Origin: a bacterium
GTDB lineage: Bacteria > Campylobacterota > Campylobacteria > Campylobacterales > Sulfurimonadaceae
DNA length: 33,402 nucleotides
Direction of reading: 5' to 3'
Assembly: GCA_018825665.1 (NCBI GenBank)
Contig: JAHJEG010000008.1
Location: 1-33,402, forward strand
Shown here: piece after piece, positions 1-33,402 of the stretch
Layout: each line of letters opens with the position of its first letter
How positions within the stretch are numbered: position 1 is the first letter of the stretch
Program-made: the position numbers and the translations under genes
Notes under the pieces: generated by a model
Databases searched by the model: none
Told to the model about the DNA's origin: nothing
The model's input: the letters and a program-made list of their open reading frames with translations, nothing else

Positions 1-90
1 CCTGGCCCCATTCCGAACCCAGAAGCTAAGCCTCTCATCGCTGATAATACTGCACCTTTCAGGTGTGGAAAAGTAGGTCGCTGCCTAGTT
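1..90 (+). rRNA. rrf: 5S ribosomal RNA, 3' portion
   Basis: The window opens inside a 5S rRNA. The conserved stretch CCATTCCGAACCCAGAAG near position 9, the later GAAAAGTAGGTCGCTGCC block and the terminal CCTAGTT are typical of bacterial 5S. The 5' part lies outside the window, so it is partial. The 3' end is placed at about 90, where the strand that would pair with the missing 5' end finishes. A T run (about 100-106) follows, but I see no strong hairpin before it. The gene converges with aat. Confidence 0.93.
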
Positions 91-176
91 GTCGTTATTG
101 CTTTTTTCTCCCTTTAATCATTTTTTTAATCAATCTGTTTGATTTTCTTTTAGAATTAATTTTTTTCTTTCCTGAT

Positions 177-869
177 TTACTTTTCTAATAAAGAGGTTTT
201 AATCTGCCATATATGCTGTATCTCATCCATATTGACTTGATGTAATCTTTCTAAAAAATACTTTCTGCTCACCTCTTTTGCACCGAGGCTTTTTAAGTGC
301 GGTGTTGGAACTTGACAATCTATAAAGTCGTATCCCCAATTTTTAAGATGCTTAATTAAAACTGCATATGCTGATTTAGAGGCATCATTTTTATTGGCAA
401 ACATGGATTCCCCGCAAAAGACTTTACCGATAACTACTCCATAGAGGCCTCCTACAAGTTTACCATCATAATAGCTTTCAACACTGTGTGCTATCCCCAT
501 TCCGTAAAGTACTTCATATGCCTCAATTATCTCTTTTTGTATCCATGTTCCATTTTGATTGTCTCTTGGAACTGAAGCACAGTGCAGCATAACTTCTTTA
601 AAATTAGTATCAAATTTATATTGAAATTTTTTCATGCTTTTTTTGAGAGAGCGGCTTAGTTTAAAATCATCCAGTTCCATTATCAATCTTGGATTTGGCG
701 ACCACCAGATTATTGGATCACCTTTTGAATACCACGGAAATATTCCATTTTGATAAGCACGAATCAGCCTTGAATGATTTAAATCACCTCCCCATGCCAC
801 AATACCATCTTCATTGGCATCATCAGGATGCGGGAATATAAGTTCATGTGTTAATTTTGCTATATTCAA
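177..869 (-). CDS. aat: Leucyl/phenylalanyl-tRNA--protein transferase
   Basis: The 230-residue protein is a full-length L/F transferase. This cytoplasmic enzyme moves Leu or Phe from charged tRNA onto N-terminal Arg or Lys of proteins, creating N-degrons. The family blocks are visible: GIFPWYS and WWSPNPR in the N-terminal third, then GGLYGV, GKVFCGESMF, and a C-terminal DCQVPTPHLKSLGA. The start overlaps the clpA stop by four bases (ATGA), so translation is probably coupled. It is the last gene of the metY-like/clpS/clpA/aat operon, placing the enzyme that makes secondary N-degrons beside the adaptor and unfoldase that act on them. From memory, Campylobacter jejuni has the same clpS-clpA-aat order. 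The 3' end faces the 5S gene. Confidence 0.96.
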   Translation of the reverse strand: MNIAKLTHELIFPHPDDANEDGIVAWGGDLNHSRLIRAYQNGIFPWYSKGDPIIWWSPNPRLIMELDDFKLSRSLKKSMKKFQYKFDTNFKEVMLHCASVPRDNQNGTWIQKEIIEAYEVLYGMGIAHSVESYYDGKLVGGLYGVVIGKVFCGESMFANKNDASKSAYAVLIKHLKNWGYDFIDCQVPTPHLKSLGAKEVSRKYFLERLHQVNMDEIQHIWQIKTSLLEK

Positions 870-3043
870 TCTGACTCTTTAAATTCCAATACCAATGCAT
901 CTTTAAAGTCTACATTGACAATCCCGCCATTTTTTAACTTTCCAAAGAGCATCTCATCACTCAGCTGATTTGTAATGTTGTCCTGTATGTATCTTTTAAG
1001 GGGTCTTGCACCCATTTCCGGATTATAACCGCTCTTTGCTATATAATTGATTGCTTCATCTGTGGCAGATACAGTTATTTTTTTCTTTTTAAGACTTTTG
1101 TTAAGTTCTTTAATAAACTTAAGCACAATTCCTTTTATGGTTTCTTTGTCTAACTGTGAAAACTCTACGATTGCATCTAATCTATTTCTAAACTCAGGAG
1201 TAAAATATGATTTTAACTCTTCCCCTTTTGAAAGGGAGCTGTCTTTATTGAAACCCATTACATTTCTGGCGCTTGCCCCTATATTGGATGTCATGATCAG
1301 GATAACATTCTGAAAATTTGCTTTGTATCCGTTGTTGTCAGTCAGCACCGCATTGTCCATAATCTGCAACAATATATTTACAAGATCAGGATGTGCTTTT
1401 TCTATCTCATCAAGCAGTAAAACTGTATAGGGATGTTTTTTTATTACTTCTGTGAGCAATCCCCCCTGCTCATATCCGACATATCCTGGAGGAGCACCCA
1501 CTAGTCTGCTGAGGGCATGCTTTTCCATGTATTCGCTCATATCAAACCGCTCAAAGTTAATTCCAAGTGTATCACTAAGGGCAATGGCCAGCTCAGTTTT
1601 TCCAACACCTGTCGGACCTGAGAACAAAAAGGATGCTATCGGTTTGTGTGCGGGAGTAAGGCCGGCTTTTGAGATTTTGATAGCTTTTGCGACTGCCAAG
1701 ACTGCATTGTCCTGTCCGATGACCCTTTGTTTAAGCGTATCTTCGAGTTTCATCAAAGATGCTGTCTCATCTTTATTGATTTTTGCGTTTGATATTCCTA
1801 TTATACGTGAAATTGTTTTTTCTATATCATGAGCCGTGATATTTTCTTTTTTATTTTTTAAAAGGTGAAAGGATGCTGCAGTCTCATCTATCAGGTCTAT
1901 GGCTTTATCCGGCAGAAATCTATCCGTTATATACCTTTTTGAAAGCTCTACCGCACTTTTTAGAGCCTTGTTTGTATATTTTACATGATGATGCTTTTCA
2001 TATTTTTCCTGTAAGCCTTTGAGAATAAGGTAAGATGTTTTTTCAGAAGGTTCATTGATATCGACCTTGGAGAATCTTCTGCTTAAAGCCTTGTCTTTTT
2101 CAAATCCGTTTCTGTACTCTGCAAAGGTTGTCGCTCCCATGCACTTGAGCTCTCCGCTTGCAAGGGCAGGTTTTAACTGGTTGGCTGCATCCATGGTTCC
2201 GCTTGTGGCTCCTGCTCCAATTAAAGTGTGGATTTCATCTATAAAAAGTATAGCTTCAGGATGAGCTTTCAACTCATCCATAACACCCTTCAATCTTTTT
2301 TCAAAGTCACCTCTATACTTTGTTCCGGCAAGCAGAGCACTTAAATCAAGCGCATACAGCTCAGCGTCTTTAATAATATCGGGTACATTGCCCGAGACAA
2401 TATCAAGAGCCAGCCCCTCTGCTATTGCAGTCTTTCCTACACCTGCTTCTCCGACTAGGATTGGATTGTTTTTTTTGCGTCTGCATAATATCTGGACGAC
2501 TCTTCTTATCTCGTTGTCTCTTCCTATAACAGGATCTATTTTCCCCTCTTTTGCCTTTTTTAAAAGATTAATGGAGTATTTGTCCAGATAAGATTCCGCA
2601 TCTTCAGCGGAAGTTTTTATATCTGTATGTGAGATTATCTCCAGGATATCAAGTCGGGAAATATTTGATTGTTCAAGCAACATATAGGTGAAGGTGTTCT
2701 CTTCATCAAAAATTGCAGCAAGCAAGTCACCGACATCGGCACTTTGCTGACCCGCACTTTGTATATGTTTTATCATACTGTCTATAAGGCGGGAGAGGGC
2801 TACACTTTCATAAGGATCCTTATCTATATCTTCGGGCAAGGCTTCTATATTCTGTGCGATATAGGCTTGAAGCATACTTTTCATCTTATCCACGTCTCCG
2901 CCGCACAGTGAGATGATATGATTTCCCTCCGGTGAGCTGAGCAGGTTATAAAAAACATGCTCTATAGTCAGGTATTCATGTCTTAGGGCCTTTGCATACA
3001 GAATCGATTTTTGGAATATTTCATTTAGGGATGTGCTTATCAT
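866..3043 (-). CDS. clpA: ATP-dependent Clp protease ATP-binding subunit ClpA
   Basis: A 725-residue AAA+ unfoldase that feeds substrates to ClpP. It has a Clp N-terminal domain (about 1-145) that docks ClpS. The first AAA module has Walker A GEAGVGKT at about 198 and Walker B LFIDEIHTLIGAGA. The second has Walker A GPTGVGKT at about 476, Walker B LLLDEIEKAH, and the C-terminal block EMGARPLKRYIQ. The middle coiled-coil insertion of ClpB is absent, which points to ClpA. A Met-Gly-Phe tripeptide at about 596-598 sits where E. coli ClpA has its IGL ClpP-docking loop, so docking looks intact. It abuts clpS with no gap and overlaps aat by four bases. ClpP is not in the window. Confidence 0.96.
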   Translation of the reverse strand: MISTSLNEIFQKSILYAKALRHEYLTIEHVFYNLLSSPEGNHIISLCGGDVDKMKSMLQAYIAQNIEALPEDIDKDPYESVALSRLIDSMIKHIQSAGQQSADVGDLLAAIFDEENTFTYMLLEQSNISRLDILEIISHTDIKTSAEDAESYLDKYSINLLKKAKEGKIDPVIGRDNEIRRVVQILCRRKKNNPILVGEAGVGKTAIAEGLALDIVSGNVPDIIKDAELYALDLSALLAGTKYRGDFEKRLKGVMDELKAHPEAILFIDEIHTLIGAGATSGTMDAANQLKPALASGELKCMGATTFAEYRNGFEKDKALSRRFSKVDINEPSEKTSYLILKGLQEKYEKHHHVKYTNKALKSAVELSKRYITDRFLPDKAIDLIDETAASFHLLKNKKENITAHDIEKTISRIIGISNAKINKDETASLMKLEDTLKQRVIGQDNAVLAVAKAIKISKAGLTPAHKPIASFLFSGPTGVGKTELAIALSDTLGINFERFDMSEYMEKHALSRLVGAPPGYVGYEQGGLLTEVIKKHPYTVLLLDEIEKAHPDLVNILLQIMDNAVLTDNNGYKANFQNVILIMTSNIGASARNVMGFNKDSSLSKGEELKSYFTPEFRNRLDAIVEFSQLDKETIKGIVLKFIKELNKSLKKKKITVSATDEAINYIAKSGYNPEMGARPLKRYIQDNITNQLSDEMLFGKLKNGGIVNVDFKDALVLEFKESD

Positions 3044-3343
3044 TTATTCCTCTTCCATTGTGGCTTTGAGGGGAAAACCATTTTCGCGGGCACGTTTATG
3101 AACCTGCATAACTTTGGTCTCTGCTATCTCATGTGTGTAAACACCACAGATGCCTCTGTCTTTTTTATGGACTTCAAGCATAATTGCTTCTGCTTCTTCA
3201 TAGGTTTTATGAAAAATACTCATCAAAACATCAATGACAAAATCCATAGAGCTGTAATCATCATTGAGGATAAAAACTTTATATTTTTTTGGATGTTTCA
3301 GTGCGAGTTCATCTAAAAGTTCTAATTTTGTATTTGTTGCCAT
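3044..3343 (-). CDS. clpS: ATP-dependent Clp protease adaptor ClpS
   Basis: This 99-residue adaptor recognises N-degrons (Leu, Phe, Tyr, Trp) and delivers them to ClpA. The binding pocket can be read directly: NDDYSSM at 27-33, corresponding to E. coli N34, D35, D36 and gatekeeper M40, and His59 in the EVHKKDRGICGVY block, corresponding to H66. The C-terminal HEIAETKV is also typical. Keeping the gatekeeper Met suggests E. coli-like specificity. The Shine-Dalgarno AGGA overlaps the stop codon of the upstream metY-like gene, and the clpA start follows the clpS stop directly, so these genes form one translational unit. Confidence 0.97.
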   Translation of the reverse strand: MATNTKLELLDELALKHPKKYKVFILNDDYSSMDFVIDVLMSIFHKTYEEAEAIMLEVHKKDRGICGVYTHEIAETKVMQVHKRARENGFPLKATMEEE

Positions 3344-3350
3344 AATTTTC

Positions 3351-4586
3351 CTACTTTGCCGATTCTAAAAAATCGTTAATTATATCTATCGGATTTTCAA
3401 GACCTACAGATATACGAATAAGACCGTCCGTGATGCCAAGAAACTTTCTTGTATCTGCATCAAAATCACTGTAAATCGTTGAAGCCATATGCAGGGCCAA
3501 AGTTCTGCTGTCTCCGATATTTGCAGTAAGCGTTGCAAGTTTAGTTCTACTGAGAAACTCATAAGCTCTTTCTTTTGTTCCCATATCCAGTGTAAATAAG
3601 CTGCCGCAACCCTTTTTGAAATCTGTTACATATCTTTCGTGGTGGGGATGGGTCTTTAAGCATGGGTGATTGACATCTAATCCTTTGCTGTTTAGTGCAT
3701 CCACTACGGCCTCGACGCTTTTTACGATTCTATCCATTCTAAGAGGAAGTGTCTCGAGTCCAAGCATGGTCTGATAGCTGGCATGTGGAGATGCGCTCAT
3801 TCCAAAATCCCTGAGTGCTCTTTTTTTTGCGTTGGGTATCAGTGCCATCTTTGCGGCACTTTTAATAAACTTGGACATATGCGCATATCTTTGGGTTTTA
3901 AATTTGTCTTCACCCTCATGAATTGCACGAAATACGGCACATCCCCCAAGGGCCGAGGCATTTCCTGAGATGATTTTTGTAGTTGAATAGACGACAATGT
4001 CGGCACCCAGAGCCAAAGGTGAAATACTCATCGGAGTTATGGTATTGTCCACTATTAAAACGACACCCGCGTCATTTGCAATTTTTGCAATCTTTTTTAT
4101 ATCAGGGAGCCTCATATTCGGGTTTCCGACACTTTCTAAAAAGAGTATCTTCGTATTTTCATTTATGGTTTTTTGTATATTCTCAAACGCATCTACATCA
4201 AAGAAATGTGTTTTAATCCCAAACCGAGTCAGGGTCTCACTAAAAAAGGAGTACGTTCCGCCAAACAGCCCGCCTATGCTTATGATCTCATCTCCACATG
4301 CCAGGAGTGACATGGTAGCGAGACTCGTAGCTCCCATACCGGAGCTTGTCGCTACTGCACCGATTCCCCCGTCCATATCAGCCATAATCGCTTCTAGTCT
4401 AGCACTCGTAGGATTCCCCATCCTTGAGTAAAGCGGCTTTTTAATGGTGCCGTTAAAAATTCCCTCAGCAGTCTGGGGCGTTGCGTAGCCAAAAGAGGCA
4501 GAATTAACAAGAGACGGAGAAACCGCCCCCTCTTTGCTCCCAACACTCTGGACAAATTTCGTACAATATTCTTCAAAATTATTCAT
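3351..4586 (-). CDS. metY: Cys/Met-metabolism PLP enzyme, probably O-acetylhomoserine sulfhydrylase
   Basis: A 411-residue fold-type I PLP enzyme of the trans-sulfuration family. LYSRMGNPT near the N terminus, VDNTITPM for cofactor binding, and YSTTK with the Schiff-base lysine at about 204 define the family. GLETLPLRM and the C-terminal NIGDSRTLALH block resemble O-acetylhomoserine (thiol)-lyase more than cystathionine gamma-synthase, but methionine gamma-lyase or a MetB role cannot be excluded. Two start codons occur two codons apart. The inner ATG at 4586 is chosen because AAGG sits seven bases upstream, whereas it lies too close to the ATG at 4592. It is first in an operon with clpS, seven bases downstream, so methionine or cysteine synthesis shares a transcript with the N-degron machinery. 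Confidence 0.8.
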   Translation of the reverse strand: MNNFEEYCTKFVQSVGSKEGAVSPSLVNSASFGYATPQTAEGIFNGTIKKPLYSRMGNPTSARLEAIMADMDGGIGAVATSSGMGATSLATMSLLACGDEIISIGGLFGGTYSFFSETLTRFGIKTHFFDVDAFENIQKTINENTKILFLESVGNPNMRLPDIKKIAKIANDAGVVLIVDNTITPMSISPLALGADIVVYSTTKIISGNASALGGCAVFRAIHEGEDKFKTQRYAHMSKFIKSAAKMALIPNAKKRALRDFGMSASPHASYQTMLGLETLPLRMDRIVKSVEAVVDALNSKGLDVNHPCLKTHPHHERYVTDFKKGCGSLFTLDMGTKERAYEFLSRTKLATLTANIGDSRTLALHMASTIYSDFDADTRKFLGITDGLIRISVGLENPIDIINDFLESAK

Positions 4587-4611
4587 GCACATACCTTATT
4601 CATAATGATAA

Positions 4612-4639
4612 ATTATAGCGAATAAGAGATAATTGTAAA
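4612..4639 (-). promoter_or_regulatory. Sigma-70-type promoter for the metY-clpS-clpA-aat operon
   Basis: On the minus strand a perfect TATAAT (4612-4617) is preceded, after 16 bases, by TTTACA (4634-4639), one mismatch from the consensus -35. The expected transcript start is about 20 bases ahead of the metY-like ATG at 4586. Placement and match are good, but it was judged by eye only. Confidence 0.6.
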
Positions 4640-4700
4640 AGAATGATTTTTTTACTTGCCGCTTCTCTAAGAATTTTTAAAAGTTAATCGTCGGCTCTTA

Positions 4701-4709
4701 TGCTATAAT
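4701..4709 (+). promoter_or_regulatory. Extended -10 promoter for bioD
   Basis: TGCTATAAT is a perfect -10 with the TGn extension, about 40 bases before the bioD start. No convincing -35 is seen, as is common for extended -10 promoters. It diverges from the minus-strand operon promoter at 4612-4639. Confidence 0.6.
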
Positions 4710-4749
4710 CTTTGAAAATCAAGAAAAATCTACATTTCCCAAGGTGCTT

Positions 4750-5394
4750 ATGAGTACAAGAATTTTTGTAACCGCGACAAATACGGATATAGGCAAGACA
4801 TATACAACGAAACTTCTTTTAAAGGAATTTGCCTCAAGAGGACTTTTGGTGGGGGTTGTCAAGCCCATAGAGACAGGGGTTGGCGAATATGCCCATGACG
4901 GGGAGGAGCTTTTGGAATGTGTAAAACAGCTCAACCATAAACTTTGGTCTTTGGATATAGAAGACATCGTTCCCATAACCTATCCTCTCGCCGCTGCTCC
5001 CTTTGTCGCATCGCATAACACGCAGCTAGATTTAAAAAAAATACAGATGAAGATTTCAGAGATGGAGGCCTTGTGTGATGTCGTAATCATTGAAGGTGCC
5101 GGCGGACTGTACGTGCCAATCGATGAAGATACTATGATGATTGATTTGATTCCTTCTCTCAATGCCGTTGCACTCTTGGTGACGCATTGTTCGCTTGGTT
5201 GTATCAATGACACTTTGCTGAGCCAAAAGGCTTTGCAAGAGCGAAATATTCCACATGCCGTAGCTTTTAACTGTAGAGATAATGATGAAAGTTTTGCAAC
5301 CGTAAGTGAACCCTATTTTTTAAAAACGAATCAAAAAGTGCTAAAAGTCGGCAGTGATATTGATATTATATGTGATGTCTTGTATAATCTGTAA
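4750..5394 (+). CDS. bioD: Dethiobiotin synthase
   Basis: This 214-residue enzyme carboxylates and closes 7,8-diaminopelargonate to dethiobiotin, the penultimate step of biotin synthesis. It is a P-loop protein: [13 protein letters not shown] near the N terminus carries the ATP loop, KPIETGV follows as substrate and Mg contacts, and [11 protein letters not shown] is the family signature. The ATG at 4750 is preferred over the in-frame GTG at 4744 because AAGG (4741-4744) sits five bases before the ATG and overlaps the GTG. No other biotin gene lies in the window. It is read toward pyrB, 23 bases downstream. Its own extended -10 promoter lies upstream. Confidence 0.95.
5383..5388 (+). promoter_or_regulatory. 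Possible pyrB -10 element
   Basis: A perfect TATAAT lies at the very end of bioD and would start transcription about 20 bases before the pyrB ATG. No clear -35 is visible. A second TATAAT at 5409-5414 is only three bases from the ATG and is less useful. In an AT-rich genome either match could be chance. Confidence 0.3.
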
Positions 5395-5417
5395 AATTTT
5401 TCAAGAAGTATAATAAT

Positions 5418-6293
5418 ATGCAACATTTAATTCGCACAGATGACTTTACTATAGATGAAATAAATCAAATTTTGGCAGATGCCAAAAAGTTCAGTGACGG
5501 CAGATTTGAGAGAATTCTGCAAGACAGAATAATCATAACTTTGTTTTTTGAAAATTCTACAAGAACCCGAAGCTCATTTGAAATAGCGGCTAAAAGGCTT
5601 GGAGCGGATATCGTACATCTTGATGTTGCAAAAAGCTCTACGGCAAAGGGTGAAACTCTCGTAGATACTGCGATGAACCTTGATGCGATGGGTCCACATG
5701 CCATAATCGTCAGGCATCAGAATGCCGGCGTTCCAAAGATACTTTCAAACCATACGCAAGCAGCTATCATAAATGCAGGCGACGGTGCTCATGCCCATCC
5801 CACTCAGGCACTTTTGGACCTTTATACCTTAAAAGAACATTTTGGCGAGGTAAGAGGAAAAAAAATAGCCATAGTAGGGGACATTAAAAATTCAAGGGTA
5901 GCCAACTCAAATATAGAACTTCTCAGCCGGTTTGAAATGGAAGTTATTCTCGTGGCTCCTCCTCAGTTTTTGCCAAAAACATCGCTTAGGACAAGCCATT
6001 ACCTGAGAGATGTAATAGATGAAGTAGATGCAATCATGAGTCTTAGAACCCAGACGGAGAGGCATTCATCACAAAGCTATGCTTCATTAAAAGATTATGC
6101 AAGCGACTTTTGTATCACGAGCGAACTTGTGGGTGAGAGGGATATTATATTGCTGCATCCCGGGCCTGTTCACAGAAACATAGATATCTGTGACGCTCTT
6201 TTGGCAGATAAGCGCTGCAAAGTCTTGGAACAGGTCTCAAACGGCGTATCTATCAGAATGGCAGTTCTTAAAAAACTCATTTATGACATTTAA
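5418..6293 (+). CDS. pyrB: Aspartate carbamoyltransferase catalytic chain
   Basis: A 291-residue catalytic subunit that condenses carbamoyl phosphate and aspartate, the committed step of pyrimidine synthesis. Clear motifs are the carbamoyl-phosphate loop [13 protein letters not shown] at about 39-51, the block [12 protein letters not shown] mid-protein, and HPGPVHRN near the C terminus. Length is usual for the family. No regulatory chain (pyrI) or dihydroorotase gene accompanies it, so any allosteric control by PyrI is not evident here. The last 11 bases overlap the start of pabB. The ATG is preceded by CAAGAAG about ten bases upstream, a modest ribosome site. Confidence 0.97.
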
Positions 6294-7221
6294 TGATCTA
6301 AATATCTTAGGCAAGCAGAGAAAGCCTTTTTTATTTATTTGCGATTTTAAGGCAGAAAATTTAAAAGTTGTACTCCTGGATGAACTTTTAAAAGAAGATA
6401 TCGAATACTCTATAGATGAAAACTATCCCTTTAAAGAGCATACCGAGGTATTAAAAAAAAATCCTCTTTCATTTAGCAGATACGAGCAAAAGTTTAATTA
6501 CGTAATAGAAAAGATAAAAGCAGGAGACACATATCTGCTAAATCTGACGCAGCCTACAAAAATAGAGACCCGTCTTAGTCTAAAAGAGATATTTTCACAT
6601 GCCAATGCCCATTATAAACTACGTTATAAAGACGAATTTGTATGCTTCTCCCCTGAAAAATTTATACAGATAGATAAAGAAAAAATTCATACCTATCCAA
6701 TGAAAGGTACTATTGATGCCTCGATTCCACATGCCAAGAGTAAAATCCTAAAGAACCAAAAAGAGATGGCTGAGCATATTATGGTGGTAGACCTGCTTAG
6801 AAATGATTTGTCTATCGTAGCTAGGGATGTCAAAGTTGAAAAATTTAGATACATTCAGGAGATAAGAGCCGGAGAGAAAAGACTTTTGCAGGTGAGCTCA
6901 CACATAAGCGGACACATCGGCCGTGACTGGCATGAGAAAATCGGCGATATTTTGAGCTCGTTACTTCCTGCGGGCAGTATAAGCGGAACACCGAAAAAAA
7001 GCACTTTACAAATCATAGATTCGGTAGAAGAGTATGAGAGGGGATATTTCAGCGGAGTATTTGGCGTATATGACGGTGAGAAACTTGACAGCGGGGTGAT
7101 GATACGGTTTATACAAAAGAGCGCGAACGGATATATATATAAAAGCGGCGGCGGGATAACCTTGGACAGTGATGCGCAAAGTGAATATAATGAGCTTTTG
7201 GATAAAGTGTATCTGCCATGA
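6283..7221 (+). CDS. pabB: Aminodeoxychorismate synthase component I
   Basis: This 312-residue chorismate-utilising enzyme makes 4-amino-4-deoxychorismate for folate. The PMKGTID block with Lys141 is diagnostic: PabB carries Lys in this PIKGT motif where anthranilate synthase TrpE has Ala. Other family blocks are [30 protein letters not shown] and the final GGGITLDSD. It is about 140 residues shorter than E. coli PabB, lacking most of the N-terminal domain and keeping the catalytic core. The open frame extends upstream inside pyrB to 6190, but the ATG at 6283 gives a sensible N terminus with an 11-base overlap. No pabC-type lyase gene follows. Confidence 0.93.
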
Positions 7222-7233
7222 TAAAGATTTGGA

Positions 7234-8634
7234 ATGAAATTTAAAATAAATAATTTTTTTACAAGCGGATATGTTTTTGATGATTCCAATCTGGACCTAA
7301 AAAGCAGATATGAAATTATAAATATCATTATTCTAATGTCCATAGTCGGTTTGCTCTACGGAATAATAGGCAATATAATGAAGGATATCAAAGGGCTTAT
7401 CGCTCTTGAATTTTCATTGATTGCGGGCGGTTTGGTAATGCTTTATGTTCTAAGGGCATACAGAGGCTCCTTTAAATATATAGTTGAAATTCTTACCTTT
7501 GAGTATACGATATTTTTTTTGTATCTGATTTATATAGGCGAACCAGGAGATTTAAAGCATTCCTGGATCTTTACATATCCGATAATATTGCTGAATCTGC
7601 AAAAACCAAACAAGGCAAGATATTGGCTGGCCTTAATCGTCGGTCTGCTTATCCTCGCTCCGATTCAAAACCTTGTTGAAGTGAACTACTCTTTATTTCA
7701 GGTGACTTATATATCATTTGTCGTGCTGCTTATCAGCCTTATAACCTATTTTTACAACAATAAAATGACAAAAGCAATCAGTTTGATCCTTGAACAGCAG
7801 AGCATGCTGAAAAATTTTAACACTGAACTTGAAAAACAAGTAAAAGATAAAACATCCGAACTCATCGAGCTCAATGAACTTCTGGAGATAAAGGTTCAAG
7901 AAAAGATAGATCAGTTAATACAAAAAGACAAACTGCTCACAACCCAGTCAAAGCAGGCGGTTATGGGGGAGATGATAAGTATGATCGCACATCAGTGGAG
8001 ACAGCCTCTATCCACAATTACTCTGCAAATTGCCAATTATCAGCTTAAACAGCTTATGGATCAAAACAATAAAACCAGAGAGGTTGACAAAACCCTAAGT
8101 GAAATCAGTGATACGATTATTTATCTCTCTGATACCATAGATGATTTCAAGACGTATTTTCATCCGGATAAGGAGCGCGGCGATATAGAAATCGGTGAAT
8201 TGCTGCAAAGAGCCCTCAATCTGACAATGCCAAGGCTGAAAAACAATAATATAAAAGTCTCTTTGGAGGTTAGAGAAAATATCATCATCCATACATATAT
8301 CAATGAACTCATCCAGGTTGTGCTCAACCTATTGAACAATGCCATAGATGCTCTGCTTGAGGCTTCAAAAGAAAACCTGAATATTTCAATCAGAGTAGAA
8401 GACAAAGGCAGGGAGATATGTTTGTCTGTCATAGACAATGCCTATGGGATTGCAAAAGAGAATGTAGAGCATATTTTCGAACCCTACTTTAGCACTAAAG
8501 GCAAAAACGGAACAGGACTTGGACTTTATATGAGTCAGATGATTATTCAAAAGCAGTTTGGAGGGGATATAGATGTCGAGAGTTCAAAAAAGGGAACGAC
8601 CTTTATAATCAGAATACCCAAAACAATCTCTTAG
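7234..8634 (+). CDS. Membrane sensor histidine kinase, orphan
   Basis: A 466-residue two-component kinase. The N-terminal 175 residues hold about six hydrophobic segments with short loops and no large periplasmic domain, so it probably senses a membrane or intramembrane signal. A coiled coil (about 185-235) leads to the HisKA box with phospho-acceptor His253 in IAHQWRQPLS, a wording very common in Campylobacterota kinases. The ATPase domain has its N box at NNAIDAL (about 368), the G1 box at DNAYGI, and the G2 box GTGLGLYMS (about 426). All catalytic motifs look intact. No response regulator lies nearby, so its partner is elsewhere. It follows pabB by 12 bases and is followed by a small membrane protein. 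Confidence 0.9.
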   Translation: MKFKINNFFTSGYVFDDSNLDLKSRYEIINIIILMSIVGLLYGIIGNIMKDIKGLIALEFSLIAGGLVMLYVLRAYRGSFKYIVEILTFEYTIFFLYLIYIGEPGDLKHSWIFTYPIILLNLQKPNKARYWLALIVGLLILAPIQNLVEVNYSLFQVTYISFVVLLISLITYFYNNKMTKAISLILEQQSMLKNFNTELEKQVKDKTSELIELNELLEIKVQEKIDQLIQKDKLLTTQSKQAVMGEMISMIAHQWRQPLSTITLQIANYQLKQLMDQNNKTREVDKTLSEISDTIIYLSDTIDDFKTYFHPDKERGDIEIGELLQRALNLTMPRLKNNNIKVSLEVRENIIIHTYINELIQVVLNLLNNAIDALLEASKENLNISIRVEDKGREICLSVIDNAYGIAKENVEHIFEPYFSTKGKNGTGLGLYMSQMIIQKQFGGDIDVESSKKGTTFIIRIPKTIS

Positions 8635-8635
8635 C

Positions 8636-9094
8636 ATGAGAACGCTTCTTCACCTTTGTTTATCCTCGTCTCTGGTATTTACCGGTGAATATTCCACAGT
8701 CTTGTTTTTACAGATAGTTTATTTGCTGTCGCTTTATAAGAGATATGTTTATTTTTTCTATATGCCGATACTGCATTTTTCGCTTGTTAAACTTTTTGCA
8801 TCTGCGTACTATACCCTGTACTTTTTGAATCTGGGTGTGGCTCTTTTCTGGCTTTATAAGGATAAAATGGAGTTTGGGAATAAAGATATCGTCATTTTTT
8901 TAATTCTCATGGGTCTTGTATATTTCTTAAGCATACATGCACAGACTATGATATATGACATCTATATTTACTTTGATTTTACGGATGAGGCGTACTATAC
9001 TGATCCTTTGACAGCACATATTCTGATATTTTTACATCTTTTTCTTTTTTTATGGACAAAAGAAAAAAAGAATCTTTACTTTAAAAACTATTGA
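8636..9094 (+). CDS. Small multi-pass membrane protein, unrecognised
   Basis: I do not recognise this 152-residue protein. It is strongly hydrophobic and rich in Leu, Tyr and Phe, with about four likely membrane segments (roughly 3-30, 38-72, 84-105 and 126-140) and a Lys-rich cytoplasmic-looking tail. No catalytic motif is visible. It starts one base after the histidine kinase stop, so it is almost certainly co-transcribed and may assist or modulate that sensor, which is inference from position only. A TATAAT promoter for tal begins just after its stop. Confidence 0.65.
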   Translation: MRTLLHLCLSSSLVFTGEYSTVLFLQIVYLLSLYKRYVYFFYMPILHFSLVKLFASAYYTLYFLNLGVALFWLYKDKMEFGNKDIVIFLILMGLVYFLSIHAQTMIYDIYIYFDFTDEAYYTDPLTAHILIFLHLFLFLWTKEKKNLYFKNY

Positions 9095-9106
9095 GATGTT
9101 TTGGGC

Positions 9107-9112
9107 TATAAT
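9107..9112 (+). promoter_or_regulatory. -10 element of the tal promoter
   Basis: A perfect TATAAT followed by AGGCGAAAA lies 25 bases ahead of the transaldolase ATG at 9138. It sits inside the possible N-terminal extension of the tal frame (ATG at 9096), which argues that this extension is not translated. Confidence 0.55.
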
Positions 9113-9137
9113 AGGCGAAAATTATTCAGGAATTTAT

Positions 9138-10130
9138 ATGTATTTAACAGATTTGAAGTTTTCATTGTGGGCAGATTTTATTGAAAGAGATTATTTGGAT
9201 AAAGAGTTTAAAGATTTGATTCATCAGGGAATTATAAACGGAGCCACTTCAAATCCGGCTATTTTTAAAAATGCGATTTTAAGTTCACCCGCCTATAAAG
9301 AACAGCTTTTGGCATTAAGCGCTCTAAGCCCTAAAGAAAAATATGAAGCACTTGCTGTTTTTGATATACAAAAAGCAGCAGATATTTTAACTCCCCTTTA
9401 TGAATCGGGTGATGACGGTTATGTAAGTATAGAAGTTGATCCCTATTTATGTGATGACGCAGATGCTACCATTGCCGAGGGGAAAAGACTTTTTAAAACT
9501 ATAGACAGAAAAAACGTAATGATAAAAGTGCCTGCGACCAAAGCCGGATATTTGGCGATGGAAGAATTGACGGCATGTGGAATTCCGGTCAATGCCACGC
9601 TTATTTTTTCAAAAGAGCAGGCTCTCTCCTGTGCCAGGGCATTTGAAGCCGGCGGTAAAAAACTGGCGAAGCAAGACCTAGAAAGCGTTGATACTGTTAT
9701 CAGTATCTTTGTGAGTCGTATCGACCGTGCCCTTGATTCCAAACTGGCACAAAAAGGTATAGACACGGCATTGAGCGGAATATACAACAGTGCTGATATC
9801 TATGCAGCGATAGAGGAGATGAAAGTCAAAGGGTGTCGCGCACTTTTTGCAAGCACGGGAGTAAAAGATGACTCCCTGCCTGCGCATTATTATATCGATG
9901 GACTTTTGGCATACAACAGTGTCAATACTGCACCGATAGATACGATTAAGGCCTTTCACGCAAATGGGAAGAAACTCGCGTATCTTCCAATCTCAGAAGA
10001 AACCATACAGAAGCATTTTGCAAAAATAGCAGAGGCGGATATAAACTTCGATGAGATTTTGGAGCAGCAGATTCATGATGGGCTTGAATCGTTTAAAGAT
10101 GCATTTAAAGATATACTGGAGTCTCTATGA
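9138..10130 (+). CDS. tal: Transaldolase
   Basis: This 330-residue enzyme of the non-oxidative pentose phosphate pathway transfers dihydroxyacetone units between sugar phosphates. The N-terminal LWADFIERDYL and NGATSNPAIFKNAI blocks, the MIKVPATKAGY block with the Schiff-base lysine, NATLIFS, and VDTVISIFVSRID define it. The frame is open from an ATG at 9096, but the start at 9138 is better. It has AGGA (9128-9131) six bases upstream, and the upstream region contains a -10 element. The stop overlaps the pilT start by four bases, an odd pairing of central metabolism with a motility ATPase. Confidence 0.94.
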   Translation: MYLTDLKFSLWADFIERDYLDKEFKDLIHQGIINGATSNPAIFKNAILSSPAYKEQLLALSALSPKEKYEALAVFDIQKAADILTPLYESGDDGYVSIEVDPYLCDDADATIAEGKRLFKTIDRKNVMIKVPATKAGYLAMEELTACGIPVNATLIFSKEQALSCARAFEAGGKKLAKQDLESVDTVISIFVSRIDRALDSKLAQKGIDTALSGIYNSADIYAAIEEMKVKGCRALFASTGVKDDSLPAHYYIDGLLAYNSVNTAPIDTIKAFHANGKKLAYLPISEETIQKHFAKIAEADINFDEILEQQIHDGLESFKDAFKDILESL

Positions 10131-11326
10131 ACACCCATGTGAACGATATTGACGTAAGCAAGCTGAGTTTTGAACAATTAAAAAAAATCAGATATTATCT
10201 CAAAAAAATGATTGAGAACGGGGGGAGTGATCTTCATGTCAAGGCAAACTCTGTAATTCGTGCAAGAATAAACGGCAATCTTATACAGTTCTCCGGGGGG
10301 ATACTTTCAAAAGACGATGCGATGACCTTTGCCAAAGAGCTCTTAAAAGGGAGATTTGCGGAATTTATCGAAAAAAAAGAGATAGATCTGGTCTATCCCT
10401 TTGATGAGTTGAATCGTTTTCGTGTGAATGTTTTTTTTCAGATGGACGGTATCTCAGCAGTTTTTCGTGTTATCCCGGTAAAGGTTCCCGCCTTTGAACA
10501 GCTCCATCTTCCTGATGTTTTGCGAGACTTCACAAAAAAAGAAAGAGGACTGGTTTTGGTGACGGGTGTAACTGGAAGCGGTAAATCAACTACCCTTGCC
10601 GCCTTGGTCAATGAAATAAACCTAACCCAAAAAAAGCACATCATTACCATAGAGGATCCTATCGAATTTGTTCACAAGGATAGAGGCTGCATCATAAACC
10701 AGCGCTCTGTAGGACAGGATACACTCTCCTTTGGTTCAGCTCTTAGAGCCGCTCTGCGTGAGGATCCCGATATTATTCTCGTAGGGGAGATGCGTGACCG
10801 AGAAACTATTAACTTGGCGCTTCATGCGGCAGATACGGGGCACCTTGTATTTTCAACCCTGCATACTATTGACGCCAAAGAGACGATTAACCGTATTATT
10901 GCGACCTTTCCCACAGAGGAACAAAACCGCGTTCGACTTTCACTGGCCGGTGTTATTCAGGGTGTAATCTCTCAGCGTCTAATCCCTACCGTGGATGGAG
11001 GACGACGTGCGGCTATGGAGATATTGGTCCGAACCCCTACGATTGAGAAGCTTATTATGGAGAACAGGGACTATGAGATTCGTGATGCGATTGAAAAAGG
11101 GAAAGAGCATTATAAGTCCCAAAGTTTTGATCAGTCTATTCTGGAACTCTACAATGAGGGGATTATCTCTAAAGAAAAAGCGAAAGATAATGCTACGAGT
11201 GCATCTGATATGGAACTTAGGATGAGCGGACTGACAAGCGGCAAAGTCTCTGACCAAAAATCTTCCGGAGATAATAACTCTAAGAGAGATAGTGCGGGTA
11301 ATGATGATATCTTCGATTTGAAGTAA
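10127..11326 (+). CDS. pilT: Type IV pilus retraction ATPase, PilT family
   Basis: A 399-residue secretion-type ATPase of the PilT family that powers pilus retraction at the inner membrane. It has Walker A GVTGSGKSTT at 147, the Asp box ITIEDPIEFVH, Walker B EDPDIILVGEMRD, and the His box GHLVFSTLHT. The core ends near residue 350. The last 45 or so residues are rich in Ser, Gly, Asn and Asp and look disordered. No pilin, PilB or PilC gene is nearby, so a role in twitching, DNA uptake or another retractile system depends on genes elsewhere. Its ATG overlaps the tal stop by four bases. Confidence 0.93.
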   Translation: MNTHVNDIDVSKLSFEQLKKIRYYLKKMIENGGSDLHVKANSVIRARINGNLIQFSGGILSKDDAMTFAKELLKGRFAEFIEKKEIDLVYPFDELNRFRVNVFFQMDGISAVFRVIPVKVPAFEQLHLPDVLRDFTKKERGLVLVTGVTGSGKSTTLAALVNEINLTQKKHIITIEDPIEFVHKDRGCIINQRSVGQDTLSFGSALRAALREDPDIILVGEMRDRETINLALHAADTGHLVFSTLHTIDAKETINRIIATFPTEEQNRVRLSLAGVIQGVISQRLIPTVDGGRRAAMEILVRTPTIEKLIMENRDYEIRDAIEKGKEHYKSQSFDQSILELYNEGIISKEKAKDNATSASDMELRMSGLTSGKVSDQKSSGDNNSKRDSAGNDDIFDLK

Positions 11327-11353
11327 AAATTTTAACAAACTTTAAAGCTTATT

Positions 11354-11363
11354 TAGATAAAAT
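11354..11363 (+). promoter_or_regulatory. -10-like element of the rplY promoter
   Basis: TAGATAAAAT, followed by TTCGCC, lies 30 bases before the rplY start in the 66-base gap after pilT. It resembles the element upstream of dut (GATAAAATAGGCG). It is a partial match to the consensus and no -35 is clear. Confidence 0.4.
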
Positions 11364-11392
11364 TTCGCCTATTTTTTATTTAAGGATTTACT

Positions 11393-11929
11393 ATGTTAGA
11401 AGGCATAATTAGAGAGAGTATTGGTAAGAAGGGTACGAAAGCGCTTCGCCGTGATGGTTATCTGATTGCAAACATTTACGGAAAAGGTCTTGAAAATGTT
11501 CATGCAGCATTTAAAGAAAATGAATATATCCGTACTGTTCGCAACAAAGATACTTTGGCATTCCCTGTTTTAGTGAGTGGTAAAGAGATGAATGTTGTTG
11601 TTCAAGCATATGAGTCACATGCAGTAACAGGTAAACTTTTACATGTTGATTTAATGGTAGCACAACCTGGTGTTGTAACGCATTATCATGTGCCTGTAGT
11701 ACCTGTAGGGAGCGCAGTCGGTCTTAAAAACAAAGGTCTTGTAAACGTTTCAAAACCTCGTTTAAGAGTGAAAGCTGCTATTGAAAACACTCCTAACTCA
11801 ATAGAAGTTGATGTAACTAAAATGGATGTTGGCGATTCTAAGCTTATCCGTGATTTAGCTAAAATCGAAAACGTTACATTCACAGATAGCGACCGCGTAT
11901 CTGTACTAAGTGTAATTAAAGCTAAGTAA
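11393..11929 (+). CDS. rplY: 50S ribosomal protein L25 (Ctc form)
   Basis: A 178-residue L25 of the long Ctc type: an N-terminal 5S rRNA-binding domain (about 1-92, with RRDGYLIANIYGKG) and a C-terminal beta domain (VPVVPVGSAVGLKNKG onward). It binds 5S rRNA in the large subunit. The start has AAGGA (11382-11386) six bases upstream. The coding sequence is less rich in internal restarts and more codon-biased than its neighbours, as expected for a ribosomal protein. pth starts two bases after the stop. The rplY-pth pairing is very common in bacteria and links translation functions. Confidence 0.97.
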   Translation: MLEGIIRESIGKKGTKALRRDGYLIANIYGKGLENVHAAFKENEYIRTVRNKDTLAFPVLVSGKEMNVVVQAYESHAVTGKLLHVDLMVAQPGVVTHYHVPVVPVGSAVGLKNKGLVNVSKPRLRVKAAIENTPNSIEVDVTKMDVGDSKLIRDLAKIENVTFTDSDRVSVLSVIKAK

Positions 11930-11931
11930 TT

Positions 11932-12486
11932 ATGCTCATAGTCGGACTAGGGAACCCTGGCTCCGTCTATGAAAAGACACGCCACAATATAGGCTTTATG
12001 GTAATAGACGAGCTTAAATCCCGTCACAATGCCTCTAAACTTTCCTCCTCTTTCAACGGTGAACTCTATAAATTTTCTGAACATTTTCTCTTAAAACCAC
12101 TTACGTATATGAACCTTTCTGGTGAATCGATTGTTACGGTTAAAAATTTTTATAAAATTGATAAAGTGCTGGTGATACATGATGATCTGGATCTGCCTTT
12201 TGGAACATTGAGATTTAAATTCGGCGGCGGTCACGGCGGACATAACGGGCTTAAATCAACGGATGAAAAAATATCAAAAAATTATATACGGGTGAGAATG
12301 GGGATAGGAAAACCTGAGCACAAGGGCGAAGTGGCTTCGTATGTCTTGAGCAATTTTTCGGCCGCAGAGGAAAAACATCTCGGCATGTGGATATCCGGCG
12401 CATGTGAAGCAGTGGAATATTTGTTAGACAACTCACTTGAAGATACAAGCTCTAAATATACAATTAAAAAATTTCAGCTAAAATAA
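11932..12486 (+). CDS. pth: Peptidyl-tRNA hydrolase
   Basis: A 184-residue enzyme that releases tRNA from prematurely dropped peptidyl-tRNA. Motifs are LIVGLGNPGSVYEKTRHNIGF at the N terminus with the catalytic His at about 21, KPLTYMNLSGE, VIHDDLDLPFG with the catalytic Asp, and GGGHGGHNGLKS. Length is normal. It starts two bases after rplY with no separate Shine-Dalgarno of note, so it probably depends on coupled translation. A permease gene follows after 30 bases. Confidence 0.97.
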   Translation: MLIVGLGNPGSVYEKTRHNIGFMVIDELKSRHNASKLSSSFNGELYKFSEHFLLKPLTYMNLSGESIVTVKNFYKIDKVLVIHDDLDLPFGTLRFKFGGGHGGHNGLKSTDEKISKNYIRVRMGIGKPEHKGEVASYVLSNFSAAEEKHLGMWISGACEAVEYLLDNSLEDTSSKYTIKKFQLK

Positions 12487-12516
12487 CATTCAACTTTTTA
12501 ATAGACTAGAGGTACC

Positions 12517-13587
12517 ATGTTAGCATTTAGATATATCTCTTTTCATTATTTAAAATACTTTTCAATCATCTTGCTTGCCCTGGTTTTGTTCCTGGTCGGA
12601 TTTGATTATATGGAAAATGCTGAAAAACTCTCAGAATCAGCCAACCTTGTTTTGATATATCTGGTGTACAAGTCTTTTTTTGCGATAGATATGCTTTTGC
12701 CCCTGGCGCTTATCTTTTCAATGATAAGTACAAAGATATTTTTAATCCGTTCAAATGCCCTTGTCTCTTTTTATTCACTCGGATATTCAAGAATAGATGT
12801 ACTGAGACCCTTTGTCGTGGTCTCAACTTCCATAATAATTCTATTTGTTTCTTTACATGCCTTGCCTAGCTTTTCAAGAGCGGACGAGTTTTCAAACAAT
12901 ATCCGTAAAAATGCCGAGTATCTGAGTCCTACGCGGGATCTTTTCTTTACCTATAAAGACCAGTACGTTTATTTTTCAAAAATGCTCCCGCTTCAGGAAA
13001 AAGCTGAAGATATCAGGGTCTTTACAGTGAAGGACAACTCTTTAAAAGAGGTTCTTGTAGCCTCTGAAGCCACATACAGGGATGAACACTGGTATATAAG
13101 AGAAACCGATATTATCACAAAGCCTGATGATCTTAGTTTTGAGTCGATGGGGATGAAGGTCACGAACAAGAAGGATCTAAAAATACTCGAAGGGTTCAGA
13201 CCGAAAATTCTTGACCAGGTCTATGAGGGGAAGGTCAATTTCACGATTAAAGATGCAATAGACGCGATATTTCTTCTTAAAGACCAAAATGTGAATATCA
13301 GCAGCATTAAAGGCGCCTTGTATAAAATCTTTGTTTATCCGTTTTTTGTCCCCTGTCTGGTGGTGATCATATTCTTTTTTGTCCCTATAAGTCCAAGATT
13401 TCTAAACGTTTCTTTGTTTAGTTTTGCCGCTATTTTGGCAACACTGCTCATCTGGGGGATTCTTTTTATGTTAATAGAATTATCGAACAATAAAATAATT
13501 TCAAGTGAGGTCGGTGTTTTGGCTCCTGTAATTATTTTATTTTTTGTTGCTTCCTGGCAATGGAGAAAATTTAGCTTAACAAAATAA
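12517..13587 (+). CDS. LptF/LptG (YjgP/YjgQ) family permease
   Basis: A 356-residue inner-membrane protein of the LptF/LptG family, which with LptB and LptC extracts lipopolysaccharide and passes it to the periplasmic bridge. The topology fits: three membrane segments in the first 120 residues (about 14-34, 50-72, 97-118), a periplasmic beta-rich domain (about 120-270), then three more (about 276-295, 300-322, 330-350). N-terminal features such as FDYMENAEKLSES and the block around SMISTKIFLIRSN are typical. Which of the two paralogues it is cannot be decided by eye. The start has AGAGG a few bases upstream. Gene order after pth matches Campylobacter jejuni as I recall it. Confidence 0.85.
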   Translation: MLAFRYISFHYLKYFSIILLALVLFLVGFDYMENAEKLSESANLVLIYLVYKSFFAIDMLLPLALIFSMISTKIFLIRSNALVSFYSLGYSRIDVLRPFVVVSTSIIILFVSLHALPSFSRADEFSNNIRKNAEYLSPTRDLFFTYKDQYVYFSKMLPLQEKAEDIRVFTVKDNSLKEVLVASEATYRDEHWYIRETDIITKPDDLSFESMGMKVTNKKDLKILEGFRPKILDQVYEGKVNFTIKDAIDAIFLLKDQNVNISSIKGALYKIFVYPFFVPCLVVIIFFFVPISPRFLNVSLFSFAAILATLLIWGILFMLIELSNNKIISSEVGVLAPVIILFFVASWQWRKFSLTK

Positions 13588-13624
13588 TGTTTTCGTGTCA
13601 TCTATAAAAATATAAGTACATTTT

Positions 13625-13633
13625 TGGTAGAAT
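13625..13633 (+). promoter_or_regulatory. Extended -10 promoter before lysA
   Basis: TGGTAGAAT is a TGn-extended -10 with one mismatch to TATAAT, 27 bases before the lysA start in the 73-base gap after the permease gene. It is the best candidate promoter for the long run from lysA to the GGDEF-EAL gene. No -35 is evident. Confidence 0.5.
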
Positions 13634-13660
13634 TGCAAAAAATATTAGTTAGGATTCTTA

Positions 13661-14869
13661 ATGATAAATTTTAAAGAATTAGCGAGTGAATATAAAACCC
13701 CTTTATACGTATATGATTTAGACTATATGACAGCGCAGTATAATGAGTTAAAAGAAGCTTTTAAAGGGAGAAAGTCCATCTTGGCCTACGCCGTAAAAGC
13801 AAACTCGAATTTAAGTGTCGTAAAGCATTTCGGAGATTTGGGAAGCGGAGCCGACTGTGTGTCTATAGGTGAGGTCAGACGTGCATTCTTAGCGGGAATT
13901 CCAAGTTATAAGATAATTTTTTCGGGTGTGGGAAAAAGCGACGATGAGATTCGTGAAGCTATACAAAAAGACATTCTTTATATCAACGTAGAAAGCGAAG
14001 CCGAGCTTAAAAGAGTTAACCTCATTGCAAAAGAACTCAAGGCAAAGTGCAGAATCAGTATAAGAGTCAACCCAAACATTGACCCTAAAACACACCCTTA
14101 TATCTCAACGGGACTGCATGACAACAAATTCGGAGTCGATATAGAAAGTGCAAAAAGAATGTATATTTTTGCCAATAACTCTGAAAATCTGGATCCGGTG
14201 GGTATTCACTTTCACATAGGCTCGCAGCTTACGGAACTGACTCCAATCAGAGAATCCGCGGAGATAGTCGCAGATATGCTGCGCTCCCTTTCAAATATAA
14301 AAATCGATTTGAAGTTTTTTGATATCGGAGGGGGTCTTGGCATCAAATATAATGATGAGACTACCATCAAACCCTACGATTATGCGCAAGCAATTCTTGG
14401 GACTTTGACCGCTCTTGACATTACGGTTATCTGTGAACCCGGAAGATTCCTCACGGCAAATGCAGGCTATTTTGTAACAAAGGTTCTCTATGAGAAACAA
14501 AACGGGGATAAAAAATTCGTAGTGGTTGATGGAGCTATGAATGATTTGCTCCGCCCGAGTCTTTACAATGCTTACCATAGAATTGAAGCGATTACCCAGA
14601 GCACGAAAGATGAGAGAAAAGTGGATATTGTAGGACCGGTTTGTGAGAGCGGTGACTTTCTTGCAAAAAACTATCTGCTTCCCGAGCTGGAGCATAACGA
14701 CCTGCTTGTCGTTCACAGTGCCGGAGCATATGGATTTGGTATGGGAAGCAACTACAATACAAGAGGCAGAAGTGCCGAAGTGGCGGTAAAAGATGGTCAG
14801 GCAAGACTGATTCGCAAGCGAGAGAGCTTTGAAGATCTCATCGCTTTGGAAAAAGACTATTTGATCTAA
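13661..14869 (+). CDS. lysA: Diaminopimelate decarboxylase
   Basis: This 402-residue fold-type III PLP enzyme converts meso-diaminopimelate to lysine. The Schiff-base lysine is Lys46 in YAVKANSN. Other family marks are GIHFHIGSQ, FFDIGGGLGI, CEPGRFLTA and the C-terminal GPVCESGDFLAK, where Cys and Glu from the partner subunit complete the active site. A TTAGGA ribosome site ends six bases before the ATG. It begins the block lysA-HAD-pheA-hisC-fliF-fliG-fliH-dxs. A weak hairpin after its stop has no T tract, so transcription probably continues. Confidence 0.97.
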   Translation: MINFKELASEYKTPLYVYDLDYMTAQYNELKEAFKGRKSILAYAVKANSNLSVVKHFGDLGSGADCVSIGEVRRAFLAGIPSYKIIFSGVGKSDDEIREAIQKDILYINVESEAELKRVNLIAKELKAKCRISIRVNPNIDPKTHPYISTGLHDNKFGVDIESAKRMYIFANNSENLDPVGIHFHIGSQLTELTPIRESAEIVADMLRSLSNIKIDLKFFDIGGGLGIKYNDETTIKPYDYAQAILGTLTALDITVICEPGRFLTANAGYFVTKVLYEKQNGDKKFVVVDGAMNDLLRPSLYNAYHRIEAITQSTKDERKVDIVGPVCESGDFLAKNYLLPELEHNDLLVVHSAGAYGFGMGSNYNTRGRSAEVAVKDGQARLIRKRESFEDLIALEKDYLI

Positions 14870-14921
14870 GCCGTAGTATGGCTTTATGGCTAAAAAAAGA
14901 GAAGATGCAAGAGGAGTTTAG

Positions 14922-15698
14922 TTGTACTTTATAGATGTTCAGGGCACGTTGATAAGTGACGAAGATAAGACTCCCATCCGTGGAAGCATAGAATTTATCG
15001 ATATGCTTAATGAAAAACAGATACCTTATATGGTGATTACAAACAATACGAAAAACCAGTCAAAAGATTTTTATGCCTATTTAAAAAAACTAGGATTCAA
15101 TTTTGAGTTTTCATCATATCTCGACCCTCTGATGATCATGGAGCTTCATGTTGAAAAATCAGGTGTTGCAGCATACGGATCCAAAGAGTTTTTAGAGGGG
15201 CTGGTGAAGATGGGGTATCAGCTCGATTATGAGAATCCCAAGACGGTCTTGCTCTCAATAAAAGAGGATTTCGTCAATGATGAATTCGCCCAGATGATAG
15301 ATTTTATACTCAAGGGTGCCAAACTTGTGGGTATGCATGAAACATCCATATATGCAAAAAACTCTAAAAGATATCCCGGTGTCGGAGCTATACTCAAAAT
15401 GCTTGAATTTGCCACTTCATGCACATACAGCGTAGTCGGCAAGCCGAGCATCGCATTTTATGAAGAATCATTACACAGGCTTGGCAAACAGGTACCCGAT
15501 ATCAAGTTTGGTGATATTACGATTATCAGCGATGATGTAAAAGGTGATTTGGGCGGAGCCAAGGAGATGGGGATGCAAACGGTTTTTGTACTTAGCGGCA
15601 AATATAAAAGTGCAGAAGAGATTGTTCCTTTTTTAAAAGAGGAACTGCAACCCGACTTCGTTTACGCTGATATGCAAGAAATTTTGGAGACACTATGA
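14922..15698 (+). CDS. HAD-superfamily protein, NagD-like, with altered motif I
   Basis: A 258-residue HAD-fold protein with a NagD-type cap. The nucleophile position is Asp5, but motif I reads DVQGT, so the usual acid/base Asp two residues later is Gln7. Motif II (ITNNT), the motif III lysine region (VGKPS) and motif IV (ISDDVKGDLGGAKE) look complete. Substrate unknown, and phosphatase activity is doubtful given Gln7. The start is TTG: GAGGAG (14911-14916) sits five bases upstream, and the nearby ATG at 14904 is out of frame and stops quickly. The stop overlaps the pheA start by four bases. From memory, Campylobacter jejuni has a HAD gene (Cj0315) in the same place. Confidence 0.88.
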   Translation: MYFIDVQGTLISDEDKTPIRGSIEFIDMLNEKQIPYMVITNNTKNQSKDFYAYLKKLGFNFEFSSYLDPLMIMELHVEKSGVAAYGSKEFLEGLVKMGYQLDYENPKTVLLSIKEDFVNDEFAQMIDFILKGAKLVGMHETSIYAKNSKRYPGVGAILKMLEFATSCTYSVVGKPSIAFYEESLHRLGKQVPDIKFGDITIISDDVKGDLGGAKEMGMQTVFVLSGKYKSAEEIVPFLKEELQPDFVYADMQEILETL

Positions 15699-16777
15699 AA
15701 ACTTTAGATGAATGTAGAGCTGCTATTGACAGTATTGACAATGAGATGCTGAGACTTTTAAACAAAAGAATGAAAGTTGTTGAAAGAGTAGGTGAGATCA
15801 AACACGACACCGGAACTGCAGTATACAGACCTGAGAGAGAAAAAGAGATTATTGAAAGACTGACTAAACTCAGCAAAGAGGAAAACGGCGCTTTGAACAA
15901 GGGCGCGATTGAAGCCATATATTTGGAAATATTTGCGGTTGCCAGAAACCTTGAATTGCCGGAGCGTATAGCATTTTTAGGACCGGAGGGGAGCTTTACG
16001 CATCAGGCCGCTGAGAGCAGATTTGGCGGGATGAGTGATTATCTCTCTTTAGGCTCCATCCACTCTGTGTTTAAAACTCTTGAGGCCAAACGTGCAAAAT
16101 TCGGAGTTGTGCCGATAGAAAACTCCAGAGACGGAATAGTGGGAGAAACACTCGATCTGCTTGCTAAGAGCTCGGTTAAAATCGTAGCTGAACTGTATAT
16201 GCCAATACATATGGCATTTGCGACAAAAGCAAGACGACTGGAAGATATAACAAAAATCTATTCAAAAGACAAAGGTTTTGGACAGTGTAGAGAATTTTTG
16301 CAAGAACACGGCTTTGTAAATGTTGAACAGATTCCGGTTGAATCAACGGCAAAAGCGGCAATATTGGCAGCCAAAGACCCGCAAGCCGCAGCAATCTGTT
16401 CCCACATCGCAGCCAAACTTTACAGAGTTCCTACGATGTTTGAAAATATAGAGGATCAGCATGACAGCAGCACGAGATTTGTAATCTTGAGCGATTTTAA
16501 AAATGGGATAAGCAGTGATGACAAAACATCTATCCTGGTACGATTAAAAGACGCAGTCGAACCTGGTTCCCTTGTACATTTTTTACAGGATTTTGACAGA
16601 GAAAATATCAATCTTTCTAAAATAGAATCTCGTCCTTCAAAAGATCAAAGCGGTTTTGGGTATTGGTTCTTTATGGATCTGTACGGGCATATAGACGATG
16701 AAAAAATTCAAAGAGTGCTCTCCTTGCATGAGGGTGAAGTGACATGGCTTGGAAGCTATGCAAAAGGTGAATTATGA
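15695..16777 (+). CDS. pheA: Bifunctional chorismate mutase/prephenate dehydratase
   Basis: A 360-residue bifunctional enzyme turning chorismate into prephenate and then phenylpyruvate for phenylalanine synthesis. The order is chorismate mutase (about 1-88, with the buried helix containing [16 protein letters not shown]), prephenate dehydratase (about 90-270, with [25 protein letters not shown] and DSSTRFV), and a C-terminal ACT domain (about 280-355) with the ESRPS block that binds phenylalanine for feedback inhibition. It overlaps the HAD gene and hisC by four bases on each side, indicating coupled translation. hisC next door may supply the final transamination as well as its histidine role. 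Confidence 0.97.
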
Positions 16778-17868
16778 AATTTAATAAACATTTAGAGTCG
16801 ATAAAAACATACGAGGCCGGAAAGCCGATAGAACTGGTGGTTCGTGAATTTGGCATAGAGCCAAAAGATATAGTAAAGCTCGCCAGCAATGAGAATCCTT
16901 ACGGCTGTTCACAAAAAGTCAAAGATGCGGTCAGTCATATAGTTTCAAACATGGCCTTGTATCCGGATGATTCCATGATTAAGCTTAAGAGTGCGCTGGG
17001 TTCCCGCTTCGATGTAGAAAACGGGAATATTATTATAGGTTCGGGAAGCGATCAGGTTATAGAGTTTGCTATACATGCCAAAACAAATGCATCTTCAAAA
17101 ATACTGATGAACAGCGTCACTTTTGCCATGTATGAAATATACGCTAAACACGTCGGTGCCGAGGTTATCCGAACAGCTTCACAAAAACATGACCTGGATG
17201 AGTTTTATGCCGCCTACGTAAAGCATAAACCGCAAATGATATTTTTGTGTACGCCTAATAATCCTACGGGGGATGCTATTGATGCCTCAGAACTGTTTGC
17301 ATTTTTGGAAAAAATCGACAGCGAAACCTTGGTTGTTGTGGATGGCGCATATATGGAATATGCAATACTAAAAGATGCAAGTAAAAAAGTACAGCCAAAA
17401 GAGCTTATAGAGAAGTTTGACAATGTCCTTTATCTTGGTACCTTTTCAAAGGCTTACGGGCTTGGAGGCATGAGAGTCGGCTATGGGATAAGCAGTGAAA
17501 AAATTATAAATGAACTCTATAAACTCAGACCGCCTTTTAATATAACGACCCTTTCTCTTGAAGCGGCAACTGTTGCTCTTAGTGATGAAGAATTTGTAAA
17601 TAAAAGTATAGTTAGCAATTTTGAGGAGATGAAACGTTACGAAGAGTTTGCAAATGAGAATAAAATAGATATAATAGAGAGTTATACAAATTTTGTAACT
17701 TTATGCCTGAACGAGGCTCAAAATTCGACTCATATCTCAAATGAACTTCTCAAGCAGGGGATGATAGTCAGAAATCTGAGCAGTTATAACTTGAATGCCA
17801 TCAGAGTCACTGTTGGTAAAAAAGAGCAGAATGACCGCTTCTTTGAACTTGTTTCAAAACTAATATAA
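16774..17868 (+). CDS. hisC: Histidinol-phosphate aminotransferase
   Basis: This 364-residue fold-type I aminotransferase makes histidinol phosphate. Related enzymes next to pheA can also use aromatic substrates. Key blocks are LASNENPYG near the N terminus, [17 protein letters not shown], and [17 protein letters not shown] containing the PLP lysine. The start overlaps the pheA stop by four bases. No other his genes are near, and the position after pheA suggests a broad-specificity enzyme serving phenylalanine or tyrosine too (inference). fliF starts 12 bases downstream. Confidence 0.93.
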
Positions 17869-17880
17869 AATGGGAAATTG

Positions 17881-19602
17881 ATGGATTTTAAGGTACTTTT
17901 TTCGCAGTTAGTTGTTTTATACACTAAGTTAACCAAACAGCAAAAAATCATAATAGCTGGTGCAGTAATAGGCATCATCTCGTTTTTGATTTTTATGGTT
18001 TTGTATACTGCAAAAAAGAATTCACAAAACAGTTATGAAATACTTTTTGATTCACTCAACCCCGCAGATGCCGCAAAAGTTGTAGAGCAGCTTGAAAAAG
18101 ACAATATCCCCTATGAAATCCATGACAACAATGTCATCAAAGTCCCGAGGGATGTCGTATACAAACAGAGGATTTCCATAGCGGCTCAGGGAATCCCAAA
18201 AAACAGCGGTGTAGGTTTTGAACTTTTTGATAAACAGGAGTTCGGTGCTACGAGTTTTGATCAAAATGTAAAACTTCTTCGTGCCTTGGAAGGAGAACTT
18301 TCCCGTACCATCAATGCGCTTGGACCTATTGAAAGTGCCAGTGTCAGTCTTGCCTTGCCAAAAGAAACACTTTTTGTTTCAAAAGAAGTGGAACCGACTG
18401 CTTCGATCATGGTTAGTTTGGTAGATGGAAGAACTCTCTCTGCCAAGCAGATCAGAGGGATTAAAAACCTGGTTGCTTCTGCCGTGCCAAAATTAAAATT
18501 ATCAAATGTGATGCTTGTCAACAGTGAAGGCGAGACATTGGGCGATGAGGATGAGATGGCGCAGATGGGCGAGCTCTCAGCCGTACAGCAAAAGTATAAG
18601 CTTAAAGAGGAAAAAAAGAGACAGCAGAAAATAATGCAGGTTATCTCCCCTTTTGTAGGCGGTCAAGACAAGGTTGTAGCACAGGTCACGATAGAGTTCG
18701 ATTTTTCAATCCAAAATTCCACCTCTGAGACATTTGATCCGGAAAACGTGGTCAGAAGCGAGCAGATAAGCGAGGAAAAAAGAGAAGGTGCTACTCCGCC
18801 TCAAGTCGGAGGCGTTCCGGGAACCGTCAGCAATATCGGTCCTGTCCAGGGTCTTGCCAGCAATCAGACCAGTGAAAAGTATGAAAAAAACACAGGAACA
18901 ACCAACTACGAAATCGGCAAAACAGTTTCAACAACCAAATCACAGTTTGCCAGAATCAAAAGAATCACCGCTGCTGTAATGGTAGACGGAAAGTATAAGA
19001 AAAAATTGGCAGAAGACGGTACGGAAACAGACGAATTTGAATATACGGCTTTGGATGATGCGGATATGGAAGCCGTTACCTCGCTTGTGAGCCGTTCAAT
19101 AGGAATTGATGAGGCTAGAGGCGATGAAATCTCTGTAAGAAATCTGCAATTCAAAAGAGAAAACATCGGTGCAAGTCCGGATGGTGTAAGTCAGGCGATA
19201 ACATTCAGCGAGACTTATCTGGCACCTTTTTCAGGATTGTTCAAGTACCTTTTTGTTCTTATCCTGCTTCTTGTCGTGTATAAAAAAGTTATCTCTCCAT
19301 TTGCACAAAAAATGCTTGAGGTATCAAAAGAGGAAGATGAACTTGCAAAACCTACTCTTGATTTGGATAATGATGAAGAGGAAGATTTGGTAGAAAAGGT
19401 ACAGGCTATGAGGAAAAAAGTTGAAGACCAGCTTGGCGTGGGTGAGGGCTTCAATGAGGATGAACTGAAATACGATGTGCTTCTTGAAAAAGTTAGGACA
19501 ATGGCTGAAGATACGCCAGAAGAGATCGCATCACTTCTTCAGGCATTGTTGAGCGAAGAATCAGACGGCACACATCCTCCTAAAGCAGAAAAGGGTAAAT
19601 AA
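17881..19602 (+). CDS. fliF: Flagellar MS-ring protein FliF
   Basis: A 573-residue MS-ring subunit that builds the base of the flagellar rotor in the inner membrane. One membrane helix lies near the N terminus (about 23-46) and a second near 453-470. Between them are the ring-building domains (for example RISIAAQGIPKNSGVGFE and GPIESASVSLALP), plus a region rich in Gly, Thr and Asn. After the second helix an acidic cytoplasmic tail (about 480-573) binds FliG. A TTG lies one codon ahead of the ATG; the ATG is preferred with GGGAAA upstream. It sits in a housekeeping run and overlaps fliG by one base. Confidence 0.96.
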   Translation: MDFKVLFSQLVVLYTKLTKQQKIIIAGAVIGIISFLIFMVLYTAKKNSQNSYEILFDSLNPADAAKVVEQLEKDNIPYEIHDNNVIKVPRDVVYKQRISIAAQGIPKNSGVGFELFDKQEFGATSFDQNVKLLRALEGELSRTINALGPIESASVSLALPKETLFVSKEVEPTASIMVSLVDGRTLSAKQIRGIKNLVASAVPKLKLSNVMLVNSEGETLGDEDEMAQMGELSAVQQKYKLKEEKKRQQKIMQVISPFVGGQDKVVAQVTIEFDFSIQNSTSETFDPENVVRSEQISEEKREGATPPQVGGVPGTVSNIGPVQGLASNQTSEKYEKNTGTTNYEIGKTVSTTKSQFARIKRITAAVMVDGKYKKKLAEDGTETDEFEYTALDDADMEAVTSLVSRSIGIDEARGDEISVRNLQFKRENIGASPDGVSQAITFSETYLAPFSGLFKYLFVLILLLVVYKKVISPFAQKMLEVSKEEDELAKPTLDLDNDEEEDLVEKVQAMRKKVEDQLGVGEGFNEDELKYDVLLEKVRTMAEDTPEEIASLLQALLSEESDGTHPPKAEKGK

Positions 19603-20627
19603 TGAATCTATCTCCTACACAGCAGGCTACATTTGATGAAATGGGAATGGCAGAAAAAATCGCTATTTTATTACTTCAGTTAGGCGAAGAAGCGACATCG
19701 GGCGTTTTTGCAAATATGAGTGTGGATGCGATAACCGAGGTTTCAAAATTTATCGCCGGCGGAAAGACCATAGAAAAAGTTATAGCAACAGCAGTCCTGG
19801 AAGAATTTCATGCCATTTTTCAGTCGGGACAGTTTATTACATCCGGCGGTATGGAATATGCAAGAGAGCTCTTATATAGGACTCTAGGAGCAGAAGAGGC
19901 AAAAAAAGTCTTGGACAAACTTTCTAAAAGTATGCAAAACACCCAAAATTTTTCCTATCTCTCGAAGATAAAGCCTCAACAGCTCTCAGACTTTATCGTC
20001 AACGAGCATCCTCAGACGGTCGCGCTTATCCTGGCTCACATGGATCCGACGGAAGCTGCGGATACTCTTCAGTTTTTTCCGGATGATTTGCGAAGTGAAG
20101 TGGCGATGCGTATGGCCAAACTTGGAGATATCTCGCCGTCGGTCATAAAAAGAGTTTCAGCGGTTCTTGAGTCAAAACTTGAGTCTCTTGCTTCATACAA
20201 AGTCGAAGTCGGCGGACCAAGAGCGGTTGCTGACGTATTTAACCGTTTGGGAGCAAAATCTTCCAAAGCCACGCTTTCGCAAATTGAGCAGGTTGATGAA
20301 GAGCTTGCAACTCTGATAAAAGAGATGATGTTTACATTTGAAGATATCGTTACGATGGATAAAAACGCTATCACAGAGATACTCAAAGCTGTGGATAAAG
20401 CTGAGCTGATGCTGGCACTCAAAAGTTCTCCAGAAGAGCTTAAGGAAAAATTCTTTTCAGCAATGTCTGAAAGAGCCAGAGAGGCATTTAATGAAGAGAT
20501 GCAGTTTATGGGTGCTGTTAAGATGAAAGAGGTTGAAAGTGCTCAGAGAAAGATTGTTGAGGTTGTAAACAGTCTTGCAGAAGCCGGATCAATTCAAATG
20601 GGTTCTTCTGAAGAGATGGTGGAATAA
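19602..20627 (+). CDS. fliG: Flagellar motor switch protein FliG
   Basis: A 341-residue rotor protein that binds FliF through its N-terminal domain, FliM in the middle and the stator through its C-terminal charged helix. EHPQTVALILAHM at about 130 is the family hallmark of the middle domain, and the C-terminal part (MMFTFEDIVTMDKNAI, then GAVKMKEVESAQRKIVE) is the torque domain. Start and fliF stop share one base (TAATG). fliH begins two bases after the stop. The three genes encode adjacent parts of the rotor and the export apparatus, so a shared transcript makes sense. Confidence 0.97.
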   Translation: MNLSPTQQATFDEMGMAEKIAILLLQLGEEATSGVFANMSVDAITEVSKFIAGGKTIEKVIATAVLEEFHAIFQSGQFITSGGMEYARELLYRTLGAEEAKKVLDKLSKSMQNTQNFSYLSKIKPQQLSDFIVNEHPQTVALILAHMDPTEAADTLQFFPDDLRSEVAMRMAKLGDISPSVIKRVSAVLESKLESLASYKVEVGGPRAVADVFNRLGAKSSKATLSQIEQVDEELATLIKEMMFTFEDIVTMDKNAITEILKAVDKAELMLALKSSPEELKEKFFSAMSERAREAFNEEMQFMGAVKMKEVESAQRKIVEVVNSLAEAGSIQMGSSEEMVE

Positions 20628-20629
20628 CT

Positions 20630-21427
20630 TTGGCAACAATTATATCCAATGACAGGCTGAGTAAGCATTCCGTAGACAAATATAATTTTAAAGTTCTGGC
20701 TATGGGCTCAAGAACGGACAGTTCCGAAGATGCCAAAACCCAAGAAACGATGCCAAAACTCAGCAAAGAAAATAATCCCGCCAGAAGAGAGAGTGATATC
20801 GATTCAAGTGCGATGAGTCAAAGTTCCAAAGATTCGCTTATTGAATCGCTTATGAAAAAAACGGATGAGATGTCTTCTAATTTTATAAAACTGCAAATGA
20901 AGCTTGAAGATAAAGAAGAAGAATACAAGCAGGAACTGAAAAAGGCAAAAGAGGAAGCCTATGCCGAAGGCCTTGAAGCGGGAGCGGCAAAGGCCCTAAA
21001 AGACGGGGAAGCAAGCCATGCAAACGGACTGGCCCAGTTTTCCTCTTCTGTAACAAAACTCGAAGATGCCGCAAAACAATTTGAGAGAGCCTTAGAGGGG
21101 ATTAAATCTGAATTGATAACTGCAGCGCTTGATATCTCCAAAGAAGTGATTACGATAGAACTTAGCAAAAATTCGGCAAATGTGGCAGAAGTTTTGTCAA
21201 AAGAGCTGATAAAAGAACTTCAAAGTGCATCCAAGGTAACTCTTAAGGTAAACCCGAAGGATCACGGGGCTATATCCGAACATGTCGGCTCATTGGCGCA
21301 TGTCACAATAGTGTCAGACAGTGCCGTCAGCGAGGGCGGAGTGATAGCTATAAGCGATGCAGGAAATATAGACGCCCAAATCTCAAAAAGATTTGAGAGA
21401 GTAAAAAGAGCAGCTTTAAGCGAATAG
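20630..21427 (+). CDS. fliH: Flagellar export apparatus protein FliH
   Basis: A 265-residue FliH, the regulator that tethers the FliI ATPase of the flagellar export system. The N-terminal third is polar and probably flexible. Residues about 70-115 form a Glu/Lys-rich coiled coil, followed by an Ala/Gly-rich EAYAEGLEAGAAKA segment typical of FliH, and the C-terminal domain (about 150-265) carries the ITAALDISKEVI and LKVNPKDHGAI blocks. The start is TTG, two bases after fliG; the next in-frame ATG would remove 24 residues. fliI does not follow here, as dxs comes next. From memory this is also true in Campylobacter jejuni. Confidence 0.9.
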   Translation: MATIISNDRLSKHSVDKYNFKVLAMGSRTDSSEDAKTQETMPKLSKENNPARRESDIDSSAMSQSSKDSLIESLMKKTDEMSSNFIKLQMKLEDKEEEYKQELKKAKEEAYAEGLEAGAAKALKDGEASHANGLAQFSSSVTKLEDAAKQFERALEGIKSELITAALDISKEVITIELSKNSANVAEVLSKELIKELQSASKVTLKVNPKDHGAISEHVGSLAHVTIVSDSAVSEGGVIAISDAGNIDAQISKRFERVKRAALSE

Positions 21428-21434
21428 AGGGTAA

Positions 21435-23243
21435 ATGAATATTAAATTAAAAACTATAGACGAACTAGAGAACCTTTGTAAAGATATACGTAGTGAAATT
21501 TTAAGAGTAGTCAGTAAAAATGGCGGACACCTTAGTTCGACGCTAGGTGCTACAGAATTGATTGTGGCAATGCATAAGGTTTTTGACTCCAAAAAAGATC
21601 CCTTCATCTTTGATGTGTCCCATCAGTCCTACGCACACAAGCTTTTGACTGACAGATGGGAAGAATTCGGCACTTTGCGACAGTTTGAGGGCTTGTGCGG
21701 ATATACGAAACCCAGTGAATCGGAACATGACTATTTTGTAGCAGGTCACAGTTCAACCTCTATCTCTTTGGGTGTTGGAGCTGCAAAGGCTATAGCCCTA
21801 AAAGGGGAGCAGGATTCAAGAATCCCTGTTGTTATGATTGGTGATGGTTCTATGACTGCGGGGATGGTTTATGAGGCCCTAAATGAGCTTGGCGACAGAA
21901 AGTATCCTATGGTCATCATCCTCAACGACAATGAGATGAGTATTGCAAAGCCCATAGGAGCGATGAGCAGAATGTTGAGTTCTGCAATGGCTTCCCCTTT
22001 TTATCAGAGATTTAAAAAACATACGGAAAATTTTGTGGATAATTTTGGTGAAGGAGCCCATTATATAGCTAAAAGAATGGAAGAATCTCTGAAGCTTATA
22101 ACGCCGGGTATTATGTTTGAAGAGATGGGAATCAATTATATAGGTCCTATTGACGGCCATAATCTGAAGTCGCTTGTAGAGATACTCCAAACTGCGAAAA
22201 ATATGGGAAAACCTGTAATCGTGCATGCCCAGACTCTAAAAGGCAAAGGGTATGAGATAGCCGAGGGGCAGGAAGAAAAATGGCACGGTGTGGGGCCGTT
22301 TGATCTAGACAGTGGAAATGCATCCAAAAAGAGCAGTATAAAAAGTGCCACTCAGATCTATACCGAAGCTCTTATGCATCTGGCGAAACAAAACGATAAA
22401 ATAGTAGGAGCCACTGCCGCTATGCCAAGCGGAACAGGGCTAAGCGAACTGATGGAGATGTATCCGGACAGGTTTTGGGATGTGGCAATCGCGGAACAGC
22501 ATGCCGTGACATCTATGGCCGCTTTGGCAAAAGAGGGATTTAAGCCGTTTTGTACCATCTACTCCACCTTTTTACAGCGCGGATACGATCAGGTGATACA
22601 TGACACATGTTTGATGGACCTGCCTGTTGTTTTTGCACTTGACCGTGCCGGAATCGTCGGAGAAGACGGAGAAACACATCAGGGTGTATTTGATATAAGT
22701 TTTTTAAGAGCTGTTCCGAATATGACACTTTTTGCTCCAAGAGATGAAAACTCTTTCCATCAGGCGATGGCATTTGCCGCAAAGTATCAACATCCCTGTT
22801 CTCTTCGTTATCCACGAGGTTCCTTTACCCAAACATCATTGCCCGAGTCCACTCCATTTGAGCTTGCCAAGTCGCAACTCCTTCTCTTAAACGAGGGAGA
22901 CACTCTTTTGATAGGCTACGGAAACGGTGTCGGACGTGCGTATGAAACATCAAAACTCTTGGATAAGGATGTCAGTATTCTGGATTTGAGGTTTGTGAAG
23001 CCTCTGGACGAAGAGATGCTGAAGAATCTTGCTAAAAAGCATAACAAATGGTTTGTTTTCAGTGACAGTTCCAAAATGGGCGGTGTGGGCAGTGCCATCT
23101 TGGAGTTTTTGTCAAAAGAGAAGATATCTCATGTAGAGCTTGTAAGCTTTGAATATGAGGACACTTTTATAACACACGGAAATACCAAGCTGGTAGAAGA
23201 GTCTCTGGGTCTTCTGCCGCATCAGCTGGCGCAAAGAATATAA
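21435..23243 (+). CDS. dxs: 1-deoxy-D-xylulose-5-phosphate synthase
   Basis: A 602-residue thiamine-diphosphate enzyme joining pyruvate and glyceraldehyde 3-phosphate, the entry step of the MEP isoprenoid pathway. GHLSSTLGATEL and HQSYAHK are N-terminal contacts, the ThDP motif GDGSMTAG begins at about 136 and ends near NDNEMSIA, and a transketolase pyrimidine-binding domain (WDVAIAEQHAV onward) and C-terminal domain follow. Length is slightly short of E. coli Dxs but complete. AGGG precedes the ATG by a few bases. It is seven bases after fliH and probably shares its transcript. Confidence 0.97.
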   Translation: MNIKLKTIDELENLCKDIRSEILRVVSKNGGHLSSTLGATELIVAMHKVFDSKKDPFIFDVSHQSYAHKLLTDRWEEFGTLRQFEGLCGYTKPSESEHDYFVAGHSSTSISLGVGAAKAIALKGEQDSRIPVVMIGDGSMTAGMVYEALNELGDRKYPMVIILNDNEMSIAKPIGAMSRMLSSAMASPFYQRFKKHTENFVDNFGEGAHYIAKRMEESLKLITPGIMFEEMGINYIGPIDGHNLKSLVEILQTAKNMGKPVIVHAQTLKGKGYEIAEGQEEKWHGVGPFDLDSGNASKKSSIKSATQIYTEALMHLAKQNDKIVGATAAMPSGTGLSELMEMYPDRFWDVAIAEQHAVTSMAALAKEGFKPFCTIYSTFLQRGYDQVIHDTCLMDLPVVFALDRAGIVGEDGETHQGVFDISFLRAVPNMTLFAPRDENSFHQAMAFAAKYQHPCSLRYPRGSFTQTSLPESTPFELAKSQLLLLNEGDTLLIGYGNGVGRAYETSKLLDKDVSILDLRFVKPLDEEMLKNLAKKHNKWFVFSDSSKMGGVGSAILEFLSKEKISHVELVSFEYEDTFITHGNTKLVEESLGLLPHQLAQRI

Positions 23244-23288
23244 GCCAAGCCGGTACAAGAGCCTAAAAATATAAATCTGGGGCAATAA

Positions 23289-26200
23289 ATGCAATTTATT
23301 ACTTTAAAGTCCATCGTATCTGAGAGTACGATAAATCTAAAAGCAGAGCACACTATTGAAAAAGCACTGAGGACTATGGCCCAACATGCTATCAGTTCTG
23401 TTGTTATCATAGATGATGCCGACCGACCGATAGGGATATTTACCGAACGCGATGCCCTGCGCGTTGTCGCCCAAGAACTGGATAAACAGACTCCGATACA
23501 TAAAGTTATGACGCCTGAGCCTTTTTGCGTAAAACAGACATTGAATATTCATGATGCGTATGTTCTGATGGAAGAAAAATCCTACAGGCATCTTGTCACG
23601 GTGGATGAAGAGGGAAAGTATTCGGGTATTATTAGCGAGGGAGATTTTCTTCGTCATATAGGCTTTGATGAATTAAACAAATTTAAAGCAGTCTCTGAAG
23701 TGATGACTGCCTTGCCTCTGATAATCCAGCTCTCCGCTTCCATTAGAGAAACAGCGATTCTTATGGAGGAGCTTAACTGCGATTATGCGGTAGTCCTCGA
23801 TGGAAAGCATCCGGCGGGTCTGGTGACGGAGAGGGATATAATACGATGGAATCTGGATGAGCATGCGCTAAAAGACACCCCCGTTACAGAGATACTCAAC
23901 AAAGAGTACAGAGTCATAACAAAAGAGATCCTGCTTCAGGATGCGGCGGCAATGATGGAAGAACACGGGGTTCATCAGCTTATCGTAATAGACGACTCGG
24001 AAAATATGGTGGGACTTTTAAGCCGTCATGATGTCCTCCATGCTATTCACGGTGCTTATTTCGAATTTTTATTCGGTGTGATTGAACAAAAAAACGATAC
24101 TATCGAAAATCTCGAGATGCGAAAAAAGCAACTTTACAATGAAAAAAGTATCATCGAACAAAGCAATCTTAAATATACAAAACTTTTTGAGGCGATGCCT
24201 GATGGGGTCGTCTTATTGGATTCGAATACTCAAAAGGCAGTAGAATTTAATTTTGCCGCGCATGATTATTTGGGCTATACGGCTTCTGAGTTTTCGAAAT
24301 TAAGTATACCCGACTATGAAATTAGAGAGACTCCCGAGGAGATAAGTTCCCATATTGCGGCTATTCAAAAGCATGGATTTGACAATTTTGAGACGACGCA
24401 CCGTAAAAAAGACGGGACACTGATCTCCGTATGGGTGAATGTAGCGGCGATTGAACTTGCCGGAGTGTCTTATATGATGGCAGTCTACAGAGATATCACA
24501 AAACAAAAAGCGGCTGAAAAAAATCTGATACAAAGACAGTCTGAACTTTCACGACAAAGATCATTTTTGGATACGCTTGTCAACAGTATTCCCGATTTGA
24601 TATGGCTTAAAGATACGGATGGCATCTATCTGGCCTGTAATGAGATGTTCCAGCGTTTTTTTAATGCAAAAGAATCTGAAATTCTAGGAAAGAACGACTT
24701 TGATTTTGTGAGCCATGAGCTGGCAGAATTTTTTCGCAAACATGACCAAGCGGCAATAGCAGCCGGAGGTTCACGAACGAATGATGAGTTCTTGATATTT
24801 GGTGATGGGAGTTATGAGGGGTATTTTGAGACGATAAAAACACCCATGAAAGATTCCAAAAACAATGTCATCGGTGTGCTTGGCGTTGCAAGGGATATCA
24901 GTGAGCGCAAGCGAAAAGATGATGAGATTGAGCAGATTCAGTCCCTGGCGCATATAGGAACATGGGAATGGGATATACCCAATGATGTGTTTTCGGGCAG
25001 TACGGAGGCGTACAGGATTTTCGGGATACAACAAGGCAAAAAAGTCTCCTTTCGTGAGGTAATAGAGCATTTTGCACCCGAAGATCGAGAAAGGGTGGAA
25101 CACCAACTCTTTAGTATCTCAAAACAAAAAAGAGAGGTCGCTTCTCTTTACAGGGTGCTAGCAACAGACGGCGGATACAGGTGGATTAAAACACATACGG
25201 AGTTTAAATACGATGAAAATCAAAACCCGATAAAAGCTTTTGGAATCTTTCAGGACCTGACGGAGCATGTTGAGTTTGAGAATGCGATAACACGTAAAGA
25301 CCATGACCTCAATACCGCACAAAGACTGGCAAAGATCGGGAACTGGAGATTAAATTTTAAAGAAGATATTCTGGAATGGTCGGATGAGACTTACAGAATC
25401 TTTTCGATTGACAAAAGCACACCCCTCTCTTATGATCTGTTTTTATCCTGTCTGCACCCCGATGACAAGGATAAAGTGGACAATGCCTGGACAAAAGCAC
25501 TCAAGGGAAACAATTATGATATAGAGCATAGAATCCTGGTCAATAATGAGATTAAATGGGTAAGAGAACATGCGAGACTCGAAACGGATGCCAAGGGCAA
25601 TCTTGTCTCAGGCATAGGAACAGTTCAGGATATAACCAAGCAAAAGCATGACCAGGAAAAACTTGAGGTCTTAGCCAATTATGATTCTTTAACGGGCTTG
25701 GCCAACCGTGCACTTTTGATGTCGCATCTTCAAAACTCCATAGAGCAGGCCAAACGCAATAAGACACAAATAGCAATGCTGATGTTTGATCTGGACAGAT
25801 TTAAAGATATCAACGACAGTTACGGACACAGTTCGGGGGATGAACTGCTAAAGAGCATCGCCAAACGTTTTTCCTCCCGTTTAAGGGAGGGGGACCTTAT
25901 CAGCCGTATAGGCGGGGATGAGTTTGCAGTGGTTGTTGAAAATCTATCACACCCCGAAGATGCAGGACGCCTTGCCCAGGAGATGATAAATGCCTTGTCC
26001 TTGGAGTATAAATTATCAGCAGGCGCGCTTGTCCATGTCGGAGCAAGTGCAGGGATCGCCCTTTATCCGGATAACGGCAAAGATGCATCCGACCTTTTAC
26101 AGCATTCGGATGCAGCCCTGTACAAGACAAAATCTGAAGGGCGAGGCACATACAGCTATTATACCGATGAGCTTACACAGCAGGCACGTAATCGTATAGA

Positions 26201-26960
26201 ATGTGAGAACAGCCTGCGCAAAGCAATCGAAAACCAAGAGTTTGAAGTGTATTATCAGCCGCAGGTGCATATAGCTTCGGGGCGTATTTTAGGCGCTGAA
26301 GCTCTGGTGCGATGGCACCATGCCGAGAGAGGAATAGTCTCTCCGAATGAATTTATTCCTGTAGCTGAAGAGTTGGGTCTTATCAGTGCCATAGGGGAAT
26401 GGGTTTTAAATGAAACCTGCCGACAGGGAAAAATATGGCTGGATAAAGGGTATAAACTGATGCTTGCCGTTAATCTTTCCGCACATCAGATTCGCTATCA
26501 GAATATACCGCTCATGGTGGAAAAAGCTTTGAAAAAAAGCAGATATCTTCCAAGCCGTTTAGAGCTGGAAATCACAGAGAGTGCCTTGATGCAAAGGGAG
26601 GAAGAGGTCGTAGAGATGCTTCACTTGCTAAGGGCCAAGGGAATACGACTGGCGATTGATGATTTTGGAACCGGATATTCCTCTCTTAGCTATCTGAAAC
26701 GGTTTCCTATCGATGTACTCAAAATCGACAAAAGTTTTGTGGATGAGATTCCCTATAATAATGACGACATGGCGATTGTCAGTGCCATTATCGCAATGGG
26801 CCAGGCACTCGGTTTTCAGGTTTTGGCAGAGGGCACGGAGCGTAAAGATCAGATAGATTTCCTGCAAGAAAAAGGGTGTACGATGTATCAGGGATACTTT
26901 AAAAGCAAACCTCTTCCTGCGGCAGAGTTTGAAATACTCTTGCAAGATAACCTTTGGTAG
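23289..26960 (+). CDS. CBS(x4)-PAS(x4)-GGDEF-EAL cyclic-di-GMP signalling protein
   Basis: A 1223-residue cytoplasmic signalling protein with no membrane segment. Four CBS repeats (about 1-256) should bind adenine nucleotides. A coiled linker leads to four PAS or PAS/PAC units (about 296-413, 426-540, 554-670, 681-795). GGDEF at about 877 is intact and preceded by REGD five residues upstream, the layout of a product-inhibition I-site. The EAL domain (about 970-1215) keeps EALVRW, the Asn of NLSAHQ, EITES, DDFGTGYSS, the Lys of LKIDKSF, and AEGTE. Both cyclase and phosphodiesterase activities are therefore possible. It follows dxs by 45 bases with no terminator seen, so it may be co-transcribed with the flagellar genes. 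The gene ends nine bases from convergent pgeF. Confidence 0.93.
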   Translation: MQFITLKSIVSESTINLKAEHTIEKALRTMAQHAISSVVIIDDADRPIGIFTERDALRVVAQELDKQTPIHKVMTPEPFCVKQTLNIHDAYVLMEEKSYRHLVTVDEEGKYSGIISEGDFLRHIGFDELNKFKAVSEVMTALPLIIQLSASIRETAILMEELNCDYAVVLDGKHPAGLVTERDIIRWNLDEHALKDTPVTEILNKEYRVITKEILLQDAAAMMEEHGVHQLIVIDDSENMVGLLSRHDVLHAIHGAYFEFLFGVIEQKNDTIENLEMRKKQLYNEKSIIEQSNLKYTKLFEAMPDGVVLLDSNTQKAVEFNFAAHDYLGYTASEFSKLSIPDYEIRETPEEISSHIAAIQKHGFDNFETTHRKKDGTLISVWVNVAAIELAGVSYMMAVYRDITKQKAAEKNLIQRQSELSRQRSFLDTLVNSIPDLIWLKDTDGIYLACNEMFQRFFNAKESEILGKNDFDFVSHELAEFFRKHDQAAIAAGGSRTNDEFLIFGDGSYEGYFETIKTPMKDSKNNVIGVLGVARDISERKRKDDEIEQIQSLAHIGTWEWDIPNDVFSGSTEAYRIFGIQQGKKVSFREVIEHFAPEDRERVEHQLFSISKQKREVASLYRVLATDGGYRWIKTHTEFKYDENQNPIKAFGIFQDLTEHVEFENAITRKDHDLNTAQRLAKIGNWRLNFKEDILEWSDETYRIFSIDKSTPLSYDLFLSCLHPDDKDKVDNAWTKALKGNNYDIEHRILVNNEIKWVREHARLETDAKGNLVSGIGTVQDITKQKHDQEKLEVLANYDSLTGLANRALLMSHLQNSIEQAKRNKTQIAMLMFDLDRFKDINDSYGHSSGDELLKSIAKRFSSRLREGDLISRIGGDEFAVVVENLSHPEDAGRLAQEMINALSLEYKLSAGALVHVGASAGIALYPDNGKDASDLLQHSDAALYKTKSEGRGTYSYYTDELTQQARNRIECENSLRKAIENQEFEVYYQPQVHIASGRILGAEALVRWHHAERGIVSPNEFIPVAEELGLISAIGEWVLNETCRQGKIWLDKGYKLMLAVNLSAHQIRYQNIPLMVEKALKKSRYLPSRLELEITESALMQREEEVVEMLHLLRAKGIRLAIDDFGTGYSSLSYLKRFPIDVLKIDKSFVDEIPYNNDDMAIVSAIIAMGQALGFQVLAEGTERKDQIDFLQEKGCTMYQGYFKSKPLPAAEFEILLQDNLW

Positions 26961-26969
26961 CATTGGGAG

Positions 26970-27722
26970 CTAGTTCATAAGGATAATACCGCAAGACCTT
27001 CCGGTTGTCCCCTCTGCCCTGTAGGAGAAGTGTCTGTGTGGATTACAGCAGGTGCACTCCTTGGAGATCTCAATATTTTCCTCTCTGATTCCACATGCCA
27101 GGAGTTGTGAGTGTAGTATCCTATTGATATCAAGATAATATCTCTTGTCTCTAAGCTCCACGGCATACTCAAGATACATCCCAAGCGCCTCATCATAAAT
27201 TTCGGCTCCCACTTCATAACAGCAAACACCTATACTTGCACCCAGTGTGACATAGATATTTTCAGGCCTGGAGCGAAATCCGCATGCCATGGCCTCCAGG
27301 GTCTTATGTACGATATTTTTAAAAGCTCCGGCACGTCCGGCATGTGCAACTGCTATCACTTTTTGTGCATCATCGTAAAAAAGCAGGGGAGTGCAGTCGG
27401 CGACCATCACCATAAGAGGAGTGTTTTTTTTGTTGGTGACAAGCGCATCACAGCTTTGCGGATTCTCAAACCTGTCCTCATCATCTACCACATGGACTCT
27501 CTCGGAGTGGATCTGTTTCATATGCACAAGCGATATTTTTTCATATCCAAGCTCTTGGGCTAAAAGAGTATGGTTCATTTGCACATGCCGGGGATCATCG
27601 CCCACATGAAATGCAAGGTTGAGAGAAGAGTAGGGTCGCAGACTCACTCCGCCCTCTTTGTCTGTAAAAGCGCAGGTGATGTTTTTGAACTGATTCAGTA
27701 GATTATTTTCGGAAATTTTCAT
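26970..27722 (-). CDS. pgeF: Peptidoglycan editing factor, multicopper-oxidase-like (YfiH/LACC1 family)
   Basis: A 250-residue YfiH-family protein, described in various members as a laccase, a purine nucleoside hydrolase or phosphorylase, or a peptidoglycan editing factor. The zinc-site residues seem present: His in HMKQIHS, Cys in VADCTPLL and His in VAHAG. The usual HAGWRG motif reads HAGRAG here. The C-terminal CCNPHRHFSYRAEGTTGR block is standard. No Shine-Dalgarno precedes the ATG, and a perfect TATAAT ends six bases before it, so the mRNA may be leaderless. It is divergent from the ovothiol operon and convergent with the GGDEF-EAL gene. Confidence 0.9.
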   Translation of the reverse strand: MKISENNLLNQFKNITCAFTDKEGGVSLRPYSSLNLAFHVGDDPRHVQMNHTLLAQELGYEKISLVHMKQIHSERVHVVDDEDRFENPQSCDALVTNKKNTPLMVMVADCTPLLFYDDAQKVIAVAHAGRAGAFKNIVHKTLEAMACGFRSRPENIYVTLGASIGVCCYEVGAEIYDEALGMYLEYAVELRDKRYYLDINRILHSQLLACGIREENIEISKECTCCNPHRHFSYRAEGTTGRSCGIILMN

Positions 27723-27727
27723 AAAAA

Positions 27728-27733
27728 ATTATA
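27728..27733 (-). promoter_or_regulatory. -10 element at pgeF, implying a leaderless start
   Basis: On the minus strand TATAAT is followed by five T residues and then the pgeF ATG. A normal start point six to seven bases downstream would fall on the initiation codon. A weaker CATAAT lies farther upstream (27741-27746). Confidence 0.45.
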
Positions 27734-27770
27734 TCTAAACATTATGCTTTAAGTTTTAAAAGTACCATTT

Positions 27771-27779
27771 TGCTACAAT
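27771..27779 (+). promoter_or_regulatory. Extended -10 promoter of the ovothiol operon
   Basis: TGCTACAAT has the TGn extension and one mismatch to TATAAT. It lies 30 bases before the ovoA start, with AAGGA (27796-27800) between them. It is divergent from the pgeF promoter in an 86-base gap. Confidence 0.5.
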
Positions 27780-27808
27780 GGTGCCATCTAAAATAAAGGA
27801 TTTTTTTA

Positions 27809-29914
27809 TTGAGTACATTTAGCAGATATCCGGTGAGTCTTGATGGCGGGGATATACAAATAAAACGAAACGAGATAAGAGAATATTTTCATAATACCTA
27901 TGATCTGTTTGAAAAAATATTTGAGGTTTTGAAAAACGATGAGGTCTTTTACCAAAAATCGGAGCCCACGCGTCATCCGATGATATTTTATTTTGGGCAT
28001 ACGGCGACTTTTTTTATAAATAAACTTGTAAGCATGAAGATACTCCATGAAAGAATCAATCCGGATTTTGAGTCTATTTTTGCCGTGGGTGTGGATGAGA
28101 TGGCCTGGGATGATATTACAGGTGCGAACTATACATGGCCAAAAGTCCGGGATGTTCGGGAATACAGAAACAAGGTCAGAGACCTGGTAGATGAACTTAT
28201 CTGTACGCTTCCCCTGACTCTGCCCATAAGAGAAGAGGATGCCATATGGATTATCCTGATGGGGATTGAGCATGAGCGTATCCATATAGAGACCTCTTTG
28301 GTTCTTCACAGACAGATGCCCATAGAATTTGTGCAGGAGCTGCAAGAGTTTAGGCTTTGTGCGAGTTCTTCTGAGACTCCTCCAAATGAAATGGTGTCTA
28401 TCCCCTCCCGGCATGTGGAACTAGGCAAAGAGAAATCCCACAATCTTTATGGCTGGGACAATGAATACGGGCATTACTCTGCGGAGTTAAAAGAGTTTAA
28501 AGTCTCAAAATATCTGGTTTCTAACGGCGAGTTTATGGAGTTTGTGCAAGCCGGCGGCTATGAAAATCAGGAGTATTGGGATGAAGAGGGCAAAAAGTTT
28601 TTGAAAATCACATCCTCCAAACACCCGACTTTTTGGGTGAAAGAGGGGGATACCTATCTCTACAGAACATTAAGCGCACTTATCGCCATGCCTATGAATT
28701 GGCCCGTAGACGTAAACGCTTTGGAAGCGGAGGCGTTTTGCAGGTTTAAAAGCCAAAAAGAGGGAGCCCTCTATCAGCTTCCAAGCGAGGCGGAACACCG
28801 CGCCCTCTATGAGTATGCGGGTTTAGAGGATATTTTGGAGTTTGACGAAAGCAGAGCCAATCAGAATCTCACCCATTTTAGTTCCTGCCCTGTCGATAGA
28901 TATGATTTCAAAGGGGTATATGACATCGTGGGAAATGTCTGGCAATGGAGCAGAACTCCCATCTTCGGCTTTGAAGGATTTGCGGTTCATCCGGCATACG
29001 ATGATTTTTCAACTCCGACCTTTGACGCAAAGCACGCTATTATCAACGGTTCCTCCTGGGCGAGTTCGGGCAATCTGATAATGAAGCATTCCCGTTATGC
29101 ATTTAGAAAACATTTTTATCAAAATGCAGGTTTTCGATATGTGATCTCACAAAACAAGGATACAAGTTTGCAGGAAAATGAAGATATATACGAGAGTGAC
29201 GCTCTGGTCGCGCAGTACTGTGAATTTCAGTACGGAGACACACATTTTGGAGTGAAGAATTTTGCTCTGGAGTGTGCCAGAATAGCCTCCAAATTTGCCA
29301 TAAATACAAAAAAAGCACTTGACTTAGGGTGTGCTACAGGTCGGGCGACCTATGAGCTTGCAAAAAGTTTTGATGAGGTTGAGGGGATAGATTTTTCAGT
29401 CAGATTCGTTCAGGTCGGCTCAAAACTCAAAGAATCGGGAGAGATTCTTTTTCACTCCCTCGAAGAGGGTGCGCTTGTCACGAACAAAAAAATAAGTATA
29501 CAGGAGCTTGGATATGAGAACCTAAAAGAGAAGGTTTCTTTTTGGCAGGGAGACGCCTGCAATCTCAAGCCCAATTTCCACTCGTATGACCTTATAATGG
29601 CGACGAACCTTATAGACAGACTCTACAATCCGAGACTGTTTTTAGACACCGTTGATACGCGTCTAAATGAAGAGGGTATTTTGATTTTGACCTCGCCCTA
29701 CACCTGGCAGGAAAGCTCAACGAAAAAAGAGTTATGGCTCGGCGGATACAGAGACAAAGATGGCAAAGAGGTAAAAACCATAGATACGCTAAAAGAGATT
29801 TTGGGTAAAAAGTTTGAGCTTGTGCATATTCAGGATTTGGAGTTTGTCATAAAAGAGACGGCGAGAAAGTACCAGCATACCGTTTCTGAGCTAAGTGTCT
29901 GGAAAAAAAAGTGA
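27809..29914 (+). CDS. ovoA: 5-histidylcysteine sulfoxide synthase fused to mercaptohistidine methyltransferase
   Basis: A 701-residue OvoA, an iron enzyme that joins cysteine to C5 of histidine with oxygen, the first step of ovothiol synthesis. The N-terminal DinB-like domain (about 20-190) carries the iron ligands His64 (FGHTATFF) and His155/His159 in HERIHIE, the HX3HXE signature. The FGE-type domain (about 200-450) ends with GNVWQWSRTP, INGSSWASSG and NAGFRYV. A SAM methyltransferase (about 490-700) has LDLGCATGRA at 504 and should methylate 5-thiohistidine. EgtB lacks this third domain and acts on hercynine, so OvoA is the better call. The start is TTG with AAGGA eight bases upstream. 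Its stop overlaps the lyase gene start. Confidence 0.93.
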   Translation: MSTFSRYPVSLDGGDIQIKRNEIREYFHNTYDLFEKIFEVLKNDEVFYQKSEPTRHPMIFYFGHTATFFINKLVSMKILHERINPDFESIFAVGVDEMAWDDITGANYTWPKVRDVREYRNKVRDLVDELICTLPLTLPIREEDAIWIILMGIEHERIHIETSLVLHRQMPIEFVQELQEFRLCASSSETPPNEMVSIPSRHVELGKEKSHNLYGWDNEYGHYSAELKEFKVSKYLVSNGEFMEFVQAGGYENQEYWDEEGKKFLKITSSKHPTFWVKEGDTYLYRTLSALIAMPMNWPVDVNALEAEAFCRFKSQKEGALYQLPSEAEHRALYEYAGLEDILEFDESRANQNLTHFSSCPVDRYDFKGVYDIVGNVWQWSRTPIFGFEGFAVHPAYDDFSTPTFDAKHAIINGSSWASSGNLIMKHSRYAFRKHFYQNAGFRYVISQNKDTSLQENEDIYESDALVAQYCEFQYGDTHFGVKNFALECARIASKFAINTKKALDLGCATGRATYELAKSFDEVEGIDFSVRFVQVGSKLKESGEILFHSLEEGALVTNKKISIQELGYENLKEKVSFWQGDACNLKPNFHSYDLIMATNLIDRLYNPRLFLDTVDTRLNEEGILILTSPYTWQESSTKKELWLGGYRDKDGKEVKTIDTLKEILGKKFELVHIQDLEFVIKETARKYQHTVSELSVWKKK

Positions 29915-31095
29915 GCTTCAGTTTTTTAGACTCATCACCCAGAGAAGAGAGCAATGCTGAAAAATATACGCTAAGAGAGAGACTGTTCGGTACAGAGGAT
30001 GTTCTGCCGGTATGGGTGGCGGATATGGATATCGATACTCCCGATTTTGTGATTGATGCCGTAAAAAAGAGGCTTGAGCATCCCGTCTTGGGTTATGAGG
30101 ATTTTCCAAAAAGCGCTTTTTTGGCTCAGATACAATGGATGCAGAAGGAGCACGGAGTGGTGTTTGATGTGGAAGATATGTTTTATTCCCACTCCGTTGT
30201 GGCTTCTATGAATGCGGTGATAGAGGCCTTTAGCGAGAGAGGGGAAAAGGTAATCGTTCAGACTCCGGTGTATCCCCCTTTTTTTCACAGTGTGAGCGAA
30301 CATAAAAGAGAACTCCTTAAGAATCCTCTCAAGCGCTCGGCATGTGGAAAGTACAGCTTTGACATAGAAGACTTAAAATCAAAGATAGACGAAAAAACAA
30401 AACTTCTTCTCCTTTGTTCGCCGCACAATCCAGTGGGAAGAGTCTGGCGCAAAGAGGAGCTTGAAGAGATCTTGCAAATCTGCCTTGAGCATAATATTGT
30501 CGTATTCTCGGATGAGATCCATTGTGATTTGAGCTATGCTCCCAACAAACATATCCCATTTGCTTCACTCTCAGACAAGGCAAGAGATATCACCATAACC
30601 GCCCTGGGCGTCGGTAAGACATTTAATATGGCAGGCTTTGCGGTGAGCAGCGTAGCGATACCAAACAAAGAGTTAAGAGATAAATTTGCAGAGGTCTATA
30701 AAAAAATCCATTTTGCACAAGGCAGCGTGTTTGGGCATGTAGGATTCGAGAGTGCTTACAAAAACGGGAGAGCGTGGCTTGGGGAGTTAAAAGTGCATTT
30801 GAGGGGGAACTATGAGATGTTGCAGGAGCTATGTCAAAGATTTCCACATGCCCTGCAGCTTACACCGATAGAAGCGACCTACCTTGCCTGGCTTGATTGC
30901 AGGGGGATGGGGCTTAAAGATAAAGAGTTGAGAGACTTTTTTGTCAAGGAGGCAAAACTCGGATTAAATGCTGGACTGAGCTTTGGCAGAGAAGGAAGCG
31001 GTTTTATGCGCTTGAATTTTGCCGTTTCTCGTGTTAAAATGTCGCAAGTGATAAGGCAGTTGGAAAAAGCCTTGGAAAAAAGAGCAGGAAAATAG
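29911..31095 (+). CDS. ovoB: PatB/MalY-family PLP C-S lyase, probably OvoB
   Basis: A 394-residue fold-type I PLP beta-lyase. VWVADMDIDTP near the N terminus, CSPHNPVGRVW, SDEIHCDL, and the PLP lysine Lys236 in GVGKTFNMAGF mark the PatB/MalY group. By sequence alone it would be called cystathionine beta-lyase. Its GTG start overlaps the ovoA stop (GTGA), so it is translationally coupled to ovoA. This strongly suggests it is the sulfoxide lyase that releases 5-thiohistidine from 5-histidylcysteine sulfoxide. The family identity is seen; the OvoB role is inference from context and the known two-enzyme pathway. The next gene starts immediately after its stop. Confidence 0.82.
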   Translation: MSFSFLDSSPREESNAEKYTLRERLFGTEDVLPVWVADMDIDTPDFVIDAVKKRLEHPVLGYEDFPKSAFLAQIQWMQKEHGVVFDVEDMFYSHSVVASMNAVIEAFSERGEKVIVQTPVYPPFFHSVSEHKRELLKNPLKRSACGKYSFDIEDLKSKIDEKTKLLLLCSPHNPVGRVWRKEELEEILQICLEHNIVVFSDEIHCDLSYAPNKHIPFASLSDKARDITITALGVGKTFNMAGFAVSSVAIPNKELRDKFAEVYKKIHFAQGSVFGHVGFESAYKNGRAWLGELKVHLRGNYEMLQELCQRFPHALQLTPIEATYLAWLDCRGMGLKDKELRDFFVKEAKLGLNAGLSFGREGSGFMRLNFAVSRVKMSQVIRQLEKALEKRAGK

Positions 31096-31320
31096 ATGAT
31101 AGCGATTAACTGGAATGAGTACAAAGATTTTAAAACGCAGGCGCATACGCAGGGGGACAACTTCGATATGCTTCTTGAGTTTTTAAGAAGTTACTACAAT
31201 ATGACAAATCCCGTAGAGATTTTTGAGACGCTTAATGCAGACGAACTTGCACTTATGATGCTTCAAAAAAGGGAAATATCAGATGCGGGTGATGTAGAGA
31301 GTTATCTAAGAAATAGATAA
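31096..31320 (+). CDS. Small protein in the ovothiol operon, unrecognised
   Basis: I do not recognise this 74-residue acidic protein. It has no signal peptide, membrane segment or cysteine. Predicted character is largely helical, with NFDMLLEFLRSYYNM in the middle and an Asp/Glu-rich C terminus (SDAGDVESYLRNR). Its ATG follows the lyase stop with no gap, and its stop shares a base with the next gene start (TAATG). Such tight packing makes it a real member of the ovoA operon. A role as partner or chaperone of the ovothiol enzymes or of the flavoprotein is possible but unsupported by any motif. Confidence 0.72.
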   Translation: MIAINWNEYKDFKTQAHTQGDNFDMLLEFLRSYYNMTNPVEIFETLNADELALMMLQKREISDAGDVESYLRNR

Positions 31321-31739
31321 TGGATGAAAACCTTCAAAAAATAAGCTCATTTTTGCATGAACACCATGTGATGAGTTTAGCCTCCTCAAGCACGGATGAG
31401 CTTAGCGTTTGCAACCTTTTTTATGCGTATGACAATGAAAAAACATCTTTTGTCGTAGCCAGCAGCGAGGATACCGGGCATATCAAAAATATTTTAAAAA
31501 ATCCAAAAATTGCGGGAAGCGTAGTCTTGGAGACAAAAACTGTGGGAAAGATCCAGGGGGTACAGTTTCGCGGGACTTTTTCACGCTTGCAAGATGCTGC
31601 CATGAGAAACCTCTATTTCAAAACCTTTCCCTATGCCCTGGCAATGTCTCCAAAACTGTGGGAGATAAAAGTCAGCTATTTCAAGATGACGGATAATCGT
31701 CTGGGTTTTGGCAAAAAGATACTCTGGGAGAATTCTTAG
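31320..31739 (+). CDS. YhbP-type (UPF0306) pyridoxamine-phosphate-oxidase-like flavin protein
   Basis: A 139-residue single-domain split-barrel protein resembling YhbP and pyridoxamine 5'-phosphate oxidase relatives. The N-terminal helix plus HEHHVMSLASS strand, LSVCNLFYAYD, FVVASSEDTGHIKNI, and the GVQFRGTFSRL block fit the family, whose members often bind FMN, F420 or heme. The reaction is unknown. It is the last gene of the ovoA operon, sharing a base with the preceding stop, so a redox role connected to ovothiol, such as recycling the disulfide, is an attractive but untested idea. Its stop codon overlaps the stop of the convergent 58-residue gene. Confidence 0.8.
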   Translation: MDENLQKISSFLHEHHVMSLASSSTDELSVCNLFYAYDNEKTSFVVASSEDTGHIKNILKNPKIAGSVVLETKTVGKIQGVQFRGTFSRLQDAAMRNLYFKTFPYALAMSPKLWEIKVSYFKMTDNRLGFGKKILWENS

Positions 31740-31912
31740 CTTTTTTTAGAGTTTTTTTCCTGAAACAGACTGCACTCTATCCCGCTGCTTTGAAAAACCA
31801 CCAAAGAGGGAATTTGTGCCGATTTAAAGCCATAGGCTCTGCAGCCGTGAGGTTTGCCGGCTTCCCAGGTCACAAAATAATACGCACATCTTCTACAATT
31901 AATTCTTTTCAT
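31736..31912 (-). CDS. Four-cysteine small protein, probable metal site
   Basis: A 58-residue minus-strand protein, MKRINCRRCAYYFVTWEAG followed by PHGCRAYGFKS, IPSLVVF and SSGIECSLF. Cysteines at 6, 9, 24 and 47 look like a zinc or iron-sulfur site. I believe short proteins of this pattern are widespread in Proteobacteria and sometimes carry a misleading uracil-DNA glycosylase label, but this is from memory. An in-frame stop six codons upstream fixes the ATG at 31912, and GAGAAG lies nine bases before it. Its stop (TAA, 31736-31738) overlaps the stop of the flavin-protein gene on the other strand. A divergent promoter element lies at 31940-31965. Confidence 0.78.
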   Translation of the reverse strand: MKRINCRRCAYYFVTWEAGKPHGCRAYGFKSAQIPSLVVFQSSGIECSLFQEKNSKKS

Positions 31913-31939
31913 ATGCCAAGTCTTCTCATTTTAAGTGCG

Positions 31940-31965
31940 CTATTTTATCATATTAGATAAAATAG
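31940..31965. promoter_or_regulatory. Inverted repeat forming divergent -10 elements
   Basis: Ten-base perfect arms CTATTTTATC and GATAAAATAG flank the six-base spacer ATATTA. Each arm read outward gives GATAAAATAG, a -10-like sequence pointing to dut on the plus strand and to the four-cysteine gene on the minus strand. It could be a back-to-back promoter, an operator, or both. The same GATAAAAT element occurs before rplY. Confidence 0.5.
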
Positions 31966-32028
31966 GCGGATTCTTTTTAAAAAATTAAAAACACTTATGA
32001 ATGTATGAGATAAAACAAAGGAAAAAAT

Positions 32029-32721
32029 GTGGATAAGATATTATTGATGCTACAGCTTCAGATGCAGTTAAACGATTCGACAAACGGCGATGAATGGAAG
32101 AGCGGTATAACAAAAAACAAAAAAATAATAAACTGGAGACGATGCATTTACATGGAATGCGCAGAGATGATTGACTCTTTTTCATGGAAGCATTGGAAGA
32201 GCATAGACCAGGAACCCGACTGGGATAATCTGCAGATAGAGGTTGTGGATGTTTGGCACTTTATTATGAGCCTTGCGCTTGAAAACTACGATAAAAGAAT
32301 GCGGGGGAATGTTGAGGATCTGGCTTTGAATATTTCAGAGCTTCCGAGTTTTGATGCTTTGAGTGCAAAAAATGAGTCTTTTGCCTCCCAAAATGAGGTG
32401 ATACAAAAGGTTGAAGAGATAATGATTCTGGCGCTCAGCAGAGATGAACTTGAACTTGAGAAAATGATTGAAGATTTTTTTGAACTGGTACTTATGAGCG
32501 GATTGGATTTAAATACTCTGTACAGACTTTATGTCGGTAAGAACATACTCAACCAGCTTCGTCAAGACAACGGATACAAGGAGGGTTCTTATATAAAAAT
32601 ATGGAATAACGAAGAGGACAACGTAGTGATGAAAAGACTCTGGGAAGAGGATGAAAACTTAAAACCTGACGTTTTGTACAAGCACCTTACAAAAATATAC
32701 CTTTCTTTGCACAAGGACTGA
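32029..32721 (+). CDS. dut: Dimeric dUTPase (all-alpha NTP pyrophosphatase family)
   Basis: A 230-residue dimeric dUTPase that hydrolyses dUTP (and dUDP) to dUMP, keeping uracil out of DNA and feeding dTMP synthesis. It belongs to the all-alpha NTP pyrophosphohydrolase family, not the trimeric beta form. The metal-binding residues are in YMECAEMIDSFSWKHWK near residue 42 and EVVDVWHFIM near 73. Campylobacter has the same type of enzyme. The start is GTG with AAGGA (32018-32022) six bases upstream. An ATG two bases earlier is out of frame and ends after six codons. The ABC ATPase gene starts four bases after its stop. Confidence 0.92.
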   Translation: MDKILLMLQLQMQLNDSTNGDEWKSGITKNKKIINWRRCIYMECAEMIDSFSWKHWKSIDQEPDWDNLQIEVVDVWHFIMSLALENYDKRMRGNVEDLALNISELPSFDALSAKNESFASQNEVIQKVEEIMILALSRDELELEKMIEDFFELVLMSGLDLNTLYRLYVGKNILNQLRQDNGYKEGSYIKIWNNEEDNVVMKRLWEEDENLKPDVLYKHLTKIYLSLHKD

Positions 32722-32724
32722 TAC

Positions 32725-33294
32725 TTGTCTAGCGTGCTGGAGATAAAAAACCTTTCTTTTGGATATACAAAAGATGCTTTACTTTTTGAGAATTTCTCCA
32801 TCACTTTAAAAAAAGGTGAGATAAAAGCGATTGTAGGAGCAAGCGGAGCGGGCAAAAGCACGCTTTTTGAACTTATTTTAAAAAACCTCAGGCCCTTTAG
32901 CGGCGAGATAAAAGCCTCGGGCTTATCGCAGGTATTTCAAGACCCCTACAGTTCTTTTCATCCAAGCTATACGCTTTTAAACCAGATAAAAGATGTAGTG
33001 AACTTAGAAGACCTTGATATTTATCTCGATGCGATCAATCTGGATTATGCACTGCTTTTAAAGCTCCCGCATGAACTCTCAGGCGGACAGCTCCAAAGAG
33101 CTTCTATTCTCAGAGCTATGCTGATGAAACCCCAACTGCTTCTTTTGGATGAACCTACTTCCGCGCTTGATAATGTCATTCAGCTCGAAGTTATGCGGAT
33201 GCTGATGGGAAAACTCAATGATATGGGCATGCTCCTCATCACGCACGATATAGAACTTGCCAAGTGGTGTGCGGATGAGATAGTGATGATTTAG
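32725..33294 (+). CDS. Compact ABC transporter ATP-binding protein, peptide/nickel-like
   Basis: A 189-residue ABC ATPase with every motif of the nucleotide-binding domain: Walker A GASGAGKST, Q-loop QVFQDPYSSFHP, signature LSGGQLQRA, Walker B LLLLDEPTSALD, and the switch His in LITHD. The VFQDPYSSFHP wording resembles the oligopeptide/nickel (DppF/NikE) group. It is unusually short: the segment between Walker A and the Q-loop is trimmed and the protein ends just after the H-loop helix, with no C-terminal extension. No permease or binding protein is next to it in the window. The start is TTG, with AAGGA (32713-32717) seven bases upstream. It is probably co-transcribed with dut. Confidence 0.85.
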   Translation: MSSVLEIKNLSFGYTKDALLFENFSITLKKGEIKAIVGASGAGKSTLFELILKNLRPFSGEIKASGLSQVFQDPYSSFHPSYTLLNQIKDVVNLEDLDIYLDAINLDYALLLKLPHELSGGQLQRASILRAMLMKPQLLLLDEPTSALDNVIQLEVMRMLMGKLNDMGMLLITHDIELAKWCADEIVMI

Positions 33295-33303
33295 GCGCAG
33301 CGG

Positions 33304-33370
33304 TGCGAAAAATTTATTTTTTCGTAACCCCTTAAAAAGCTTTGCAGCTTAAAGGATAATTTTTATCCTT
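33304..33370 (+). terminator. Small hairpins after the ABC ATPase gene
   Basis: Three short inverted repeats follow the last gene: CGAAAAA/TTTTTCG (33306-33324), AAGCT/AGCTT (about 33338-33350), and AAGGATAA/TTATCCTT with a three-base loop (33352-33370). The region is AT-rich with no clean GC stem plus T tract, so a role in termination is tentative. I see no gene in 33295-33402. Confidence 0.35.
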
Positions 33371-33402
33371 AAATATATTACAGAAATATTAAATATAAAT
33401 AA

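Follow-up and report, generated by a model that had tools for sequence, protein, structure and literature searches.

A HAD-IIA protein of Campylobacterales with glutamine fixed in place of the second motif I aspartate

The DxD signature of motif I is the usual ground for regarding a HAD protein as a phosphatase. The window analyzed here, the whole stretch of 33,402 nucleotides of a bacterium of the Sulfurimonadaceae (GenBank assembly GCA_018825665.1, contig JAHJEG010000008.1, positions 1 to 33,402 of the forward strand), encodes a HAD protein whose motif I reads DVQGT, and it raises the question whether a HAD protein with Gln in place of the second Asp still acts as an enzyme and, if so, on which kind of bond. 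The motif and its Gln7 had been pointed out in an earlier note, and both were confirmed; the ORF lies exactly at 14922-15698 on the plus strand. The positions of the gene, of its motifs, and of the neighboring ORFs, which we take to be lysA, pheA, and hisC, are compiled in Table 1.

Table 1. Positions of the DxQ HAD gene, its motifs, and its neighbors in the window
Feature	Position	Strand	Remarks
CDS of the DxQ HAD-IIA protein	14922..15698	+	258 aa, TTG start, TGA stop
Likely ribosome-binding site AGAGGAG	14910..14916	+	5 nt 5' of the TTG; read from the sequence
Motif I DVQGT, residues 5-9	14934..14948	+	nucleophile Asp5; Gln7 replaces the acid/base Asp
Gln7 codon CAG	14940-14942	+	within motif I
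Asp13, loop after motif I	14958..14960	+	candidate replacement acid/base
Motif II Thr40 (TNNTK)	15039..15041	+	Thr40 in 184/184 intact orthologues
Cap stretch M138-A145 (MHETSIYA)	15333..15356	+	possible substrate-specificity loop
Motif III Lys174	15441..15443	+	in 184/184 intact orthologues
Motif IV Ser203-Asp204-Asp205-...-Asp209	15528..15548	+	Ser203 (15528-15530) for the usual Gly
lysA (diaminopimelate decarboxylase)	13661..14869	+	upstream neighbor; beside the HAD gene in most loci
pheA (chorismate mutase / prephenate dehydratase)	15695..16777	+	4-nt overlap with the HAD gene (15695-15698)
hisC	16774..17868	+	downstream of pheA

The product of this ORF is a C2-capped HAD-IIA protein of the NagD/HDHD2/LHPP group. 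It matched Pfam Hydrolase_6 (56.9 bits, cut-off 27) and Hydrolase_like (47.4 bits, cut-off 22), and among the NCBI family models scored it passed the cut-off of TIGR01460 (HAD-IIA) only (118 bits, cut-off 100.15). Scores remained below the cut-offs of TIGR01458 (HAD-SF-IIA-hyp3; 106.9 versus 175.95 bits), TIGR01457 (75.1 versus a curated 247.65 bits), and the NagD-type model PRK10444 (54.7 versus a curated 368 bits). Across 12 genomes, 10 orthologues were found, that of the window among them, and their TIGR01458 scores ranged from 69.4 to 108.8. At E ≤ 1e-10, each of the 28 members of alignment A2 matched several subfamily models in addition to the general HAD-IIA one. An AlphaFold2 model of the window protein (mean pLDDT 95.6, pTM 0.90) matched HAD-IIA structures over the full length, with the C2 cap inserted into a Rossmann core; comparison with 1wvi, 2c4n (NagD), 3hlt and 2ho4 (both HDHD2), and 2x4d (LHPP) gave Z scores of 26.0 to 29.6 and rmsd values of 2.6 to 3.6 Å over 242 to 245 residues.

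The conservation of residue 7 was determined at 186 orthologous loci (L001-L186; L001 is the gene of the window itself, and some contigs are present twice, under a G handle and under their name). Gln7 was found in all 126 loci collected first, among them that of the window, and in all 60 farther loci; it is also present in five further loci (L249-L253), all of which read DVQGT. After omission of two broken genes (L164, L180), 184 intact proteins remained, corresponding to 165 distinct sequences and 108 clusters at 80%, with a lowest identity to the window protein of 45%. Without exception, these 184 proteins contain D5, Q7, G8, T9, T40, N41, K174, S203, D204, D205, G208, and D209. Thus, all of them depart from the canonical DxD by a Gln at the second position, and all keep the Asp nucleophile, the Thr of motif II, the Lys of motif III, and the acidic motif IV. 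An alignment at residue 7 had been set beforehand as the check on this point, and it contained no orthologue with Asp; the description of the protein as a conserved but altered HAD was borne out. A private change or sequencing error as the origin of Gln7 was ruled out by its presence in 186/186 loci and 184/184 intact proteins.

The assertion of the earlier note that the other motifs remain was correct for the catalytic residues and has to be amended for motif IV. At position 203, Ser was present in 184/184 orthologues in place of the usual Gly, which was found in all 32 comparison proteins (20/20 TIGR01458-type proteins of the same order and 12/12 HAD-IIA references). Ser203 is therefore a second fixed active-site change beside Gln7. 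Position 13 is Asp in 184/184 orthologues, Gly in 20/20 TIGR01458-type proteins, and Gly, Asp, or Glu in nine, two, and one of the 12 references, respectively; compared with the references, the orthologues have two extra residues in the loop that follows motif I, and the column match of Asp13 is thus uncertain. In the cap, His139 (181/184) and Tyr144 (184/184) lie in a stretch unlike the NRYF-like one of the TIGR01458-type proteins; His at position 139 also occurs in three of the 12 references. Together with Lys44 (182/184), Tyr66, Asp68, and Phe90, the residues Asp13, His139, and Tyr144 mark the family and are mostly different in the comparison proteins.

The DxQ HAD gene is under purifying selection, with a weaker constraint than that on lysA. 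For six Sulfurimonas orthologues, dN/dS values of 0.05 to 0.12 were obtained (nine of 15 pairs with finite dS, several of them near saturation), and for six genomes whose locus has neither hisC nor the prephenate dehydratase part of pheA (see below) the values ranged from 0.04 to 0.24 (15 pairs). The lysA values in the same genomes were 0.03 to 0.05 for Sulfurimonas and 0.05 to 0.13 for the six, those of the HAD gene being mostly higher. The invariance of D5, T40, K174, D204, and D209 alongside Q7 indicates that the site is kept rather than decaying; for the intact copies, a decaying gene was ruled out by the invariant catalytic residues and the low dN/dS values.

Loss of the second Asp has precedents in LHPP (Ser), HDHD2 (Asn/Ser), and the TIGR01458-type proteins (Gly), and the DxQ protein is a real variant of a known family. 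Among solved structures, HDHD2 (2ho4) was the best profile match (E = 4.5e-31). As in the window protein, its residue at +2 is not Asp (DLNG in mouse and DLSG in human in the profile alignments), and His and Tyr occupy the matching cap positions in the 2ho4 alignment; however, identity over the structural alignments is only 24 to 26% (23% for one chain), motif IV has Gly, and the +2 residue is Asn or Ser rather than Gln. Among four papers listed for HDHD2, none showed an activity of this protein in its entry. LHPP (2x4d) shares the C2-capped HAD-IIA fold (Z 26.0, rmsd 3.2 Å, 245 residues) and has also lost the second Asp, but differs by its overall sequence (23% identity), its motif IV Gly, and its cap stretch. 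According to a review, LHPP, with Ser at +2, dephosphorylates phospholysine, phosphohistidine, pyrophosphate, and imidophosphate; its action on proteins is doubted there (PMC11277029). The TIGR01458-type proteins of the same order are HAD-IIA proteins with a motif I that is mostly DIGG and without the second Asp, but they form a separate clade in the tree described below, and the window protein scores below the cut-off of that model. In the 20 TIGR01458-type loci (L187-L206), the residue at +2 was Gly in 17 cases and Ala, Ser, and Asp in one case each, and 11 of the 11 proteins scored exceeded the TIGR01458 cut-off. NagD and NagD-like proteins (2c4n, Z 27.6; 1wvi, Z 29.6) resemble the window protein in overall fold and in the other catalytic residues, whereas 1wvi and E. 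coli NagD (L246) have the canonical second Asp, the latter together with a motif IV Gly.

A maximum-likelihood tree was calculated from 35 orthologues, the 20 TIGR01458-type proteins, and 12 HAD-IIA references, which derived from plasmid records and were picked for spread among 40 listed of 85 records. In this tree, which has no outgroup and contains several long branches, all 35 DxQ proteins fell on one side of a branch with a support of 100/100 and grouped largely by family code. Residue 7 in the tree rows was Gln in 35/35 orthologues and Asp in 11 of the 12 references (Ser in the other one), with the TIGR01458-type residues as given above. Because the orthologues in the tree all lie on one side of this branch, the distribution would be explained most simply by one ancestral change to Gln within the order, followed by vertical inheritance and many gene losses.

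A genome collection contained 110 relatives of the window's genome, of which the best 80 were kept. HAD matches were found in 47 of 60 relatives searched. In a wider set of 298 genomes, all labeled as the same order or nearer, 129 had a HAD match, which was only a distant one in eight, and 120 had an orthologue at E ≤ 1e-30. Three of these 120 were broken (G269, G291, G334), as was another orthologue with a weaker score (G242); broken copies were seen at four loci (L164, L180, L254, L255). No orthologue was found in any of the 89 genomes with family code f14, and in genus code g29 it was present in 38/38 genomes, one of them with the broken copy of G291. Since the gene is missing from many genomes and broken at four loci, its function is dispensable.

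The earlier note had described the gene as coupled to pheA, which holds in most loci: the two genes overlap in 158 of the 181 loci having both, the commonest overlap being 4 nt (114 loci). The start codon nearest to the expected place was ATG in 115, TTG in 54, and GTG in 16 of the 186 loci, one broken copy having none. The coupling seems to reflect co-expression rather than membership in a common pathway, because the HAD gene is kept without the prephenate dehydratase part and hisC in some genomes and lies away from lysA and pheA in others. The former is the case in six g29 genomes (G138, G159, G167, G214, G238, G261) that have an intact HAD gene without either alongside. At their loci (L179, L249-L253), the pheA match covered residues 1 to 87 only, about the chorismate mutase domain; at L249, a pheA match of residues 1 to 94 ran through a stop. 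The best pheA and hisC matches anywhere in these genomes were weak (E = 3e-6 to 1e-15). In 6/6 of them, the HAD frame is intact with DVQGT and adjoins lysA.

At L134 and L145, both with both flanks in view, the HAD gene lies away from lysA and pheA. Two loci near contig ends were also recorded: L183 has no pheA after the HAD gene and little upstream sequence, and L186 has no lysA before it and little downstream sequence. Inspection by eye revealed no common neighbor of the HAD gene in L134, L145, L183, and L186.

Conversely, pheA matches were found in 298/298 genomes (in 35 cases with E values above 1e-30), whereas only 120 have the HAD orthologue. In 20 HAD-less genomes, which were hand-chosen rather than random and all have strong pheA and hisC matches, the aligned ends of lysA and pheA are separated by 5 to 147 nt in 20/20 cases, and no HAD match below E = 1 was detected in them. 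In one genome, a second hisC match (G016:C42:120-1211, 77% identity) was about as strong as the pheA-adjacent one; the same genome has two pheA matches and may contain a duplicated or mixed contig. The proposed tie to aromatic metabolism was not supported, given the six genomes that keep the HAD gene and the 20 in which lysA and pheA abut without it, and a tie to aromatic or histidine synthesis is weakened. The proposed lysine link is only weakened, because lysA still adjoins the HAD gene in all six genomes. We take the Campylobacter orthologue to be Cj0315; a literature search, with subscription papers outside its coverage, retrieved neither Cj0315 by name nor a Campylobacter jejuni 'HAD-superfamily hydrolase' of 'subfamily IIA', whereas Cj0314, Cj0316, or Cj0317 was named in two papers.

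The most likely of the readings, to which we give about an even chance, is an active phosphohydrolase whose acid/base chemistry is altered and whose targets are perhaps P-N bonds or other labile ones. As the kept motifs suggest, Asp5 would attack the phosphate, Mg2+ would be held by Asp5, Asp204, and Asp209, and Thr40 and Lys174 would assist. In HAD phosphatases, the second Asp serves as general acid/base, as stated in two papers (PMC12715507, PMC11084212). Gln7 can form hydrogen bonds but cannot donate a proton; therefore, the substrate would probably have a leaving group that needs no acid at +2, or another residue would supply the proton. In the former case, a P-N bond, an acyl phosphate, or a pyrophosphate might be cleaved; alternatively, the conserved Asp13, Lys44, or His139 may give the proton and activate water. 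Phospho-Asp5 would be formed from substrates with good leaving groups, and its hydrolysis would be slow or aided by another residue. Such an enzyme may act on a small metabolite in a side reaction or in repair; this role would be of use without being essential, and it would not be a step of aromatic or histidine synthesis.

Gln7 could also mean very low activity, because in the D10N variant of beta-phosphoglucomutase the carboxamide mimics a protonated Asp, passes no proton to the leaving group, and holds substrate complexes (PMC11283535). A CARF-HAD protein that reportedly exerts toxicity without need of the conserved HAD residues (PMC12715507) is a reminder that motifs alone may leave the activity of a HAD protein unsettled.

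Among the alternatives, a pseudo-phosphatase survives best, though we consider it doubtful: the protein would bind a phosphorylated ligand in the kept Mg2+ site with hardly any turnover and act as a sensor or partner, for example of a neighboring enzyme. The loss of the acid/base residue, the frequent overlap with pheA, the position next to lysA, which persists even where prephenate dehydratase and hisC are missing (six genomes), and the weaker constraint relative to lysA are consistent with it. However, pure binding need not keep the nucleophile and the motif III Lys, both invariant in 184/184 proteins, and a partner of the neighboring enzymes fits poorly with the retention of the HAD gene where prephenate dehydratase and hisC are gone and with its separation from lysA and pheA at L134 and L145.

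A rebuilt HAD chemistry also appears unlikely. Here, Gln7 and Ser203 would work together with an acid at a new place, either Asp13 of the lengthened loop or His139 of the cap. The outcome would be a hydrolase of P-N bonds or acyl phosphates that only these bacteria have, or a metabolic switch based on a long-lived phospho-Asp5.

Less probable still is a phospho-aspartate switch or phosphotransferase in its own right, in which the phosphoryl group would be released slowly from Asp5, as Gln cannot activate water, and the long-lived form would signal or pass the group on. P-type ATPases have Thr at +2 and form a long-lived phospho-Asp, and the acid/base role of the second Asp and the substrate complexes held by the D10N carboxamide, both referred to above, point in the same direction. 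Against this, a C2 cap suits small substrates, and no kinase or receiver gene was recognized among the ORFs of 10127-19602, named as we take them to be.

An ordinary NagD-type HAD-IIA phosphatase that tolerates Gln7 and has broad activity on common phosphomonoesters is likewise improbable. NagD-type structures, such as the DxD-bearing 1wvi, are among the best structural matches, and the TIGR01460 cut-off is exceeded; however, Gln is fixed rather than drifting (184/184), and it is accompanied by changes in motif IV and in the cap stretch.

Least likely of all is a pathway enzyme that serves the synthesis of aromatic compounds, histidine, or lysine, such as a missing histidinol-phosphate phosphatase. 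The gene sits among lysA, pheA, and hisC. Moreover, of three TIGR01656 matches in the window's genome, the single one to exceed the cut-off adjoins what we take to be a gmhA-like ORF and may act on a heptose phosphate rather than on histidinol phosphate. However, the HAD gene is kept in the six genomes that lack prephenate dehydratase and hisC, and many genomes in which pheA and hisC match strongly do not have it; 20 of the latter were inspected.

As an apparently vertically inherited subfamily under purifying selection, in which a motif IV change is paired with that of motif I, the DxQ proteins represent a natural experiment on the need for the second Asp. Taken together with LHPP, HDHD2, and the TIGR01458-type proteins, they suggest repeated loss of this residue within the capped HAD-IIA group, with the remainder of the active site being retained. 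If the DxQ protein is active, as in the preferred reading of a phosphohydrolase with altered acid/base chemistry, it would indicate that Sulfurimonas and related bacteria perform a phosphate chemistry not yet on record.

Follow-up and report, generated by a model that had tools for sequence, protein, structure and literature searches.

Ovothiol A gene pair and two small downstream genes, probably separate modules, in a conserved Sulfurimonadaceae locus

The window analysed here, the whole stretch of 33,402 nucleotides from contig JAHJEG010000008.1 (assembly GCA_018825665.1, Sulfurimonadaceae), carries four plus-strand genes arranged head to tail at 27809-31739: ovoA, a gene for a PatB-type C-S lyase, orf74, and yhbP (Table 1). 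The frames of ovoA and the lyase share four bases (GTGA), the start of orf74 abuts the lyase stop codon, and base 31320 is common to the end of orf74 and the start of yhbP. The starts, stops and overlaps were re-read, and the four-gene coupled arrangement described in an earlier note on this DNA proved exact to the base. A Shine-Dalgarno-like AAAGGA is found 8 bases 5' of the ovoA TTG, and AGGA precedes the orf74 start. A consensus scan for promoters and terminators gave no more matches than in shuffled sequence, and did not return the extended -10-like tgcTACAAT read upstream of ovoA. Chance packing of the four genes can be ruled out, since most Sulfurimonas relatives show the same tight packing and purifying selection acts on orf74. 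The genes are packed like one transcript, and their adjacency and shared direction suggest that they are probably co-transcribed.

Table 1. Features of the ovoA locus and its flanks, numbered from the first base of the window.
Feature	Positions	Strand	Description
pgeF-like Cu-oxidase_4 gene	26970..27722	-	Divergent upstream flank; PF02578, 252 bits
Leader of ovoA	27770..27808	+	Putative extended -10-like tgcTACAAT (27771-27779) and Shine-Dalgarno-like AAAGGA (27795-27800), read from sequence
ovoA	27809..29914	+	TTG start; 701 aa; predicted 5-histidylcysteine sulfoxide synthase fused to N-methyltransferase domain
ovoB-type lyase	29911..31095	+	GTG start; 394 aa; predicted PLP-dependent C-S lyase, PatB family
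orf74	31096..31320	+	ATG start; 74-aa helical protein (predicted)
yhbP-like gene	31320..31739	+	ATG start; 139 aa; split-barrel (PNPOx-like) protein (predicted)
58-aa cysteine-containing ORF (cluster c7)	31736..31912	-	Convergent downstream flank
dut (dUTPase_2)	32029..32721	+	Downstream; PF08761, 113 bits

OvoA scores 645 bits against TIGR04344 (cut-off 400) and 317 bits against TIGR04345 (cut-off 170), which assigns to it both the 5-histidylcysteine sulfoxide synthase domain and the C-terminal 4-mercaptohistidine N-methyltransferase. It aligns over its full length with the OvoA crystal structure 8khq (818 bits), and its methyltransferase part also matches the OvoM structure 9bxl. Residues H64, H155, H159 and E161 (HX3HXE motif), the putative iron ligands of this enzyme family, are kept in 118-119 of 119 campylobacterotal OvoA homologues. 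The lyase reaches 540 bits against the PatB subfamily model TIGR04350 (cut-off 340), has PatB 6qp3 as its closest solved structure, and presents the PLP-lysine motif GKTFNMAG, as read from the sequence. Its gene adjoins ovoA in most Sulfurimonadaceae genomes, and thus shows the genetic linkage that marks OvoB. Extra pathway genes were also considered among the insertions between ovoA and ovoB, but the annotatable ones are mostly restriction-modification or candidate defence genes, and this reading was rejected.

In the described pathway OvoA makes the sulfoxide, OvoB frees 5-thiohistidine, and the C-terminal domain of OvoA methylates it to ovothiol A (PMC12631010). By their domains, ovoA and the PatB-type lyase gene are the standard ovothiol A pair, and their predicted products would follow the same course: OvoA would join histidine and cysteine, the lyase would release 5-thiohistidine from the resulting sulfoxide, and N-methylation by OvoA would complete the antioxidant ovothiol A. 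The first two genes alone would suffice, as had been proposed, and together they do carry all the catalytic domains (TIGR04344, TIGR04345 and TIGR04350); orf74 and yhbP would be co-transcribed with them by position. OvoA and OvoB have been recorded across bacteria, including vent species, in a review that already cites a Sulfurimonas (PMC9103826), so for this genus the pathway is no novelty.

The YhbP-like protein matches NF002900 over its whole length with 125 bits, below the curated cut-off of 176, and so falls outside that equivalog; none of the Campylobacterota genomes searched has a YhbP above this value. The match to PF01243 reaches 30.4 bits (cut-off 28.1), and the AF2 model (pLDDT 94.7) finds split barrels in the PDB, with E-values down to 3e-9. 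Profile and predicted fold thus place the protein in the PNPOx-like split-barrel superfamily. In the earlier description as a YhbP-type flavin protein, the flavin label is putative, as proteins that bind heme, F420 and flavin are all among the closest solved folds.

For orf74, no Pfam match was obtained, either with the single protein or with all 31 members aligned, and searches of NCBIfam, PDB sequence profiles, Foldseek (fold) and VIA-align gave no significant match. The alignment of the 31 members has invariant W6, K10, D21, D49, L56, K58 and R59, the dN/dS ratio of 0.06-0.17 indicates purifying selection, and the AF2 model (pLDDT 92.3) has five confident helices, which together mark a genuine gene. 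In the Campylobacterota search orf74 is confined to the Sulfurimonadaceae, where it is present in 137 of 228 genomes. Weak matches in other families (E 7e-4 to 8e-3) lie inside longer unrelated ORFs and were judged to be due to chance, no diverged orf74 was detected by HMM beside yhbP at 20 loci of other families, and a scan of genome contigs added a sole further locus, in a Sulfurimonas single-cell genome with the same neighbourhood. As this is the one named relative with that neighbourhood, the sulfur-oxidising host is taken to belong to Sulfurimonas or to be closely related to it. As judged from these sequences, orf74 encodes a small orphan helical protein family specific to the Sulfurimonadaceae, which is worth naming.

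The whole string c5 / pgeF / ovoA ovoB (orf74) yhbP / c7 / dut is syntenic across the Sulfurimonadaceae, so that adjacency alone says little. The pgeF-like gene holds the same upstream position in most relatives, and the 58-aa ORF c7, for which no Pfam match was found, is kept downstream in approximately 30 loci. The adjacency of ovoB and yhbP (less than 300 bases apart in 39 of 48 Sulfurimonadaceae loci) is no better kept than that of yhbP and dut (43 of 48). In G311, ovoAB is found elsewhere in the genome and orf74-yhbP is still at the old place; since the OvoA of this genome groups by similarity with that of the sister species, the pair was moved within the genome as a vertical copy. In G010 (100% complete), which has no ovoA, orf74 and yhbP overlap by 4 bases between pgeF and dut, with a ribosome-binding site that serves them alone. 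Two more genomes, G015 and G027, lack ovoA and retain yhbP, the break in G027 falling at the start of yhbP relative to the 92% identical G037. In the flanking-gene tree these four separation cases are on separate branches.

In approximately 30 genomes orf74 and yhbP have overlapping or nearly abutting frames. Distant genera present the order ovoA-ovoB-orf74-sir2-draG-yhbP-dut, with sir2/draG genes intervening between orf74 and yhbP in genera g71, g72 and g75; in g71 and g72 orf74 is directly 3' of ovoB, and yhbP lies past sir2 and draG or approximately 20 kb off. A single-cell genome and G545 have ovoB-orf74 with no adjoining yhbP, in G400 orf74 is with ovoB and yhbP is approximately 20 kb distant, orf74 at L032 has no adjoining yhbP, and in G450, G451 and G572 orf74 is apart from both ovoAB and yhbP. 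In G311, G414 (as orf74-sir2-yhbP), G537 and G538 the locus has orf74 but no ovoAB; orf74 is present in G407 (95% complete), which has no full ovoA, and it is absent from five genomes that retain ovoAB (G252, G254, G266, G307 and G368). Since orf74 can accompany ovoAB, yhbP alone or ovoB alone, or stand by itself, no gene is its exclusive partner. The view of orf74 and yhbP as constant companions did not survive this wider family survey.

Among the 228 Sulfurimonadaceae genomes surveyed, 139 have a completeness of 90% or more and no more than 5% contamination; several of the others are incomplete, and absences in genomes below 90% completeness were left out of the test. In these 139 genomes ovoA is found in 134, yhbP in 134 and orf74 in 86. 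The five without ovoA (G010, G015, G027, G485 and G520) all have yhbP, and only G010 has orf74, which is thus kept in 1/5 ovoA-less versus 85/134 ovoA-bearing genomes (p = 0.07, a comparison of low power with only five ovoA-less genomes).

At the level of the phylum, with ovoA counted when above the cut-off, 119 of 397 Campylobacterota genomes have ovoA and 235 have yhbP. Combining the two genome lists by hand gave 70 genomes with both genes, 49 with ovoA only, 165 with yhbP only and 113 with neither, so that the frequency of yhbP is 59% both with ovoA (70/119) and without it (165/278; Fisher p = 1, phylogeny ignored). There are families in which ovoA occurs and yhbP is absent (f4, f7 and f11), and others in which yhbP is almost entirely without ovoA (f2 and f3). 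Outside the Sulfurimonadaceae, dut lies within about 2 kb of yhbP in 10 of 20 sampled loci and ovoA is near yhbP in none of the 20; likewise, none of the ovoA loci sampled there adjoins yhbP, and many have neither orf74 nor yhbP nearby. Across the phylum yhbP is mostly without orf74, and it neighbours dut in genomes without ovoA.

The earlier note had taken the coupling of the last two genes as a sign that they act with ovothiol, and had looked to conservation beside ovoA as the check. For yhbP this expectation failed: its presence does not depend on that of ovoA, as it would for a dedicated ovothiol accessory gene, it remains at loci that ovoAB has left, and in the wider set of genomes it neighbours dut. 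There is good support for yhbP being a bystander relative to ovothiol. For orf74 the outcome is mixed, as its rarity in ovoA-less good genomes favours a tie and its retention without ovoAB or in isolation speaks against one, and the tie is unproven. The extended operon, put forward as a candidate for something undescribed, is ordinary as a system, a known pair beside neighbours of which yhbP is kept when the pair is lost or moved. In our view the cassette is quite likely two modules that share a locus, with the ovoA-ovoB pair set in a conserved pgeF / ovoA ovoB / orf74 yhbP / dut string. The second module, orf74-yhbP, would consist of small resident genes of the pgeF...dut string, functionally independent of the first: YhbP would be a general Campylobacterota split-barrel protein with no ovothiol tie, and Orf74 a helical protein specific to the family, whose reading frame often overlaps that of yhbP.

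Three points speak against a division into two modules. The adjacency is of long standing in the family and the overlapping frames are kept, for which selection for co-expression could be an explanation; the ovoA-less high-quality family genomes are only five, with orf74 missing in four; and a gene may work in different pathways in different lineages.

That both orf74 and yhbP are ovothiol accessories here (in disulfide recycling, delivery or protection of the iron enzyme), which the upstream ovoAB recruited and which have a general job in ovoA-less genomes, seems to us very improbable. The tight overlapping packing in most Sulfurimonas would fit, as would the restriction of orf74 to a family with near-universal ovoA and its scarcity in ovoA-less genomes, but yhbP persists in every ovoA-less good genome of the family and is uncorrelated with ovoA in the phylum, the YhbP motifs are the same in copies from ovoA-less genomes, G311 has split ovoAB from orf74-yhbP, and in many genomes elsewhere both genes are missing from the surroundings of ovoA. 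A narrower role, in which Orf74 alone would help either OvoA, the iron enzyme, or ovothiol metabolism, for example by pairing with OvoA or OvoB, and would act in trans from a gene located elsewhere, with yhbP a bystander, is still improbable. It draws on the same scarcity, on the genera with orf74 directly after ovoB and yhbP separated from it, and on the ovoB-orf74 arrangement of the single-cell genome and G545; against it are G010 and G407, which carry orf74 without a full ovoA, and the loci where orf74 has no ovoAB, is missing beside a retained ovoAB, or is apart from both.

Within the two-module view, Orf74 may instead be a small protein that partners or regulates YhbP and has no connection with ovothiol, a refinement that we regard as possible but doubtful. 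The overlapping or nearly abutting frames, found also in the ovoA-less G010 and in G311 with its relocated ovoAB, are consistent with it, but sir2/draG genes intervene in three genera, yhbP does without orf74 in most of the phylum, and orf74 has no adjoining yhbP in L032, G545, G400 and the three isolated cases.

By comparative genomics, what looked like an extended ovothiol operon comes down to a standard pathway, and yhbP can be dropped as a likely ovothiol gene. The case illustrates how misleading full coupling of a gene string can be when the entire neighbourhood is syntenic. One concrete target remains, the orf74 family, and the survey points to better candidates for ovothiol neighbours in another campylobacterotal family. 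A comparable case is that of the 5-thiohistidine N-acetyltransferase neighbourhoods of Bacteroidota, where extra genes beside ovoA were likewise examined for a thiohistidine role: activity on 5-thiohistidine was demonstrated for one neighbour, and those also present in ovoA-less genomes were set aside (PMC12631010), the same reasoning by which yhbP is set aside here. Compared with E. coli YhbP (NF002900), the protein of this locus has the same length, a PNPOx-like split barrel and a whole-length profile match, but a score below the cut-off, and its gene is often beside dut in Campylobacterota. With the known ovoA-ovoB systems (OvoA 8khq; OvoB of Erwinia tasmaniensis) the locus shares the fused synthase-methyltransferase, the PLP beta-lyase and the iron-ligand motif, and it differs from them in that the lyase belongs to the PatB subfamily TIGR04350 and the pair sits in the pgeF...dut string, with orf74 and yhbP downstream.

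In a campylobacterotal family other than that of the window (f7), ovoA is tightly coupled downstream of two genes in 17 genomes, one weakly ChaC-like (gamma-glutamylcyclotransferase-like) and the other encoding a 741-residue protein of unknown kind, with intergenic gaps in the cluster of mostly -23 to 54 bases, and an RraA-like gene is found upstream in most of these genomes. In our view, the ChaC-like and 741-residue genes are better candidates for undescribed ovothiol neighbours than the window's orf74 (the 74-residue helical orphan) and yhbP (the split-barrel gene). In distant genera these last two are separated by genes for a Sir2 deacylase and/or an ADP-ribosylglycohydrolase, the latter being also present ahead of ovoA in three f7 genomes. 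Moreover, orf74 occurs isolated, distant from both ovoA and yhbP, in L197, L198 (genomes G450, G451) and L199 (G572), where its neighbours are small unknown genes, a gene for a haem-binding-domain protein or one for a solute-binding protein.

Comparison of the loci identified the junction between ovoA and the lyase gene ovoB as a recurrent insertion site in Sulfurimonas. The genes found in or near it encode a restriction-modification system of the NgoPII type, a IIG enzyme of the MmeI type, and proteins with KilA-N and ORF6N, which PADLOC lists as candidates PDC-S22 and PDC-S05; PDC-M33 genes occur there as well. The ovothiol pair appears to harbour a defence-gene hotspot, in which part of the inserted genes have no annotation.

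Features and loci of the ovothiol gene neighbourhoods
Feature	Location	Loci
1223-residue protein	window 23289-26960, between dxs-like gene and pgeF	
Insert	between ovoA and ovoB	L034, L045, L049, L051, L156, L155, L089
Insert	between ovoB and yhbP	L161
Insert	between pgeF and orf74	L152
Sir2 / ADP-ribosylglycohydrolase neighbours		L188-L191, L187, L194; L055, L069, L088
f7 ovoA cluster (examples)		L080, L099, L105
Short OvoA of g5		L087, L090, L095, L097, L100, L102, L114, L116

The large protein encoded beside pgeF, the divergent flank of ovoA, apparently contains a CBS pair and PAS, GGDEF and EAL domains, as judged by eye from its sequence, and its gene is present at the same site in only one sampled relative (L082).

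In genus g5, OvoA has only ~470-500 residues and lacks the methyltransferase domain, and no convincing TIGR04345 domain, the N-methyltransferase half, was found elsewhere in the genome in six of the nine g5 genomes checked. Judging from these sequences, the pathway may end at 5-thiohistidine in the genomes devoid of this domain. Bacterial OvoA proteins lacking the methyltransferase are already on record (PMC9103826).
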